Of a DNA stretch of 61,357 nucleotides, positions 1 to 61,357 are shown piece after piece (positions within the stretch are counted from its first letter, which is position 1; every line of letters begins with the position of its first letter). The stretch covers positions 1 through 61,357 of the forward strand of contig JAFROJ010000057.1 of the NCBI GenBank assembly GCA_017429765.1. The letters are read 5' to 3'. The notes below the pieces were generated by a model, which did not search any database, was not told where the DNA came from, and saw nothing but the letters and a program-made list of their open reading frames with translations. The DNA is from Bacteroidales bacterium (GTDB lineage Bacteria > Bacteroidota > Bacteroidia > Bacteroidales > UBA932). A program made the translations under genes and the position numbers.

Positions 1-312
1 AAGGTAAGGGAGAAACTCACGTACTCTTTAAACCTAATCTCGAACCTTGGAAAGTTCTTTCAATCAGCGACTTGCGAAGTTAAAAGCAAGCTCTTGGGTT
101 CGATATTTCCTGAAAAACTGTTATTCGACGGAAAAAACTATCGAACCCACTCCTTCAACGGAATGCTAAACCTTATCTTCAAGGAAACCAAGCACTTACA
201 AGGGAATAAAAAAGAGAGCGACTCAAAAAATCGCTCTCAGACCCACTTGGGGTGCGATGTGGGGCTCGAACCCACGACACCCAGAACCACAATCTGGTGC
301 TCTACCAACTGA
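1..312 (+). CDS. C-terminal end of a serine-recombinase-like protein (5' end outside window)
   Basis: The frame is open from base 1 to the stop at 310-312. Its first 70 or so residues resemble the C-terminal segment of Bacteroidota site-specific serine recombinases, notably the stretch around residues 36-60 (LLGSIFPEKLLFDGKNYRT). The catalytic N-terminal domain would lie before base 1. The region is clearly more AT-rich than the genes after 396, which suggests acquired DNA. From about codon 72 the frame reads through the tRNA-His terminator and then antisense through tRNA-His, so the last 30 or so residues are probably an artefact of a lost or displaced stop codon. The recombinase call is a family-resemblance inference from a short fragment. 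Whether the element is complete upstream cannot be seen. Confidence 0.6.
   Translation, partial: KVREKLTYSLNLISNLGKFFQSATCEVKSKLLGSIFPEKLLFDGKNYRTHSFNGMLNLIFKETKHLQGNKKESDSKNRSQTHLGCDVGLEPTTPRTTIWCSTN
206..238 (-). terminator. Rho-independent terminator of tRNA-His
   Basis: On the minus strand an 8-bp perfect stem (GAGAGCGA / TCGCTCTC, 214-221 with 231-238) with a 9-nt loop is followed by a T run (213 down to 206). It begins about 10 bases after the tRNA 3' end and overlaps the tail of the recombinase-like reading frame on the other strand. Confidence 0.85.
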
Positions 313-324
313 ACTAATCGCACC
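248..324 (-). tRNA. tRNA-His (anticodon GTG)
   Basis: On the minus strand this folds as a full cloverleaf. An 8-bp acceptor stem (GGTGCGAT / ATCGCACC) includes the extra G-1:C73 pair diagnostic of tRNA-His. The anticodon arm is CCAGA-TTGTGGT-TCTGG and the T arm contains GGTTCGAGCC. CCA is encoded (248-250). A -7 box (TATCTTTG, 345-338) lies just upstream and a terminator just downstream, so it looks like a single-gene transcript. Confidence 0.97.
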
Positions 325-337
325 GTGTTGGAGGTTG

Positions 338-345
338 CAAAGATA
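338..345 (-). promoter_or_regulatory. -7 box of tRNA-His
   Basis: TATCTTTG on the minus strand matches the Bacteroidota -7 consensus TAnnTTTG and ends 13 bases before the tRNA 5' end. A weak CTTG (-33-like) lies about 18 bases upstream of it. Confidence 0.75.
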
Positions 346-384
346 CAAAAAAATCTTTCTTAACAAGAATTTATCAATAATATT

Positions 385-392
385 TATCTTTG
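385..392 (+). promoter_or_regulatory. -7 box abutting the capA-like start codon
   Basis: TATCTTTG ends only 3 bases before the ATG at 396, so transcription from it would give a leaderless or nearly leaderless mRNA. No clear -33 element is seen. Confidence 0.5.
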
Positions 393-395
393 TGT

Positions 396-1526
396 ATGCG
401 GAGGTTGTTGACTATCGCTATCTATTGCCTCGTCCAGGCTGCCGCGGCCGCGCAGATCGCCGTGTCCTTCCCTCCGGCCAGGCCGATCAGTCAGTTCCCC
501 GACACCGCGACCGTGGTCGTGATGGGGGACGTGATGATGCACATGGATCAGATCACAAATGCCGCGAGGCCCGACGGGAGCTATGATTTCTCGACCTACT
601 TTTCTAATATTCAACACATTATAGAGTCGGCTGATCTGGCGGTGGCGAACATGGAATTCACCTTGGCGGGAAAGCCGTACACCGGCTACCCTTGCTTCTC
701 GGCCCCTGACGGGTATGAGGATTATGTCGCCTCGGCCGGGGTCGATGTCTTCCTGACGGCCAACAACCATATTCTCGATAAGGGCAGGGGAGGCCTCAAA
801 AGGACATTGGAGAGATATTCCCGGATGCGGGAGGCCGGCTTGGTGTGGCACACCGGCAGCGCCCTTTCACCCGAGGATCACAGGGCCACTTTCCCGCTCA
901 TTCTGGCTGTCAAGGGCACCAGGATAGCCTTGGTCAATTTCACCTACGGCACCAATGTCAGTGTCGCTGACGGGTATCCGAAGGTCAACCTGACAGACCG
1001 GAAAGAGATCGAGGCGGCGGTGAGGAAGGCCAGGAGGACCGGGGCCGATTTCGTGATCGCCCTTCCGCACTGGGGCGTCGAGTACTCTCTGAGGCATTCC
1101 GCGGCCCAGGAGGCTCTCGCGGACTGGCTTGTGGAGATAGGTTGCGACGCTGTGGTCGGAGCCCATCCCCATGTCCCCCAGGATCACGGGGAGATCGCAA
1201 GTGTGGTGGACGGGGGTGTCCGGAAAGTCCCTGTCGTGTATTCGTTGGGCAACCTTGTCTCCAACATGAGCGCCGCCAACACTCAGGTGGGGATCATCGC
1301 CAGGCTCAGGTTTGTGACCTCCGAGGATGGTTCCAAGGAGTTGCTCCGGCCGGAGCTCATTCTCACCTGGTGCTCCCGTCCTGGTTCCCTGACCGACAGC
1401 TATTCCGTCCTCCCTGTCGAGAGTTTCGTGGGGAAAAGGGATCTTTGGAAGAGACCTTCCGACTATGACAACATGATCCGTTCGGTGGAGCGGGTCAAAA
1501 AGGCCACAGGAATTGAAAACCAATAA
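396..1526 (+). CDS. CapA/PgsA-family metallophosphatase-like protein, exported
   Basis: This 376-residue protein belongs to the bacterial CapA (PGA_cap) family, a calcineurin-like fold first linked to poly-gamma-glutamate capsule synthesis but widespread in non-capsulated bacteria. A signal peptide covers about residues 1-20 (basic start, hydrophobic core, Ala-rich end). Family motifs are GDVMMH near residue 44, NNHILDKG near 124 and GAHPHV in the second half. The ATG at 396 is preferred over a TTG at 390 because it directly begins the signal peptide. The stop is 1 base before the next gene's start, so the two are probably cotranscribed. The substrate is unknown and no capsule genes are nearby. 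Confidence 0.85.
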   Translation: MRRLLTIAIYCLVQAAAAAQIAVSFPPARPISQFPDTATVVVMGDVMMHMDQITNAARPDGSYDFSTYFSNIQHIIESADLAVANMEFTLAGKPYTGYPCFSAPDGYEDYVASAGVDVFLTANNHILDKGRGGLKRTLERYSRMREAGLVWHTGSALSPEDHRATFPLILAVKGTRIALVNFTYGTNVSVADGYPKVNLTDRKEIEAAVRKARRTGADFVIALPHWGVEYSLRHSAAQEALADWLVEIGCDAVVGAHPHVPQDHGEIASVVDGGVRKVPVVYSLGNLVSNMSAANTQVGIIARLRFVTSEDGSKELLRPELILTWCSRPGSLTDSYSVLPVESFVGKRDLWKRPSDYDNMIRSVERVKKATGIENQ

Positions 1527-1527
1527 C

Positions 1528-2478
1528 ATGCTAATGAAGAAAACCATCACTCTCGAAGCTGTCGACCCCGTGGAGATATTCGGGGTCGGGAACAAGATAC
1601 TTGAGGAGTTCGTCTCCTATTTCCCAGGGCTGAAAGTCGTGGCCAGGGGAAATGAGATCCACTTGGAAGGTAAGGAGGAGGACATCAACGAGTTCGACTC
1701 AAGATTCGCCGAGCTCAAGCGCCGCCGCCTCCACAAGATGAATCTCACGGTCTTCGATGTCGAGGACATTTTCGACGGCAAAGGTTCCCAGGACAGGTTG
1801 AAGCCCTCCGGTGACTCCATCATAGTCCACACCACTGACGGAAAGCCTGTCAAAGCGCGCAACGAGAATCAGAAAAAGATGGTCAAGGCCTATTTCGACA
1901 ACGATCTCATCTTCGCTGTCGGGCCGGCTGGAACCGGCAAGACTTACGTGGCTATCGCTCTGGCTGTCAGGGCATTGAAGAACAGGGAGATAAAGAGGAT
2001 CATCCTCACGAGACCGGCTGTCGAGGCGGGGGAGAGGCTCGGTTTCCTTCCCGGGGACCTGAAAGACAAGCTCGACCCTTATCTCCAGCCCCTCTATGAC
2101 GCCCTAGGGGACATGATCCCTCCGAAACGTCTCCAGGATTTCATGACTGAGGGGACGATCCAGATCGCCCCTCTCGCCTACATGAGGGGAAGGACTCTCG
2201 ACCGGGCCTGCGTTATCCTCGATGAGGCGCAGAACACCAATATGGCGCAGTTGAAGATGTTCCTCACAAGAATGGGCGTGAACGCCAAATTCATCGTCAC
2301 GGGCGACGCCACGCAGGTGGATCTGCCCCGCAAAGAGGACTCCGGGCTCCTGAGGGGCATCGAGTCCTTGAGGGGGATCAAGGGGATCGCCACGATATTC
2401 TTCTCCAATGACGACATAGTGCGCCACCCTTTGGTCACAAAGATTGTGAAAGCGTTTGACTCTATGGAGACAGAGTAA
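1528..2478 (+). CDS. PhoH-like ATPase
   Basis: This 316-residue protein is a PhoH-family cytoplasmic P-loop ATPase, a family linked to RNA metabolism and phosphate starvation. An N-terminal KH-like segment spans about residues 10-65. The Walker A motif GPAGTGKT is at about 132-139 and the Walker B-like motif ILDEAQNT is in the second half. Length is typical. The start could be ATG 1528 or ATG 1534; both follow the upstream stop (1524-1526) directly, and a TTG at 1513 would overlap the upstream gene. It is probably translated from the capA-like transcript. Confidence 0.9.
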   Translation: MLMKKTITLEAVDPVEIFGVGNKILEEFVSYFPGLKVVARGNEIHLEGKEEDINEFDSRFAELKRRRLHKMNLTVFDVEDIFDGKGSQDRLKPSGDSIIVHTTDGKPVKARNENQKKMVKAYFDNDLIFAVGPAGTGKTYVAIALAVRALKNREIKRIILTRPAVEAGERLGFLPGDLKDKLDPYLQPLYDALGDMIPPKRLQDFMTEGTIQIAPLAYMRGRTLDRACVILDEAQNTNMAQLKMFLTRMGVNAKFIVTGDATQVDLPRKEDSGLLRGIESLRGIKGIATIFFSNDDIVRHPLVTKIVKAFDSMETE

Positions 2479-2490
2479 GGATTTTATCAT

Positions 2491-2498
2491 TATCTTCG
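2491..2498 (+). promoter_or_regulatory. Variant -7 box (TATCTTCG) upstream of trxB
   Basis: TATCTTCG differs from TAnnTTTG at one position. It lies between the phoH-like stop and the trxB ATG at 2521, a 22-base leader. The same TTCG ending recurs before several other genes in the window. Confidence 0.5.
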
Positions 2499-2520
2499 CG
2501 GATTGACACATTATCACGGA

Positions 2521-3444
2521 ATGGAAAACATCAAATGTCTTATCATAGGCGGCGGTCCCGCCGGGTACACCGCGGCCATCTACGCTTCCCGGGCCGGGTT
2601 GAATCCGGTCGTCTTCGAGGGGATGGAGCCCGGAGGGCAACTGACCACGACCACAGTCGTCGAGAACTTCCCCGGTTTTCCCGAGGGTGTTGACGCCAAC
2701 CAGCTAATGGCTGACATGCGTTCCCAGGCTGTCCGCCTCGGGGCTGACATCAGGAGCGGGGTCATCACATCTGTGGACTTTTCCAAAAGGCCTTTCAGTC
2801 TTGTCGTTGACGGAGAGACCGGTATAGAGGCCCAGGCGGTGATCATCGCCACCGGAGCGGCCGCCAAATATCTCGGTCTCCCTTCGGAGAGGAAGTTCCG
2901 GGGCATGGGTGTCAGCGCCTGCGCGACCTGCGACGGTTTCTTCTACAGGAAGAAGGTTGTGGCCGTGGTAGGCGGGGGAGACACCGCCTGCGAGGAGGCG
3001 ACTTATCTCGCGAATATCTGCTCGAAGGTCTACATGATCGTCCGCAGGGATGTCTTCAGGGCTTCCCAGGCCATGCGCGACAGGGTCATGAACACTCCCA
3101 ACATCGAGATCCTCTGGAACTGCAACACCCAGGAGATCCTCGGGGACGAGTCAGGAGTCACCGGGGCGCGTCTTGTAAGGAAAGATGGTAAGGTTTTTGA
3201 TATCAATGTCGACGGGTTTTTCCTCGCCATCGGCCATCATCCCAACTCAGACGTGTTCAAGGATTTTATCGACACCGACGAGAACGGCTACATCATCACC
3301 GACGGGAAGTCCTCAAGGACCAGCGTCGAGGGTGTTTTCGCGGCCGGGGATGTGCAGGACCCGACGTTCCGGCAGGCTATCACCGCCGCGGCGTCCGGTT
3401 GCAAGGCGGCTTTGGAGGTGGAGAGATTCCTCATGTCTAATTAA
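2521..3444 (+). CDS. trxB: Thioredoxin reductase
   Basis: This 307-residue FAD/NADPH flavoenzyme reduces thioredoxin in the cytoplasm. The FAD-binding motif GGGPAGYTAAIYASRAG is at residues 10-26, the redox-active CATC at 134-137, an NADPH-binding GGGDTACEEA follows, and the C-terminal FAD motif GVFAAGDV is present. Length matches the family (about 310). The ATG at 2521 is preferred over a TTG at 2503 because it starts right before the dinucleotide-binding strand and follows the candidate promoter. The next gene starts 5 bases after the stop. Confidence 0.97.
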   Translation: MENIKCLIIGGGPAGYTAAIYASRAGLNPVVFEGMEPGGQLTTTTVVENFPGFPEGVDANQLMADMRSQAVRLGADIRSGVITSVDFSKRPFSLVVDGETGIEAQAVIIATGAAAKYLGLPSERKFRGMGVSACATCDGFFYRKKVVAVVGGGDTACEEATYLANICSKVYMIVRRDVFRASQAMRDRVMNTPNIEILWNCNTQEILGDESGVTGARLVRKDGKVFDINVDGFFLAIGHHPNSDVFKDFIDTDENGYIITDGKSSRTSVEGVFAAGDVQDPTFRQAITAAASGCKAALEVERFLMSN

Positions 3445-3449
3445 GGATT

Positions 3450-4352
3450 ATGTGTAAGTCAAAGACTATAACAAGGCTTTTGGCCGCCGTTCTGGCCATG
3501 GCGGCCCTGTCCCAGGCATGCAAGTCGGAGTACGACGCGCTGCTGAACAGCTCGGATGTCGACCAGAAGTACTCCGCCGCTTTCGATTATTTCAACCACG
3601 GTAAATACACCAAGGCCGCCCGATTGTTCGAGAGCCTCTCGGTGCTGACGACCGGGACCGAGAGGGACGACACCGTGCAGTTCTACTGGGGTATGAGCAA
3701 TTACCGTTTCAAGGACTACTACACCGCAGAGACCAATTTCGCGAAGTTCCTCGTCAATTTCCCGAGGAGCCCCTTCGCCGACGAGGCGGCTTTCCTCAGG
3801 ATAGACTGCCTCTACCGTTCCACCCTGCGTTCCGAGCTTGATCAGAAGCCGACCTACACGGCTGTCTCCGTCATCACCCAGTACCTGATCGAGAACCCTA
3901 ACAGCACCCATGGCGCCACATGCCGCAGGATGGTCAAGGAGCTCGAGGACAGGCTGGACAAGAAGGCCTACGAAAGCGCCAAGCTGTACTACAAGATGGA
4001 GGACTACCGCGCCTCAAGGGTGGCTTTCAGGAATATTCTTAAAGACGACGCCGAGAACATCTACAGGGAGGACATCCTCTACTACATCGCCATGTCTTCC
4101 TACAAGTACGCCCAACTCAGCGTCGAGGCGAAGCAGAAGGAGCGCTACCTGACATTCGTGGACGACTATTACAATTTCATCGGCGAGTTGCCGGAGTCGT
4201 CCTACCGCAAGGAGCTGGACCTTCTCTACAAGAGGTCCCAGAAGGCTCTCGGCCGTTACACCGGAGCGGAGGAGGATCTCGAGGCCAAGGAGTCAGACTT
4301 CGAGAAAGAGAGAAAGAAATTAATGAAACAATCCGAGGCGGACGGCAAGTAG
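3450..4352 (+). CDS. bamD: Outer membrane protein assembly factor BamD (lipoprotein)
   Basis: This 300-residue lipoprotein with TPR repeats is the BamA partner in outer-membrane protein insertion. A lipoprotein signal covers residues 1-24 with a lipobox-like end (ALSQAC) and Cys as the mature N-terminus. Helical TPR-type repeats follow, such as the segment around residues 40-80 (YFNHGKYTKAARLFESL), as in the BamD/YfiO family. The Lys/Glu-rich C-terminus may be disordered. It sits 5 bases after trxB and 26 bases before the omega-like gene. BamA lies 8 kb away at 12260. Confidence 0.9.
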   Translation: MCKSKTITRLLAAVLAMAALSQACKSEYDALLNSSDVDQKYSAAFDYFNHGKYTKAARLFESLSVLTTGTERDDTVQFYWGMSNYRFKDYYTAETNFAKFLVNFPRSPFADEAAFLRIDCLYRSTLRSELDQKPTYTAVSVITQYLIENPNSTHGATCRRMVKELEDRLDKKAYESAKLYYKMEDYRASRVAFRNILKDDAENIYREDILYYIAMSSYKYAQLSVEAKQKERYLTFVDDYYNFIGELPESSYRKELDLLYKRSQKALGRYTGAEEDLEAKESDFEKERKKLMKQSEADGK

Positions 4353-4378
4353 AATATAAGGAAGTAATATTTTATCAG

Positions 4379-4699
4379 ATGGAAGTTAAGAAGAAAACCC
4401 CGACCAACACTATCACTCGGGACGTCAAGTATCTCGCCGAGCCTACCGGCAATATCTATGAGACCGTGGTCCTTCTCTCGAAGAGGGCTAACCAGATAGC
4501 TCTCGCGGAGAAGAAAGAGCTCGCCAAGAAGCTGGAGGATTTCCGCACGGACAGGGACACCATGGATGAGGTGTTCGAGAACAGGGAGCAGATCGAGATA
4601 TCCAAGTATTACGAGAAGCTGCCCAAGCCGGACCTTATCGCCATAACCGAGTTCGAGGACGGCGACCTCTACTACAGGATGGCGGGACAGGAAGAATAG
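4379..4699 (+). CDS. rpoZ: RNA polymerase omega/Rpb6-type subunit, Bacteroidota form
   Basis: This 106-residue protein resembles the Bacteroidota form of the omega/RpoK/Rpb6 subunit. It has an N-terminal TNTITRDVKYL segment, the helix-forming NIYETVVLLSKRANQIA motif that contacts beta-prime in the family, and a FENREQIEISKYYEKLPKP tail. It acts in RNA polymerase assembly. The recN start follows 9 bases after its stop, so bamD, this gene and recN probably form one transcript. Confidence 0.85.
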   Translation: MEVKKKTPTNTITRDVKYLAEPTGNIYETVVLLSKRANQIALAEKKELAKKLEDFRTDRDTMDEVFENREQIEISKYYEKLPKPDLIAITEFEDGDLYYRMAGQEE

Positions 4700-4708
4700 C
4701 CCCTGGCT

Positions 4709-6349
4709 ATGCTCAAGTCCCTTCAGATCAGGAATTATATATTGATAGACTCTCTGGATGTCGTTTTTCCGGAGGGTCTCGTCATTATAACCGGACAGAC
4801 CGGTGCGGGGAAGTCGATCCTTCTCGGCGCCCTTTCCCTGGTCCTGGGTTCCAGGGCCGACGCCTCGGTCATAGGGTCCAGGGGGGACAATTGTGTGGTG
4901 GAGGCTGTCTTCGAGGTGCCCCCGGAAGACACTCTCACAAGGAATATATTGGAAGAGAACGAGTTGGACGACGAGTCCGGCGAGTTGGTGATCCGCAGGG
5001 TCGTTTCATCCTCGGGAAGGTCGAGGTCTTTTGTCAACGACTCTCCCGTGAACCTTCAGATCCTTCAGGAAATATCCTCGAGGCTGGTTGACATCCACGC
5101 CCAGCACCAGACCAGGATTCTCTCGGACAAGTCCTTCCAGCTGATGACTCTGGACCATTTCGCTGGGAACGCCGCTCTTCTGGAGCGATGCTCCGGCTCC
5201 TTCCGCTCGTTGAGGCGGCTTGAGGCCCGGCTGGATGAAGTGAACTCCAGGATCGCCAGGCTTGAGGAGGAGGGCGACTATTTCCGCTCCAGGCTGGGAC
5301 GGTTGGTGGACGCCAACCTTAGGGAAGGTGAGTTGGAGGAGTTGGAGAAGGAGCGTGAATATCTCTCCAATGTGGAGACCATCAAGGAGTCCCTTATCGG
5401 CGCGGAGGGCTGTTTGGAGACATCTTCCCTCAAGGAGGCCAGGAAGCTTTTGGAGAGGGCCGGGAAATTTGTCCCAGAGACCCTTCCTCTAGCCGAGAGG
5501 GTGGAGTCGGCCCGTGTCGAGTTGAACGACATCCTGGATGAGGTTGTCAGGATTGACTCGAGGACAGAGGTCTCCGACCGCCGGATCGAGGAGGTCGATG
5601 AGCGCCTGTCGCTCCTGTATGACCTTATGAAGAGATATTCCGCCTCGTCAATCGCTGAACTTATCACGATCAGGGACGAGTATTCAGGATCCCTGTCCGG
5701 AGTCGACGACCTGATCGCCCAGAGGGAGGAGCTCTCCAGGAAGATAGTGAAGGAGAGGAAAGAGTTCGAGTCGTCCTGCCGCTCGCTCCATGAGTCCCGC
5801 GAGTCGGCGAGGGCGAGATTCGCCGAGTCCATTGTCTCATCCCTCCGCTCCCTTGAGCTGGAGAGGGCCGTGTTCGAGGTGGAGTTGACCGATGCCCAGC
5901 CAGGCCCCGCCGGGTCGGACGGGATCCGTTTCCTGTTCTCCGCCGCGGGAGACAGGCCCGCGGATGTGGCCAAATGCGCTTCCGGCGGCGAGCTGTCCCG
6001 CCTGATGCTCTGCCTGAAAGCGATGATGGCCCGCTTCGTGAGCATGCCTACCCTCGTCTTCGACGAGATAGACTCGGGCGTGTCGGGAAGCGCGGCGGAC
6101 AAGATGGGGCAGATGATCTGCTCCATGGGGAGCGACATGCAAGTCTTCGCCATCACGCACCTTCCCCAGGTCGCGGCGAAGGGGGACGCGCACTATATTG
6201 TCGAGAAATCTTTCGGTGACGAGGGGGCGACGACCACGATCAGGCAGGTCTCCGGTGAGGAAAGGGTCTCCGAGATAGCGAGGATGCTGTCCGGAAGCCA
6301 TGTCACCTCCGCCGCGGTCGAGAACGCGAGGACACTCCTATCTGACTAG
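4709..6349 (+). CDS. recN: DNA repair protein RecN
   Basis: This 546-residue SMC-like ATPase acts in double-strand break repair. The Walker A motif GQTGAGKS is at residues 29-36. A long coiled-coil middle spans about 160-380. C-terminal ABC features are a signature-like SGGELSRLM, a Walker B containing FDEIDSGVSG, and the conserved AITHLPQVAA stretch. Length is usual (about 550). It is last in a co-directional run from bamD, and its end overlaps the convergent LysM gene by 12 bases (6338-6349). Confidence 0.97.
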   Translation: MLKSLQIRNYILIDSLDVVFPEGLVIITGQTGAGKSILLGALSLVLGSRADASVIGSRGDNCVVEAVFEVPPEDTLTRNILEENELDDESGELVIRRVVSSSGRSRSFVNDSPVNLQILQEISSRLVDIHAQHQTRILSDKSFQLMTLDHFAGNAALLERCSGSFRSLRRLEARLDEVNSRIARLEEEGDYFRSRLGRLVDANLREGELEELEKEREYLSNVETIKESLIGAEGCLETSSLKEARKLLERAGKFVPETLPLAERVESARVELNDILDEVVRIDSRTEVSDRRIEEVDERLSLLYDLMKRYSASSIAELITIRDEYSGSLSGVDDLIAQREELSRKIVKERKEFESSCRSLHESRESARARFAESIVSSLRSLELERAVFEVELTDAQPGPAGSDGIRFLFSAAGDRPADVAKCASGGELSRLMLCLKAMMARFVSMPTLVFDEIDSGVSGSAADKMGQMICSMGSDMQVFAITHLPQVAAKGDAHYIVEKSFGDEGATTTIRQVSGEERVSEIARMLSGSHVTSAAVENARTLLSD

Positions 6350-8065
6350 CGTCACCGAGAAATCAGGATTGTAGACCACCCTCCTCACGGCGTTGTTGAC
6401 GTAGCTGCCTGAGGAAGTCTTCACGAGGTTGAAATCCGACTGCAAACCAGTGAAATCCACTCTGTTCAGGGCCCTCGGCCATCTCTTGCCGTATTTGTGG
6501 GCCAGGGTGGAGAAATAGCTCATCAAATCGTAACCGGAGTACGCCGACCTGCTCGGCTCGGTGTTGTACAGGGCCCTGTACTGGAGAAGGAAGTCGCTGA
6601 CCTTCTTGTTGTTATAATCCACGAAATAGGTCACGCTGGCGTGCAGGTTGACCTTGTGCAGCTGCTCGACCTCGATCTGGTCGTAAGTCCTGATCTTGGA
6701 TGTGCTGTAGAGGATGATCTCGGTGTTCTTGCTGGAGGCCATGTAGAGGTTCCTGAGGGCCTCGATCAGGAAGACAGTGCTTCTTTCAGTGTAGTCGCAG
6801 GCCAGCACGATCCTGTTGGCGGCTTCTCCGGTGAGCTTGGACTGCATGGAGCCCAGGGTTGTGGTGACATGAGGCAATCCCGCCTCCTCCATGTGCCTCT
6901 GGACCAAGTCGAGGTAGTCGGACGCGGGGTTGGAAGGAGTCACGACCAGCACCTTGTCCGCCGGCCTCATGTCAGACTTTATCCATTCGACCATGTCCTT
7001 GACCTGCACGGAAGTCGGGGTGGGGGCTTGTATGAGCCTCGGGAGCGAGTCGGCCAGCGCCTCGGCCTGCATGTCCAGGGGAGAAACGATCCAGGAGTCA
7101 CCCTCGCTGACAGAGGATGCCTTGACAAGGTCGGATGTTGAGACGGGACCGATGGTGAAATCGCTCGCGGCGAACCTCTCGCGGGTCACGGGCATATTAC
7201 CACCTCCGACATCGTAGGTGTGGATGTCAAGGTTCACCCCTTCGCCGCCGAGTTCCCTGGCCGCGAGAAGGGCCCCGCAGTAGAAGTCCATGAAAGATGT
7301 CCTGTCCCCGCTCTTTGTCGACGAGAAGGGGATCAGCATGGAGACGCTGACATCATGGCGGCCTTCCCTGACGAAGACGTCGTCAAGGTCCTCGTCCTCC
7401 TTAGGCTCGACGACGGCCGTAGTGTCCGCGACCTCCGCGGGGGTCTGGATGACATCCCCGTTGTCGTCCGGCTCCGGCTTGACCGAGTTCCCTTCCCAGG
7501 CTGAGGGGTCCCGGGGTATCTTGATCTCTTGCTTGCGCCGGACTTTCTCCGAGGTCATCCTGTTGATGTTCATGATGGATTCCTTGGAGACCCCGTATTT
7601 TCTCGCTATACCGTCCAGGTCCTCGAACCATTTCACCTTGTGGATGAAATATCCCTCGTCCTCCTCGCCGGAAGCCTGTCCCGAGGGGGACGTCACCTCC
7701 TCTTCTGGCTGGTTCCCGACGGTGGGGCTCTCCACTGCCGCGGCCTCGGCAGGGGCGGCCTCGGCGGGGACATTCTCCTTTATGGGAATAAGAAGGATCT
7801 GGTCTTTCTTCAGGCCCTCGGTCTCCAGGTTCAAAGTCGGGTTGGCCGCGTAGATCTCCTCGATTGTGACCCCGTAGGCCTTGCTGATCGAGTAAAGTGT
7901 CTGACGCTCGAGGACCACGTGCGAGTAATAGACCTTGCCTCCTGACCGGACTTTCTCCTTCGAGACGACCACCTGGGGGGCGACATATCCCTGAGCCACC
8001 GCCTGGTCTATGGGGATGACGGCGAGGCAGATCGCCGCCGATATACACGCGAGCTTAATTTTCAT
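6338..8065 (-). CDS. Exported protein with two LysM domains and a type-1 periplasmic-binding-like domain
   Basis: This 575-residue protein has a signal peptide (about 1-24). One LysM domain spans about 48-95 (HVVLERQTLYSISKAYGV) and a second about 140-190 (KVKWFEDLDGIARKYGV), each ending in an IPI or IPR motif. An acidic, Pro-rich linker follows (about 195-230). The C-terminal region from about 235 looks like a receptor-type ligand-binding fold (SMLIPFSS, FTIGPVSTSDLV, YSGYDLMSYF). LysM domains bind peptidoglycan, so it probably sits in the periplasm on the wall. The ligand, if any, is unknown. Its start overlaps the stop of the upstream glycosyltransferase by 4 bases, so the two are translationally coupled. 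Confidence 0.85.
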   Translation of the reverse strand: MKIKLACISAAICLAVIPIDQAVAQGYVAPQVVVSKEKVRSGGKVYYSHVVLERQTLYSISKAYGVTIEEIYAANPTLNLETEGLKKDQILLIPIKENVPAEAAPAEAAAVESPTVGNQPEEEVTSPSGQASGEEDEGYFIHKVKWFEDLDGIARKYGVSKESIMNINRMTSEKVRRKQEIKIPRDPSAWEGNSVKPEPDDNGDVIQTPAEVADTTAVVEPKEDEDLDDVFVREGRHDVSVSMLIPFSSTKSGDRTSFMDFYCGALLAARELGGEGVNLDIHTYDVGGGNMPVTRERFAASDFTIGPVSTSDLVKASSVSEGDSWIVSPLDMQAEALADSLPRLIQAPTPTSVQVKDMVEWIKSDMRPADKVLVVTPSNPASDYLDLVQRHMEEAGLPHVTTTLGSMQSKLTGEAANRIVLACDYTERSTVFLIEALRNLYMASSKNTEIILYSTSKIRTYDQIEVEQLHKVNLHASVTYFVDYNNKKVSDFLLQYRALYNTEPSRSAYSGYDLMSYFSTLAHKYGKRWPRALNRVDFTGLQSDFNLVKTSSGSYVNNAVRRVVYNPDFSVTLVR

Positions 8066-9195
8066 AGCGACTTGTACAAATTATCGGAGAACTCGAGCAG
8101 CCTCTTCCCGAAAGTCTTCCAGGACAGCCTGTCTTTCTCGACTTTTATCGAATTAACGCATAGTGTCCTCAGGTTCCCGTCGGAGAAGAACCTTCTGATC
8201 TCCTCGGCCACGAGCGCGGGTTCTGGCCTTGGGGCCACCAATCCGGTCCCGGTGTCCCCGATGGTCTCCCTGAGGCCTCCGACGTCAGTCACCACCATCG
8301 GCACCTCGAAATGCCAGGAGATGGCGCTGATGCCGCTTTGGGTGGCGGACCTGTAAGGAAGGACCGCGAGATCGGCGGCGGAGAAGAAGTACTTCACCTC
8401 GGAGTCTTTGATGTACCTGGTGAATAGCTTGATCCTGTCCCTCGCCGGGGAGGAGTTGATGATCTCCTCGTACTTGACGAAGGATCCGTAGGGCTCTCCC
8501 GCGACGATGAGGTTGTAGCTGTCATCCAGCGTCCCGAACGCCTCGAGGAGTATGTCCAGCCCCTTGTAGTCTCGGATCAGGCCGAAGAAGAGCAGGTTCC
8601 GCTTCCCTTTCTCTATTCCCAGCCTATCCTCCGCCTCCTCTCTTGACACCTTCTCTCCGAAGTGGGCGTAGACGGGATGGAACAAGGTGATTCCCGGGGC
8701 TTTGGGGGAGAGTCTTGAGAGATCCTCTCTGACCTCCCGGCACAAGGTCACATGGCCCGAGCAACCGGAGAGGAAATATCTCGTCAGGGGGGCGTCGAAG
8801 AATCTCGGCTCGTGCGGGATGACATTGTGCAGCACGGAGATGACCCTGCATCTCTTCCTGAGCCTTCTGGCTATCCACCCGAGAGAGGGGGCGAACCACG
8901 ACATCCAGTAGCTGATGATCACGAGATCAGGCTTCCAGTCCCTGATCGCCTTGTAGGTCTTGATGTAGGTTAAAGGATTAGCCGTATCCAGGAGAGACTC
9001 GCTCTCGATGGGTACGGCCTCGTCATCCTTTGTGACGCGCTGGGTCTTTCCCGGGAACAGGAAGTCAGGATATTGCCTTTTGAAATTGAACGCTTTGACC
9101 GTGTTCTCTTTCCCCAGCTCCAAGTAAAGACTCGCGTTGAACTGAGATATCCCTCCTCTATAAGGGTAAAAACACGATAGGAAAGCGATTCTCAA
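8062..9195 (-). CDS. Glycosyltransferase family 4-type protein
   Basis: This 377-residue GT-B fold glycosyltransferase has an N-terminal acceptor domain starting MRIAFLSCFYPYRGGISQF. Its C-terminal donor domain carries LLFFGLIRDYKGLDILLEAF at about 195-214 and the nucleotide-sugar motif AISWHFEVPMVVTDVGGLRE, as in GT4 enzymes. Donor and acceptor are unknown. It sits 1 base after the ompH gene stop and overlaps the LysM gene by 4 bases, so ompH, this gene and the LysM gene form one operon. An envelope-glycan role is an inference from that company. Confidence 0.85.
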   Translation of the reverse strand: MRIAFLSCFYPYRGGISQFNASLYLELGKENTVKAFNFKRQYPDFLFPGKTQRVTKDDEAVPIESESLLDTANPLTYIKTYKAIRDWKPDLVIISYWMSWFAPSLGWIARRLRKRCRVISVLHNVIPHEPRFFDAPLTRYFLSGCSGHVTLCREVREDLSRLSPKAPGITLFHPVYAHFGEKVSREEAEDRLGIEKGKRNLLFFGLIRDYKGLDILLEAFGTLDDSYNLIVAGEPYGSFVKYEEIINSSPARDRIKLFTRYIKDSEVKYFFSAADLAVLPYRSATQSGISAISWHFEVPMVVTDVGGLRETIGDTGTGLVAPRPEPALVAEEIRRFFSDGNLRTLCVNSIKVEKDRLSWKTFGKRLLEFSDNLYKSL

Positions 9196-9196
9196 T

Positions 9197-9835
9197 TTAC
9201 TCGGTCTTGGCGGAGTCCTCTCCCTTGCCCTTGTTCTTGACGTAGTCGGCGTTCAGGCCCTCGAGAAGATCGTCCGTGATGTCGAGATCAGGGTCGCCTG
9301 TGGCCACGGGCATGGGAAGGATGCTCCCCTGTGTGGCGATGATCATGGCGTACTTGTGATCCTCGTTGAACTTGTCGATGTAGGTCTTGATGGCGTCGGC
9401 GATCTGGTTCATCATGACCTGCTGCTCCTCGGCCATCTCCTGCTCCTTCTGCGCGGCGTAGGTGTTGAAGCTGTTCTGCTGCTCCTGGAGCTTCTGGCTT
9501 CTCTGCTCGGCTACCGAACGGACCAGGACGCCCTTGTTGAGATCGGAGTTGAACTTGTTGAGATCGCTCTGGAGTTTGTTGCCCCTGCGGGTGACCTCCT
9601 CCTGGATGCTCTGCAACTTGGTCTCGACCACGGAACGGAGATCGTTCGCCATGTCGTACTCGTTCACGACCCTGTCGAGGTCGAACCAGACGATGGAGCC
9701 TTCCTTCGCGACAGTCTCCACAGCCTCTCCGGGAGCGGCTTTCTTCTTGCCTCCGTCGGTGGTGAGCTGGACAATTCCGAGAGCGGCTACAGCCACGAGG
9801 GCTATAATGCTGAGAATCAATGGTGTTTGTTTCAT
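9197..9835 (-). CDS. OmpH/Skp-family protein with N-terminal membrane anchor
   Basis: This 212-residue protein is anchored or exported by a hydrophobic segment (about 5-24). A long Gln/Glu/Lys-rich coiled coil (about 65-160) is typical of Skp/OmpH periplasmic chaperones that hold unfolded outer-membrane proteins. The C-terminus is charged. It is longer than the second OmpH at 14946. A -7 box lies at 9874-9867, just after the pdxJ stop, so it may be transcribed separately from pdxJ and drive the glycosyltransferase and LysM genes. Confidence 0.85.
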   Translation of the reverse strand: MKQTPLILSIIALVAVAALGIVQLTTDGGKKKAAPGEAVETVAKEGSIVWFDLDRVVNEYDMANDLRSVVETKLQSIQEEVTRRGNKLQSDLNKFNSDLNKGVLVRSVAEQRSQKLQEQQNSFNTYAAQKEQEMAEEQQVMMNQIADAIKTYIDKFNEDHKYAMIIATQGSILPMPVATGDPDLDITDDLLEGLNADYVKNKGKGEDSAKTE

Positions 9836-9866
9836 CTTATCTTTTCTTTAATAATATTCCAGTCTA

Positions 9867-9874
9867 CAAAAGTA
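9867..9874 (-). promoter_or_regulatory. -7 box of ompH operon
   Basis: TACTTTTG on the minus strand fits TAnnTTTG and gives a leader of about 30 bases before the ATG at 9835. The upstream -33 region would fall in the last codons of pdxJ. Confidence 0.6.
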
Positions 9875-9875
9875 A

Positions 9876-10595
9876 TCAAAAAAACTTAATCTTCGAAAGA
9901 TACGCCCGGATTGTTGCCTCCAGTCCCATGTAAAGAGCGTCGCAAATGATGGCGTGGCCTATCGAGACCTCGTCGGTCCATGGGATGGTCTTGATGTAAA
10001 AACCGAGGTTCTCGAGGTTGAGGTCGTGGCCGGCGTTCAGCCCAAGGCCGAGCTCCCTGACCCTCAGCGCCGTCCTGAGGTAAGGTTCCACCGCCTCCCT
10101 AGGGTCGGAGGGGAACATCTCGGCGTAGGCGGCGGTGTACAGCTCGACACGGTCGCAGCCGCAGGCCTTGGCGCCCTCGGCCATGGCGGGGTCAGGATCA
10201 ATGAATATGGAGGTGCGGATACCTTTCTCCTTGAACCTCCCGCAAATGTCGCTCAGGAACTCCCTGTGGGCTATCGTGTCCCATCCCTGGTTGGAGGTGA
10301 TGGCGTCGTGGGCGTCCGGGACGAGCGTGACCTGGTCCGGGACCACTTCCAGGACAAGGTCCGTGAAACTCGGGATGGGGTTACCCTCGATGTTGAACTC
10401 CGTGCTGACATTCGGCCTGATGAGCCTGACGTCGGAGTACCTGATGTGCCTCTCGTCAGGCCTCGGGTGCACTGTGATACCCTCGGCTCCGAAACGCTCG
10501 CAATCGACGGCGGCCTTCTCCACATCCGGCATGTCGCCTCCCCGGGCGTTCCGGAGAGTGGCGATCTTGTTAATGTTGACGCTGAGCCTTGTCAT
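9876..10595 (-). CDS. pdxJ: Pyridoxine 5'-phosphate synthase
   Basis: This 239-residue TIM-barrel enzyme condenses 1-deoxyxylulose 5-phosphate with aminoacetone phosphate in vitamin B6 synthesis. The N-terminus LSVNINKIATLRNARGG, the segment ITVHPRPDERHI with its conserved His and Arg, EFNIEGNP, and the C-terminal SIGHAIICDAL phosphate-binding segment all match the family. Length is typical. It is divergent from nadK. A -7 box ends 4 bases before the ATG, implying an almost leaderless mRNA. Confidence 0.97.
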   Translation of the reverse strand: MTRLSVNINKIATLRNARGGDMPDVEKAAVDCERFGAEGITVHPRPDERHIRYSDVRLIRPNVSTEFNIEGNPIPSFTDLVLEVVPDQVTLVPDAHDAITSNQGWDTIAHREFLSDICGRFKEKGIRTSIFIDPDPAMAEGAKACGCDRVELYTAAYAEMFPSDPREAVEPYLRTALRVRELGLGLNAGHDLNLENLGFYIKTIPWTDEVSIGHAIICDALYMGLEATIRAYLSKIKFF

Positions 10596-10599
10596 GCTG

Positions 10600-10607
10600 C
10601 AAAAGTA
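10600..10607 (-). promoter_or_regulatory. -7 box abutting the pdxJ start codon
   Basis: TACTTTTG on the minus strand is separated from the pdxJ ATG (10595) by only 4 bases. Confidence 0.6.
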
Positions 10608-10640
10608 ATGATTTATGTTAAGAATTAATCAGAATTGTGC

Positions 10641-10648
10641 TAATTTTG
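10641..10648 (+). promoter_or_regulatory. -7 box of nadK
   Basis: TAATTTTG lies 28 bases before the nadK ATG at 10677, in the divergent pdxJ-nadK spacer. Confidence 0.6.
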
Positions 10649-10676
10649 AAGATTGAAACCATCAGTCCGAATCCAG

Positions 10677-11504
10677 ATGAAGATAGCGATCTACTCAAGG
10701 GATGACTCCGCTTTGGCCGGCGACCGGTTCAAGGCCATGTCCCGGAGGCTCTCGTCCGCCTCTTTCGATTTGTATCGGATCCAATCCTCCCAGGATCTCA
10801 TCGACGGGACCTTGATGGTCCTCAGCGTCGGAGGCGACGGGACCTTCCTCTCGGCCTCGAAGCGTGTCGGCTCCTCCGGGATCCCGGTCCTCGGAGTCAA
10901 CACCGGCAGGGTCGGTTTTCTCTCCGAATATAGCCCCGAGGAGGCCTGCGACGCCATTCTTGAAGGAGGCTACACCTTCGAGGACAGGGCCTTGCTCGAG
11001 ACCAAGGTGAACGGGGAGGTGATCGACACAGGCTCGTCATTCTGGCCGTACACCCTCAATGAGATCTCTGTCTTGCGCGGTGGCGCCTCGATTCTCGGAG
11101 TCGATGTCAGCCTCGACGGCAACCCCCTCCCGACCTATTGGGCCGACGGCCTGCTGGTTTCCACCAGCTCCGGCTCAACAGCCTATTCCCTGAGTGTCGG
11201 AGGCCCTATCTGCGTCCCGGACGCCAAGGTCCTGATCATCGCCCCAATCGCCCCGCACAACCTCAATGTCCGCCCCCTGGTTGTCCCTGATTCGACCGTC
11301 GTGTCGATCTCGACGCGTTCCAGGGACAAGACTGTGGCCATGTCGATGGACAATCGCAGCGTCCGTCTCTCCTCCGACGCGACCCTCGAGGTCAAGGTGG
11401 CACAATTTTCGCTGAAAAGGGTGAGGCTTGAGAAGTCCAGTTTCATAAAAGCCCTGACGACAAAACTGTTCTGGGGCGAGGATATCAGGAATGGAGGAAT
11501 CTAA
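10677..11504 (+). CDS. nadK: NAD kinase
   Basis: This 275-residue cytoplasmic enzyme phosphorylates NAD to NADP. The GGDGTFL motif near residue 58, NTGRVGFLSE near 82 and the NAD-binding GLLVSTSSGSTAYSLSVGGP stretch identify the family. The ATG at 10677 is preferred over an in-frame TTG at 10653 because homologues begin with a strand like MKIAIYSR and the upstream residues look non-coding. Its 3' end overlaps uppS by 14 bases, so the two genes are coupled. Confidence 0.96.
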   Translation: MKIAIYSRDDSALAGDRFKAMSRRLSSASFDLYRIQSSQDLIDGTLMVLSVGGDGTFLSASKRVGSSGIPVLGVNTGRVGFLSEYSPEEACDAILEGGYTFEDRALLETKVNGEVIDTGSSFWPYTLNEISVLRGGASILGVDVSLDGNPLPTYWADGLLVSTSSGSTAYSLSVGGPICVPDAKVLIIAPIAPHNLNVRPLVVPDSTVVSISTRSRDKTVAMSMDNRSVRLSSDATLEVKVAQFSLKRVRLEKSSFIKALTTKLFWGEDIRNGGI

Positions 11505-12231
11505 AGATAACAAGTTGACAAAGATCCCCGCGCACGTGTCCATCATTATGGATGGCAACGGCCGTTGGGCGCGGCTCAGGGGAGAGGAAAGGGTCTATGG
11601 TCACTCCCACGGTGTTGAGAGTGTCCGCGCCTGCGTGGAGGCCGCGGCCGAGAACGGGGTGAGGTACCTGTCCCTTTTCGCCTTCTCGGAGGAGAACTGG
11701 GGAAGGCCCGAGAACGAGGTTAACACGCTTATGGGCTTGATGCTCAAGGCTATAGCCGATGAGGCCGACAACCTTAAGAAGCAGGGTGTCAGGTTCCGGG
11801 CACTCGGGGACACGGGACGTCTGGGCCCGGGTCTGGTCGAGGCCATAAAGGGGGCCGAGGAATACACCGCCACCCCTCCCGGAGGCGAGCCTGTCCTCGA
11901 TTTGATAATATTCCTAAGCTATAGCGGCAAATGGGACATCCTCCAGGCCGCTAAGAGGCTGGCCTCGGACTACGCCTCGGACCCCTCCGCCCTCCAGGGC
12001 GTCGGGGCCGACGAGCTGGCTTCCCGCCTTGTCACGGCCGGGATCCCGGATCCAGACTTGATAATCAGGACCTCCGGGGAGAGCCGGATCAGCAACTTCC
12101 TGCTGTGGCAGGCCGCCTATTCAGAATTCCTCTTCGTGGACACTTTATGGCCCGATTTCGGCAAAAAAGATTTCCGTTCAGCCCTTGAAGAATACGCTAA
12201 GAGGGACAGAAGGTATGGAAAAGTCAAATAA
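11491..12231 (+). CDS. uppS: Isoprenyl (undecaprenyl diphosphate) synthase
   Basis: This 246-residue cis-prenyltransferase makes the C55 lipid carrier for wall and surface glycans. The catalytic MDGNGRWA motif lies near residue 20. The C-terminal RTSGESRISNFLLWQAAYSE contains the conserved Arg and Ser pyrophosphate ligands. Length is usual. It starts inside the end of nadK and is followed after 28 bases by bamA, which has its own candidate promoter. Confidence 0.96.
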   Translation: MEESKDNKLTKIPAHVSIIMDGNGRWARLRGEERVYGHSHGVESVRACVEAAAENGVRYLSLFAFSEENWGRPENEVNTLMGLMLKAIADEADNLKKQGVRFRALGDTGRLGPGLVEAIKGAEEYTATPPGGEPVLDLIIFLSYSGKWDILQAAKRLASDYASDPSALQGVGADELASRLVTAGIPDPDLIIRTSGESRISNFLLWQAAYSEFLFVDTLWPDFGKKDFRSALEEYAKRDRRYGKVK

Positions 12232-12236
12232 TTGAG

Positions 12237-12244
12237 TAAATTTG
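12237..12244 (+). promoter_or_regulatory. -7 box of bamA
   Basis: TAAATTTG, followed at once by a second near match CATCTTTG (12245-12252), lies 15 bases before the bamA ATG at 12260. Confidence 0.55.
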
Positions 12245-12259
12245 CATCTTTGAATTTCA

Positions 12260-14872
12260 ATGAATCCTGTTTTGATGAGATTATATCGTCTTTTTTGCGT
12301 CTTGGTTTTATCAATGGCCGGTCTCACGGCCCTCGCCCAGGAGCCGGAGGTGAGTTCCGGGCCGGTCGAGGTTGATTACGATCAGCCCAGGACATTCGTC
12401 ATCGGAGGTATCTCGGTTGAGGGGAACACGCATTTCGGAGAGCAGCAGATCATTTCCCTGACCGGTTTGCAGACAGGCATGAGGGTCACGGTCCCGAGCG
12501 ACGACATGTCCTCCGTGGTCACGAGGCTCTGGATGCAGAGGTATTTCGAGGATGTCGCGATGGAGATCGACCACCTGAACGCCCAAGGCGACTCCGCCTG
12601 GTTCAAGATCATCATCAAGGAGCGCCCGAGGGTGTCCCGCTGGCTTTACACCGGCGTCAAGAAGAATGAGCAGAAAGATCTCGAGGAAAGGCTCCATCTG
12701 CGCAGGGGAGGCGAGTTCTCCGATTACGTGTCCTCCACTTCTGTCGGGATCATCAAGAGATATTTCTCCGAGAAGGGATTCCTCAATTGCGAGGTCGATG
12801 TCCAGACCCAGAAGGACACCATCATCAAAAACGCCATAAGGGTCAATTTCGCCGTGAACAAAGGCGAGAAGGTCAGGATCCGGGACATCAACTTCGAGGG
12901 CAATGACGGGGTCTCCGACTTCAAGCTGGCCCGCTCGATGAAGAAGACCAAGGCCAAGAAGATCTACAACTTCTTCAACAGCAAGAAGTTCAATGAGAAG
13001 GAGTACCCTAACGACAAGCTGAACATGATCAGCAAGTTCAACGAGGCCGGTTACCGTGACGCGCGGATCCTGAAGGACTCCATCTATTATGTCGAGCCGG
13101 GCCGCCTCGGGATCGACTTCAAGTTCGACCAGGGCAAGAAATACTATTTCAGGAACGTCACCTGGACCGGAAACTCCATCTATTCCACAGATCAGCTGAA
13201 CTCCATCCTCCAGATCAAGAAGGGAGATCCCTACGACGTGGTCACGATGCAGAAGAGGCTCACGGGAGGAGGGAAGCAGACGGACTATGACGTCTCCAAG
13301 ATGTACCGCGACAACGGTTACCTCTTCTTCCAGGTCACGCCCGTGGAGTTGAACATCGAGGGAGACTCGGTCGACGTGGAGATGAGGGTCTCGGAGGGTA
13401 AGCAGGCGACCCTTAACAACATCATCATCAACGGTAACGACCTGACCAGCGAGAAGGTTGTCCGCAGGCAGGTCTACACCAAGCCCGGCTATCTTTTCAG
13501 CCAGACCAATTTCGAGAGATCCATCAGGGAGATCGCCTCTCTCGGCCAGTTCGACCCTGAGGCCATATCGAGCGAGGGAGGTTACAACATAGTCCCCAAC
13601 CAGCTCAACAACACCGTGGACCTGGTCTACAACGTCACTGAGAAGCCTTCCAGCCAGCTTGAGCTTTCAGGAGGTTGGGGAGCCAACACATTCGTGGCGA
13701 CTGTCGGTGTGAGTTTCAATAACTTCTCCACCAGGAGGATGTTCGACAAGAGCGCCTGGAGGCCTGTGCCTCTGGGTGACGCCCAGAACCTGTCCCTGCG
13801 CTTCCAGACCAACGGAACGTACTACACCTCCCTGATATTCAGTTTCACAGAGCCTTGGCTGACCCAGAAGAAGCCCACTTCCCTCAGCCTGCAAGCCTAT
13901 TACACCAGGCAGACAGACTCCTACCTGGCCATCGGTCTGCTCAGCAACGACAAGGTCATGCAGATCTACGGCCTGTCCGGCGGAATCGGCACCCGCCTGA
14001 AATGGCCGGACGACTATTTCGTCCTCTACAACGGCCTCAGCTGGCAGGTCTATGACCTGAAGAACTGGTTCAGCGGCTACTTCATGTTCACGGACGGAAG
14101 ATCCCATAACCTCAGTTACACGGCAAACCTCAGCAGGACCTCGACCGACCAGCAGATCTACCCGAGGCGAGGCTCCGTGTTCTCGGCAAGCGCCCAGCTC
14201 ACCCCTCCGTACTCCTTGTTCAGGAAGAAGGACCTGGGCACGCTTGACGCCTCCGGCAACCCCACGAAGGTCGCAAGTTACAAAGACATCAACTACGACA
14301 ACTGGACATCCTCCGACAGGTACAAGTGGATCGAGTACCACAAGTGGAAACTGAGCGGTGAGACTTACACCCAGGTGTGGAAGGATCTCGTGATCATGGG
14401 AAGGGCCCAGTTCGGTTACCTTGGCTACTACAACCGCAAATGGGGATATTCCCCGTTCGAGGGCTTCCGTGTCGGAGGAGACGGCATGTCGGGCTACGAC
14501 ACCTACGGGTCTGACATCATCCCTTTGAGGGGATATGAGAACTACTCACTGACCCCTTGGGAGGCGACTCCTTATAACACCAACGGCTATTACGCCGGTA
14601 ATGTCTACGACAAGTTCACCGTCGAGGCCCGCTATCCCGTGATCCTTCAGCCTCAGTCCACGATCTTCGTGCTGACCTTCCTGGAGGGCGGTAACTGCTG
14701 GTCCTCAATCGACAAGTTCAACCCTTTCCAGATCAAGAGATCCGCCGGAGTCGGTGTCAGGGTCTTCCTCCCTATGATCGGTCTGCTGGGAGTTGACTGG
14801 GGTTGGGGATTCGACAATCCGACCAAGAGCGACAGGAGCCAATTCCATTTCATGATAGGCCAACAGTTCTGA
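12260..14872 (+). CDS. bamA: Outer membrane protein assembly factor BamA
   Basis: This 870-residue Omp85 protein inserts beta-barrels into the outer membrane. A signal peptide (about 1-26) is followed by POTRA domains, with typical openings such as FVIGGISVEGNTHFGEQQI near residue 45 and VRIRDINFEGNDGVSDFKL near 208. The C-terminal barrel runs from about 460 and carries the lid-loop-type segment GFRVGGDGMSGYDTYGSD before the last strands. It ends in Phe (IGQQF), the usual C-terminal signature of barrel proteins. It sits between uppS and ompH, the standard Bacteroidota order. Confidence 0.97.
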   Translation: MNPVLMRLYRLFCVLVLSMAGLTALAQEPEVSSGPVEVDYDQPRTFVIGGISVEGNTHFGEQQIISLTGLQTGMRVTVPSDDMSSVVTRLWMQRYFEDVAMEIDHLNAQGDSAWFKIIIKERPRVSRWLYTGVKKNEQKDLEERLHLRRGGEFSDYVSSTSVGIIKRYFSEKGFLNCEVDVQTQKDTIIKNAIRVNFAVNKGEKVRIRDINFEGNDGVSDFKLARSMKKTKAKKIYNFFNSKKFNEKEYPNDKLNMISKFNEAGYRDARILKDSIYYVEPGRLGIDFKFDQGKKYYFRNVTWTGNSIYSTDQLNSILQIKKGDPYDVVTMQKRLTGGGKQTDYDVSKMYRDNGYLFFQVTPVELNIEGDSVDVEMRVSEGKQATLNNIIINGNDLTSEKVVRRQVYTKPGYLFSQTNFERSIREIASLGQFDPEAISSEGGYNIVPNQLNNTVDLVYNVTEKPSSQLELSGGWGANTFVATVGVSFNNFSTRRMFDKSAWRPVPLGDAQNLSLRFQTNGTYYTSLIFSFTEPWLTQKKPTSLSLQAYYTRQTDSYLAIGLLSNDKVMQIYGLSGGIGTRLKWPDDYFVLYNGLSWQVYDLKNWFSGYFMFTDGRSHNLSYTANLSRTSTDQQIYPRRGSVFSASAQLTPPYSLFRKKDLGTLDASGNPTKVASYKDINYDNWTSSDRYKWIEYHKWKLSGETYTQVWKDLVIMGRAQFGYLGYYNRKWGYSPFEGFRVGGDGMSGYDTYGSDIIPLRGYENYSLTPWEATPYNTNGYYAGNVYDKFTVEARYPVILQPQSTIFVLTFLEGGNCWSSIDKFNPFQIKRSAGVGVRVFLPMIGLLGVDWGWGFDNPTKSDRSQFHFMIGQQF

Positions 14873-14888
14873 TATTGATTTTTATTCT

Positions 14889-14896
14889 TAACTTTG
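14889..14896 (+). promoter_or_regulatory. -7 box of the second ompH
   Basis: TAACTTTG fits TAnnTTTG and lies 49 bases before the ATG at 14946, so this ompH can be transcribed apart from bamA. Confidence 0.6.
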
Positions 14897-14945
14897 CACA
14901 ATCTTTGCAAAACCGGATATTCAACGAAACTAAAAGACAATTGAT

Positions 14946-15497
14946 ATGAAAAAGATCGTTTTGTTCGCCGCCATGGCGTTGTTAACCCTTACGGCATCCG
15001 CCCAGGTGAAATTCGCTTATGTGAATTTCAACGAGCTTGTGATGCTCATGCCTGAGTCTGACGACGCCAGGGCTCAGATGCAGACCGCCCAGAAAGAAGC
15101 CAATGACACCTACCAGAGCATGGTTGACGAGGGACAGACCAAATTCAACGAGTACCAGCAGAAGCAGGCGACTTGGACTCCGGCCATCAAGGAAAGCAAA
15201 GAGAAAGAGCTCACCGAGATCCAGAACAGGATCCAGGAGTTCGAGCAGTCTATCCAGCTCGAGCTTCAGCAGCAGCAGCAACAGCTGATGGAACCGATCC
15301 AGAAGAAGGCCCTCGAAGCCGTCGAGAAGCTCGCCAAGGCCGGCGGATACGTCTTTGTCTTCGACACGACCCAGTTCTACTATGTGGACAAGTCGCAGTG
15401 CAAGGATCTCACCCCGGACGCCAGGAAAGAGCTGAATATCCCCGCCGGAAGGACTATCGAGCAGCTCCAGGCAGAGCTTCAGGCCCAGCAGCAGTAA
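14946..15497 (+). CDS. OmpH/Skp-family periplasmic chaperone
   Basis: This 183-residue protein has a cleavable signal peptide (about 1-19, ending TASAQ). The mature start VKFAYVNFNELVMLMPE is typical of OmpH. A Gln/Glu/Lys coiled coil follows (about 45-115, including a Gln run near 105-112), then a compact C-terminal part with YVFVFDTTQFYYVD. It should chaperone outer-membrane proteins to BamA next door. It is the second OmpH in the window. A strong terminator follows. Confidence 0.93.
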   Translation: MKKIVLFAAMALLTLTASAQVKFAYVNFNELVMLMPESDDARAQMQTAQKEANDTYQSMVDEGQTKFNEYQQKQATWTPAIKESKEKELTEIQNRIQEFEQSIQLELQQQQQQLMEPIQKKALEAVEKLAKAGGYVFVFDTTQFYYVDKSQCKDLTPDARKELNIPAGRTIEQLQAELQAQQQ

Positions 15498-15524
15498 ACA
15501 GCCATCGGGACAAGAATAGTGAAA

Positions 15525-15548
15525 GACAGGTCAAGAACCTGTCTTTTT
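15525..15548 (+). terminator. Rho-independent terminator after ompH
   Basis: A 7-bp stem GACAGGT / ACCTGTC (15525-15531, 15537-15543) with a 5-base loop is followed by TTTTTCT. Confidence 0.9.
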
Positions 15549-15584
15549 CTTTATGAATTATTACGTTTTCTCTATTTTATTCTT

Positions 15585-15592
15585 TACATTCG
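15585..15592 (+). promoter_or_regulatory. Candidate variant -7 box of gdhA (TACATTCG)
   Basis: TACATTCG matches the TAnnTTCG variant seen elsewhere in the window and would give a leader of about 50 bases before the ATG at 15645. No convincing -33 box was seen. Confidence 0.35.
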
Positions 15593-15644
15593 CGACTAAT
15601 ATTAGTGTAATATTGATTTTTTGTAACAACAGTAATAACTGATA

Positions 15645-16988
15645 ATGAAAACCACAGAAATCATGGCCCGTCTCCAGGCCAAGTATCCTACCGAGAAGGA
15701 ATATCTCCAGGCGGTACAGGAGGTGCTCGAGTCCATCGAGGAAGTCTACAACCAGCATCCTGAGTTCGAGAAGGCGAAGATAGTCGAGAGGCTCGTGGAG
15801 CCCGACAGGATCTTCACTTTCCGTGTCACATGGATTGACGACAACGGTGAGGTCCAGACCAACCTCGGCTACCGTGTCCAGTTCAACAGCGCGATCGGAC
15901 CCTACAAGGGAGGTCTCCGCTTCCACAAGGCCGTCACCCCTTCCATGCTGAAGTTCCTCGGTTTCGAGCAGACCTTCAAGAACGCCCTCACCACTCTCCC
16001 CATGGGTGGCGCCAAGGGTGGCTCAGATTTCGATCCCGTGGGCAAGTCCAACGCCGAGATCATGCGTTTCTGCCAGGCCTTCATGCTTGAGCTCTGGCGC
16101 TGCATCGGTCCCGACCAGGATATCCCCGCCGGCGACGTGGGTGTCGGCGGCCGTGAGATCGGCTTCCTGAACGGAATGTACCAGAAACTCGCCAGGCAGT
16201 ACCACACCGGCGTCCTGACCGGCAAGGGAATGACCTGGGGTGGTTCCATCCTCCGTCCCGAGGCCACCGGTTTCGGAGCCCTCTATTTCACCCAGCACCT
16301 TCTTGAGAAGGCCGGGAAGGACATTGTCGGAAAGAAAGTCGCCCTCTCCGGCTTCGGTAACGTGGCTTGGGGCGCCGCCACCAAGGCCACCGAGCTTGGC
16401 GCCAAGGTGGTCGCCATCTCCGGCCCCGACGGTGTCTGCCACATTCCCGAGGGTATCACCAAGGAAATGATCGATTACATGCTTGACATGCGCGCCTCCA
16501 ACCGCAACAAGGTTGAGGACATGGCCACCAAGTTCCCCCAGAAGGCTTTCTTCACCGCCGGCAAGAAGGCGTGGAGCATCCCCGTCGACATCGCCCTCCC
16601 TTGCGCTTTCCAGAATGAGCTCAGCGAGGACGACGCCAAGGAGCTCGTCGCCAACGGTTGCTGGTGCTGCTGCGAGGTCTCCAACATGGGTTGCCAGCCC
16701 GGAGCCATCCACTATTTCCAGAACAACGGCATTCTCTTCGCTCCCGGAAAGGCCGTCAACGCCGGTGGTGTCGCCACCTCGGGCCTTGAGATGACCCAGA
16801 ACGCCGCCCACCTCAGCTGGTCCGCCCAGGAGGTTGACGACAAGCTGCACTGGATCATGCTGAGCATCCACGAGCAGTGCGTCAAGTACGGTACCCGCGA
16901 GGACGGCACCGTTGACTATGTCAAGGGAGCCAACATCGCCGGCTTCATGAAGGTCGCTGAGGCCATGCTCGAGCAGGGCGTCATCTAG
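15645..16988 (+). CDS. gdhA: NADP-type glutamate dehydrogenase
   Basis: This 447-residue enzyme aminates 2-oxoglutarate to glutamate, the main ammonium-assimilation route in many gut Bacteroidales. The glutamate-binding segment PMGGAKGGSDFDP with its catalytic Lys, QDIPAGDVGVGGREIGF, and the nucleotide-binding ALSGFGNVAWGAA are all present. Length is that of the hexameric class (about 445). The gene is monocistronic, with its own terminator. It could supply glutamate to the arginine operon 8 kb downstream. Confidence 0.97.
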   Translation: MKTTEIMARLQAKYPTEKEYLQAVQEVLESIEEVYNQHPEFEKAKIVERLVEPDRIFTFRVTWIDDNGEVQTNLGYRVQFNSAIGPYKGGLRFHKAVTPSMLKFLGFEQTFKNALTTLPMGGAKGGSDFDPVGKSNAEIMRFCQAFMLELWRCIGPDQDIPAGDVGVGGREIGFLNGMYQKLARQYHTGVLTGKGMTWGGSILRPEATGFGALYFTQHLLEKAGKDIVGKKVALSGFGNVAWGAATKATELGAKVVAISGPDGVCHIPEGITKEMIDYMLDMRASNRNKVEDMATKFPQKAFFTAGKKAWSIPVDIALPCAFQNELSEDDAKELVANGCWCCCEVSNMGCQPGAIHYFQNNGILFAPGKAVNAGGVATSGLEMTQNAAHLSWSAQEVDDKLHWIMLSIHEQCVKYGTREDGTVDYVKGANIAGFMKVAEAMLEQGVI

Positions 16989-17010
16989 TCCTGAGACGAC
17001 ATAAGCTTAA

Positions 17011-17051
17011 AGAGGGTGACAGGGCGGTACGCCGACTGGCACCCTCTTTTG
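17011..17051 (+). terminator. Rho-independent terminator after gdhA
   Basis: An 8-bp stem AGAGGGTG / CACCCTCT (17011-17018, 17040-17047) is followed by a T-rich run (TTTTGTTTTG). Confidence 0.88.
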
Positions 17052-17112
17052 TTTTGTGTCTGCCGCCCTTGATATTTTGACATAATTTTCATCGTCTTAA
17101 GTATTATTTTGT

Positions 17113-17120
17113 TAATTTTG
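17113..17120 (+). promoter_or_regulatory. -7 box of the DASS transporter gene
   Basis: TAATTTTG fits the consensus and lies 37 bases before the ATG at 17158. Confidence 0.6.
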
Positions 17121-17157
17121 CACCCGATTAGCGAAGTTTTGAATATTTATATACATT

Positions 17158-18738
17158 ATGAGCAAACTAGAATCAAAAAGCGCGATGGCCGCTAATCCCC
17201 AAATCGCGCAAGAATCTTCGTTTGACCGCAAGCGCCATATCTTCGGGGCCATCTTCGGGCCAATCTGCGCGCTCCTGGTTTATTTCATTCCCATAGCCGG
17301 ACTTTCTCCTGAGGCCCACAAACTTCTGGCGATCGTGACGTTTGTCGCTTTCTGGTGGATCTGCGAGCCGGTTCCCATCCCCGTCACCTCTCTCCTCGGA
17401 CCTGTTCTCTGCGTCATCTTCGGCGTGGTCTCGGCGACGGACGCTTTCAAAGCCTTCGCCAACCCGATGATCTTCCTGTTCATGGGAGGTTTCCTGATCG
17501 CCAAGGGCATGATGGTGAACGGTCTTGACAAGCGTATCGCCTACGGGATCATGTCCATGAAATGGGTGGGCGATTCCCCTCGCAGGATTTTCCTGGCCAT
17601 AGGTCTCGCGTGTATGCTCTGCTCCGGGTGGATCAGCAACACCGCCACCGCCGCCATGATGTTCCCCATCGCCCTCGGTCTGCTTGAGGCTATCCGCGAG
17701 ATGATGGCCGCCAACGGAAAGGAGATCGATCTCAGGAAATACAAATACGCCACCGGTCTGATGCTTATGACCGCGTACGCCTGCTCCATCGGAGGTGTCC
17801 TCACCCCGATCGGAACTCCCCCTAACATCATCATGATCGGTTTCATCAGGGAGTTGGCCCCCGAGGCCCCTCAGATCACGTTCTTCAACTGGATGATTTG
17901 GGGCTTCATCGCGATGGTGCTCTATTTCATCGTCACCTATTTCGTTCTCCAGAAGATGTTCCCCGCCGACGTCAAGCACATCGACGGCGCCCAGGATTTT
18001 ATCCAGGAGCATAAGAACGCGTTGGGCAAATGGACCCGCGCCCAGAAGAACACCCTTATCGCTTTCATCGTGGCGGTTGTCCTGTGGGTGTTCCCGGGCA
18101 TATTGAACGCCATCCAGAGCATCTCACCTGACGCTATCAGCGCCGATGTCCTTAAGACCTACAACAAGCATTTCCCTGAGGCTATCGCCGCCATGGTCGG
18201 CGGTCTGCTCCTCTTCCTCATGCCTACCGACATCAAGAAGGGCGAGATGACGCTTAGCTGGAAAGACGGTGTCAAGGGTATCGACTGGGGCACCCTGCTG
18301 CTCTTCGGCGGCGGTCTGTCCATCGGAGGAATGGTGTTCTCCACCGGTCTCTCTCAGTGGATCGGCGAGTCCCTGACAAGCGCGCTTGGCGGTCACCCGT
18401 CCGAGTACGTGTTCCTCACCCTGTTCGCTGTCACCTCCCTGCTTCTGTCCGAGCTCACATCCAACACGGCTGTCGCGAACCTCATGGGCCCGATCGCCAT
18501 CGCCACCGCTGTCTCGCTGGGCTTCAGCCCCGTGCCTGTCTGCGTTGTGATGGCTCTCTGTACCTCTCTGGCCTTCATGCTCCCGGTCTCGACTCCTCCG
18601 AACGCCATCACATATTCTTCGGGTTACATCCCTATCACGAAGATGATCAAGGCCGGAGTCCTGCTCGACATCATCGGAGTGTTCGTGATCACTGTGCCTC
18701 TGGTGTACTTCCTTGTCAAGGCGATCATGGGTGTCTAA
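17158..18738 (+). CDS. SLC13/DASS-family sodium-coupled dicarboxylate (or sulfate) transporter
   Basis: This 526-residue inner-membrane protein has about a dozen hydrophobic segments. The two SLC13 signatures that form the ion and substrate sites are visible: SNTATAAMMFPIA with TPIGTPPNII in the first half, and SNTAVANLMGPIAIA with PVSTPPNAI in the second. Substrates in the family are succinate, malate, citrate or sulfate; the sequence alone does not decide. It is followed by two outer-membrane channel genes, which suggests an uptake or export route across both membranes. Confidence 0.9.
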   Translation: MSKLESKSAMAANPQIAQESSFDRKRHIFGAIFGPICALLVYFIPIAGLSPEAHKLLAIVTFVAFWWICEPVPIPVTSLLGPVLCVIFGVVSATDAFKAFANPMIFLFMGGFLIAKGMMVNGLDKRIAYGIMSMKWVGDSPRRIFLAIGLACMLCSGWISNTATAAMMFPIALGLLEAIREMMAANGKEIDLRKYKYATGLMLMTAYACSIGGVLTPIGTPPNIIMIGFIRELAPEAPQITFFNWMIWGFIAMVLYFIVTYFVLQKMFPADVKHIDGAQDFIQEHKNALGKWTRAQKNTLIAFIVAVVLWVFPGILNAIQSISPDAISADVLKTYNKHFPEAIAAMVGGLLLFLMPTDIKKGEMTLSWKDGVKGIDWGTLLLFGGGLSIGGMVFSTGLSQWIGESLTSALGGHPSEYVFLTLFAVTSLLLSELTSNTAVANLMGPIAIATAVSLGFSPVPVCVVMALCTSLAFMLPVSTPPNAITYSSGYIPITKMIKAGVLLDIIGVFVITVPLVYFLVKAIMGV

Positions 18739-18758
18739 TCAGTGACGACATCATAATG

Positions 18759-18786
18759 AGAGGCTGGCTCGTGGCCGGCCTCTTTT
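18759..18786 (+). terminator. Rho-independent terminator after the transporter gene
   Basis: The stem AGAGGCTGGC / GCCGGCCTCT (one T:G pair) at 18759-18768 and 18773-18782 has a short loop and is followed by TTTTC. Confidence 0.85.
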
Positions 18787-18831
18787 CTTGTTTCCTTGGC
18801 GTCATTTTAATATAAAATAGTTAACTTTGTA

Positions 18832-18839
18832 CTATAATC
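18832..18839 (+). promoter_or_regulatory. -7 box of the porin gene
   Basis: TAACTTTG lies 36 bases before the ATG at 18876, after the transporter terminator. Confidence 0.6.
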
Positions 18840-18875
18840 CTCAGCATAGTTTATTTTTTATCTATAATCCTAATT

Positions 18876-19916
18876 ATGAAGAAGATTTTATTAGTAGCTA
18901 CGGCTATTCTCTTCTGTCTCAATTCTTTCGCGCAGAACGCGGAACAACCCGAATATGGCTATAAACAGACTGGTTTCCAGAGCCAGCCCAAGTTTGGAGG
19001 TTACATAATCGGCTCTTACAAGTACACTGACAAGGACGGTTCCAATGGCGGTCCAGGCTTCGGATGCAGGTTGATCAGGCTCTATGTCGACGGCTCCATT
19101 TTCAACGATTTCAAATACCGTATCCAGTTCCAGGCCGCGGGCGGAACACCCCATGTGAAAGACTTTTATGTCGAATGGGCGAAATACACCGCCTTCTCTG
19201 TCAAGATGGGACAGTTCAAGAGGGCTTTCACCTTCGAGAACCCCATGAATCCTTGGGATGTCGGTGTCGGTGACTTCTCGTTCCTCGTCCAGAAAATGGC
19301 AGGTATGGGAGACCGCCTTGGAGAAGCCAACATGGGAGGCCGCGATCTGGGAATTCAGGTCCAGGGTGACTTCCTTCCCATCGGAAGTGACAACCACAAT
19401 CTTGTCCACTACCAGCTCGGTGTCTACAATGGCCAGGGTATCAACCTTTCCGACGCCGACAATAAGAAAGACGTGATCGGAACGGTCCAGCTCCAGCCGA
19501 TCAAGGGCTTGAAAGTCGGTGTCTTCGGTTGGAAGGGTAACTGGATCAATGCCGCCGGTACCAGCCTCAAGCGTGAGCGTGTGAGCGCCGGCCTGGATTT
19601 CAACCGTGACAATTGGACGGTCAGGGCTGAGTACGCCACCGCGATCGCCGGGGAGAAGGAGCAGAGCGGTGCCTCGGACGCTTTCTATGTGACCGCCGGC
19701 GTTCCTCTCAAGGACTGGTTCAAGGTGTATCTCAAGTGGGACGAGTTCCGCGGAGCGGCGACCGCTGACACCAGCCACGACATGTATTCGGCTTGCGCCA
19801 ACTTCCGTCTCCACAAGAATCTGAATTTCCAGGTCGAGTTCCGTCACCACAACGACAAGAATCTGGCAGCCGCCAACTACAACGACATCTGGTTGCAGAC
19901 CTACATCAGATTCTGA
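18876..19916 (+). CDS. Outer-membrane porin, phosphate-selective porin O/P-like
   Basis: This 346-residue protein has a signal peptide (about 1-20, ending NSFAQ). Alternating beta strands follow, with the OprO/OprP-type feature FKYRIQFQAAGGTPHVKDFYVEW near residues 74-96 and the GQFKRAFTFENPMNP segment. It ends in a strand finishing YIRF, a barrel C-terminus. Such porins pass anions or small organic solutes. The substrate may be the anion taken by the adjacent DASS transporter (inference). It has its own promoter and a second channel gene 27 bases downstream. Confidence 0.85.
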   Translation: MKKILLVATAILFCLNSFAQNAEQPEYGYKQTGFQSQPKFGGYIIGSYKYTDKDGSNGGPGFGCRLIRLYVDGSIFNDFKYRIQFQAAGGTPHVKDFYVEWAKYTAFSVKMGQFKRAFTFENPMNPWDVGVGDFSFLVQKMAGMGDRLGEANMGGRDLGIQVQGDFLPIGSDNHNLVHYQLGVYNGQGINLSDADNKKDVIGTVQLQPIKGLKVGVFGWKGNWINAAGTSLKRERVSAGLDFNRDNWTVRAEYATAIAGEKEQSGASDAFYVTAGVPLKDWFKVYLKWDEFRGAATADTSHDMYSACANFRLHKNLNFQVEFRHHNDKNLAAANYNDIWLQTYIRF

Positions 19917-19943
19917 TAGTACCTTATCAAACCATACTATTCT

Positions 19944-21269
19944 ATGAAAAAGTCCAAATTAGCGATCTTGACTTTCACCTGCGCGCTCTGGACCGCCGGC
20001 CTGGCGGCCCAGAGCCACAAGGTGAACCTCAAGAATAATCTCGAGCCGTACGGATTCTTCCGCGCCGCCGCCATTTTCGACTCCAGGGATTCCAAGGCCG
20101 GTTCGGAGGATTTGTTTTATTTCCGCCCCCTCGACAAGCAGACCAATTTGCAGGGTAAGGACATCTACAGTAACCCTTCGCTGAAATCCTACGCTATCAC
20201 CACCCGTCTTGGGGTTAATGTGTCAGGTTATCGCTACGGCTCCATGAAGGTCGCCGGGAAGATTGAGGGAGACTTCTATCTGATGAACGGCGCGACGGCC
20301 TCCCTGCGACTCAGGCACGCCTATGTCGATGTGTTCTGGGATGAGCTAGGGTATGATAACAACTCCCTCATGTTCAGGGTGGGGCAAAGCTGGCACCCCA
20401 TGGCGGCCGACATGCCCTATTGCGTCAACGTCGAGACCGGGGCCCCCTTCGCCCCCTTCAACTGGAGTCCTCAATTGATGATGGAATATTCCTTCGCCGG
20501 ACGTCTTCGCCTCACCGCGGGAGCGATCTATCCGATGCAGTTCCTGCCCACAGGGCCCTCCGGCGAGTCAGAGAATTATGTCAAGTACGGCCTTATCCCT
20601 GAGCTGTACGGAGGGATCTCCTACACCGGAGAGACCTTCACCGCCCGCGCCGGCGCCGACCTGCTCACACTGAGCCCCAGATGGCGCACCACCACCCGGG
20701 ATTTCTCGACCGAGGACTGGTACGACATCGGGACAAAGGTGAAAGACCGGGTCTCGATGCTCAGCCCCTTCGTCTATCTCCAGTACGGGAAAGGATCGTT
20801 CAAGATCAACGTCAAGTCAGTTTTCGCCCAGGGAGGGGATCATCTCCGTCTGATGGGAGGTTACGCCTTGTACGACTGGCGTGATCCCTATGAGTATCGT
20901 TACACCCCGCTCCGTTCCACAGTCTCCTTCCTCTCGTTCTCAGTGGGGAGGACTCTTCAGTTCATGTGCATGGGAGGTTACATGATGAACCTTGGAACGA
21001 AGCATAATCTTCCCGTCGATGACGACGGTCATTGCCGCTCCACGGACATCTATTACGCCTCCGCCGGGGACCCCGGCATTGCCCAGATGATCAGGGTGAC
21101 CCCCACGATTGCCTACAATTCGGGTAAACTCACATTGGCTGTGGAGTACAACAACACGACCGTCCAGTACGGCACCGCCTCTAAACTGAACAACTACGCT
21201 ATCCCAACCGAGAATCTCCACTGGATCACGAACCACCGCGTCATGGGCGTGGTGAGATTCTCATTATAG
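19944..21269 (+). CDS. Outer-membrane beta-barrel protein of unknown substrate
   Basis: This 441-residue protein has a signal peptide (about 1-22, ending GLAAQS) and strand-rich sequence throughout (for example LRLRHAYVDVFWDELGYDNN and SLMFRVGQSWHPM). It ends in a Phe/Leu-rich final strand (MGVVRFSL). It resembles DcaP-like or porin-type barrels of Bacteroidota, but no precise family was recognised. It directly follows the O/P-type porin and probably shares its transcript. Confidence 0.7.
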   Translation: MKKSKLAILTFTCALWTAGLAAQSHKVNLKNNLEPYGFFRAAAIFDSRDSKAGSEDLFYFRPLDKQTNLQGKDIYSNPSLKSYAITTRLGVNVSGYRYGSMKVAGKIEGDFYLMNGATASLRLRHAYVDVFWDELGYDNNSLMFRVGQSWHPMAADMPYCVNVETGAPFAPFNWSPQLMMEYSFAGRLRLTAGAIYPMQFLPTGPSGESENYVKYGLIPELYGGISYTGETFTARAGADLLTLSPRWRTTTRDFSTEDWYDIGTKVKDRVSMLSPFVYLQYGKGSFKINVKSVFAQGGDHLRLMGGYALYDWRDPYEYRYTPLRSTVSFLSFSVGRTLQFMCMGGYMMNLGTKHNLPVDDDGHCRSTDIYYASAGDPGIAQMIRVTPTIAYNSGKLTLAVEYNNTTVQYGTASKLNNYAIPTENLHWITNHRVMGVVRFSL

Positions 21270-21277
21270 AGAGGGGT

Positions 21278-22510
21278 CTATTTCAGGAAGCGGTCGGCGA
21301 AGCTGACGTATCTCTCCCAATCGTAGATCAACACATTATGGGCGCCGCGACGAATGTGGTGGCCCATTCTTCCGACGACAACGGGATTCTCGATCTCCGG
21401 CACTGTGGTGCTGGTGATCCCGTCGAGGCCGAACAGCCTGTACACAGGAGCCGCTCCCACCAGGCTGAAGTATTCACCGACAGGATCGGCCCAATCGTCC
21501 TCGCTGGCGCTGGCCACGTAGACAGGCCGAGGAGCGATCAAGGCGATCAACTCGTGCTGGTCCCAGGGCATGGTCTCCTCCTTGCCTCCATAGGACGAAT
21601 AATTGGCGCAGAACCAATGGGGGAATGACCGGCAGATCGCCTCGACCGTCTCGCCGTGTTTCCTCCTCGCGATCGCCGCCCCGGAGCATCCGGAGTCATT
21701 GGAGATGACCAGGGCGAACCTCTGGTCGGTCGCTCCGGCCCAGAGGGAAGTCTTCCCGAGGCGGGAATGGCCGATCACCGCCACTTTGCGGGAATCGATC
21801 GCTTTCACGGTCTCAAGATAGTCAAGGCATCTGGAAAGTCCCCAGGCCCATGCCGAGATCGAGCCCCAGGACTCGTTGTCCCTAGGGTTGTCCCCGTCCA
21901 TAAGCTTGTGGACACCATTGTGGAACCCGTCGTGATAGTCCGGATCGACATCGTGATAGCAGAAGGTCGCGACGGCGTAGCCATGGCTCAGGATGTATTC
22001 ATAGGACCAGCGGTGGCCGTTGGCGTTCCGGTCAGGAACGACGTAACCGGGCTGGTAGGTGGCGAGTTTCTCCTTCGAGGGCATCATGACCGCAGGATCG
22101 TCCGTGGTGGCGTGGTTGCCCTTGAAATTGGCTCCAAGGAAGGCCGGGACAGGCCCCTTCCTGTTGTTGGGAATATACATCAAAAGAACAAGGTAGTAGT
22201 TCTCGTCCTTGTCGAAGCTGATTTTCACCTGTCTCCTTGTGGCCAGGCCGCCGAAAGCGTCCGGGCTTTCCTCAAGCACCTCGAAATGAAGATCAGGGGC
22301 GGTTCCAGGCTCTCGGCCGAACATCCGGGACCTGAACATCTCCATCAGTTCGGGCCTGCGCTCTTTGATCCACTGGCGCTTGGATCTCACAAGGCGCCCG
22401 TCCTCCATCCTTAAGGGATCGGGCAATTCATAAGGGTTGGCCTGTCCGAAGGCGGAGATAGGCAAAACCGCCAGAATGGCTAAAGCAATCAGTCTCAGTG
22501 TCTTACTCAT
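21278..22510 (-). CDS. CE15-like glucuronoyl esterase / acetyl xylan esterase-type hydrolase, exported
   Basis: This 410-residue alpha/beta hydrolase has a signal peptide (about 1-22). The nucleophile elbow GHSRLGK near residue 246 matches the bacterial CE15 form of the family motif, followed by SNDSGCSGAAIARRKHGE and SFPHWFC. The late GHHIRRGAHN supplies the likely catalytic His. CE15 enzymes cut the ester between lignin and glucuronoxylan. No other polysaccharide-degradation genes are adjacent, so the physiological substrate is uncertain. It starts 22 bases after guaA on the same strand. Confidence 0.8.
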   Translation of the reverse strand: MSKTLRLIALAILAVLPISAFGQANPYELPDPLRMEDGRLVRSKRQWIKERRPELMEMFRSRMFGREPGTAPDLHFEVLEESPDAFGGLATRRQVKISFDKDENYYLVLLMYIPNNRKGPVPAFLGANFKGNHATTDDPAVMMPSKEKLATYQPGYVVPDRNANGHRWSYEYILSHGYAVATFCYHDVDPDYHDGFHNGVHKLMDGDNPRDNESWGSISAWAWGLSRCLDYLETVKAIDSRKVAVIGHSRLGKTSLWAGATDQRFALVISNDSGCSGAAIARRKHGETVEAICRSFPHWFCANYSSYGGKEETMPWDQHELIALIAPRPVYVASASEDDWADPVGEYFSLVGAAPVYRLFGLDGITSTTVPEIENPVVVGRMGHHIRRGAHNVLIYDWERYVSFADRFLK

Positions 22511-22531
22511 GGTTTATTATCGCTGGTTAAA

Positions 22532-24115
22532 TTATTCCCATTCGATCGTTGCCGGGGGTTTGGAGGAAATGTCATAGACCACCCGGTTGACACCCTTCAC
22601 CTTGTTGATGATGTCGTTGCTCACCTGGGCCAGGAAGTCGTATGGGAGGTGGAACCAGTCCGCCGTCATGGCGTCGGTCGAGACCACCGCCCTCAGCGCG
22701 ACCGGATTCTCGTAGGTCCGCTCGTCTCCCATGACACCCACGCTCTTCACGGGCAGCAGGATCACCCCCGCCTGCCAGATCGCGTCGTAGAGGTTGTCGG
22801 CCTCGCGCCTCGGGTCGGAAGCCGAGGGGAAATGGAGGGCCGAGCAATCGTAGGACCGGAGCCCTTTAATGAATATGTCATCAGCCTCCCTCAGCACGTC
22901 CAGTTTCTCCTTGGTCACGTCCCCGATGATCCTCACGGCGAGTGACGGTCCCGGGAAGGGATGCCTCCCGACAAGCTCTTCCTTGATCCCGAGCGCGCGA
23001 CCCACCCGTCTCACCTCGTCCTTGAACAGCATCTTAAGCGGCTCGACGATCTTCAGGTTCATCTTCTCCGGCAGGCCGCCGACATTGTGATGGGATTTTA
23101 TCTTGGAAGCTATGTTGCCGATCCCGGCGGACTCGATCACGTCAGGGTAGATTGTGCCTTGGGCCAGCCAGCGGGCCCCTTCGATGCCCCGGGCATATTT
23201 GTCGAATGTCTCGATGAACAGCCTTCCGATGATCTTACGCTTGGCCTCCGGCTCGGTCACGCCGGAGAGTTCCCTCAGGAAGTCCTCGGAGGCGTCGGCG
23301 CCGATGACATTGAGATTCATGTCACGGTAGGACGCCAGCACGTCCTCATACTCGTTCTTCCTCAGGAGGCCGTTGTTGACGAATATGCAAGTCAGGTTGT
23401 GCCCGATGGCCTTGTTGAGCAGCACTCCGGCCACCGTGGAATCCACTCCGCCGCTCAAGCCAAGGATCACCTTGTCGTCCCCGATAGTCTTCCTTAGCGA
23501 GTCGACCGTCGTCTCTATGAAGGAGTCCGGGGTCCAGTCGCCGGCGCAGCCACAGATCCTGAAAGCGAAATTGCCGAGAATCCTCGAGCCCTCAGTGGTG
23601 TGGAACACCTCCGGATGGAACTGGACGGCGAATGTGGGTTCCCCCTCGAACGAGAAGGCGGCGTTGGCCACGCTCTCGGTTGAGGCTATGACCCTGGCCC
23701 CGGCCGGAAGCGCGGAGATAGTGTCCCCGTGTGACATCCAGACCTGGGATCGTGGCGCGACTTCCCGGAAAAGGGGCGAGGAGGGCTCGTTGACCTCCAG
23801 CGTCGCCCTGCCATATTCCCTGGCTATGGAACCCTCCACCTGGCCGCCGAACTTGTGGGCGAGGTACTGGGCGCCGTAGCATATTCCCAGAAGGGGATAG
23901 CGTCCCTTTATGCCATCAAGGTCGATCTGGGGGGCGTCCGCGTCCCTGACAGAGCACGGGCTCCCGGAGAGGATGACTCCCTTGACGCTCCCGTCCAGGG
24001 CGGGGACTTTGTTGAACGGGAAGATCTCACAGTAGACATTCAGCTCGCGCAGGCGTCTTCCGATCAGTTGTGTGACCTGGGAACCGAAATCGAGAATGAT
24101 TATCTTTTCAGTCAT
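22532..24115 (-). CDS. guaA: GMP synthase (glutamine-hydrolysing)
   Basis: This 527-residue enzyme makes GMP from XMP. The N-terminal class-I glutamine amidotransferase has its catalytic Cys in [16 protein letters not shown] near residue 80 and the His in [10 protein letters not shown]. The ATP-pyrophosphatase domain has [15 protein letters not shown] near 220, and the C-terminal dimerisation domain ends KPPATIEWE. The ATG at 24115 is chosen because [20 protein letters not shown] is the family start. The reading frame stays open 30 codons further upstream, but that stretch is AT-rich promoter DNA. Confidence 0.97.
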
Positions 24116-24177
24116 TTGGCCGGATGTTTCCAAGACAAATTTAATATAAAAACGGAAGACTGAAAAAAATCGCGCGA

Positions 24178-24237
24178 AATGAATAATTATTGAAAATTTA
24201 TGCATATATTTGCAGCCGATTTGAATATTTATTAATT
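24178..24237 (+). promoter_or_regulatory. Triple ARG-box-like operator over the argR promoter
   Basis: Three 14-bp palindrome cores resemble the ARG box core TGAATwwwwATTCA: TGAATAATTATTGA at 24180-24193 (13/14), TGCATATATTTGCA at 24201-24214 (11/14) and TGAATATTTATTAA at 24222-24235 (13/14). Their starts are exactly 21 bp apart, the same spacing as paired ARG boxes in E. coli. The middle one overlaps the -7 box (TATATTTG, 24205-24212) and the last ends just before the argR GTG. Binding by the adjacent ArgR, giving autoregulated repression of the arginine operon, is the inference. Confidence 0.7.
24205..24212 (+). promoter_or_regulatory. -7 box of the arginine operon
   Basis: TATATTTG fits TAnnTTTG, lies 25 bases before the argR GTG, and falls inside the middle ARG-box-like palindrome. 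Confidence 0.65.
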
Positions 24238-24714
24238 GTGAAAAGCAAGCCCGAAAGACATAGGATCATCAGGGAAGTGGTCGCTAGCGGAAAGGTCGGC
24301 AGCCAGGAGGAACTGGCCGCCATCCTTGAGAAAAAAGGCTTCCAAGTGGCCCAGGCCACGCTTTCCCGTGACATCCGCGACCTGGGGATCACCAAGCTCC
24401 ACGACGGCGGAAGCTATTATTACAGCCTTCCCGGCGCCCCCCTCGCCGTCGCCCCCGAGGTCAAGACTCCCGACGTGTCGGGAAGTGTGTCCGGAATGGA
24501 GATCACCGGGCAGATCGCCGTCCTTAAGACAAGGCCGGGACACGCCAACATGGTCGCCTCCTTCATCGACTCGGCCTCGTTGAGCGAGATTGTCGGGACG
24601 ATAGCCGGGGACGACACGATCTTCCTCGCCATCAGGGAGGGGGTCAGCCGGGAGTCCCTGTCGGCCTCGTTAAGGAAGGCCCTTGTCGGCCTCGGCCGCG
24701 GGAGAAACATTTGA
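24238..24714 (+). CDS. argR: Arginine repressor ArgR
   Basis: This 158-residue hexameric transcription factor has an N-terminal winged-helix domain (about 1-65) containing the recognition helix [12 protein letters not shown]. Its C-terminal arginine-binding oligomerisation domain carries [13 protein letters not shown] near residue 120. The GTG at 24238 is chosen because it follows the -7 box at the right distance and the family begins with a short Lys/Arg-rich start. In-frame codons upstream (from 24190) run through the promoter and operator. It is the first gene of the arginine operon it probably controls. Confidence 0.93.
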
Positions 24715-24738
24715 TTATGAATATAATAAAACTATAGA

Positions 24739-25356
24739 ATGAAACTTGAAGACATCACAATCGAGGTCGCTTCCCAGAAGCATCTTGTCTATGTCGACAG
24801 GATCCTGAAGGCGATCGAGGAGGCGGCCCAGGTCCGCGGGACCGGCATAGCCAGGCGTAAGCCGGATTACATCTCCCGGAAAATCGAGGAGGCCAAGGCG
24901 GTCATAGCCACCCACGGGGACGACTTCGCCGGGTTCAGCTACATCGAGACATGGGAGCACAAGCGCTATGTGACCACCTCGGGCCTTATCGTGCGTCCTG
25001 AGTACAGAGGTCTCGGAATAGCCAAGAAGATCAAGGACATGACCTTCTCGCTGGCCCGCGTCAGGTGGCCCAACGCCAAGATATTCAGTCTCACGAGCGG
25101 CGCCGCCGTCATGTCGATGAACACCAGGCTCGGCTACAAGCCCGTGACCTTCGCCGAGCTCACCAACGACGAGGCTTTCTGGAAGGGTTGCGAGGGCTGT
25201 GTCAATGTGGACATCCTCAAGAGGACCGACCGCAAGTACTGCATCTGCACCGGAATGCTCTTCGACCCTGAGGAGCACCTGCCGGCGAAGATCCCCCAGG
25301 ACGTCCTCGACAGGATAGCCAAGTTGGAAGAGAGTGAAGAGAACAGTGAGGAATAA
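24739..25356 (+). CDS. GNAT-family N-acyltransferase of the arginine operon
   Basis: This 205-residue protein has a GNAT acetyl-CoA-fold motif RPEYRGLGIAKKI at residues 86-98. Its place between argR and argG suggests it is the glutamate N-acyltransferase that starts the pathway, since no argA or argJ is present. Given the succinyl-type ArgF' downstream, succinyl-CoA could be the donor (inference). The C-terminal part has four cysteines, CEGC at 151-154 and CIC at 168-170, a possible metal site. The acidic tail is probably disordered. It is 24 bases after argR. Confidence 0.8.
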   Translation: MKLEDITIEVASQKHLVYVDRILKAIEEAAQVRGTGIARRKPDYISRKIEEAKAVIATHGDDFAGFSYIETWEHKRYVTTSGLIVRPEYRGLGIAKKIKDMTFSLARVRWPNAKIFSLTSGAAVMSMNTRLGYKPVTFAELTNDEAFWKGCEGCVNVDILKRTDRKYCICTGMLFDPEEHLPAKIPQDVLDRIAKLEESEENSEE

Positions 25357-25369
25357 AACAACAGACAAT

Positions 25370-26590
25370 ATGGAAAAGAAAAAAGTTGTGGTCGCCTACA
25401 GCGGCGGACTGGACACCTCGTTCACGGTCATGTACCTTACGAGAGAGAAAGGATATGATGTCTACGCGGCCTGCGCCGACACCGGCGGATTCAGCCCCGA
25501 GCAGTTGAAAGACAACGAGAAAAGAGCCTACGAGCTTGGCGCCAAGGCCTATGTCACCCTCGACGTGACCAAGGAATACTACGACAAGAGCCTCAAGTAC
25601 ATGATCTTCGGCAATGTCCTCAGGAACGGCACCTATCCTGTCTCGGTCTCTTCCGAGAGAATATTCCAGGCCATGGCGATAGCCCGCTACGCCAAGGAGA
25701 TCGGCGCCGACGCGATCGCCCACGGCTCCACGGGCGCCGGGAATGACCAGGTCCGTTTCGACATGACCTTCCTTGTCCTCGCTCCCGGGATCGAGATCAT
25801 CACCCTCACCAGGGACATGGCCCTGACCCGCCAGTTCGAGGTCGATTATCTCAACGAGCACGGCTTCAAGGCTGATTTCAAGAAGCTTAAATATTCCTAC
25901 AACGTCGGCCTCTGGGGCACCTCCATCTGCGGAGGCGAGATCCTGGACTCCAAGCAGGGCCTTCCTGAGAGCGCCTATCTCAAACAAGTCGTCAAAGAGG
26001 GCTCCGAGACCATCGAGATCGAGTTCGAGAAGGGTGAGATCATCGGGGTGAACGGCGAGAAGTTCGCCGACAAGGTGGCCGCCATCCAGAAGGTCGAGTC
26101 CATCGCCGCCCCTTACGGGATCGGCCGCGACATGCATGTGGGAGACACCATCATCGGCATAAAAGGCCGTGTCGGCTTCGAGGCCGCCGCCCCTATGCTC
26201 ATCATGGCCGCCCACAAGTTCCTCGAGAAATTCACCCTGAGCAAGTGGCAGCAGTACTGGAAGGACCAGGTGGCCAACTGGTACGGCATGTTCCTCCACG
26301 AGAGCCAGTACCTGGAGCCCGTCATGAGGGACATCGAGGCCATGCTGACCGAGAGCCAGAGAAACGTGACCGGCAAGGTGACAATGGAGCTCCGTCCCTG
26401 GTCGTTCTCCACTGTGGGCGTTGACTCGCCCTGCGATCTTGTCAAGACCAAGTTCGGGGAATATGGCGAGATGCAGAAGGGCTGGACAAGCGACGACGCC
26501 AAGGGATTCATCAAGGTGAGCTCGACTCCTCTGCGGGTCTATTACACCGCCCACAAGGACGAGGGCGAGAAACTCGAAAAGGAACTGTAG
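25370..26590 (+). CDS. argG: Argininosuccinate synthase
   Basis: This 406-residue enzyme joins citrulline and aspartate using ATP. The N-terminal P-loop-type motif AYSGGLDTSFTV is at residues 9-20, and HGSTGAGNDQVRFD is the second conserved block. The ATG at 25370 is preferred over a start at 25334 that would overlap the upstream gene. The stop is directly followed by the argC ATG with no spacer. Confidence 0.97.
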   Translation: MEKKKVVVAYSGGLDTSFTVMYLTREKGYDVYAACADTGGFSPEQLKDNEKRAYELGAKAYVTLDVTKEYYDKSLKYMIFGNVLRNGTYPVSVSSERIFQAMAIARYAKEIGADAIAHGSTGAGNDQVRFDMTFLVLAPGIEIITLTRDMALTRQFEVDYLNEHGFKADFKKLKYSYNVGLWGTSICGGEILDSKQGLPESAYLKQVVKEGSETIEIEFEKGEIIGVNGEKFADKVAAIQKVESIAAPYGIGRDMHVGDTIIGIKGRVGFEAAAPMLIMAAHKFLEKFTLSKWQQYWKDQVANWYGMFLHESQYLEPVMRDIEAMLTESQRNVTGKVTMELRPWSFSTVGVDSPCDLVKTKFGEYGEMQKGWTSDDAKGFIKVSSTPLRVYYTAHKDEGEKLEKEL

Positions 26591-27571
26591 ATGGACTTCC
26601 AGGGCAAAATCAAGGTAGGGATAGTCGGGGCCGCCGGTTACACCGCCGGCGAGCTCCTGAGGATCCTTGTCAACCATCCTCTCGTCGAGATTGTCTTCGC
26701 CCAGAGCGGGAGCCACGCCGGCGAGCCGGTCTGGTCCGCCCACGCCGACCTTCTCGGCGAGACGGACCTTCGCTTCGTCTCTTCGGTCCCTGTGGAAGGG
26801 GTCGATGTGCTGTTCCTCTGCTCCGGTCACGGCAAGGCGAAACCCTTCGTGGCCTCCCTCCCGGAAAGTTACAAGGGCGCCATCATCGACCTCGGGAACG
26901 ACTTCCGCATCGCCGCCGACGCCGGAGACTTCGTCTACGGCCTCCCAGAGGCCTTCCGGGACAAGATTGTGAAGTCAAGGCACATCGCCAACCCCGGCTG
27001 CTTCGCCACCTCCATCCAGCTCGCCCTGCTGCCCATGGCCGCCAAGGACCTGCTCCCCGAGATCCATGTGACCGGGATCACCGGCTCCACCGGAGCCGGC
27101 CAGGCACCCTCGGAGACCACCCACTTCAGCTGGCGCTCCGACAACCTCTCCGTCTATAAGGCTTTCACCCACCAGCATCTCTCGGAGATCCGCGAGACCC
27201 TCGTCTCGATGGCCCCGGGTTTCGGCGGCGAGATCAATTTCGTGCCGGTCAGGGGAGACTTCGCGAGAGGTATCCTGGCCTCCGTCTATCTCGACACCGA
27301 CCTGACCGAGGAAGAGGCCGTGGCGGTCTACAAAGAGTACTACAAGGACGAGCCCTTCGTCCATGTGATTGATTCCAATCCGGACATGAAGATGGTCGTC
27401 AACACGAACAAGTGCGTCCTCAATGTGCGGAAACACGGACGGAAACTCCACGTTATCAGCGTGATAGACAACCTTGTCAAGGGAGCTTCCGGCCAGGCTG
27501 TCCAGAACATGAACCTGGTCTTCGGAATCCCCGAGGACACAGGCCTCCACCTCAAAGCCACCAGATTCTAG
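26591..27571 (+). CDS. argC: N-acyl-gamma-glutamyl-phosphate reductase
   Basis: This 326-residue enzyme makes the N-acylated glutamate semialdehyde with NADPH. The nucleotide-binding motif GAAGYTAGELLRIL lies near residue 14. The catalytic Cys sits in NPGCFATSIQLALLPM near 136, and GSTGAGQAP follows. It abuts argG and is 6 bases before argD. The acyl group used (succinyl or acetyl) is not visible in the sequence and is inferred from ArgF'. Confidence 0.96.
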   Translation: MDFQGKIKVGIVGAAGYTAGELLRILVNHPLVEIVFAQSGSHAGEPVWSAHADLLGETDLRFVSSVPVEGVDVLFLCSGHGKAKPFVASLPESYKGAIIDLGNDFRIAADAGDFVYGLPEAFRDKIVKSRHIANPGCFATSIQLALLPMAAKDLLPEIHVTGITGSTGAGQAPSETTHFSWRSDNLSVYKAFTHQHLSEIRETLVSMAPGFGGEINFVPVRGDFARGILASVYLDTDLTEEEAVAVYKEYYKDEPFVHVIDSNPDMKMVVNTNKCVLNVRKHGRKLHVISVIDNLVKGASGQAVQNMNLVFGIPEDTGLHLKATRF

Positions 27572-27577
27572 TGAAGC

Positions 27578-28816
27578 ATGAAACTTTTTGATGTCTATAG
27601 TTTGTTTGACGTGACGCCGGTGAAGGCTCTCGGGACCAGGGTCTGGGACGACAAGGGGACCGAGTACCTCGACCTTTACGGCGGTCACGCCGTGATCTCT
27701 GTCGGCCATTGCCATCCTGAATATGTGAGGGCCGTCACGGATCAGCTCGGCAAGATCGGATTCTACTCCAACAGTGTCCACAATCCCCTCCAGGAGGAGC
27801 TGGCGGAGAAGATAGGGGAGTTGTCCGGTCTTCAGGATTATTCCCTGTTCCTTTGCAACTCGGGCGCCGAGGCCAACGAGAACGCGTTGAAACTCGCGTC
27901 CTTCCACACCGGGAAGAAGCGTGTCATCGCTTTCCGGGGAGCCTTCCATGGACGCACCTCCGGGGCTGTCGCCGTCACTGACAACCCCAGGATCCGGGCC
28001 CCGTTCAACACCGGTCATGAGGTCACTTTCGTCGGGATGAACGACATCCTGACGGTCAAGGAGGAACTCTCCAAAGGTGATGTCGCGGGGGTGATAATCG
28101 AGGGGATCCAGGGAGTCGGTGGGATAATCATTCCCGACGACGGTTTCATGAGGGATCTCAGTGCCGCCACGAAAGAGGCTGGAGTGCCACTCATACTCGA
28201 CGAGGTGCAAAGCGGTTTCGGCCGCTCCGGCAAATTCTTCGCCCACCAGTGGGCGGGTATAAAGCCGGACCTAATCACCATGGCTAAAGGCATGGCCGGC
28301 GGTTTCCCGATCGGCGGAGTGCTGATCTCCCCGGAGTTCGAGCCCGTCAAGGGAATGCTCGGGACCACTTTCGGCGGCAATCATCTCGCCATGGCAGCCG
28401 CTATCGCCGTGGCTGACATAATCAAGGAGGAGAACCTTGTCTCCAACGCCCTGGAGGTCGGTGAATATCTGAAAGCCCGCCTCCTCGCCTTGACCGATGG
28501 CGCTCCGGATGGCGAGACAACTGCCACCCTCGGCACGTTAAGAGGGGGGACCGCGAGCGAAGCGAGCGGTGGGGCCGAGCGTAGTGAGGCGGTCGAGCCG
28601 CCGGAGACGCCATCGGTCAAAGAAATCCGTGGTCGGGGTCTCATGCTTGGCGTCGAGTTCAACGGCCCCGTGGCGGAGATAAGGAAGAGACTCCTGTTCG
28701 AGAAACATGTTTTCACGGGTGTGTCCGGCAAGAACATGATCCGCCTGCTCGCCCCGCTCGTCCTCAGCAAGGACGATGTCGACATATTCATTAAAGCCTT
28801 GGAGGAAGTTTTATGA
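27578..28816 (+). CDS. argD: N-acylornithine aminotransferase with a 39-residue in-frame insertion
   Basis: This 412-residue PLP-dependent class-III aminotransferase makes N-acylornithine. The PLP lysine is K237 in ITMAKGMAGG; the NSGAEANENALKLA and ILDEVQSGFGRSGKF blocks are present. Residues 306-344 (Gly/Glu/Ala/Thr-rich) interrupt the conserved ..LLAL / PSVKEIRGRGLM.. junction. They are encoded by a palindromic element whose core recurs at 58212-58269. Without them the protein is 373 residues, the usual family length. The insert keeps the frame and lies outside the recognised catalytic motifs, so activity is probably kept. The stop overlaps argF' by 4 bases. Confidence 0.95.
   Translation: MKLFDVYSLFDVTPVKALGTRVWDDKGTEYLDLYGGHAVISVGHCHPEYVRAVTDQLGKIGFYSNSVHNPLQEELAEKIGELSGLQDYSLFLCNSGAEANENALKLASFHTGKKRVIAFRGAFHGRTSGAVAVTDNPRIRAPFNTGHEVTFVGMNDILTVKEELSKGDVAGVIIEGIQGVGGIIIPDDGFMRDLSAATKEAGVPLILDEVQSGFGRSGKFFAHQWAGIKPDLITMAKGMAGGFPIGGVLISPEFEPVKGMLGTTFGGNHLAMAAAIAVADIIKEENLVSNALEVGEYLKARLLALTDGAPDGETTATLGTLRGGTASEASGGAERSEAVEPPETPSVKEIRGRGLMLGVEFNGPVAEIRKRLLFEKHVFTGVSGKNMIRLLAPLVLSKDDVDIFIKALEEVL
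28490..28620 (+). repeat. Palindromic element copy A, inside argD
   Basis: A 13-bp perfect inverted repeat (TTGACCGATGGCG, 28490-28502, with 28608-28620), extended imperfectly inward to about 24 bp, encloses a 58-bp core (28520-28577). That core is 53/58 identical to one at 58212-58269, and its first 34 bases are identical. The core can form a hairpin between CCACCCTC and GAGGGGGG and a second one closed by ACCGC / GCGGT. The right arm encodes native-looking ArgD residues (PSVK), so the left arm looks like an inverted copy of the target. The net insertion of 117 bp is a multiple of three. Confidence 0.85.
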
Positions 28817-29778
28817 GATCGTTTTTCAATGTCAGTGACATAGGTGACCTGGGGAAGGCTCTCCGGGAGGCCAAGGAAGTGAAGGCCAATCCTTTCGGCT
28901 GGAAAGAGCTCGGGAAGGACAAGACCATCATCCTGATATTCTTCAACAACAGCCTGAGGACCCGCCTGAGCAGCCAGAAGGCCGCCCTGAACCTCGGGAT
29001 GAACCCGATCGTCCTGAATGTCAACGGCGACAGCTGGAAGCTTGAGACCGAACTTGGGGTCGTGATGGACGGGGACAAGAGCGAGCATCTGCGGGAGGCG
29101 ATCCCGGTGATCGGGAGCTACTGCGACCTGATCGGGGTGCGTTCCTTCGCCGGCCTGTCCGACAGGGAGTTTGACTATGCGGAATCCATTCTGAGTCAAT
29201 TCATTGAATATTCAGGGAAGCCGGTCATCAGCCTGGAGTCCGCCACAGTGCACCCCTGCCAGGCCTTCGCCGACCTGATCACGATCGAGGAATACAAGAC
29301 CAAGCCCCGCCCCAAGGTGGTCATGACCTGGGCCCCTCACCCGAGGGCCCTGCCTCAGGCTGTCCCCAACTCCTTCGCCGAGTGGATGAACGCCGCCGAC
29401 GTGGACTTCGTGATCACCCATCCCGAGGGCTACGAGCTGGATCCCCGTTTCGTCGGGGACGCCAAGGTCGAGTATGACCAGATGAAAGCCCTTGAGGGAG
29501 CGGACTTTGTCTATGCCAAGAACTGGAGCTGCCCGGGAGTCACGAACCCCGCGGACTACGGCAAGGTCATCTCCAAGGACATGGGCTGGATGGTGGACGC
29601 CGCCCACATGGCCGTCACCAACCACGCCAAGTTCATGCACTGCCTTCCCGTCAGAAGGAATATGATTGTCTCCGACGAGGTGATTGACTCGCCCGACAGC
29701 ATCGTCATCCCGGAGGCGGCCAACCGTGTGGTCTCGGCCCAGGTGGTAATGAAAAGAATGTTGGAGGACGCGCTATGA
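28813..29778 (+). CDS. argF': N-succinylornithine carbamoyltransferase (ArgF' type)
   Basis: This 321-residue transcarbamylase carbamoylates an N-acylated ornithine. The carbamoyl-phosphate motif appears as FFNNSLRTR (43-51) and the HCLPVRRNMIV block is near the C-terminus. The whole sequence resembles the Bacteroides fragilis succinylornithine enzyme, as recalled. Residue 90 in GDKSEHL is Ser. The B. fragilis enzyme has Pro here and the Xanthomonas acetylornithine enzyme has Glu, and published Glu-to-Ser exchange gave succinyl specificity. A succinyl substrate is therefore predicted. It overlaps both neighbours by 4 bases (ATGA). Confidence 0.9.
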   Translation: MRSFFNVSDIGDLGKALREAKEVKANPFGWKELGKDKTIILIFFNNSLRTRLSSQKAALNLGMNPIVLNVNGDSWKLETELGVVMDGDKSEHLREAIPVIGSYCDLIGVRSFAGLSDREFDYAESILSQFIEYSGKPVISLESATVHPCQAFADLITIEEYKTKPRPKVVMTWAPHPRALPQAVPNSFAEWMNAADVDFVITHPEGYELDPRFVGDAKVEYDQMKALEGADFVYAKNWSCPGVTNPADYGKVISKDMGWMVDAAHMAVTNHAKFMHCLPVRRNMIVSDEVIDSPDSIVIPEAANRVVSAQVVMKRMLEDAL

Positions 29779-30563
29779 TCAAAGAGAGTCTGAATATCAT
29801 CAAAGTCGGCGGTGCCGTCGTGGAGGACGAGAAGTCCCTATCGGGCCTGCTGATGTCTTTCTCCAGCCTTAAAGGGCTGAAAATCCTGGTCCATGGCGGC
29901 GGCAAGATAGCCACCGAGCTGGCTGGGAAACTGGGTGTCGAGACCCGGATGATAGACGGGCGCAGGATCACCAGCGCCGAGATGCTAAAGGTGGTGACCA
30001 TGGTCTATGGTGGCCTCGTCAACAAGAACATCGTGGCCCGTCTCCAGGCCCTCGGGGTCAACGCCATCGGTCTCACCGGGGCGGACATGAACATCATAAT
30101 GAGCGTCAAGCGACCTGTGGACCTGGTCAATTTCGGCTATGTCGGTGATGTCAAATACGTGAACACCAAAGCCTTGGTCTCCCTGCTCGAGGCCGGGACC
30201 ACGCCCGTGCTGGCCCCGCTCACCCACGACAAGGAAGGGACCATGCTCAACACCAACGCCGACACGATAGCATCCTCGGTGGCCAGGGCGCTCGCGGATA
30301 AATATTCGGTGACCCTGACATTCTGCTCCTCGATTCCGGGAGTGCTCCGTGACCTCTCCGACCCGTCGTCCTTGATCAAGACTGTCGTGAAGGCGGATTT
30401 CGACCCGATGGTCGCCGACGGCACCATCTCGGAGGGCATGATTCCCAAGCTTCAGAACGCTTTCGACGCCATCGGTGACGGAGTAGCCAAGGTGGTGATC
30501 ACCTCGCCCTCGGATTTGTCCGGAGGAACCACTATATTAGCGGATCCTGAGACAGACGACTGA
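29775..30563 (+). CDS. argB: N-acylglutamate kinase
   Basis: This 262-residue amino-acid kinase phosphorylates N-acylglutamate. IKVGGAVVED at residues 9-18 is the ATP-binding start. LVHGGGKIATELA near 38 and the LNTNADTIASSVARAL block near 157 bind the substrates. It overlaps argF' by 4 bases and precedes argE by 1 base. The acyl group is inferred as succinyl from the operon context. Confidence 0.95.
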   Translation: MIKESLNIIKVGGAVVEDEKSLSGLLMSFSSLKGLKILVHGGGKIATELAGKLGVETRMIDGRRITSAEMLKVVTMVYGGLVNKNIVARLQALGVNAIGLTGADMNIIMSVKRPVDLVNFGYVGDVKYVNTKALVSLLEAGTTPVLAPLTHDKEGTMLNTNADTIASSVARALADKYSVTLTFCSSIPGVLRDLSDPSSLIKTVVKADFDPMVADGTISEGMIPKLQNAFDAIGDGVAKVVITSPSDLSGGTTILADPETDD

Positions 30564-30564
30564 C

Positions 30565-31608
30565 ATGGACACTGTAGGGCTTTTAAAAGGACTGATAGCC
30601 ATTCCTTCCTTCAGCAGGGAGGAGGGAGAGGCTTGTGACTATCTTGAGAAGTGGCTCTCCGGCAATGGTTTCACCGGTGTCCGCCGGGTAGGGAACAACC
30701 TCTGGATGGAGTCAGAGGCGCCCTCAGGCAAGCCCACGGTCCTTCTGAACGCCCACATCGACACGGTGAGGCCGGCCGGGGGATATTCCCGGGACCCTTT
30801 CACCCCGTCGATTGAGGACGGGAGGCTCTACGGCCTCGGCAGCAACGACGACGGCGGCTCGCTTGTCGCTCTTCTGGAGGCGTACGCGGAACTCTCCTCG
30901 AGACCCCAGCCCTACCGTCTGGTCTTCTCCGCCACGGCGGAGGAGGAAGTCTGCGGCAAGGGCGGTTTCGACCTGCTTCTCCCCGAGATCGGCCCCGTCG
31001 AGTTCGGGGTGATCGGAGAGCCCACGGGAATGAATATGGCGGTCGCGGAGAGGGGCTTGATGGTCCTCGACTGCGTCGCCAAGGGAAGAAGCGGACACGC
31101 CGCCAGGGAAGAGGGGATCAACTCCATCTATCTGGCCATCAAGGACATAGACTGGTTCCGCTCGTTCCGTTTCCCAAAGGTCTCGGAATATCTCGGCCCG
31201 GTGAAGATGTCGGTGACGATGATAGCCGCCGGCACCCAGCACAATGTCGTTCCCGACAAATGCTCTTTCGTGGTGGACGTCCGGCCGAACGGGATGTATT
31301 CCAACTCCGAGTTGCTGGACTTGATCAAGGCCTCGGTGGATTGCGAGGTCAAGGAGCGCTCGACAAGGATAGGAAGTTCCAGCCTCCCGACTAGCCATCC
31401 GGCCGTGGTCAGGGGGCTATCCCTCGGCCTTCAGCCCTTCGGCTCCCCGACCACCAGCAACCAGGCCCTCTGCCCCTTCCCGACCATGAAGATAGGCCCC
31501 GGCGACTCCTCTCGCTCCCACGCCCCGGACGAGTACATCGGCCTTGAAGAGATATCCTCCGGAGCCGCGGCCTACGTCGCCCTCCTGGACGGCCTTATTT
31601 TGTTATGA
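30565..31608 (+). CDS. argE: M20-family deacylase (N-acylornithine/N-acylcitrulline deacylase)
   Basis: This 347-residue M20 metallopeptidase-fold protein binds zinc through AHIDTV near residue 63, the Asp in GLGSNDDGGS near 93, and the Glu pair in SATAEEEVCG near 123. With an ArgF' enzyme upstream, its likely substrate is N-succinylcitrulline, removing the acyl group before ArgG, as in the acetylcitrulline deacylases of Xanthomonas. That specificity is inference. It follows argB by 1 base; 53 bases with a stable hairpin separate it from argH. Confidence 0.88.
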   Translation: MDTVGLLKGLIAIPSFSREEGEACDYLEKWLSGNGFTGVRRVGNNLWMESEAPSGKPTVLLNAHIDTVRPAGGYSRDPFTPSIEDGRLYGLGSNDDGGSLVALLEAYAELSSRPQPYRLVFSATAEEEVCGKGGFDLLLPEIGPVEFGVIGEPTGMNMAVAERGLMVLDCVAKGRSGHAAREEGINSIYLAIKDIDWFRSFRFPKVSEYLGPVKMSVTMIAAGTQHNVVPDKCSFVVDVRPNGMYSNSELLDLIKASVDCEVKERSTRIGSSSLPTSHPAVVRGLSLGLQPFGSPTTSNQALCPFPTMKIGPGDSSRSHAPDEYIGLEEISSGAAAYVALLDGLILL

Positions 31609-31616
31609 TAACCTAA

Positions 31617-31643
31617 GCCCCCGAAGAGGAAGCCTTCGGGGGC
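31617..31643 (+). other. GC-rich hairpin in the argE-argH spacer
   Basis: A 10-bp perfect stem GCCCCCGAAG / CTTCGGGGGC (31617-31626, 31634-31643) has a 7-base loop. No T run follows on either strand (the + strand continues gagaaaacaaaaaag), so it is not a standard terminator. It could stabilise the upstream mRNA or cause partial polarity before argH. Confidence 0.7.
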
Positions 31644-31661
31644 GAGAAAACAAAAAAGACA

Positions 31662-33002
31662 ATGGCGAACAAACTATGGGATAAAGGTTACGACGAGGAC
31701 GCCCGCATCGACGCCTTCACCGTCGGCCACGACCGCGAGCTCGACCTCGAGCTGGCCCCGTATGACATTCTCGGCACCATCGCCCACATCACCATGCTTG
31801 AGACGGTAGGACTACTCCCGAAACCTGACCTCGAGGCCCTTCTCCCTGAGCTGAAGGCCTTATATTCAGAAGCTTCCGAAGGACGTTTCGAGATTGAGCC
31901 CGACGTCGAGGACGTCCACTCCCAAGTCGAGCTGAACCTCACGAGGAAGCTCGGCGACATCGGCAAGAAAGTCCACACCGGCCGCTCCCGCAACGACCAG
32001 GTCCTCGTGGATCTGAAGCTCTATTCCCGGGCGAGGATCGAGCGGACCGCCGGCAAGGTGGCGGCCCTCTTCAAGACCCTCCAGGAGGCCAGCGAGAAGT
32101 ACAAAGACGCCCTCATCCCAGGCTACACCCATCTCCAGGTCGCCATGCCCTCCTCCTTCGGCCTTTGGTTCGGAGCCTACGCCGAGAGCCTTTGCGACGA
32201 CATGACAGCCCTCAAGGCCGCGTGGGAGGTCGTGAACCGCAACCCCCTCGGCTCCGCCGCCGGATACGGTTCCTCCGCCCCCCTGGACAGGACCCTCACC
32301 ACCAGGCTCCTTGGCTTCGAGGATCTGGACTACAACTCTGTCTATGCCCAGATGACCCGCGGAAAGATGGAGAGGACAGTCGCTTTCGCCTATTCCGCCA
32401 TCGCCGAGACCGTCGGTCGCCTGGCCTTTGACGGCTGCCTGTACTCAAGCCAGAATTTCAGCTTCCTGCGGCTCCCCGACGCCCTCACCACCGGCTCCAG
32501 CATAATGCCGCACAAGAAGAACCCCGACGTGTTCGAGCTTGTCAGGGCCCGTTGCAACAAGATCCAGGGCGCGCCCAACACCATCCGCCTCATCTCGGGC
32601 AACCTTCCTTCCGGCTATTTCCGCGACATGCAGATCCTCAAGGAGGTCTATTTCCCGATATTCGACGAGCTGGACGACTGCCTGGACATCGTGGATCACG
32701 CCATCCGCGGCATAGAGGTCAAGAAAGACGTGATGTCAGACCCGAAGTACAAGCTGGCGTTCAGCGTGGAGAAAGTCAACGACCTTGTCAAGGAGGGGGT
32801 ACCTTTCAGGGACGCCTACAAGCGGGTCGCCGCCTCCATCGCCGACGGCACTTTCGACCATGACGGGACTCTCCACCACACCCACGAGGGCTCGATCGGG
32901 AACCTCTGCAACGACCGGATAGCCTCCAGGATGGAGCGAGTCGTCGCGGGCTTCGGATTCCCGGAGGTCAACAAGGCCATCGCCTCTCTCGTCTCTTCCT
33001 GA
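31662..33002 (+). CDS. argH: Argininosuccinate lyase
   Basis: This 446-residue fumarase-superfamily enzyme releases arginine and fumarate. The signature GSSIMPHKKNPD near residue 280 contains the catalytic Ser loop, and the N-terminal DVHSQVELNLTRKLG and TGRSRNDQVLVDLKLY blocks match. It is the last gene of the arginine operon and may also be read from a promoter after argE, though none was found. typA follows 58 bases later with its own -7 box. Confidence 0.97.
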   Translation: MANKLWDKGYDEDARIDAFTVGHDRELDLELAPYDILGTIAHITMLETVGLLPKPDLEALLPELKALYSEASEGRFEIEPDVEDVHSQVELNLTRKLGDIGKKVHTGRSRNDQVLVDLKLYSRARIERTAGKVAALFKTLQEASEKYKDALIPGYTHLQVAMPSSFGLWFGAYAESLCDDMTALKAAWEVVNRNPLGSAAGYGSSAPLDRTLTTRLLGFEDLDYNSVYAQMTRGKMERTVAFAYSAIAETVGRLAFDGCLYSSQNFSFLRLPDALTTGSSIMPHKKNPDVFELVRARCNKIQGAPNTIRLISGNLPSGYFRDMQILKEVYFPIFDELDDCLDIVDHAIRGIEVKKDVMSDPKYKLAFSVEKVNDLVKEGVPFRDAYKRVAASIADGTFDHDGTLHHTHEGSIGNLCNDRIASRMERVVAGFGFPEVNKAIASLVSS

Positions 33003-33033
33003 AGATTCATTTTCACTTTCCATCCAATTTCCG

Positions 33034-33041
33034 TAAATTCG
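33034..33041 (+). promoter_or_regulatory. Variant -7 box of typA (TAAATTCG)
   Basis: TAAATTCG lies 19 bases before the ATG at 33061 and is one of several TTCG-type boxes in the window. Confidence 0.5.
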
Positions 33042-33060
33042 CGGGATTTTTCAAGTGGAT

Positions 33061-34872
33061 ATGCAGGAAATCAGGAATATAGCGCTCATCGCGCACGTCG
33101 ATCACGGTAAGACTACCCTCGTGGACAGGATGATCTACCAGGCCAACCTGGTGCGTCAGCCCGAGAACCTCGGTCAGCTTATCCTCGACAACAACGACAT
33201 CGAGAGGGAGAGAGGCATCACCATCCTCGCCAAGAACGTCTCGGTGACTTATAAAGGAGTAAAGATCAACATAATAGACACTCCCGGGCATAGCGATTTC
33301 GGCGGAGAGGTCGAAAGGGTTTTGAATATGGCGGACGGTGTTCTCCTTCTGGTGGACGCCTTCGAGGGCTGCATGCCCCAGACCCGTTTCGTCCTTCACA
33401 AGGCCCTCCAGCTCGGCAAGAAGCCCATCGTCGTGATTAACAAGGTCGATAAGCCTAACTGCCGCCCCGACGAGGTTCAGGAGGAGGTCTTCGACCTGAT
33501 GTGCGCCCTTGACGCCACCGACGACCAGCTCGATTTCAAGACCATCTTCGGAAGCGCTAAGCAGGGTTGGATGTCAGAGGACTGGAAAGCCCCATCTTCC
33601 GACATCACCCCGCTCCTTGACGCCATCCTGGAGGTGGTTCCCGCCCCCAAGATGGTCGAGGGCACAGTCCAGATGCAGGTCACATCCCTTGAATATTCCC
33701 CCTATGTGGGCCGGATCGCTGTCGGGAAGGTCACCAGGGGAACCATCCGCACAGGCTCTCAGGTCAGTCTCTGCAAGAGGTACGATATCATCGAGAAACA
33801 CAAGGTCAAGCAGCTGATGGTTTTCGACGGCCTGGGGAAGACCACCGTCGAGGAGGTCCGTTGCGGCGACATCTGCGCTGTCGTGGGAATAGACGGTTTC
33901 GAGATCGGCGACACCATAGCCGACTTCGAGAACCCCGAGGCCCTGCCTCCGATCTCTATCGACGAGCCGACCATGAGCATGCTCTTCACGATCAACAATT
34001 CCCCCTTCTTCGGGAAAGACGGGAAGTTCGTGACTTCCAGGCACATAAAGGAGCGTCTTGACAGGGAATTGGAGAAGAATCTGGCCTTGAAGGTCAAACC
34101 CGGCCTGAACGCTGACTCCTTCATTGTCTATGGCCGCGGCGTCCTCCACCTTTCGGTGCTGATCGAGGAGATGCGCCGGGAGGGCTTCGAGCTTCAGGTC
34201 GGCCAGCCCAAGGTCTTGGACAAGACCATCAACGGGCAGCGCTGCGAGCCCATCGAGGATCTCTCGATCGAGGTGCCGGAGAACTTCGTGGGGACCGCCA
34301 TTGAGCTCGCCACCCGCCGCAAGGGAGCCTTGCTCCACATGGAGCCCCGCGGCGACCGCACCCTGCTTCAGTTCGATATCCCCACGAGGGGACTGATGGG
34401 ATTGCGCAGCAATCTCCTGACAGCCACCCAGGGAGAGGCCATCATGGCGCACAGGTACAAGGAGTACCAGCCTTTCAAGGGAGAGATAGACAACCGGACG
34501 AACGGGTCCCTCGTCTCCCTTGAGACCGGCGACGCGATAGCGTACTCGATGAACAAGCTTCTGGACAGGGGCAAGTTCTTCGTGGAGCCTGGCGAGGAGA
34601 TTTACTGCGGAGAGGTTGTCGGGGAACACACCCGCGAGCGTGACCTCAACATCAACATCTGCAAGACCAAGAAGTTGACCAACGTGCGCGCGGCCGGCTC
34701 CGACGAGAAGATCATTCTTCCCCCGGCGATCAGGATGTCCCTCGAGGAGATGCTCGAGTACATCCGCGAGGACGAGCTGGTCGAGGTGACCCCTCACCAC
34801 ATGAGGATCCGCAAGATTCTTCTCGACCCGATGGATCGCAAGCGCGCGGGCACCGGAGGTGACGAAGAATAG
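33061..34872 (+). CDS. typA: Translational GTPase TypA/BipA
   Basis: This 603-residue ribosome-binding GTPase acts in 50S assembly and stress adaptation. The G1 motif AHVDHGKTT, switch RERGITI, G3 DTPGHSDF and G4 NKVDKPNC are visible in the first 140 residues. EF-G-like domains follow, then the BipA C-terminal domain ([20 protein letters not shown]). The ATG at 33061 is preferred over a GTG at 33055 because the family starts with a sequence like [16 protein letters not shown]. Confidence 0.97.
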
Positions 34873-34915
34873 TCAAACTCTTGCCGAAAATTTTTTTATT
34901 CAGGATTTTTATTTA

Positions 34916-34923
34916 TACCTTTG
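34916..34923 (+). promoter_or_regulatory. -7 box of the DUF177-rpmF-tRNA-Arg operon
   Basis: TACCTTTG fits the consensus and lies 26 bases before the ATG at 34950. Confidence 0.6.
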
Positions 34924-34949
34924 CATCCCTTAATCTGTTTGGCGAAGCG

Positions 34950-35477
34950 ATGAAAGCCGATTTTATAGTTCCACTGAACGGGTTGTCCCAAGGGCGGACG
35001 GAGTTCCGCCGGAGGGTCGGGAAAGAGTTCTTTGAGAGTTTTGAGAATTCAGATATCCTTGACGCGGGTCTGGACGTTGATGTGGTTGTGGAGAAGTCCG
35101 GCCGTTTCATCGGGGTGGACTGCGGGATCAAAGGGACGGTCACGGTGACCTGTGACAGATGCCTTGAGGATCTGGAACTGCCTGTGGACACCGGTTTCGC
35201 CCTGAGTGTGAGATTCGGCCAGCCCGGTTCCGGGGAGGAGACGGAAGGGGAGCGCGAGGTTGTGGTTCTCCCGTTAGGCGAATCCGACCTTGACCTCTCC
35301 CAGACAGTCTACGACTACATCTGCCTGTCGCTGCCTGTGCAGAGGGTTCATGACGAGGGCGGCTGCGATCCTCGGACGATAGGGTATTTGAGTTCTGAAG
35401 ACGATCAGAAGAATGATCGGAAGGATTCATCGACCCCGTTCGCGGGACTCGGCGACCTTCTTGGAAAACTGAAATAA
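34950..35477 (+). CDS. YceD/DUF177-family protein
   Basis: This 175-residue protein belongs to the YceD (DUF177) family, linked to 23S rRNA accumulation and almost always encoded next to rpmF. The family's Cys motif TCDRCLEDL lies near residue 70, with a second C-containing GGCDPR near 135. The ATG at 34950 is preferred over upstream in-frame codons (from 34881) that run through the -7 box. It precedes rpmF by 17 bases. Confidence 0.88.
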   Translation: MKADFIVPLNGLSQGRTEFRRRVGKEFFESFENSDILDAGLDVDVVVEKSGRFIGVDCGIKGTVTVTCDRCLEDLELPVDTGFALSVRFGQPGSGEETEGEREVVVLPLGESDLDLSQTVYDYICLSLPVQRVHDEGGCDPRTIGYLSSEDDQKNDRKDSSTPFAGLGDLLGKLK

Positions 35478-35494
35478 ATTAAAGAATATAAATT

Positions 35495-35677
35495 ATGGCA
35501 CATCCGAAACACAAAGTCTCCAAGCAGAGGAGAGACAAGAGAAGGACTCACGATTTCGCGAAGGTCCCAACCCTGTCGACTTGCCCCAACTGCGGAGCGA
35601 CCGTGATGTATCATCACGTCTGCCCTGAGTGCGGCTACTACAGAGGTCGTCAGATCGTCGAGAAGAGCGTCGAGTAG
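35495..35677 (+). CDS. rpmF: 50S ribosomal protein L32
   Basis: This 60-residue zinc-ribbon ribosomal protein has the family start MAHPKHKVSKQRRDKRR and a four-Cys zinc site, CPNC and CPEC, near residues 30-46. It lies between DUF177 and tRNA-Arg(CCU). The plsX and fabH genes that often follow rpmF are absent here. Confidence 0.98.
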   Translation: MAHPKHKVSKQRRDKRRTHDFAKVPTLSTCPNCGATVMYHHVCPECGYYRGRQIVEKSVE

Positions 35678-35697
35678 TTCTTCCAAGAGATTTAGCC

Positions 35698-35769
35698 GGT
35701 CCCTTAGTTCAACGGATAGAACGGAGGTTTCCTAAACCTTAAATAGTGGTTCGATTCCACTAGGGACTA
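35698..35769 (+). tRNA. tRNA-Arg (anticodon CCT)
   Basis: A 72-base cloverleaf has the acceptor stem GGTCCCT / AGGGACT (G:T closing pair), anticodon arm GAGGT-TTCCTAA-ACCTT and T arm AGTGG-TTCGATT-CCACT. CCA is not encoded. It reads AGG, a frequent arginine codon in this DNA. It starts 21 bases after the rpmF stop with no promoter between, and its terminator follows at once, so it is probably cut from the DUF177-rpmF transcript. Confidence 0.96.
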
Positions 35770-35772
35770 CGA

Positions 35773-35809
35773 GAAAGAGCACCGCCTCGGCGATGCTCTT
35801 TCTTTTTTT
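35773..35809 (+). terminator. Rho-independent terminator after tRNA-Arg
   Basis: A 9-bp stem GAAAGAGCA / TGCTCTTTC (35773-35781, 35794-35802) is followed by seven T residues. Confidence 0.93.
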
Positions 35810-35822
35810 AATCCTTCAGGAA

Positions 35823-36746
35823 CTACTTGAATACCTGTGTCATGGGCTTGCCTCTCCAGCCGCTGGGGATCTCCAGCCCGAGGCAGCTGGCTATGGTGGC
35901 CGGGACGTCGTACTGGATCATCGGGTCGGGGAACTCGAAGCCCTTCTTGACGTTCTTGCCGAAAACGATGAAAGGAGTCTCGAGCTCAAGCATGGTGAAG
36001 CCGCCGTGGCCATTGTTCACGCCGCCGTGGTCGGATGTCACGATGAAGATGGTGTCATCGAATATCCCGGCGTCCTTGGTCGCCTGGATGATCATCCCGA
36101 TGCCCTTGTCGATGCCCTTCTGACAGTCCTGATACTCAGGGCTGTACCATCCCGAGGAGTGGCCGACCTCGTCCTGGAGGCCGTAATAGAAAGTGAAGAA
36201 CGTGGGCTTCTTGGACTTGATGTACTCCACGCCGATCTTCGTGTATTCCTCGGTCGGGACGATGATCTCGTGGTCCCTGTAGGTCTTGATGAAATAGTTG
36301 TAGTCCATAGCGAGGGTGTCGGCGACGGCCCCAACCCCGTCCCAGTCATAGACAAGGCCGCTCTCGGCGTCGGGCATCTGCTCCCGCAGGATAGTGAAGA
36401 TGGTCGGGGGAATCCCGTGACCGTTGTCGGCGGTGGAGGGGATGGTTCCCCTGGTGGAGTTCCATTTGTCGAATCCGTGCATCTCGGTGGGAAGGCCGTT
36501 GAATATGGAGGCCCAGTTGATCGCCGAGGCGGAAGGCATGACGGAACGCTTCCCGAGAGTCCAGCTGCCGTTCTCCATCAGGAATGTGATGTTCGGGATG
36601 TCCTCAGGGGAGGCCTGGCGGACGGCCTCGGAGCCCCAACCGTCAATCCCGATCATAATGACATGCTTCGCCGGTTTCTTGGCGACACAGGAGTCCAGCA
36701 CCGCGGCGCAGCACAGGACAGCGAACAAAGCGAAAAATTTTCTCAT
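35823..36746 (-). CDS. Type I phosphodiesterase / alkaline-phosphatase-superfamily lipoprotein
   Basis: This 307-residue protein has a lipoprotein signal (about 1-20, ending VLDSC). The nucleotide pyrophosphatase/phosphodiesterase fold shows VIMIGIDGWGSE near residue 30 (metal Asp), a nucleophile region SASAINWASIFNGLPTEMHG, and IVTSDHGGVNNGHGG near 215 with Asp and His ligands. It should hydrolyse phosphodiester or phosphate-ester substrates in the periplasm or at the outer membrane. It is the last gene of the rlmH-kinase-EEP run, 11 bases after its neighbour. Confidence 0.85.
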   Translation of the reverse strand: MRKFFALFAVLCCAAVLDSCVAKKPAKHVIMIGIDGWGSEAVRQASPEDIPNITFLMENGSWTLGKRSVMPSASAINWASIFNGLPTEMHGFDKWNSTRGTIPSTADNGHGIPPTIFTILREQMPDAESGLVYDWDGVGAVADTLAMDYNYFIKTYRDHEIIVPTEEYTKIGVEYIKSKKPTFFTFYYGLQDEVGHSSGWYSPEYQDCQKGIDKGIGMIIQATKDAGIFDDTIFIVTSDHGGVNNGHGGFTMLELETPFIVFGKNVKKGFEFPDPMIQYDVPATIASCLGLEIPSGWRGKPMTQVFK

Positions 36747-36757
36747 TGCTGAATATT

Positions 36758-37723
36758 TTACCTCAAATCAAAATCAATCATAATGGGAAGGTGGTCCGAG
36801 GGTCTCCAGAAATTAGAGAGCTCCTGAGGATCCCTGACCGGGGTCGTGTACTCGTCCCAGACAATCCCGGCGGAGGTGATCCGGTCATAGAGCGGCTTGG
36901 TGCAATAGACGAAATCGATCCTGGCGCCCTTTCCTCCCACGCTGGGGATGAACTCGTCCGGGTATTTCTCCTTGATCACGTCGACGTAAGGCGTGTGGCC
37001 GAGGATATAATCGTGGACAAGGAGTCTCGTGTCGTCCTCGGGATAGCCGTATTTGTCGTTGTCGACCCTGGAGCGGGAGTTGAAATCCCCCATCATCATC
37101 CAGAGCTGGTCCTTGGCGTCAGGCACGGTCCCGATGGTGTGCTCGCAGATGTATTCAATCTCCATCGCCCTGTACTTGTCGCCGCCATGCTCGGCCCTTG
37201 AGGCTTCCCTGTCCTCCACTCCCGGGGCGTAGGCCTGTGGCCAGGTGTGCAGAGTCACGATGTTGAGGGTCTTCCCGTTGATCTCGACAGTGGCCCATCC
37301 GGCCCCGTGGGCCACGACGCGGTCAGGCTCCTCACCTACGATCTTGTCGATGTAAGTGATTGGATATTTGGAGGTTATCACTTGCGGGTAGTTATCCCTG
37401 TAGCCGCCTACACCCCAGTACTGGTGACCGTAGCGGGCGGCCAGCTCGCCCCAGCCCTCGATGAGGTAGCGCTCCTCGGCGGGCATCGCCTTGTCCGAGT
37501 CGGTTATGAATATCGACTGGGCCTCGCACCAGACGCAGATGTCGGGGTCTTGGGATTTGACGAACTCGACAAAGCGGTCGTAGTTGTCGTTCTGCCCGTC
37601 CCACATCCCGTTCTGGATGTTCCAGTAAAGAAGGCGGGCCTGAGCGGGTCTCTTCTCGCAAGAGGAGAGGATGGCGGCCAGCGAGATCGCGGCCATGATG
37701 ATTAGTGAACTGGTTTTTCTCAT
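36758..37723 (-). CDS. Endonuclease/exonuclease/phosphatase-family lipoprotein
   Basis: This 321-residue protein has a lipoprotein signal (about 1-22, ending AILSSC). EEP-fold motifs are LLYWNIQNG near residue 32, CEAQSIF near 67, GDFNSRSR in the middle and the final PSDHLPIMIDF. The family includes DNases, phosphatases and sphingomyelinase-like enzymes; the substrate is not known. The ATG at 37723 overlaps the kinase stop (ATGA, 37720-37723); the open frame upstream to 37792 lies within the kinase gene. Confidence 0.85.
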   Translation of the reverse strand: MRKTSSLIIMAAISLAAILSSCEKRPAQARLLYWNIQNGMWDGQNDNYDRFVEFVKSQDPDICVWCEAQSIFITDSDKAMPAEERYLIEGWGELAARYGHQYWGVGGYRDNYPQVITSKYPITYIDKIVGEEPDRVVAHGAGWATVEINGKTLNIVTLHTWPQAYAPGVEDREASRAEHGGDKYRAMEIEYICEHTIGTVPDAKDQLWMMMGDFNSRSRVDNDKYGYPEDDTRLLVHDYILGHTPYVDVIKEKYPDEFIPSVGGKGARIDFVYCTKPLYDRITSAGIVWDEYTTPVRDPQELSNFWRPSDHLPIMIDFDLR

Positions 37724-40700
37724 GTGGCTTGGAATTGTTTCAGATAAAGATCGTTTTTCCCCCCGATCCTGGGATATCTCACGGTGAAGCATGCCCCCTT
37801 CAGGGAGAATGACTTGGAATAGAAGATCTCGCCCTCACATTTCTCCACGATATTACGGCATATCGCCAGCCCCAGGCCAGTGCCGTTACTCTTTGTGGTG
37901 AAGTTGGGTGTGAACAGCCTCGAACGGTTCTCGTCGCTGACTCCTGGGCCGTTGTCCTCGAAGACTATGTCGTAATAGCCCTCCTTGTTGGAGAGTCTCA
38001 GCGAGACAGTCACCTTCCCGCGGAACGGCTCGCCGCCTTTCTCCGCGATCTCGTTCTGGGCGTTCTCTATCGCCTGGACCGAGTTGCCGATCAGGTTGAC
38101 GAAGACCCTGGTGAGCTGAGGCTTCGGTCCGGTCACCTTGGCTCCCTCCAGGCCCATGTAGGAGAAATCGATGTTCTCATGACTGTCGAAGAGGTCTATC
38201 TCCTCCTTAAGCAGCTTGTCGAGGTCGATCTCCACCGGCTCCTCGGTGTAGAGTTTGGCGAAGGTGGAGAACTCGCCGGCGGTCTCGGCCAGGAGGTCGA
38301 TCTGCCTGAGAACCTCCACGGAGATCTCGTCGAAACGGTCCCCCCACGCGGGATTGCCGTTGCTCTTCATTCGTATCAGCCTCTGAATCTGGAGCTTGAT
38401 GGGAGTCAGCGGGTTCTTGATCTCGTGCGCGACCTGGCGGGCCATAGTCGCCCAGGCCTTGTCTCTCTCCGCCTGTGTCAGCTGCTTGGTGGAGTTGTAC
38501 AGGTCGTGGACCATCAGGTTGTAAGCCCTGACCAGGGATGACACCTCGTCGTCCCTCTCGTAGACTATGTATTCGAGGTTGTTGATGTCGACCTCGTTCA
38601 TCTTCCGCCCGACCTCGGTGATGGGCTTGAACATCTTGTCCACTGCCCTCCCCATCAGGAGCCTTGCGAGCAGCAGGAGGATCAGGAAGACGGTAACTAT
38701 GGTAATGGAGTGCAGCACGGCCTCCGACTTGAAGTCGAAACTCTCGTCCGTGAACGGGGCCCCCATGATCGCCAGCATCTTCCCCTGGCTGTTGAACACC
38801 GGAGCGTAGAGAAAATAGGTCTCCGAGTCGCCTGTTTTCTCCTTCCCGATGTAGTAGCGCCGGTTCTTGTAGATGATGTTCTCGAAGGCGTCCTGGTTCA
38901 TCCTCGTCCCGAGTAGGAGGCGGTCGAAGACCTCCGGTGTCGTCGACCTGAACTCCTTACCGCCCGTTGTGTAGAGGGTGATGTCGCATTTCATCGTGTT
39001 GCTGACATCCTCCAGCGCGGCGCCGGCCTCCTGGGTGTTCCAGTCCGTGTAGTCCCTGGCGAAGCGGCACCTGGCCTCCAGGAGGGTCTGGATGGAGTTG
39101 GTCTTCTCGGCCATCGAGTACTTGAGGTTGGCGTTGTTCCTCCTGTAGACGAACAGCACGCTGACCGTGGCCAGGGCGATGAGGGTCATCACCAGGGCGA
39201 CCATCATCGAGGCGTTGATCCTTGATTTGTAGTAGTTCTTCTCCTTGACCTTCCTGCGGTTCCTGAACAGGTTCATGAAAGACAGGCAGAAGAACAGGAT
39301 GAGGGTCAGGAACAGGAAGGCCACGAAATAATAGGACCTCACGGTGTTGGGCCTGGAGATCAGGATAAAGTCCTCCTCCGACACGTTGTTGATGAAATGC
39401 GTGTAGCCGTTCATCCTGACATATCCCCCCTTGACGCCCAGAAGCTCCCTCTCCCTCTCCTCGTCGAGAACGGTCGGATAGGCGTAGTTGCCTTTGTAGG
39501 AGACCAGTTTGGAGAAAGAATACTTGGCGTAGGAATATCTTGCGGGAAGCACCACGTCCCCCGGGGCCGAGTAGCCGAGAATCCGGGCGTAACCCCTGTC
39601 CTCGCGGTTGGATTTCGGCGAGACCGTCAGGAGCATCATGGTGACCCCGTTACCTGGGTTGTAATAAGCGAAATTGCCTGTGTAGAAGCTGTTTCCGCCA
39701 GCGTCCCTATGGTACCTGAAGCGAGTCCCCTCGGCTATCACGGTGCCTCCGGACACCATGCCGGTGAAGTAGCTGATCGTCTCCGGGTTCTTCTCGTTCT
39801 CCGGGAACAGCTCCACCAGGATGTCATAATCCTGCGAGAGCCCGACCATGTAGCTCTCGACTATCCTGTTCAGGATTATGTTCGCGCTGTTGGGGAGGAC
39901 GGTGAGAGAGGAGATCAGCTGGTCCGAAGAGATCTTGTCCTCGATCAGCCTCAGCTGGAGCTCCATGCTGATGTCTCGGTCCATCGACAGCCTGTTGGCC
40001 AGCATGTTGACCCTGTCCCTCTCCTTGCGGAAGCCGAGGGTGCCGGCAGTGGCGGCGATGTAGGCCGCGAACAAGATGGCCAGGACTATCCTCGAGGTTC
40101 CCGAGAGCGGGTCCAGCCTTATTCCCAGAAGCTTTTTCAGCGGCGGCTCCAGCATGATCCCCACAAGGGGGACAGTCATCAGCAGGCAGGTCAGCATGAG
40201 ATAGACCAGCAGGCTGTAGATGTTCAGCTCGCTGAGGCGGTAGAGTTCCAGGGTGATCCCGGAGTTGAGGATCAGGCTTTTGAATATGAAGTGGGTGTAG
40301 GCGAGGATTCCGGCCAGGAGGAGGATCAGAAGAGCCGTGTGGATGGCGAGTCGCCTCCTGGGGTGGCTCCCGTCAAGGATCCTTCGGAGAATCCTTTTGC
40401 GGAAGGCGAAGACCAGGCAGACCGCCGCCACGATGGACAGCGACAATGTCAGGACGACACCCAGGGAGTTCAGAATCCGCCCGTCGGCGTAGATGGTGGG
40501 GGAGAACAGCTTCGAGAAAAGGGCCGGGCTGACGAAAGTCCCCTGGCCGCTTATCGACTCGGAGACTATCTTGAACACGGGCTTGCCGTCGATCCTGACC
40601 ACCGAGCCCCCGTTCTCGGACAGCGGGACGATGGAATATCCCCTTCCGGGATTGATCTTGGGATTGATCCCTCCGGCGTCGTCCTCGTCCACGGTGTCCA

Positions 40701-41175
40701 TCACCTCCAGGCCGGCGATGACTCTCACGGGGCCTTTTGACCGGGACTTGACGATGAACCACTTCTGCCCGTAATTCACGAAGGAGGGGATGTCGCCGAT
40801 CTCCGCCAAAGGGGATGAGATGCTCTCCATCGGCCTGGAAAGCCTCTGGATGACCACCTTACCGGTGATGTCGTCGTTCTTGACAGGGAACTGGTTGCAC
40901 CAAGACTGTAGGGTGTCTTCCACGTAGCGGTAGAGAACCATGTCGCGGGGGAGACCGAGGTCACCGATCCACCCCCTGTCCTCGGCTAGCGCCGTCTCTA
41001 TCTGGCTGTCAAGAGCCTCCATCCGCTTGACGAGGTCTTTCTCGGCCCGCTCCGCGGCCTTCCCCACATCGGGAGGGGATGAGCGGAGCGTGAGGACGGC
41101 CGTGACTGTCAGCGCCGCCGCGGCTATCGCCCACCAAAGGGTCCTTTTCCTGGTATGTGGCTTCCTCCTCGTCAT
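37720..41175 (-). CDS. Very large membrane sensor histidine kinase (NtrY-like C-terminus)
   Basis: This protein of about 1151 residues has one N-terminal membrane segment (about 12-32) and a cluster of further segments (for example LALHT-type helices and IYSLLVYLMLTCLLMTVPLV). A second extracytoplasmic region follows, with another pair (FVAFLFLTLILFFCLSF, MVALVMTLIALATVSVLFVY) and a last helix before a HAMP-like linker. Next come the phospho-acceptor VAHEIKNPLTPIKLQIQRL and an HATPase domain (NLIGNSVQAI, DNGPGVS, GTGLGLAI). No response regulator is adjacent. The start is ATG 41175, overlapping the rlmH stop by 4 bases; longer readings use the rlmH region in the wrong frame. Confidence 0.9.
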   Translation of the reverse strand: MTRRKPHTRKRTLWWAIAAAALTVTAVLTLRSSPPDVGKAAERAEKDLVKRMEALDSQIETALAEDRGWIGDLGLPRDMVLYRYVEDTLQSWCNQFPVKNDDITGKVVIQRLSRPMESISSPLAEIGDIPSFVNYGQKWFIVKSRSKGPVRVIAGLEVMDTVDEDDAGGINPKINPGRGYSIVPLSENGGSVVRIDGKPVFKIVSESISGQGTFVSPALFSKLFSPTIYADGRILNSLGVVLTLSLSIVAAVCLVFAFRKRILRRILDGSHPRRRLAIHTALLILLLAGILAYTHFIFKSLILNSGITLELYRLSELNIYSLLVYLMLTCLLMTVPLVGIMLEPPLKKLLGIRLDPLSGTSRIVLAILFAAYIAATAGTLGFRKERDRVNMLANRLSMDRDISMELQLRLIEDKISSDQLISSLTVLPNSANIILNRIVESYMVGLSQDYDILVELFPENEKNPETISYFTGMVSGGTVIAEGTRFRYHRDAGGNSFYTGNFAYYNPGNGVTMMLLTVSPKSNREDRGYARILGYSAPGDVVLPARYSYAKYSFSKLVSYKGNYAYPTVLDEERERELLGVKGGYVRMNGYTHFINNVSEEDFILISRPNTVRSYYFVAFLFLTLILFFCLSFMNLFRNRRKVKEKNYYKSRINASMMVALVMTLIALATVSVLFVYRRNNANLKYSMAEKTNSIQTLLEARCRFARDYTDWNTQEAGAALEDVSNTMKCDITLYTTGGKEFRSTTPEVFDRLLLGTRMNQDAFENIIYKNRRYYIGKEKTGDSETYFLYAPVFNSQGKMLAIMGAPFTDESFDFKSEAVLHSITIVTVFLILLLLARLLMGRAVDKMFKPITEVGRKMNEVDINNLEYIVYERDDEVSSLVRAYNLMVHDLYNSTKQLTQAERDKAWATMARQVAHEIKNPLTPIKLQIQRLIRMKSNGNPAWGDRFDEISVEVLRQIDLLAETAGEFSTFAKLYTEEPVEIDLDKLLKEEIDLFDSHENIDFSYMGLEGAKVTGPKPQLTRVFVNLIGNSVQAIENAQNEIAEKGGEPFRGKVTVSLRLSNKEGYYDIVFEDNGPGVSDENRSRLFTPNFTTKSNGTGLGLAICRNIVEKCEGEIFYSKSFSLKGACFTVRYPRIGGKNDLYLKQFQAT

Positions 41176-41645
41176 TCGTGGTGGTAGGGTTCTCCCCTGA
41201 TGATGGTGAACGCCCTGTAAAGCTGCTCGGCGAACACGACTCTGACCATCTGGTGCGGGAAAGTCATCCTCGAGAGAGACAACATCCCGTCGCTTCTCGC
41301 GTAGACCGGCTCGGAGAAACCGTAGGCCCCGCCTATCACGAACACGAGATTCCCGCCGCTCCCGCCCATGAGCCTTTCGATCTCCTTGGCGAACTCGACG
41401 GAAGAGCGTTCCTTGCCTTTCTCGTCGAGCAGGATGACAGTGTCCCTCGGCGTGACCTTCCCGAGGATCAGCTCCCCCTCTTTCTCTTTCACCTGGGCCC
41501 TCGACAGGGACGACGCGTTCTTCAGCTCGGGAATCTCCGCGATCGAGAACGGGGCGTAGCGGGATATCCTGGAGGCGTAGGTCTCCAGGCCCTCCCGGAC
41601 CCATCCGGAGTCGGTCTTCCCGACTGTCATCAGGCGAATCTTCAT
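41172..41645 (-). CDS. rlmH: 23S rRNA (pseudouridine-1915 N3) methyltransferase RlmH
   Basis: This 157-residue SPOUT methyltransferase modifies helix 69 of 23S rRNA. It starts with KIRLMTVGKTDSGWV. The SAM-knot motifs LVFVIGGAYGFSEPVY and SLSRMTFPHQMVRVVFAEQLYRA are complete, and the end AFTIIRGEPYHHE is the near-universal family terminus. The ATG at 41645 is preferred over the adjacent GTG 41648. It is the first gene of the kinase operon. A -7 box (TATTTTTG, 41660-41653) ends 7 bases before the start. Confidence 0.97.
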   Translation of the reverse strand: MKIRLMTVGKTDSGWVREGLETYASRISRYAPFSIAEIPELKNASSLSRAQVKEKEGELILGKVTPRDTVILLDEKGKERSSVEFAKEIERLMGGSGGNLVFVIGGAYGFSEPVYARSDGMLSLSRMTFPHQMVRVVFAEQLYRAFTIIRGEPYHHE

Positions 41646-41652
41646 CACTTTG

Positions 41653-41660
41653 CAAAAATA
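41653..41660 (-). promoter_or_regulatory. -7 box of the rlmH-kinase operon
   Basis: TATTTTTG on the minus strand ends 7 bases before the rlmH ATG, giving a very short leader. Confidence 0.6.
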
Positions 41661-41696
41661 AGAAAGTGGCTCGGTATTTGCAACAAATTAGTTGTC

Positions 41697-42101
41697 ATGA
41701 GGATGCGTCTGAAGTTATTCCTCGCCTGCGCGGCGATGTCGCTGTGCCTGTCCGCCGTGGCGGCTGGCGACAGCTATGATGTCTTTATCCCTATCTCCAA
41801 ATATCTCGCCAAGGGAGACGCCGAAAGCCTTTCGGCGTGGTTCGCCGACAACCTCGAGATCTCGATCATGTCGACATCGAACGACTCCAGCAAGAACCAG
41901 GCGAAGCAGATCCTGAAGTCATTCTTCTCGAGCCACACGCCGAGATCCTTCGAGATCAACCACACGGCCTCAAGGTCCAACTCCAAGTACGCCCTGGGCT
42001 ATCTCAACGCCGGGGGCGAGTTGTTCGAGGTCTCGATATTCGTGAGCAAGACAAAGGACCGCTACATGATCCAGCAGCTCAAGATCGACAGGATCAGATG
42101 A
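41697..42101 (+). CDS. DUF4783-like exported protein
   Basis: This 134-residue protein has a signal peptide (about 1-23, ending AVAAG). It resembles the Bacteroidota DUF4783 family: ISKYLAKGDAESLSAWFADN near residue 33, a SKNQAKQILKSFFSSH segment, and a C-terminal YMIQQLKIDRI strand. It looks like a small NTF2-like fold; the function is unknown. It is divergent from rlmH. The stop overlaps the DUF5686 start by 4 bases, so the two are coupled. Upstream in-frame codons from 41157 belong to the antisense of rlmH and are not coding. Confidence 0.8.
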   Translation: MRMRLKLFLACAAMSLCLSAVAAGDSYDVFIPISKYLAKGDAESLSAWFADNLEISIMSTSNDSSKNQAKQILKSFFSSHTPRSFEINHTASRSNSKYALGYLNAGGELFEVSIFVSKTKDRYMIQQLKIDRIR

Positions 42102-44623
42102 GATTCCATGGACTTCCCCTGCTCGTCGCCGCGGCGCTTTCTCTCCTCTCCTCGCCGGCCCTTTCGGCCCAGGCCACGAAGATAAGGGGAAGGGTGGTGG
42201 ACGCCTCTTCGGGGGATGGAGTCCCTTTCGCCAGTGTCTATTTCAAGAACTCGACCGAGGGGGTGACCTCCGACATCGACGGCTGGTACGCCATCGAGAC
42301 CAGGATCGACACCCTGACCGAGCTCTCCGCCAGCCGAGTGGGATTCTCCCCGGCCGTCGCCGAGATCACCCCGGGACGTTTCAACACCATCTATTTCGCC
42401 CTTGAGCCGCTTGTGGACGAGCTTGACCCGGTGGTCGTCAACTATGAGAGCGAGCTCGTCAGGGAGATCCTGGCGAGGGCGAGGGAGGCGAAGGGGAGGA
42501 ACAACCCCGAGCTCCTCGCGAACTACGACTGCGACATCTACAGCAGGAACGAGGTTGACCTGGTCAATCCCCACAACCCCCTGGTGGAGAGACTTCTTCC
42601 CAGGGGCTTCCATTTCGTCTATGACTATGTCGACACGTCCCTGGTCTCCGGACTCCCGTACCTCCCGTTGATGCTCTCCGAGTCCAAGTCCCGCTATTAC
42701 CATTCCAGGAATCCAGAGATAAGGAAAGAGGTCATCGAGTCGAGCAGGATCTCGGGAATAGAGGAGGAGAAGACAGTCGCCCAGTTCACCGGCGGACTCT
42801 ACATCAAGGCCAATTTCTACGAGAATTTCATAAACGTCTTCCAGGTGGAGATCCCTTCCCCCCTGGCCGACAACGGCCCGGTCTTCTATGACTATAGCCT
42901 TGTGGACAGCCTTGCCATTGAGGGGCGGAAGACCTACAGGATCAGGTTCAGCCCGTCAAGATGGGTGTCCACCCCGGCTTTCGACGGGGAGATGTCGATC
43001 GACGCCGAGGACAGCGCCCTGAGGTCAGTCCACGCCCGGCTGAAAGGAGGAGGAGGGGTCAATTGGGTCAAGGACCTATTGATTAACGTTGAGAATCAGC
43101 GGCTTCCCGACGCTGTCTGGTTCTACAAAAAAGACAAGTTCTTTGTCGAGATGGCGGTGTCCCTGCCTGGACTTAAGCAGGATTTCTCCTTCATGGCGAG
43201 CCGGAGGATCGACTATTCGGAGCCCTCCCTCAAGGAAAGCCAGCTGCTCGGGATCCTCGACTCGAAGGCCCCCGTGCTGATGCACAACGACGTCCTCAAG
43301 GATGACGAGGAATATTGGTCCTCCATCCGGCCGTACCCGTTGAACCAACAGGAGAGAGGCGTCTACGAGATGGTCGACTCCGTCAAGAATGTCCCACTCT
43401 ACAAGGGCTTGGAGAAAGTCGGGGACATGTTCGCCACCGGCTTCTTCAATCTTAAATATGTCGGCTTCGGGCCGTACAACTCGGTCTACAGTTTCAATGA
43501 CCTGGAAGGCGCCAGGTTCCAGATGGGCTTCAAGACGACCAAAGAGCTGAGCAGGAGGTTCAGGCTTATGGGTTACGGCGCCTATGGCCTGGGGGACGAG
43601 AAGTGGAAGGGCGGATTCTCCACCGAGTTCATGTTCGGGAATATGCCTTACCGCAAGCTCAACCTGACCTACAAGCGCGACATGTTACCCCTCGGGGCCG
43701 GTTCCTTCGGATTCGGCAACGGGGATGTGGTCACCTCCCTGCTGACCAAGAAGGGAGGACGTAAAATGAGTATGATCAACGACTTGGCCCTGTCCTACCA
43801 GCACGAGTGGTCGCACGGTTTCAACATGACCCTCGGCGTGGAGAGGCGTGAGATATTCCCGAGCCGGGTGGTCCCCATGACCCGTCCCGACGGGACCTCC
43901 GTCGAGTCGGTGGGATACAACCAGGGACTTATCCAATTGCGTTTCTCTAAGGATGAGATAATCACCAGGGGAGTGTTCGACAGGCATTTTGTCTTCTCCT
44001 CCTATCCGGTGGTCACGGTCAACCTCGCCGCCGCCATGGAAGGCGTTGGCCGGAACGAGTACACCTTCTTCCGGCCCGAGGTCAAGGTCCAGTACACCCT
44101 GCTCACTCCTCCGGCCGGCTCCTCCAGCATATCCCTTAACGCCGGGACCATCGTGGGGGAGGTGCCCTATCCCTTGCTCAAGATCTACGAGGGCAACGAG
44201 ACCTACCGGGTGAAGAGCAAGGCGTTTTCCTGCATGGACTACTACGAGTTCGCCTCCGACACCTGGGCCACCTTATTCTGGGAACACGATTTCAAGGGTT
44301 TCTTCCTGGGTAAGATTCCTCTGATCAAGAAATTGAAACTCAGGGAGATAGTCCTGATGAGAGCCGCCTACGGCACTCTTCGTGACGAGAACAACGGCAT
44401 CGTGGGCGATCCTGGGTTCGGCGCCGGGATCATCTTCCCCGAGGGGATGACGGGGCTTGAGACGCCCTATGTCGAGGCGGGAGTGGGCCTGTCCAACATA
44501 TTCAAAGTCCTGAGAGTCGACGCGGTCTGGAGACTGACCCACAGGGACCGCGTGATCCAGGGCGTGACTGTCCCTCATCCCAACCGCTTCGTTGTCAATG
44601 TGGGCTTTGAATTCAACCTTTGA
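42098..44623 (+). CDS. DUF5686-family outer-membrane protein with carboxypeptidase-like domain
   Basis: This 841-residue protein has a signal peptide (about 1-24). A carboxypeptidase-D regulatory-like beta-sandwich spans about 28-115 (IRGRVVDASSGDGVPFASVY, as in many Bacteroidota surface proteins). A long region of the DUF5686 family follows, and a strand-rich C-terminal barrel ends RFVVNVGFEFNL. It probably sits in the outer membrane; the role is unknown. The ATG at 42098 overlaps the upstream stop. Lnt follows 21 bases later, behind its own -7 box. Confidence 0.83.
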   Translation: MRFHGLPLLVAAALSLLSSPALSAQATKIRGRVVDASSGDGVPFASVYFKNSTEGVTSDIDGWYAIETRIDTLTELSASRVGFSPAVAEITPGRFNTIYFALEPLVDELDPVVVNYESELVREILARAREAKGRNNPELLANYDCDIYSRNEVDLVNPHNPLVERLLPRGFHFVYDYVDTSLVSGLPYLPLMLSESKSRYYHSRNPEIRKEVIESSRISGIEEEKTVAQFTGGLYIKANFYENFINVFQVEIPSPLADNGPVFYDYSLVDSLAIEGRKTYRIRFSPSRWVSTPAFDGEMSIDAEDSALRSVHARLKGGGGVNWVKDLLINVENQRLPDAVWFYKKDKFFVEMAVSLPGLKQDFSFMASRRIDYSEPSLKESQLLGILDSKAPVLMHNDVLKDDEEYWSSIRPYPLNQQERGVYEMVDSVKNVPLYKGLEKVGDMFATGFFNLKYVGFGPYNSVYSFNDLEGARFQMGFKTTKELSRRFRLMGYGAYGLGDEKWKGGFSTEFMFGNMPYRKLNLTYKRDMLPLGAGSFGFGNGDVVTSLLTKKGGRKMSMINDLALSYQHEWSHGFNMTLGVERREIFPSRVVPMTRPDGTSVESVGYNQGLIQLRFSKDEIITRGVFDRHFVFSSYPVVTVNLAAAMEGVGRNEYTFFRPEVKVQYTLLTPPAGSSSISLNAGTIVGEVPYPLLKIYEGNETYRVKSKAFSCMDYYEFASDTWATLFWEHDFKGFFLGKIPLIKKLKLREIVLMRAAYGTLRDENNGIVGDPGFGAGIIFPEGMTGLETPYVEAGVGLSNIFKVLRVDAVWRLTHRDRVIQGVTVPHPNRFVVNVGFEFNL

Positions 44624-44636
44624 TGAGTTAACTTCG
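44606..44636 (+). promoter_or_regulatory. Promoter of lnt (TTTG-N19-TAACTTCG)
   Basis: A -33 TTTG (44606-44609) is 19 bases from the variant -7 box TAACTTCG (44629-44636), which ends 8 bases before the lnt ATG. The promoter overlaps the end of the DUF5686 gene. Confidence 0.6.
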
Positions 44637-44644
44637 CGGGAGAT

Positions 44645-46225
44645 ATGTCCAACAAGATTCCCATACTCGCTCTGGTCACCCTCTCGGCGGCCTTGCTGAG
44701 CGTCCCTTTCCTCGTCCCCGGGACTGGCTTCCTTTCCCTCGTGGCCTTCGTGCCGCTGCTGTTCGCTGACCGGGTGGCCGACGAGATAAGGTTGAAAGGG
44801 TTCTTCTGGTGGCATTTCCTCTGTTTCCTCCTCTGGAACATCGCCACCACTTTCTGGGTCTGCAACGCCACGGTCGGCGGAGGGATATTCGCCTCCGTTG
44901 CCAACGCTTTCCAGATGTCCCTGGTGTTCAGCCTGTTCAGATGGGGCAAGAAGAGCCTGAGGGGGGCGCTTCCGTACCTCTTCCTAGCTTTCGCCTGGAT
45001 CGCCTGGGAGCGATGGTACCTGACCTCGGCCCAGATCAGTTGGCCATGGCTCGTCCTCGGCAACTCGTTCGCCAGGACCACGTCCTGGATCCAGTGGTAC
45101 GAGTTCACCGGGACCCTCGGAGGCTCCCTATGGATCTGGGCTGCCAATCTCGCCGTCTTCGGATTGCTGATGTCTATCGGTGGCGGTGGCTGGAAACAGC
45201 TGAACATCAAGGCGAGGGCCGCCTCCCTCGCGGGAGTCGCCCTGCTGTTCCTGGCCCCTCCGGCCCTCTCGCTGTTCCTGAGGCCCGAGGCCCCCGACGG
45301 CTGGCTCGACGTGTTCATCGCCCAGCCGAACATAGATGTCTACGGAAAGCACGGCGGACTGACCCAGGAGGAGCAGAACGCCACCTTGCTCGGCCTGCTT
45401 GAGGACGCCCCCAAGGACAGTCCCGTCCTGCTGGTCGCCCCTGAGACATTCACGAGCGACATCATAATGAACGACATCTCCGCCAGCCCCACTGTCGGAT
45501 CGTTCAAGAGATTCTTGGCGGACAGGCCGCTTTCCGGCCTGCTTTTCGGGGCCTCGACCTGGGAATATCTGGGAGGCTCGGCCCGTCCCTCACAGACCGC
45601 CCGACAGCTCAACAACGGCAACTGGGTGGAGTCCCACAACACCGCCTTGATGATGACCCCTGACGGGACCATCCAGACCTACCACAAGAACAAGCTCGTC
45701 GTCGGCGTGGAAATGACACCCTATCCAGCCGTTTTCCGGCCGATAGACGACAAGCTCGGCGGGGTCATGGGCCGCTGCGTGGGTGACGGGAAAGCCGCCG
45801 ATCTGGTGTTCAACGGGATAAAGATCGGTTGCGCCATCTGCTACGAGTCCGTCTACGGGGAGTTCTGTGCGGATTATGTCCGTGACGGCGCCTCCCTTCT
45901 CGCCATCATCACAAACGACGCCTGGTGGGGGAACACCCCAGGCTACAGGCAGCATCTCTCCTACGCCTCGCTGAGAGCCATCGAGACCCGCCGCTGGATC
46001 GCCCGCTGCGGCAACACGGGGATATCCGCGATCATCGACCCTTCCGGGAATATCCTGGACCGCACCACGTGGTGGGAACCCGCCAGCCTCCAGGGGAGAG
46101 TGGGCTTGTCGGACGAGGAGACCTTCTTCGTCCGTCACGGGGACTACACCGGGCGGGTGTGCGTCCTGATGTTCATCCTGATTCTCTGCGCCGCCCTCGT
46201 AAGGCGTCTCACCGGGAATAAATAA
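44645..46225 (+). CDS. lnt: Apolipoprotein N-acyltransferase
   Basis: This 526-residue inner-membrane enzyme adds the third acyl chain to lipoproteins. Several membrane segments fill the first 200 residues. The periplasmic nitrilase-like domain carries the catalytic Glu in LLVAPETF near 268, Lys in TYHKNKLVVGVE near 345 and Cys in KIGCAICYESVYGEF near 400. The final membrane helix is near the C-terminus. It serves the lipoproteins seen in this window (BamD, EEP and phosphodiesterase proteins). Confidence 0.94.
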   Translation: MSNKIPILALVTLSAALLSVPFLVPGTGFLSLVAFVPLLFADRVADEIRLKGFFWWHFLCFLLWNIATTFWVCNATVGGGIFASVANAFQMSLVFSLFRWGKKSLRGALPYLFLAFAWIAWERWYLTSAQISWPWLVLGNSFARTTSWIQWYEFTGTLGGSLWIWAANLAVFGLLMSIGGGGWKQLNIKARAASLAGVALLFLAPPALSLFLRPEAPDGWLDVFIAQPNIDVYGKHGGLTQEEQNATLLGLLEDAPKDSPVLLVAPETFTSDIIMNDISASPTVGSFKRFLADRPLSGLLFGASTWEYLGGSARPSQTARQLNNGNWVESHNTALMMTPDGTIQTYHKNKLVVGVEMTPYPAVFRPIDDKLGGVMGRCVGDGKAADLVFNGIKIGCAICYESVYGEFCADYVRDGASLLAIITNDAWWGNTPGYRQHLSYASLRAIETRRWIARCGNTGISAIIDPSGNILDRTTWWEPASLQGRVGLSDEETFFVRHGDYTGRVCVLMFILILCAALVRRLTGNK

Positions 46226-46256
46226 AAAATGACAGGCTATGTCTCAAGCCTGTCAT
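46221..46256 (-). terminator. Terminator of rng, possibly bidirectional with lnt
   Basis: A 10-bp perfect stem ATGACAGGCT / AGCCTGTCAT (46229-46238, 46247-46256) is followed on the minus strand by TTTTTTATTT. On the plus strand the tail is only TCTTCTC. The rng stop codon (46237-46239) lies inside the hairpin. Confidence 0.85.
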
Positions 46257-47811
46257 TCTTCTCATCATACAATTCATTTTGCAGGACGGAGAAGTCGGTG
46301 ACCTCCACGAGGTCGATCCGGCATTTGTACTTCTTTCTCCATTTCCCGAGATAAGACTTGTCGGAGAGCATGGACTGGCCGCGCTTGAGGTAGGCTCCCA
46401 GAATAGGGCTCACTTTAAGAGTGAGGGCCGTCACCCCGCGCTCCCGGTAGAAGGCGATGTTTCGCTCGATCTGCTCGTCAATCACGGCGCTCGAGGCGAT
46501 CTTGCCTGTCCCGTGGCAAACCGGACACACCTCCGAGGTGTTGATCTCCGTGACGGGGCGGATCCTCTGGCGAGTGATCTGCATGAGACCGAACTTGGTG
46601 AGAGGAAGCACGTTGTGCTTGGCGCGGTCATCCTCCATGAGCCCCTGCATGAACCTGTGGAGCTCGTTGCGATGCTCGCCGGACTCCATGTCGATGAAGT
46701 CCACGATGATTATTCCTCCCATGTCCCTCAGGCGCAGCTGCCTCGCGATCTCCTCCGCGGCTATCTTGTTGACCTCGAAGGCGTTCTCCTCCTGGTCGGA
46801 GGTCTTCGAGCGGATGCCGCTGTTGACATCGATCACGTTGAGGGCCTCGGTGCTCTCGATCACCAGATAGGCTCCCTGCTTCATCGGCACCACCTTGCCG
46901 AAGGAGCTTTTGATCTGCCTTGTCACCTCGAAATGGTCGAAGATGCTCTCCCGACCCTCGTACAGCTTCACTATCTTTTCCTGATCCGGTGAGATCGTGG
47001 AAATATATTTCTTTGTCTCCTCATAGACCGTCTCGTCGTTGATGTGGATGTTCGTGAACGAGTCGTTCAGGAGATCCCTTAGAATCGTGGTGGTCTTGCT
47101 GTACTCTGTGAAAAGCAGCTGGATGCTTTTGTTTTTGGCGACTTTCGTCCAGGAGGCCTCCCATTTCTGTATGAGGGACTTAAGCTCCGCCACAAGGACG
47201 GCGGCGTTCTTTCCTTCCGCCGCTGTGCGGATGATGGCCCCGTAGTTTTTCGGGAGGATGCTCCCCACGAGTGTCTCCAGTCTTCTCTTCTCCTCCTTCG
47301 AGGAGATCTTTTGGGAAACACTGACCTTCTCGGCGAAGGGCATCAGTACAATGTTGCGTCCCGCCAATGAAATCTCCGCTGTCAGTCGTGACCCTTTGGT
47401 CGATATCGGCTCCTTGACGATCTGGACAATCACCATCTGCCCGGGCTTAAGGACGTTCTCGATCCGTCCCTCCTTCTCCAGGATGGGGCCGACCTTGATC
47501 TTCGAGTAAAGATCCCCGAGATCCATCCCCGGCTTGCTCTTGCGCGCGAACTCGTCGAACGACGTGAAGTACAAACCCAGGTCAAGATAATGGATGAAAG
47601 CCTCTTTCTTGTCTCCGATGTCGACAAAGGCGGCATTGAGCGCGGGGAGAAGTTTCTTCACCTTCCCCAGATAGACGTCCCCGACGGAGAACCCGCGCGC
47701 TTTGCTGGACTCTTTGTTCAGTTCAATCAGCCGATGGTCCTCCATCAGCGCGATGTGAACGTCAGTCGATGTGACATCGACAATCAGATCCTTTGATCTT
47801 TCAGACTCCAT
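46237..47811 (-). CDS. rng: Ribonuclease E/G family protein (RNase G type)
   Basis: This 524-residue endoribonuclease acts in rRNA maturation and mRNA decay. An N-terminal S1 domain (about 38-125, GDVYLGKVKKLLPALNAAFVDIG) is present. The catalytic Asp block is GGIIIVDFIDMES near 350, and the Zn-link CPVCHGTG near 430. It lacks the long RNase E scaffold tail. It is preceded by the terminator of the hup transcript, so it should have its own promoter, which was not clearly seen. Confidence 0.94.
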   Translation of the reverse strand: MESERSKDLIVDVTSTDVHIALMEDHRLIELNKESSKARGFSVGDVYLGKVKKLLPALNAAFVDIGDKKEAFIHYLDLGLYFTSFDEFARKSKPGMDLGDLYSKIKVGPILEKEGRIENVLKPGQMVIVQIVKEPISTKGSRLTAEISLAGRNIVLMPFAEKVSVSQKISSKEEKRRLETLVGSILPKNYGAIIRTAAEGKNAAVLVAELKSLIQKWEASWTKVAKNKSIQLLFTEYSKTTTILRDLLNDSFTNIHINDETVYEETKKYISTISPDQEKIVKLYEGRESIFDHFEVTRQIKSSFGKVVPMKQGAYLVIESTEALNVIDVNSGIRSKTSDQEENAFEVNKIAAEEIARQLRLRDMGGIIIVDFIDMESGEHRNELHRFMQGLMEDDRAKHNVLPLTKFGLMQITRQRIRPVTEINTSEVCPVCHGTGKIASSAVIDEQIERNIAFYRERGVTALTLKVSPILGAYLKRGQSMLSDKSYLGKWRKKYKCRIDLVEVTDFSVLQNELYDEKNDRLET

Positions 47812-47839
47812 GGAAATAACAATGGTGTTTGGCTTTATG

Positions 47840-47871
47840 AAAAAAGGCTGTCCGGATCTCCCGTTCAGCCT
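47840..47871 (-). terminator. Terminator after the small basic protein gene
   Basis: On the minus strand, stem AGGCTG / CAGCCT (47871-47866, 47850-47845) is followed by a T run (47844-47840). It ends the hup and small-protein transcript. Confidence 0.65.
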
Positions 47872-47912
47872 CTTTCTTCTAGCGAACTGCTAAAATGGCA
47901 GACACAGAGGAC

Positions 47913-48002
47913 TTACTTCTTCTTGTGCCTGTTCTTGCGCAAGCGCTTTTTACGCTTGTGCGTGGACATCTTATGTCTCTTTCTCTTTTTTCCGCTCGGC
48001 AT
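47913..48002 (-). CDS. 29-residue AURKAIP1/COX24-like small ribosomal protein
   Basis: This very small, highly basic protein starts MPSGKKRKRHKM and ends RKNRHKKK; 18 of 29 residues are Lys, Arg or His. It matches a conserved Bacteroidota micro-protein annotated as AURKAIP1/COX24-domain, related to the C-terminus of mitochondrial mS38 and to actinobacterial bS22. That placement rests on memory of the family. It is expected to bind the small ribosomal subunit. It lies 18 bases after hup on the same strand and is probably cotranscribed. Confidence 0.85.
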   Translation of the reverse strand: MPSGKKRKRHKMSTHKRKKRLRKNRHKKK

Positions 48003-48020
48003 AGTTGAAATGGTTGAAAA

Positions 48021-48302
48021 TTATTTCTCTTCCTTCATCGCGTTGACGAAAACCTTGGCCGGCTTGAAAGCGGGAATGTCATGAGCGGGAATGGTCATGG
48101 TGGTCTTCCTGGTGATGTTGCGGGCGGCCTTCTGGGCTCTGTGCTTCACGATGAAGCTGCCGAATCCGCGGAGGTAGACAGGCTCTTTCCTGATGACGGA
48201 ACCCTTGACGGTCTCCATGAAAGCCTCGACGACGGACTGGACCGCGATCTTCTCAATACCGGTTGACTTCGCAACCTCGTTAACGATTTCTGCTTTTGTC
48301 AT
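48021..48302 (-). CDS. hup: HU-family DNA-binding protein
   Basis: This 93-residue nucleoid protein has the family pattern MTKAEIVNEVAKSTG, then helices, then the beta-arm region GFGSFIVKHRAQKAARN (about 47-63), and a C-terminal FKPAKVFVNAM. Length is typical. The -7 box TATTTTTG is at 48368-48361. It heads the transcript that includes the 29-residue basic protein. Confidence 0.96.
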   Translation of the reverse strand: MTKAEIVNEVAKSTGIEKIAVQSVVEAFMETVKGSVIRKEPVYLRGFGSFIVKHRAQKAARNITRKTTMTIPAHDIPAFKPAKVFVNAMKEEK

Positions 48303-48360
48303 AATAAAAAGTGTTTATTAGGATAATCAACTTAGGTTCCCTGATACTTTTAAGGGGTTG

Positions 48361-48368
48361 CAAAAATA
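48361..48368 (-). promoter_or_regulatory. -7 box of hup
   Basis: TATTTTTG on the minus strand lies in an AT-rich spacer about 58 bases before the ATG, with a TTG (-33-like) about 20 bases upstream. Confidence 0.6.
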
Positions 48369-48518
48369 GGCTTATTTTTTTAATAATCAAAATAATGGGG
48401 TAAGTTTTTTTTGGCAAGGTTATTGACCATGTACTCCCCGGCCTCCAGCCACGGTTCCTTTCTGTCATATTGTCAGAGAGTGGAGGATTGACAGACAAGC
48501 AGAGTAGATTATTTTAGC

Positions 48519-50891
48519 ATGGAATTCAATGAAGTGAACATCATCCCTGTCATGCAGGGAGACGAGCAGATAAAGGTTGAGCCCGGTGACCTTCCGGAGA
48601 CTTTGCCGGTACTGGCCCTCCGGAACGCGGTCCTGTTCCCGGGCATGATCTATCCCGTGACCATCGGCCGCGAGAAGTCCATCGCCCTCGTGAAAGACGC
48701 GGAGAAGAGGTCCTCTTTCATAGGCGCCATTCCCCAGAACGATGTCTCGGTCGAGGATCCGAGGGACAAGGACTTGTTCGACTACGGCACCGCCGCCAAG
48801 ATCGTCAAGGTCCTGGAGATGCCTGACGGGACAGTCACGGCGATCCTCCACGCGGTGAAGAGGATCCGCAAGGGCCGTGTGCTCTCATACGAGCCATACA
48901 TCACGGCGACAGTCACTTACGTCGAGGACATAATCCCGGCTGACGACAACAGCACCAAGATGATAGCCGAGTCCCTGAAAGAGAAGGCCGGAGCCATCAT
49001 CAAGGCCTCGTCGTTCGCCCCGAGGGAGGCTGTCGGCGCCATGAGGTCGATTGACAATTTCAGCTTCCTCGTCAATTTCATCGCCACCACGATCGAGGTG
49101 GAGAATTTCTCGGAGAGGGTGGAGCTCCTGCGTCACGACGATGTCAAGCTCAGGGCGATGAAACTCCTGACCGCCCTGGAGACCCAGACCCAGCTCCTGA
49201 AGATCAAGCAGGAGATCAACCAGAAGGTCAAGAGCGACATCGACCAGCAGCAGAGGGAGTTCTACCTCAACAACCAGCTTCGCACCATCCAGGAGGAGCT
49301 CGGAATGGACGAGGAGGAGGAATTCGAGAAGTTCAGGGCCAGGGCGAAGGAGAAGAAATGGCCCGAGGCGGTCGCCGCCCAGTTCGAGAAGGAGCTCAAC
49401 AAACTCGAGAAATACAATCCCTCATCCCCGGACTACAGCATCCAGTACAACTACATCGAGTTCATGCTGGATCTCCCGTGGGGGGAGATGTCCAAGGACA
49501 ACCTTGACCTCAAGCACGCCCAGAAAGTGCTGGACAACGACCATTTCGGCCTCGAGACAGTGAAGGACCGCATCATCGAGTACCTCGCCGTCCTTAAACT
49601 GAAAGGGAACATGAAGTCCCCCATCCTCTGCCTTTACGGGCCTCCCGGAGTCGGCAAGACCAGCCTCGGCAAGTCCGTCGCCAAGGCCTTGGGCAGGAAG
49701 TATGTGAGGATAGCCCTCGGCGGCATGCATGACGAGGCTGAGCTCCGCGGCCACAGGAAGACCTATGTCGGGGCCCTCCCGGGCAGGATCCTCAGCGGGA
49801 TCCAGAAGGCCGGCACATCCAATCCGGTGATCGTCCTGGACGAGATCGACAAGGTGGGCGCCGACTATAAGGGAGACCCCTCGTCCGCCCTTTTGGAAGT
49901 GCTTGACCCTGAGCAGAATGTCGCCTTCCATGACAACTATCTCGACATCGACTACGATCTTTCTGACGTCCTGTTCATAACGACCGCCAACACGGTCTCC
50001 ACCGTCCAGTCCGCCCTGCTTGACAGGATGGAGCTGATCAACGTGACCGGCTACCTGGCCGAGGAGAAGATGGAGATAGCCAGGCGCTACCTCGTGCCCA
50101 AGCAGCTCCAGGAGCATGGCCTCGGCAAGAAGTCGTTGAGGATCGACAAGCTGGCCCTTGAGGCTATCATCGACGAGTACACCCATGAGTCCGGGGTCCG
50201 CGGCCTCGAGAAGCAGATCGCCAAGATCGCCAGGGTGACAGCCAAGAAGATAGCCCTGGAGGAGGAATGGCCCCCTGTCATCAAGAGAAAGCATCTCAAG
50301 GAATATCTCGGGCTTCCGACCAACACTCATGACCTCCAGAAGGGGAATGAGGCCCCGGGAGTCGTGACCGGTCTGGCCTGGACCCAGATGGGCGGGGAGA
50401 TCCTCTTCGTCGAGAGCTCCGTGAGCTCGGGGAAGGGTGTGATGACCATGACCGGGAATCTCGGGGACGTGATGAAGGAGTCCGCCACCATAGCCTACCA
50501 GTACATCAAGGCCCATCCGGAACTCGCCAAGATGTCCTCCGAGGATTTCTCCAAGAAGGACATCCACGTCCACGTGCCGGAGGGAGCCGTTCCCAAGGAC
50601 GGCCCTTCGGCCGGAATCACCATGGTCAGCTCCATGGTCTCGGCCCTGCGGGGCGCGAAGGTCAAGTCCGGGATCGCGATGACCGGAGAGATGACCCTCA
50701 GGGGGCGCGTGCTTCCTGTCGGAGGCATCAAGGAGAAGATCCTCGCCGCCAAGAGGGCCGGAGTCAAGGAGATTGTGATCTCCGAGGACAACCGGAAGGA
50801 TGTCGAGGACATCAAGCCCGTCTATGTCGAGGGCCTGTCTTTCCAGTATGTCAAGACTATCGGGGAGGTGATGGAGGCTATTTTCGATTAA
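48519..50891 (+). CDS. lon: ATP-dependent protease Lon
   Basis: This 790-residue AAA+ serine protease has the N-terminal substrate domain (about 25-220, [20 protein letters not shown]), Walker [10 protein letters not shown] near 370, Walker [12 protein letters not shown] near 435, and the catalytic Ser in [10 protein letters not shown] near 690 with the partner Lys downstream. Length is usual. The region upstream (48303-48518) is the divergent hup-lon spacer; no consensus -7 box was recognised on the lon side. Confidence 0.97.
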
Positions 50892-50897
50892 TATTCC

Positions 50898-50905
50898 TAT
50901 CTTTG
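50898..50905 (+). promoter_or_regulatory. -7 box abutting the ung start codon
   Basis: TATCTTTG ends 4 bases before the ung ATG at 50910, implying a leaderless or nearly leaderless mRNA. Confidence 0.6.
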
Positions 50906-50909
50906 AGAT

Positions 50910-51578
50910 ATGGATGTCAAGATTGAGAGAAGTTGGAAGGAGGCGCTCGCCGCAGAGTTCGACGAGCCCTACTTCGCCGCCCTTGCCCGCCAGCTCCACA
51001 GGGAGAAAGCGGAGGGAAGGGTGATCTATCCCCCCGGCCCGGAGATATTCAAAGCCTTCGAGCTCACCCCGGTCCAGGATGTTAAGGTCGTCATTCTGGG
51101 GCAGGATCCCTATCACGGCTACGGCCAGGCCATGGGACTCTGCTTCTCCGTGCCGGACAACATGCCGGCCCCACCCTCGCTGAAAAACATATTCAAGGAG
51201 ATCGAGGACGACTTGGGGATAAAGATGAGCGGGCGGCCGAATCTCGAGGGCTGGGCCCGTCAGGGGGTGCTACTGTTGAACGCCATCCTGACTGTCAGGG
51301 CGGGGGAGGCCGCCTCCCACAGCGCCATCGGCTGGCAGAGGTTCACCGACGCCGTGATCAGGTACATCTCCGACAACCTCGACGGGGTGGTGTTCCTGCT
51401 CTGGGGCAACTTCGCGAGAAGCAAGAAAGAGTTGATCGACACTGGCCGGCACCATGTCCTCGAGGCCCCTCACCCCTCACCCCTGGCCCGCGGGGCGTTC
51501 TTCGGGTGCAGGCACTTCTCCAAGACAAATGAGATTCTCCTCTCCGAGAACAAGACACCGATTAATTGGCAACTGTAA
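50910..51578 (+). CDS. ung: Uracil-DNA glycosylase
   Basis: This 222-residue family-1 UDG excises uracil from DNA. The catalytic water-activating motif GQDPYHGYGQAMGLCFSV lies near residue 63. LLLNAILTV and the HPSPLARGAFFGC DNA-intercalation loop near 188 are present. Length is typical. The coaD gene starts 4 bases after its stop. Confidence 0.97.
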   Translation: MDVKIERSWKEALAAEFDEPYFAALARQLHREKAEGRVIYPPGPEIFKAFELTPVQDVKVVILGQDPYHGYGQAMGLCFSVPDNMPAPPSLKNIFKEIEDDLGIKMSGRPNLEGWARQGVLLLNAILTVRAGEAASHSAIGWQRFTDAVIRYISDNLDGVVFLLWGNFARSKKELIDTGRHHVLEAPHPSPLARGAFFGCRHFSKTNEILLSENKTPINWQL

Positions 51579-51582
51579 GAAT

Positions 51583-52053
51583 ATGGGCAAGACAGCGTTA
51601 TTCCCGGGCTCATTCGACCCCTTCACCTCCGGCCATCTGAACATCCTGACAAGGGCCCTGACCATCTTCGACGAGGTGGTCGTGGCGGTCGGAGTCAACC
51701 AGGCCAAGCGCGGCTTCTACACTATGGAGCAGCGCGAGGACATCATCCGCCAGGCCACGAGAGGCCTTGGGGGAGTGAGGATCATGAGCTATGACGGCCT
51801 GACCGTGGATCTCTGCAAGGAGCTGGGAATCAATCATATCGTCAGGGGAGTAAGGAACATGACCGACTTCGACAACGAGCAGGCTGTGGCCGACGCCAAC
51901 CGTCACCTCGCCCCTGACATCGACACCATCATCATCCCGACCGCCCAGGAATATTCCCACATCTCCTCTTCGGCCGTGAGGGATCTCCTGAGCCACCGCG
52001 GCGACCTCTCCCGTTTCATCCCCGACTGGGTTGTCCTTCCCGACGCGAGATGA
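51583..52053 (+). CDS. coaD: Phosphopantetheine adenylyltransferase
   Basis: This 156-residue enzyme of coenzyme A synthesis has the nucleotidyltransferase motif FPGSFDPFTSGHLNIL at residues 6-21 and the C-terminal YSHISSSAVRDL (the ISSS/TxxR ATP motif). The ATG at 51583 is chosen because MGKTALFPGSFDP is the family start. In-frame codons upstream lie inside ung. The stop overlaps the next gene by 4 bases. Confidence 0.96.
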   Translation: MGKTALFPGSFDPFTSGHLNILTRALTIFDEVVVAVGVNQAKRGFYTMEQREDIIRQATRGLGGVRIMSYDGLTVDLCKELGINHIVRGVRNMTDFDNEQAVADANRHLAPDIDTIIIPTAQEYSHISSSAVRDLLSHRGDLSRFIPDWVVLPDAR

Positions 52054-53519
52054 GACGCCTCGCCGTCATATTCCTGGCCTTCATCCTCTCCGCCCTTCAG
52101 TCGGCGGCGCAGGTCGACTCGACCTCCCTCCGGGAGCTGGACGCCAGGCTGGCGCGCTATTTCTCTTTGCTTGAGCCTCTTCCGGTCGAGGTCAAGACCC
52201 AGGAGTGTGACGCCTTGATCGAGGCTGCCGAGGATCCTTCCCTCAGGCGACAGATCGCCCTGAGAACCTACCGCCACTACCTCAATTCCACCTTGATGGG
52301 TGATGAGGCCGTGGCTATTTATTTGACAGACAAATGGTTCTCTTCCGGGAAGATCGCCATGGAGAGCGAGGCGGACCTCCTTAACGCCAAACTGTTCGCC
52401 GATGTCAACCGCCAGTCCCTGATAGGCATGCGGGCCCCCGAGGTGTCGCTGGCCGGCCCTTATGGTGAGGAAGTCACCCTCCCCGTCTCGCTTGGCGGGA
52501 CGGATGACATCCCGCGCTACCAGATCTACTATTTCCACGACACCGACTGCGCCAAGTGCAAGCTGGAGACCGCCATGCTCCGAAGCCTGCTGGACGACAA
52601 GGGTTATCCCGTCGATGTGGTCGCGGTCTATGTCGGCCGCGACGAGGCCGGCTGGAGAAAGTGGAGGGAATCCACATTCGTCCTGAAGCCCGGCCCCGCC
52701 AGGGTGATCCATCTCTGGGATCCGGACGATCTCTCTGACTATCAACTGAAATACGGGGTGACAGTGACTCCGAGGATGTTCCTGGTCGACCCCGACGGGA
52801 TCATCATCGGACGGGGGCTGGACACCTCCGCCCTCGAGATCCTCCTCTCCTCCCGCCTGAGGGATCTTTACCATAACTACGGGGACGAGGAGTCTTTCGC
52901 CCTCTTCGACCAGCTGTTCTCGCTCTATGGCCCGACCGTCGGCCCCGACGATGTCGCTGAGGTCGCCGGGATCCTGGAGGACAGGACGTTGTCTAGAGGG
53001 GACACGCTCAATTTCAAGAGCATGGAGGGGGATCTCCTCTACTATCTCGCGGCCCAGAGATCCGAGGGTTTCAGGGAAGGATCGGCCATATTCGTGAAAG
53101 ACTACATCCTCTCCAGGCCCTGGATCTGGAACACCGCCGACGACTCCCTCAGGGTGGTCGGGATGGCCGGGATGCTGGACGGCTTGCTGGGCAGGACCCC
53201 GGTGGGATCGAGAATCCCGAGGATGCCCCTCAAGGGCTGGAACAAGTTCCGGCGCAAGGGAGGCTATCTCTTTTTCCGCTCGGAAGGCTGCAAGGTCTGC
53301 GAGTCTGAGGCCGCGGCCGCCGACTCATTGGGAATCAAGTGTTTCTCCGTGAATATGGACGCTTTGGAGAGGGAAAGTCCCGAGATCGCCGGGAGACTTC
53401 TCGACACTTTCGACCTTTCCGCTCTTCCGGCTATCCTCAAGATAGGGAGAAGGGGAGTCGTCGAAAGACGTTACCTAAGCTTGGCCGATCGTCTTTTGTT
53501 TTTGGAGGAAAAACAGTAA
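52050..53519 (+). CDS. Exported protein with two thioredoxin-like regions
   Basis: This 489-residue protein has a signal peptide (about 1-21, ending QSAAQ). A helical N-terminal part (about 25-130) is followed by a TlpA-like thioredoxin-fold region with HDTDCAKCKLE near residue 165 and the cis-Pro-type TVTPRMFLVDPDG near 240. A second, shorter thioredoxin-like region near the C-terminus has EGCKVCES and LSALPAILKIGRRG. It resembles DUF5106-type Bacteroidota proteins. A periplasmic thiol-disulfide role is inferred; the partner is unknown. It is coupled to coaD by ATGA. Confidence 0.7.
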   Translation: MRRLAVIFLAFILSALQSAAQVDSTSLRELDARLARYFSLLEPLPVEVKTQECDALIEAAEDPSLRRQIALRTYRHYLNSTLMGDEAVAIYLTDKWFSSGKIAMESEADLLNAKLFADVNRQSLIGMRAPEVSLAGPYGEEVTLPVSLGGTDDIPRYQIYYFHDTDCAKCKLETAMLRSLLDDKGYPVDVVAVYVGRDEAGWRKWRESTFVLKPGPARVIHLWDPDDLSDYQLKYGVTVTPRMFLVDPDGIIIGRGLDTSALEILLSSRLRDLYHNYGDEESFALFDQLFSLYGPTVGPDDVAEVAGILEDRTLSRGDTLNFKSMEGDLLYYLAAQRSEGFREGSAIFVKDYILSRPWIWNTADDSLRVVGMAGMLDGLLGRTPVGSRIPRMPLKGWNKFRRKGGYLFFRSEGCKVCESEAAAADSLGIKCFSVNMDALERESPEIAGRLLDTFDLSALPAILKIGRRGVVERRYLSLADRLLFLEEKQ

Positions 53520-53524
53520 ATTCG
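53495..53524 (+). promoter_or_regulatory. Candidate promoter of the aldolase gene (TTTG-N18-TAAATTCG)
   Basis: TTTG at 53495-53498 and the variant -7 box TAAATTCG at 53517-53524 are 18 bases apart. The leader is 35 bases. Confidence 0.5.
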
Positions 53525-53559
53525 CGTGTTTTCGATATTTCTTATTTTAACTATAAATT

Positions 53560-54561
53560 ATGGTTTCTTACAAAGATCTTGGCCTTGTGAACACCAGAGA
53601 GATGTTCGCTAAGGCTGTCGCTGGCGGTTATGCCATCCCCGCTTTCAATTTCAACAACATGGAGCAGCTCCAGGCCATCATCCAGGCCGCCGCTGAGACC
53701 AAGTCCCCGGTCATCCTCCAGGTGTCGAGCGGCGCGCGCAAATACGCCAATCAGACCCTTCTTCGCTACATGGCCGAAGGCGCTGTCGAGTACGCCAAGG
53801 AGCTTGGCTGGGAGCATCCCCAGATCTGCCTCCATCTTGATCACGGCAACTCCTTCGAGCTCTGCAAGAGCTGCGTGGACATGGGCTTCTCTTCCGTCAT
53901 GATCGACGCCTCCTCCCTCCCTTACGAGGAGAACATCGCCCTGACCAAGAAGGTCGTTGACTACGCCCACCAGTTCGACGTGACTGTCGAGGCCGAGCTC
54001 GGCGTCCTGGCCGGAGTTGAGGATGAGGTCGCCGCCGAGGAGTCCCACTACACCCGTCCCGAGGAGGTCATCGACTTCGCCACCCGCAGCGGTTGCGACT
54101 CTCTCGCCATCTCCATCGGCACCTCCCACGGCGCCTACAAGTTCAAGCCCGAGCAGTGCAAGAGGGATCCCGAGACCGGACGTCTCGTCCCTCCGCCCCT
54201 CGCCTTCAACGTCCTGCACGAGATAGAGAAGAAGCTCCCCGGCTTCCCGATCGTTCTCCACGGCTCATCCTCTGTGCCTCAGGAATATGTCGACATCATC
54301 AACGCCCACGGCGGCAAGCTTCCCGACGCTGTCGGTATCCCCGAGGAGCAGCTCCGCGAGGCCTCCAAGAGCGCTGTCTGCAAGATCAACATCGACTCCG
54401 ACAGCCGTCTCGCGATGACAGCCGCCGTCCGCCAGGTCTTCGACGAGAAGCCCGGCGAGTTCGATCCCAGGAAATATCTTGGACCTGCCCGTGACGAGAT
54501 GAAGAAGCTCTACATGCACAAGATCGTCAACGTGCTCGGCTCCAACGGCAAAGCCGAGTAA
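53560..54561 (+). CDS. fba: Class II fructose-bisphosphate aldolase
   Basis: This 333-residue zinc-dependent glycolytic enzyme has the metal-binding block LHLDHGNSFELCKSC near residue 92 and GFSSVMIDASSLPYEENI, the latter with the family Asp near 118. VEAELGVLAGVEDEV near 145 and ISIGTSHGAYKFKP near 187 follow, then a C-terminal KINIDSDSR segment. Length is typical. It is read alone. The 3' side carries a 51-bp dispersed repeat instead of a recognisable terminator. Confidence 0.97.
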   Translation: MVSYKDLGLVNTREMFAKAVAGGYAIPAFNFNNMEQLQAIIQAAAETKSPVILQVSSGARKYANQTLLRYMAEGAVEYAKELGWEHPQICLHLDHGNSFELCKSCVDMGFSSVMIDASSLPYEENIALTKKVVDYAHQFDVTVEAELGVLAGVEDEVAAEESHYTRPEEVIDFATRSGCDSLAISIGTSHGAYKFKPEQCKRDPETGRLVPPPLAFNVLHEIEKKLPGFPIVLHGSSSVPQEYVDIINAHGGKLPDAVGIPEEQLREASKSAVCKINIDSDSRLAMTAAVRQVFDEKPGEFDPRKYLGPARDEMKKLYMHKIVNVLGSNGKAE

Positions 54562-54565
54562 CACC

Positions 54566-54616
54566 TGTCATCCTGAGGCCTGCCCTGAGCCTGCCGAAGG
54601 GCGAAGCGAAGGATCT
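54566..54616 (+). repeat. Dispersed 51-bp repeat, copy R1
   Basis: This copy begins TGTCATCCTGAGGCCTGCCC and ends CGAAGCGAAGGATCT. It lies between fba and the convergent alpha/beta hydrolase. Three further near-identical copies lie at 55955-56005 (+), 56428-56478 (-) and 56515-56565 (-). This repeat type is common between genes in Bacteroidota genomes. Confidence 0.9.
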
Positions 54617-54622
54617 ACCCCC

Positions 54623-55582
54623 TTACAACGTCCGGGCTTTCTCAAGAAACGCCCGGACGTGTTCCGTATATTCCTCAGGATGGTCTTTATAGGCCATGGC
54701 ATGCTCCGAGCAGGGGGCTATCCAGAGTTCCTTGAGCCCCTTTGTCTTTGCCTCATAGTTTTTGTAGACATGCTCTGTGGGCACGAAGTCGTCCTTGTCG
54801 CCGTGGATGAAAAGCACAGGCTTCTCGCTCTTGGCCAGCTGCCTGACTGACGAGGCCTCCTTGAAGCCCCAGCCGTACCTCATCCTGCAGACCAGGCTGG
54901 CGCAATTGAGCACAGGGAAAGGGGGCAGGTGGAAGGTGTCCTTGAGATTGTGGGCGAACTGGTCCCAGACGGAAGAATAGCCGCAGTCATCGACGAACGC
55001 CCGGAGATATTCGGGAAGATCCTCGTCTCCGCTGAGCATCATGACGGTGGCCCCGCCCATGGAGACTCCGTGAGCGACCATGAAGTCGTCTCCCCAGATC
55101 TCGTGGGCCAGGACCGCGAACTTTTTGACGTCGAGTCTGTCCAGCCAACCCATCTGCACGGCCTTCCCCTCGGAGAGACCGTGGTAATGAAGATCCGGGA
55201 CCATGACGTTGTAGTTCAAGTCGTCCCTGTACATCCTGACCAGGTTCAGGAAGCAGATGTGGTTGTCTGTGTAACCGTGCACGACCACAGCCGTCCCGCC
55301 GGCGTTGGAGGGGTCTGAGGCCGGGGCGAAGACCGCGTGGAGTTTGTAACCGTTCTCTCCGACGATGGTGGTGTCCCTGAACACTCCCCGCTCATGTAGA
55401 CCGTCGTACCAGGCCATGATCCCGGGATAGCGGGACTCGGTCTTGGCCCGGTCGCCCTCAAAATCATTCCCGTGCTCCTCGGGGAGCAGGGCGTAACCGC
55501 ACATGTATCTTCCCGAGAGAAAGCCGCCGACCGTGAACGCGGCGATCAGGAAGGTAAGTAAGACTAATAACTTTCTTTTCAT
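54623..55582 (-). CDS. Alpha/beta hydrolase, membrane-anchored or exported
   Basis: This 319-residue protein has an N-terminal hydrophobic signal or anchor (about 5-24). The alpha/beta hydrolase fold shows AVVVHGYTDNH near residue 98, a nucleophile elbow AHGVSMGGATVM near 170, an acid in FIHGDKDDFVP near 255, and His in CSEHAMAYKDHPEEY near 290. The substrate is unknown. The last codons form a 10-bp GC-rich hairpin (54628-54660). A consensus-spaced promoter lies at 55890-55859, which puts a roughly 240-bp repeat tract in its leader. Confidence 0.85.
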   Translation of the reverse strand: MKRKLLVLLTFLIAAFTVGGFLSGRYMCGYALLPEEHGNDFEGDRAKTESRYPGIMAWYDGLHERGVFRDTTIVGENGYKLHAVFAPASDPSNAGGTAVVVHGYTDNHICFLNLVRMYRDDLNYNVMVPDLHYHGLSEGKAVQMGWLDRLDVKKFAVLAHEIWGDDFMVAHGVSMGGATVMMLSGDEDLPEYLRAFVDDCGYSSVWDQFAHNLKDTFHLPPFPVLNCASLVCRMRYGWGFKEASSVRQLAKSEKPVLFIHGDKDDFVPTEHVYKNYEAKTKGLKELWIAPCSEHAMAYKDHPEEYTEHVRAFLEKARTL

Positions 55583-55599
55583 ATTGGTCAGGATATGTT

Positions 55600-55840
55600 G
55601 TTGTCAGGTTTTGGTCAGGTTTTGGTTGGGCAGTGGTTGTGCTGTGGTTGTGCTGTGGTCGGGTTTTGGTATGGCTGTGGTCGGGTTGTGGTCGGGTTTT
55701 GGTTGGGTTGTGGTTGTGCTGTGGTTGTGCTGTGGTTGTGCTGTGGTCGGGTTTTGGTATGGCTGTGGTTGGGTTTTGGTATGGCTGTGGTCGGGTTGTG
55801 GTCGGGTTTTGGTTGGGTTGTGGTTGGGCAGTGGTCGTGC
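55600..55840 (-). repeat. Degenerate short-repeat tract 1 (C/A-rich on the transcribed strand)
   Basis: About 240 bp is built from shuffled units such as TGTGGTTGTGC, TGTGGTCGGG and TTTTGGTTGGG (plus strand). On the minus strand, the transcribed side for the hydrolase, it reads as A and C with few G or T. It lies between the hydrolase start (55582) and its candidate promoter. All frames are largely open only because the units lack stop codons; no gene is claimed. Confidence 0.9.
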
Positions 55841-55858
55841 TTGATATCTCTTCCGGGT

Positions 55859-55890
55859 CGAATTTAGCTATTTCGCCGCAATTAAACAAA
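55859..55890 (-). promoter_or_regulatory. Promoter upstream of tract 1 (TTTG-N20-TAAATTCG)
   Basis: On the minus strand, TTTG (55890-55887) is separated by exactly 20 bases from TAAATTCG (55866-55859). It points toward the hydrolase gene at 55582 and would transcribe the whole repeat tract as leader. Confidence 0.6.
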
Positions 55891-55954
55891 AGCACGAATA
55901 TCCCCGCCCGCTTCCCCGCCTCTGTCACCCTGAGCATCGCGAAGGGTCTCCCAC

Positions 55955-56005
55955 TGTCATCCTGAGGCCTGCCCTGAGCCTGTCGAAGGGCGAAGCGAAG
56001 GATCT
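55955..56005 (+). repeat. Dispersed 51-bp repeat, copy R2
   Basis: Differs from R1 by one base as read (CTGTCGAAGG instead of CTGCCGAAGG). Together with R3 it makes an inverted pair about 420 bp apart. Confidence 0.9.
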
Positions 56006-56229
56006 TATGCCGCGGCACCGCCGCCGCTCGGTTGCGAAGAGCGGTGGCTACAGCTCGGGCGCTGCGGTGGGCTCCATGAAAGGCCCTCCTCGCGCCCGAC
56101 TGTTGCCGGTGCTATCCCCCGAAATGTACAATTGCCTCCTTTTTGATTTCTTAGAAGAGAACAACTCGCTGGAGGACAGTCCGCCTGAAAATCGGCTGGT
56201 ACGGAAGCTGTTGATTATTAGGTTATAAC

Positions 56230-56267
56230 GCGATCAGATGGTACCGATTTCGGTACCATCTGATCGC
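56230..56267. repeat. 16-bp perfect inverted repeat with 6-base loop
   Basis: The arms are GCGATCAGATGGTACC (56230-56245) and its exact complement (56252-56267), with loop GATTTC. No T run follows on either strand, so a standard terminator is unlikely. It could be a protein-binding site or a remnant of a mobile element. Confidence 0.85.
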
Positions 56268-56427
56268 TTAACTTATTAATTATTAACTATTTCCATACCA
56301 GAGCAAATATGTGTGTTTGTCTGGGCAGTTTGGCGGAGTGTTGCCGGACACGGCCGTTCGGCCGTTCGGCAGGCTTGCGGCAGGTTTGTTTGGATGCCGG
56401 TCCCTTCGACTGGCTCGGGGACCGTGG

Positions 56428-56478
56428 AGATCCTTCGCTTCGCCCTTCGGCAGGCTCAGGGCAGGCCTCAGGATGACA
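56428..56478 (-). repeat. Dispersed 51-bp repeat, copy R3 (inverted)
   Basis: This is the reverse complement of R1, followed by ATTGGGTTCGGGAT. With R4 it forms a tandem pair of about 87-bp period that includes the ATTGGGTTC tail. Confidence 0.9.
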
Positions 56479-56514
56479 TTGGGTTCGGGATAACAGGCTG
56501 GCTCAGGGACGGGA

Positions 56515-56565
56515 AGATCCTTCGCTTTGCCCTTCGACAGGCTCAGGGCAGGCCTCAGGATGACA
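56515..56565 (-). repeat. Dispersed 51-bp repeat, copy R4 (inverted)
   Basis: This is the reverse complement of the R2 form, with one base change (CGCTTTGCCC), again followed by ATTGGGTTC. Confidence 0.9.
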
Positions 56566-56606
56566 TTGGGTTCAGGATGACAGGGGGGGAGGCTTGTGGG
56601 GCATGG

Positions 56607-56638
56607 TTTGTCAGCAACGAAAATCTTTGTTATCTTTG
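56607..56638 (+). promoter_or_regulatory. Promoter upstream of tract 2 (TTTG-N20-TATCTTTG)
   Basis: TTTG (56607-56610) is exactly 20 bases from TATCTTTG (56631-56638), an ideal Bacteroidota promoter layout. It points toward the sialidase-like gene at 57075, giving a leader of about 430 bases that contains repeat tract 2. Confidence 0.65.
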
Positions 56639-56777
56639 GATAACTAATAGGGTTGCCAGAAAGACTGCGGGAATAACAACGGGAATAACAAAGAATAGCG
56701 AGAATTAACAAGCTATTAACTAGCGAGTAAGGCATAAAGCTGCACACGATACAAGTCCATGCGATAATCCGCATTTA

Positions 56778-57036
56778 CAAACAAGCACTGGCAAAAGCAC
56801 AGGCACAAGCAATAGCATAGGCACAGCACAAGCACAAGCACTGGTAAAAGTATAGGCACAAGCATAAGCATAAGCACAAGCAAAAGCAAAAGCATAAGCA
56901 TTAGCACAAGCACAAGCACTGGTAAAAGTATAAACACAAGCAAAAGCAAAAGCATAAGCATTAGCACAAGCACAAGCACAAGCATAAGCGTAAGCACAAG
57001 CAGAGGCACAAGCACTGGTAAAAGTATAAGCACGGC
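56778..57036 (+). repeat. Degenerate hexanucleotide tract 2 (AAGCAC-type)
   Basis: About 260 bp of AAGCAC, AAGCAA, AAGCAT and similar hexamers. A higher-order unit, GCACTGGTAAAAGTATA, occurs three times (near 56838, 56917 and 57011), and a diverged fourth form lies near 56785. It ends about 40 bases before the ATG at 57075. The plus strand is A-rich and T-poor. Confidence 0.92.
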
Positions 57037-57074
57037 ACAAACTAAATAAATCACTATCACAAATCACACGTACT

Positions 57075-58142
57075 ATGGCCAAGAGGAAAATGACTGTCAA
57101 GATCGCCGTGGTGGGGGTCTTGTTGATCGCGTTGGCGGGACTGCTCAGACACGAGATGTCCAGGCGTGACAAAGAGGGAATCCGGGAATATTCAGTTCAG
57201 ACTGTCTGGGATAAGGGGACGCACGCGGCCTTCACGGACCTGGTGGGCTTCAAAGGGAAATATTACATCACTTTCCGGGAGGGCTACAGCCATATTTTCG
57301 ACGAGGCGGGCAATGCCGAGGGCCGGATCAGGGTGCTTGAGTCCAAGAACGGGAATAACTGGGAATCCGTGCTGGACGCCGGTCTGGAAGGGATAGACTG
57401 CCGTGACCCGAAGATCTCGGTGACCCCGGACGGGCGCCTGATGGTCCTGTTCGGAGGATCATTGTACGTGAATAAGGAGCTCCAAGGCCAGCAGGGGTAT
57501 GTCATGTTCTCCGACGACGGAAGGACATTCACGAAGCCCGAGAAGATCACCCTCTCGCCTGACCCGGCCAATGAGATGAACTGGCTCTGGAGGGTCACCT
57601 GGAACGGGGACACGGGCTACGGCATAAGTTACGGTTTCGGCCCGGCCGGCAGGACGCTGATTCTCTATTCCACCAAGGACGGTGTTAACTACACCGAGGT
57701 CAAGTCGTTCGACATCGGAGGATTCGCCAACGAGGCCACGCTCCGCTTCCAACCCGACGGGAGGATGCTGATGATGCTTCGCAGGGACGGGGACGACAGG
57801 ATGGGTTATTGGGGATATTCAGACGCCCCCTACACGGACTGGACGCTGAAGCCGATGCCGCTTCAGGTCGGAGGCCCTGATTTCACGGTGCTGGAAGACG
57901 GGACAATCCTGGCCGGCACGAGATCCTACGCCATCGGAAGTCATTGTAAGACAATAATAATCAAGGGGAATACAGACGGTGATTTCCAGGAGGTCTTCAC
58001 GCTTCCCTCCGACGGCGACACGAGTTATCCGGGCCTGCTGGTCGTCGGCGACAAGCTCTGGGTCAGCTACTACTCGACCGCCGGCACCCCCGGCAAAGCC
58101 GTCATCCGCCTCGCCAAACTTCCCCTCGACGCCCTGCGGTAG
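57075..58142 (+). CDS. Sialidase-like beta-propeller protein, membrane-anchored
   Basis: This 355-residue protein has an N-terminal hydrophobic anchor (about 8-24, KIAVVGVLLIALAGLL). A six-bladed propeller-like repeat pattern follows, with Asp-box-like turns such as SDDGRTF and STKDGVNY, as in exo-alpha-sialidase/BNR folds. Arg residues sit in ITFREGYSH near 56 and LAGTRSYAIGSH near 275. True sialidase activity is uncertain because the catalytic Tyr/Glu and Arg triad were not confidently placed. It has a long repeat-filled leader and is convergent with the HAD gene, with a palindromic element between them. Confidence 0.7.
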   Translation: MAKRKMTVKIAVVGVLLIALAGLLRHEMSRRDKEGIREYSVQTVWDKGTHAAFTDLVGFKGKYYITFREGYSHIFDEAGNAEGRIRVLESKNGNNWESVLDAGLEGIDCRDPKISVTPDGRLMVLFGGSLYVNKELQGQQGYVMFSDDGRTFTKPEKITLSPDPANEMNWLWRVTWNGDTGYGISYGFGPAGRTLILYSTKDGVNYTEVKSFDIGGFANEATLRFQPDGRMLMMLRRDGDDRMGYWGYSDAPYTDWTLKPMPLQVGGPDFTVLEDGTILAGTRSYAIGSHCKTIIIKGNTDGDFQEVFTLPSDGDTSYPGLLVVGDKLWVSYYSTAGTPGKAVIRLAKLPLDALR

Positions 58143-58186
58143 GACGTAAGCATCCAAGAACTACCGCCGCCAGCCTTGGCGCTCTG

Positions 58187-58303
58187 CTGTAAGAGGTTAG
58201 CCTCCAGAACCACTGCCACCCTCGGCACGTTAAGAGGGGGGACCGTGAGCAAGTCGAACGGTGGGGCCGCGAAGCGGCGGTTCTGGAGGCTAACCTCTTA
58301 CAG
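58187..58303 (+). repeat. Palindromic element copy B, intergenic
   Basis: A perfect 25-bp inverted repeat (58187-58211 with 58279-58303, beginning CTGTAAGAGG) encloses a 58-bp core at 58212-58269. That core matches argD copy A at 53 of 58 positions. Its internal hairpin is closed by ACCGT / ACGGT, while copy A has ACCGC / GCGGT: a compensatory pair change. A third hairpin, GCCGC-GAA-GCGGC, follows. The arms share no sequence with the copy A arms. No T run follows, so it is not a simple terminator. Confidence 0.88.
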
Positions 58304-58315
58304 CTAGAAGGAACG

Positions 58316-59146
58316 TCAGAGCAGGTGATGAAGGTCGTAGTCGGCCTTGATCTTGTCGATGACGGCGCAGACGACCTCGAAAGTCAGGCTCTCCTTGCGG
58401 TAATCGGCCGGAACGGCGAAACCTACCCTTCCCTGTCTCAATAACTTCCGGGCGAAAGCCTTCTTCTTCTGGTTCTTAGGATCGTACACGGCAATCGACT
58501 GGCCCCCGAACATCGTGACAATCTTCATGCAGGGAATGTCAGTCTCCCCGTCCCCGAAATAGATCATCTGAGGGTAGGGGATCCGCTTCTTGTCCTCGGC
58601 CACACTCTCGTTGACCCTCTTGTTGTCGTGGGAGCTGAATATCCCCTTGTTGATCTTGAATATGAACTGAGTCTTGGCCGTGTAGTCCACAGCTATCCCC
58701 GGCCAGACCGCCTCACCCTCATCGTTGTAGATGTAGCTGCAAGCGAAGATGTGCTTGAACTCCGACGCGATGGGAGAGCCCTCGATTATCTCCTTCAGCC
58801 CGGAGGAGTTGATGTAGTGCTCGATCCTGACCCCCCGTGATCTCCCGTATTCATTGACAAGGGAGAACCACTCCTTGACCCCGTCGAACAGCTCGATGTC
58901 CTTCCCGAACCTCCTGAAGTCCTCCCTGCGGAGCTGGATCCCGTTCCTGACGGCCTCGTCCCGCATCATCTTCATGTAGGAAAGGACATTGCTCGCGTCC
59001 TGCCCGGCGGCCAGCCCGTCGCTCATCGTCCAGAACTCGCTGGGAGTCTTCCCGATCGCCTGGATGAAGCCGAACTCCTGCATGTTGCCTGGAGAGAGTG
59101 TCCCGTCGAAATCGTAGATAAGGGCCACTATTGGTTTCCTTTTCAT
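58316..59146 (-). CDS. HAD-superfamily hydrolase
   Basis: This 276-residue phosphatase-like protein has HAD motif I as IYDFDGTLSPG (residues 9-19, nucleophile Asp). A helical cap follows, then motif II near HYINSSGLKEII and the motif IV acidic pair in YFGDGETDIPCM near 190. The substrate is unknown. The ATG at 59146 is preferred over in-frame codons up to 59218 because it starts right before motif I. The -7 box TATCTTTG is at 59213-59206. Confidence 0.88.
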   Translation of the reverse strand: MKRKPIVALIYDFDGTLSPGNMQEFGFIQAIGKTPSEFWTMSDGLAAGQDASNVLSYMKMMRDEAVRNGIQLRREDFRRFGKDIELFDGVKEWFSLVNEYGRSRGVRIEHYINSSGLKEIIEGSPIASEFKHIFACSYIYNDEGEAVWPGIAVDYTAKTQFIFKINKGIFSSHDNKRVNESVAEDKKRIPYPQMIYFGDGETDIPCMKIVTMFGGQSIAVYDPKNQKKKAFARKLLRQGRVGFAVPADYRKESLTFEVVCAVIDKIKADYDLHHLL

Positions 59147-59205
59147 TTCATTCCCTTTATTTCGCCACAAATACAGTGTTTTCACGGATTCGCGGCCGTT
59201 CCCGT

Positions 59206-59213
59206 CAAAGATA
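59206..59213 (-). promoter_or_regulatory. -7 box of the HAD gene
   Basis: TATCTTTG on the minus strand lies 59 bases before the ATG at 59146, in the divergent spacer with the acyl-CoA synthetase gene. Confidence 0.6.
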
Positions 59214-59229
59214 AACATATTAATTGACT

Positions 59230-59237
59230 AAATTCGC
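59230..59237 (+). promoter_or_regulatory. Variant -7 box of the acyl-CoA synthetase gene (TAAATTCG)
   Basis: TAAATTCG lies 20 bases before the ATG at 59258. Confidence 0.5.
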
Positions 59238-59257
59238 TCAATTTATTAATAACACTC

Positions 59258-60901
59258 ATGGATCACTATCTTTATCTCCTTCAAAACGCCACAAGGAAGT
59301 TCTGGGACAAGTCAGCCCTGAACACCGTCGACGGCGAGTCTTTCACCTATTCCCAGATGGCGACCCTCATCGCCAAGTTCCATCTCTTCTTCGAGACAGT
59401 CGGTCTTAAGAAGGGAGGTCATGTGGCCCTCTGGGCCAGGAACAGCGCCCGCTGGGGCATGTCGTACCTCGCGATCAACACCTACGAGGCCGTGGTCGTG
59501 CCGATCCTCGCTGACTTCACCCCCGAGAACGTGGAGTTCCTCCTGGGGCATTCCGACAGCCTGGCCCTGCTCACCAACGCCGACAAGTTCGCCAAGCTCG
59601 ACCTTTCCAAGACTCCGGAGATCAAGGTGGTCATGGATGTGGACAACCTCAAGGTCCTCTATTGCTCCGATCCCGGAATAAAGGGGATCTGGAACAACAT
59701 CGACAACCTCTTCGCCGAGAAATACCCGAACGGCTTCGGCCCCGATGATGTCGTCTATCCGACCGACAACTGGGACAACCTCGCCGTGATCAACTACACC
59801 TCCGGCTCCACCGGCAACCCCAAGGGAGTGATGCTGACCTACAGGAACTTCAGCGCGACCATCGAGTTCAGCCAGGTCAACAGGCCCACCAACGAGACCC
59901 AGAGGATGATCTCCATGCTTCCGATGGCCCACATGTACGGCCTCGTCACCGAGTTCATCTATCCTCTCTGCTACGGCACCTCCATCTACTGGCTCGGGAA
60001 GACCCCGACCCCCTCGACCCTGATGAAGGCCTTCCAGCAGGTAAAGCCCTACCAGCTGATCACCGTCCCGCTTGTGATGGAGAAGATATTCAAGTCCAAG
60101 GTCGAGCCAATAGTGGACAAGCAGCCGGTCAAGTTCCTCTGCAAGGTCCCTGGAATCAACAAGGTGATATTCAAGAAGATCCATGACAAGATGATCGACG
60201 CTTTCGGCGGCGAGGTCCAGGAGTTCATCCTTGGAGGAGCCCCTGTCAGCCCCGAGGTCGAGAAGTGGTTCAAGAGGATCAAGCTGCCCTACACGGTCGG
60301 TTACGGCATGACGGAGGCGACCCCTCTGCTGGCTTACGCCGGATGCAAGGACTATGTCAACGGCTCCTGCGGCAAGCCGGTCACCTGCGCCGACGTCCGC
60401 ATCGATTCCGAGGATCCCGAGAACATCGCCGGGGAGATCCAGGCCAAGGGCGACAACATCTGCATCGGCTACTACAAGAACCCCGAGGCCTCGGCCAACG
60501 CCTTCACCGACGACGGTTATCTCAAGACCGGAGACCTTGGAATAAGGGACAAGGACGGCAACATCTACATCAAGGGACGCAGCAAGTCCATGATCCTCTC
60601 CGCCAACGGCCAGAACATCTATCCCGAGGAGGTCGAGTCCATCATCAACGACCAGCCCTATGTAGCCGAGTCGGTGGTCGTCGACAGGGCCTCGAAGCTT
60701 GTGGCCCTGGTCTATCTCGATCCGGACGCCATCAAGAGGGACGGGCTCGACGCCGAGACGGTCGCCGACCTCCCCGAGAGAGTCCGTGTCAACTCCAACA
60801 AGAAGTTGCCCAACTACAGCCAGTTGACCAATGTGGAGATCCAGGAGACCCCCTTCGAGAAGACCCCCAAGATGTCCATCAAGCGCTTCCTGTACAAATA
60901 G
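59258..60901 (+). CDS. AMP-forming long-chain acyl-CoA synthetase-like protein
   Basis: This 547-residue adenylate-forming enzyme activates a carboxylic acid, probably a fatty acid, as acyl-AMP and then acyl-CoA. The P-loop YTSGSTGNPKGVML lies near residue 183, the YGMTEATPLLAY adenylation motif near 350, TGDLGIRDKDGNIYIKGRSK near 425, and the hinge and C-terminal Lys in FEKTPKMSIKRF. Length fits the FadD type. The exact acid is not determined. A terminator follows. Confidence 0.9.
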   Translation: MDHYLYLLQNATRKFWDKSALNTVDGESFTYSQMATLIAKFHLFFETVGLKKGGHVALWARNSARWGMSYLAINTYEAVVVPILADFTPENVEFLLGHSDSLALLTNADKFAKLDLSKTPEIKVVMDVDNLKVLYCSDPGIKGIWNNIDNLFAEKYPNGFGPDDVVYPTDNWDNLAVINYTSGSTGNPKGVMLTYRNFSATIEFSQVNRPTNETQRMISMLPMAHMYGLVTEFIYPLCYGTSIYWLGKTPTPSTLMKAFQQVKPYQLITVPLVMEKIFKSKVEPIVDKQPVKFLCKVPGINKVIFKKIHDKMIDAFGGEVQEFILGGAPVSPEVEKWFKRIKLPYTVGYGMTEATPLLAYAGCKDYVNGSCGKPVTCADVRIDSEDPENIAGEIQAKGDNICIGYYKNPEASANAFTDDGYLKTGDLGIRDKDGNIYIKGRSKSMILSANGQNIYPEEVESIINDQPYVAESVVVDRASKLVALVYLDPDAIKRDGLDAETVADLPERVRVNSNKKLPNYSQLTNVEIQETPFEKTPKMSIKRFLYK

Positions 60902-60953
60902 GATGACAATTTGTCATAGCGCGGCACTCTGGAACATATTTTGACTTATCACG

Positions 60954-60985
60954 AACCGGCCATATCCAAGTGGCCGGTTTTATTT
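60954..60985 (+). terminator. Rho-independent terminator after the acyl-CoA synthetase gene
   Basis: A 9-bp stem AACCGGCCA / TGGCCGGTT (60954-60962, 60971-60979) with an 8-base loop is followed by TTATTTT. Confidence 0.9.
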
Positions 60986-60993
60986 TGATTGTT

Positions 60994-61357
60994 ATGGCAA
61001 ACAAAGGACAGATCGGAGTGACGACCGAGAACATATTCCCGGTCATCAAGCAGTTTTTGTATTCGGACCACGAGATATTCCTCAGGGAGCTGGTCGCCAA
61101 TGCCGTGGACGCGACGCGGAAGTTGCAGGTTCTCGCCTACAACGGCGATTTCAAGGGAGAGCTGGGCGACCTTAAGGTCACCATCGAGCTCGACGAGAAA
61201 GAGAAGACCCTCAAGATAATCGACAACGGTGTCGGAATGACAGCCGATGAGGTCGACAGATACATCAACCAGATAGCCTTCTCCTCGGCGGGCGAGTTCC
61301 TCGAGAAGTACAAGGACCAGAGCATAATAGGCCACTTCGGCCTGGGCTTCTACTCGG
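60994..61357 (+). CDS. htpG: Chaperone HtpG (Hsp90), N-terminal part, cut by window end
   Basis: The first 121 residues of an Hsp90-family chaperone are visible. MANKGQIGVTTENIFPVIK is followed by the ATP-lid elements ELVANAVDATRKL (catalytic Glu and the Asn/Asp of the GHKL fold), DNGVGMTADEV and GHFGLGFYS. The protein continues beyond base 61357. The ATG at 60994 follows the terminator closely, so the promoter must overlap the terminator T run (TTTTATTTTG). Confidence 0.96.
   Translation, partial: MANKGQIGVTTENIFPVIKQFLYSDHEIFLRELVANAVDATRKLQVLAYNGDFKGELGDLKVTIELDEKEKTLKIIDNGVGMTADEVDRYINQIAFSSAGEFLEKYKDQSIIGHFGLGFYS

Follow-up and report, generated by a model that had tools for sequence, protein, structure and literature searches.

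The RPE elements of Rickettsia are palindromes of approximately 150 bp that lie in frame within unrelated metabolic genes and encode a conserved peptide (PMC10969869), and they have been noted to lose the identity of their repeats over time (PMC6649704). The GTAG/CGTC REPs, at 20-40 bp, are situated mostly downstream of genes, with in-gene examples in several species (PMC3733652); the classes of RAYT in the Bacteroidetes have been treated separately (PMC6006769). With nematomorph mitochondria, inverted repeats within coding genes were observed to keep their arms matched, for which template switching or conversion was proposed (PMC6649704), and intragenic inversions are cited in further work (PMC11868660).

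The element described here was recognized within argD of a Bacteroidales bacterium (lineage UBA932; assembly GCA_017429765.1). Like the RPE, it is a repeated palindrome found in frame in protein-coding genes, and the analogy drawn by the initial annotation holds as to in-frame insertion; it is set apart from the RPE, as these are described, by a pseudoknotted multi-helix fold, by arms unique to each site, and by the occurrence of both orientations at orthologous sites. With the REPs it shares palindromic repeats that are placed mostly downstream of genes and also inside them, but it measures 120-200 bp rather than 20-40 bp and has another architecture; an informal look at alignment A3 (below), where the outer arms vary, found no GTAG/CGTC tag that stands out at the foot of the stem. 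The coding palindromes of nematomorphs are likewise in-gene inverted repeats with matched arms, whereas the present element forms a dispersed family with a conserved core in opposite orientations, and no common core is mentioned for the nematomorph palindromes (PMC6649704). Like MITEs, it is small, multi-copy, bounded by terminal inverted repeats and devoid of transposase coding capacity; unlike them, the copies tested lack common outer repeats, and no parent transposon was found. A literature search conducted mostly without subscription papers returned no such family described in Bacteroidales, which is not proof of absence. Judged from sequence comparison, the argD insert probably belongs to a family of mobile palindromes, non-autonomous, approximately 120-200 bp long and near genus-restricted, each of which is translated through and has inverted in place at several sites over evolutionary time.

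The window, by which is meant the whole stretch of 61,357 nucleotides that was analysed (contig JAFROJ010000057.1), contains two copies. Their features, with stems labelled S and hairpins P, are as follows; A3 and A4 denote two alignments of copies introduced with the fold.

27578-28816, + strand: argD, acetylornithine aminotransferase, 412 amino acids including the insert (ORF, Pfam, NCBIfam)
28490-28620, + strand: palindromic element in argD, in frame, sense (inverted repeats, BLASTN, stem pairing, folding)
28490-28518, + strand: basal stem, 5' arm; 26 base pairs with the 3' arm, perfect over the outermost 13 nt
28592-28620, + strand: 3' arm of the basal stem, pairing with the 5' arm (compared with the orthologue in genome G017)
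28520-28538, + strand: proposed pseudoknot stem S1 (28520-28525 with 28532-28538), loop ACCCTC inside (covariation, A3 and A4)
28527-28546, + strand: proposed pseudoknot stem S2 (28527-28531, CCCTC, with 28542-28546, GAGGG) (invariant rows, paired cells)
28550-28570, + strand: hairpin P3 (ACCG..CGGT), inner stem variable (own-genome copies, A3, A4)
28574-28590, + strand: hairpin P4 (GCC..GGC) (own-genome copies, A3, A4)
58183-58308, + strand: second copy, intergenic; its basal stem has 29 pairs and is specific to this site (BLASTN, pairing, arm search)

The open frame of argD spans 412 codons (27578-28816). Its product matches Aminotran_3 of Pfam (5.6e-94) in two stretches, the better of which stops at residue 307, and its top NCBIfam model is TIGR00707 argD, with a score under the cut-off of that model. 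The in-frame palindromic insert that had been noted from the letters of the DNA was borne out: its termini are perfect 13-bp inverted repeats (28490-28502 and 28608-28620), and a stretch of 135 nt around it folds at -76.9 kcal/mol (z -5.73), none of 200 shuffles being equally stable. Sequence alignment to the solved Thermus enzyme 1VEF places the insert exactly between residues 324 and 325. The reported recurrence of the core at an intergenic site was confirmed as a BLASTN match at 58209-58269 (90% over 61 bp, E 1.4e-17); this second copy lies between the 3' ends of two convergent ORFs, and the syntenic place in genomes G017 and G067 is without the core.

Within argD, the element was found in the own genome (G000), in G017, and at loci L100 and L101; L100 also holds a second copy of the element outside argD. 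Alignment of ArgD with its relatives demonstrated that most element-free proteins are 33-39 residues shorter at the insert point. The initial annotation was thus right that ArgD carries extra length, but its figure of 39 residues, which presumes a protein of 373 residues without the insert, agrees with the more distant relatives (L107, L108, L111 and L112; 373 amino acids, 1119 nt) and not with the nearest element-free ones, which have 377 (L104) or 379 residues (L105 and L106) and leave 33-35 as the excess. Element-free orthologues (L105-L108, L111, L112 and others) mostly lack the loop. At the same place, L102 (L102:2001-3239) carries a divergent subtype of the element, L103 (L103:2001-3200; 400 amino acids) an unrelated loop sequence of about 21 extra residues without the core, and L104 an unrelated short repeat encoding RSAQND, while the loop of L106 has a small core-less hairpin (11 pairs, one mismatch) similar to the outer arms seen in G017 and L102. 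Because the loops of relatives differ in this manner (element, subtype, unrelated sequence or short), we regard the site as a hot spot; the additional residues do not represent an ancestral loop of the family.

A BLASTN search of the own genome (2.36 Mb, 75 contigs) with the element gave 44 matches, which reduce to 40 places on removal of two self-arm matches and two fragments next to other copies; one of these (C56:39509, E 0.27) is at chance level, leaving 39 convincing places and hence many further copies of the core. DNA searches found matches in 11 of 11 genomes, own included, that had been picked as close (two, G049 and G062, being apparently one genome), and in 14 of 61 genomes, again with the own genome included, all of them within its genus. 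A covariance model, R1, matched 71 of 121 genomes of the genus under stricter filters and 2 of 149 drawn from the order, namely the own genome and a weak match in the same family; helix S2 was set one column off in R1 (13-17/28-32, not 14-18/29-33), and these searches were somewhat less sensitive as a result. The relatives are for the most part rumen and other gut Bacteroidales assemblies, and the genus may be one resembling Cryptobacteroides. No match to the element was found in the phage and plasmid records searched. Nine of the 40 own-genome places are less than 150 bp from the end of a contig, where approximately 1% would be expected, and two contig pairs, C21/C51 (purH) and C60/C8 (dsbD), appear to end inside the element, through repeat breakage or possibly mixed orientation. 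At site L023, all four relatives examined are empty, with flanks 87-91% identical; from such empty alleles and the copy number, we infer that the element is mobile.

The element consists of a long basal stem enclosing an H-type pseudoknot and two hairpins, in total about 120-200 bp. A basal stem of 20-47 pairs is present in 30 of 31 own-genome copies measured; that set omits copies truncated at contig ends and those that the search pattern did not catch. Inside it follow the motifs ACTGCC, ACCCTC, GGCACGT, TAA and GAGGG, then a hairpin ACCG..CGGT with a variable inner stem, and finally a hairpin GCC..GGC. Pairing of ACTGCC with GGCA(C)GT, and of the intervening loop ACCCTC with GAGGG, would form the pseudoknot; it is proposed from sequence variants because the folding program predicts no pseudoknots. 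The two outer pairs of S1 co-vary, with A-T, C-G, T-A and G-C at columns 7/25 and C-G and A-T at 8/24. Alignment A3 comprises the 29 of 45 in-gene copies that share one length (from six genomes, a selection that favours the well-formed type). Pairing is found in 90.0% of A3 cells against 83.6% after shuffling, and the covariation score is 0.173 against 0.063, a value reached by none of 500 shuffles. The corresponding values for A4, 30 distinct divergent copies from 20 genomes, are 94.7% against 83.5% and 0.248 against 0.088, again reached by none of 500 shuffles; A4 was aligned to R1 and leans towards the helices of R1, from which S1 is absent. Kinship among copies can beat such shuffles, but slid controls, which retain kinship, scored at most 0.051. 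Stem S2, invariant in 29 of 29 A3 rows and paired in 97.3% of A4 cells, is near invariant, its support being one of consistency and not of covariation. RNAalifold found no covarying pair in a mixed alignment of 28 own-genome copies (A1), in which neither the unique arms nor the length variants line up. A known RNA family was rejected as the identity of the element on finding no Rfam match above the gathering score: the window yielded two tRNAs only, and the element stretch nothing except a chance-level match to a frameshift element, outside the element (E 3.6).

Both flanks are in view for 15 in-frame insertions in 14 genes of the own genome, and three more run with an open frame to a contig end; of all 18, ten are sense and eight antisense. 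The hosts are as follows.

Sense, both flanks, own genome: argD, miaA, an LL-diaminopimelate aminotransferase-like gene, purD
Sense, both flanks, own genome: RlmB-like methyltransferase, dihydrolipoamide acyltransferase (pdhC), periplasmic binding protein, aldehyde dehydrogenase
Antisense, both flanks, own genome: GH3 glucosidase (twice), GH9/deacetylase-like, ispE, ksgA, RsmF-like, ispH
To contig end with open frame, own genome: purH, dsbD (sense); QueH-like (antisense)

These names derive from Pfam and NCBIfam where run, several with scores short of the curated threshold. We take three of the hosts to be GH9, aldehyde dehydrogenase and QueH, the QueH-like protein having no NCBIfam match. Several of the host family profiles break or start at the element and others span it as an insertion, and in pdhC and the GH3 gene it sits between domains. 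Four of the six frames of the consensus element are open. Among 51 in-gene copies from several species, recognized by their open frame such that a gene-breaking copy would count as intergenic or could be missed, 46 of the 47 of the main type use a single phase pair, either sense 0 or antisense 2, from which only ispE of G017 departs, and four of four of the divergent subtype use sense 1 or antisense 1; a chance pattern match at L011 was left out of the count. The frames in use encode TATLGTLRGGTGAERSEASGG and ASLRSAPPLASLRSAPVPPLNVPRVA, the sense-strand peptide being Gly/Ser/Glu-rich and the antisense-strand peptide Pro/Ala/Ser-rich, while the unused open frames are strongly basic and contain Cys and Trp. 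This bias suggests selection for benign linkers and for read-through.

It also bears on whether the element might be removed before or during translation, by splicing or ribosomal bypassing, to give a protein without the insert. A strong hairpin with a pseudoknot would suit such removal, and bypassed palindromes in yeast mitochondria are mentioned elsewhere (PMC6649704); phase and openness, however, would be needless if the element were removed, and with the Rfam result given above they render this proposal highly improbable.

Other inserts were observed in loops of the same kinds. The divergent subtype (GTAGCCACCCTCGGCTCGTAAGAG..., sense peptide SPDRSHPRLVRGRGP) is in frame in the other phase at L102:2001-3239, L243, L244 and L041. 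Further short repeat-like peptides are RSAQND (argD of L104), SERSDAGSLRGTPLNPPRG and RPYSAAAE (L009, L239 and L269; L256 and L347), and element-bearing proteins also contain LRQAHEPDRSLSLSKH and LRQAQGP (the C-terminal part of KsgA at L014; PdhC at L016). These genomes seem to host several families of coding palindromes.

Approximately half of the places of the element lie inside genes. At the 13 intergenic copies with usable neighbours (two further loci were unusable), what lies to the left and to the right seems to be separate genes. In an ORF list drawn up mechanically, the core lies no more than 153 bp downstream of a gene 3' end in 12 of 13, with six between convergent genes and none between divergent ones. 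Over 49 pairs of copies at ten orthologous sites, the 31-nt core is 97.0% identical (1450/1495) and the flanks 79.0% (10040/12713), a conservation in place that reflects either selection on the core or homogenised copies. Both observations would be expected of a structured RNA or terminator-like element that is useful to its host and selected for mRNA ends, with in-gene copies as tolerated strays. Presence at sites nevertheless varies between close relatives, the same core occurs in both orientations relative to the host gene, and, as stated, approximately half of the places are in genes; a function of this kind is considered distinctly unlikely.

The outer arms appear to be unique to each site and yet largely to stay complementary. 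Fifteen outer arms compared with the own genome gave nothing off-site better than E 0.1 (40 of 48 candidates scored), and copying of arms from elsewhere in that genome was rejected for want of a source. Inner arm parts are common within subtypes; the copies at C4, C52:55913 and C61:58297 have an identical inner hairpin and different outer arms. Between argD of the own genome and that of G017, 20 of 26 arm pairs are unchanged and six compensated, with none one-sided or broken. Over 13 comparisons, several of which share a species and from which the mismatched L100/L101 row (four unchanged pairs) was left out, 290 pairs are unchanged, 42 compensated, 17 one-sided and 27 broken. The RPE, by comparison, are described as losing repeat identity, whereas these arms have largely remained complementary between species; that 44 of the 86 changed pairs are one-sided (17) or broken (27) counts against the preferred reading. 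As to their source, at L023 the arms came with the insertion, because the four empty relatives are without them. A pre-existing target hairpin, to which the small hairpin of L106 had pointed, was ruled out as a general rule by these same hairpin-less relatives, and arms made as an inverted copy of the flank fit parts of argD, purD and ispH by eye but not L023. Junctions viewed by eye at a few sites lack a consistent direct target duplication. One intergenic site in G063, G067 and G017 (L293, L294 and L296) holds a longer palindrome that has matched arms of its own, which by eye differ by species yet stay complementary.

Between the species examined, both orientations were found at nine of 14 orthologous in-gene sites, and G017 and G067, two close species, are opposite at six of nine. 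For pdhC, the sense orientation is seen in four genomes (G000, G063, G066 and G067) and the antisense in two (G061 and G017). Outside the 14-site test, the RlmB-like site also has opposite orientations and site P5 (L350/L358) a single one. At site P1, in the aldehyde dehydrogenase gene, the flanks are colinear at 85-88% identity while the 120-bp element aligns inverted at 97.5%. These opposite orientations, together with the pseudoknotted fold, the site-unique co-varying arms and the in-frame use of both strands, had not been seen by the initial annotation.

Opposite orientations could arise by inversion in place or, with a selfish palindrome of the RPE or REP kind that does not flip, by independent insertions into the same permissive loops. 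The mean distance between flipped orthologues is 12.86, compared with 11.04 for unflipped orthologues and 16.14 for non-orthologues; only 11 of 5000 label permutations were as close with all sites, and when the six flips between G017 and G067 are taken the count is 20 of 5000, which argues against independent insertions. The T..A form of hairpin P4 likewise occurs in all six pdhC copies, in both orientations, and in only three of 36 other copies with P4 in view, and at pdhC and rsmF arm asymmetries move, by eye, with the ends of the element. With pdhC left out, however, the closeness of flipped orthologues stands out less from chance (312 of 5000 permutations), and some flips may thus be independent insertions. 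Permissive loops can also be hot, that of argD holding the element, its subtype (L102) and an unrelated repeat (L104), and re-insertion into the same loop is possible at some sites given the differing outer arms of G000, G017 and G067 at P1. Independent insertion as the full account is judged somewhat unlikely. Inversion in place has support, above all at pdhC and in the comparison of G017 with G067, given the permutation figure without pdhC, but is not proven for every site.

The pattern also invites comparison with intragenic invertons, in which an in-gene segment between inverted repeats occurs in both orientations at one locus, as it does here between species; intragenic inversions are described elsewhere, reportedly by Chanin et al. 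in 2024 (cited in PMC11868660). By description, the present element differs: its copies are dispersed and have one core in common, the arms are peculiar to each site, and the frame stays open in either orientation. Were it a phase-variable coding inverton, a recombinase would flip the cassette within populations and switch loop peptides on a functional time scale. Inverted arms, two open strands, an own-genome orientation near balance (10 sense, 8 antisense) and the flips at six of nine sites between two close species would agree with such switching, but the outer arms do not resemble one another, the genes concerned encode housekeeping enzymes, and slow inversion without a dedicated enzyme predicts the same pattern. 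Phase variation is, on this evidence, quite improbable.

Y1/HUH transposase-like genes are present in nine of nine genomes (29 matches). None of the 17 loci examined is immediately flanked by the core, a further departure from the REPs, and no mobilising enzyme was found among them. RAYT is not supported as the mover; a REP/RAYT origin of the element, likewise not supported, may still apply. The core is 2.2 kb and 1 kb away at L333 and L339, respectively, and a short element-like motif lies 96 and 136 bp beyond the gene at L328 and L340. Y1/HUH-like genes at L323-L336 and L338-L340 are often flanked by their own distinct palindromes (e.g., GTGCATGGTAGA..TACCATGCAC), a separate repeat system.

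A mobile, inverting and translated element, the reading preferred here, would persist within genes only if the protein can accommodate a flexible loop at that point and if neither strand is closed to reading by the length and phase of the insert. Inversion would leave the gene functional, both strands encoding linkers in the phases used, and would proceed via the inverted arms, probably by recombination or template switching; the same process may also keep the two arms of a site matched. Because the core is preserved whichever way it lies with respect to the host gene, the fold most likely works as single-stranded DNA when the element moves, or in a transcript of its own, and not in the host mRNA. 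A bolder and unlikely version posits genus-wide ambidextrous coding invertons, in which a pseudoknotted cassette recognised as single-stranded DNA inserts with new matching arms and flips fast enough to give mixed populations; if this were true, dozens of housekeeping enzymes would show one or the other of two linker peptides.

The in-frame mobile palindromes known so far come mainly from Rickettsia and some REP-rich species, and the present family is a large case in gut-type Bacteroidales. It offers a fold backed by covariation, many natural alleles that are empty, filled or oppositely oriented, and a phase readable on both strands. The family opens to test how a mobile element can do no harm whichever way it points, by what means the arms of palindromes remain matched, and whether flipping of in-frame elements takes place in living populations; the element is also a source of new protein loops.
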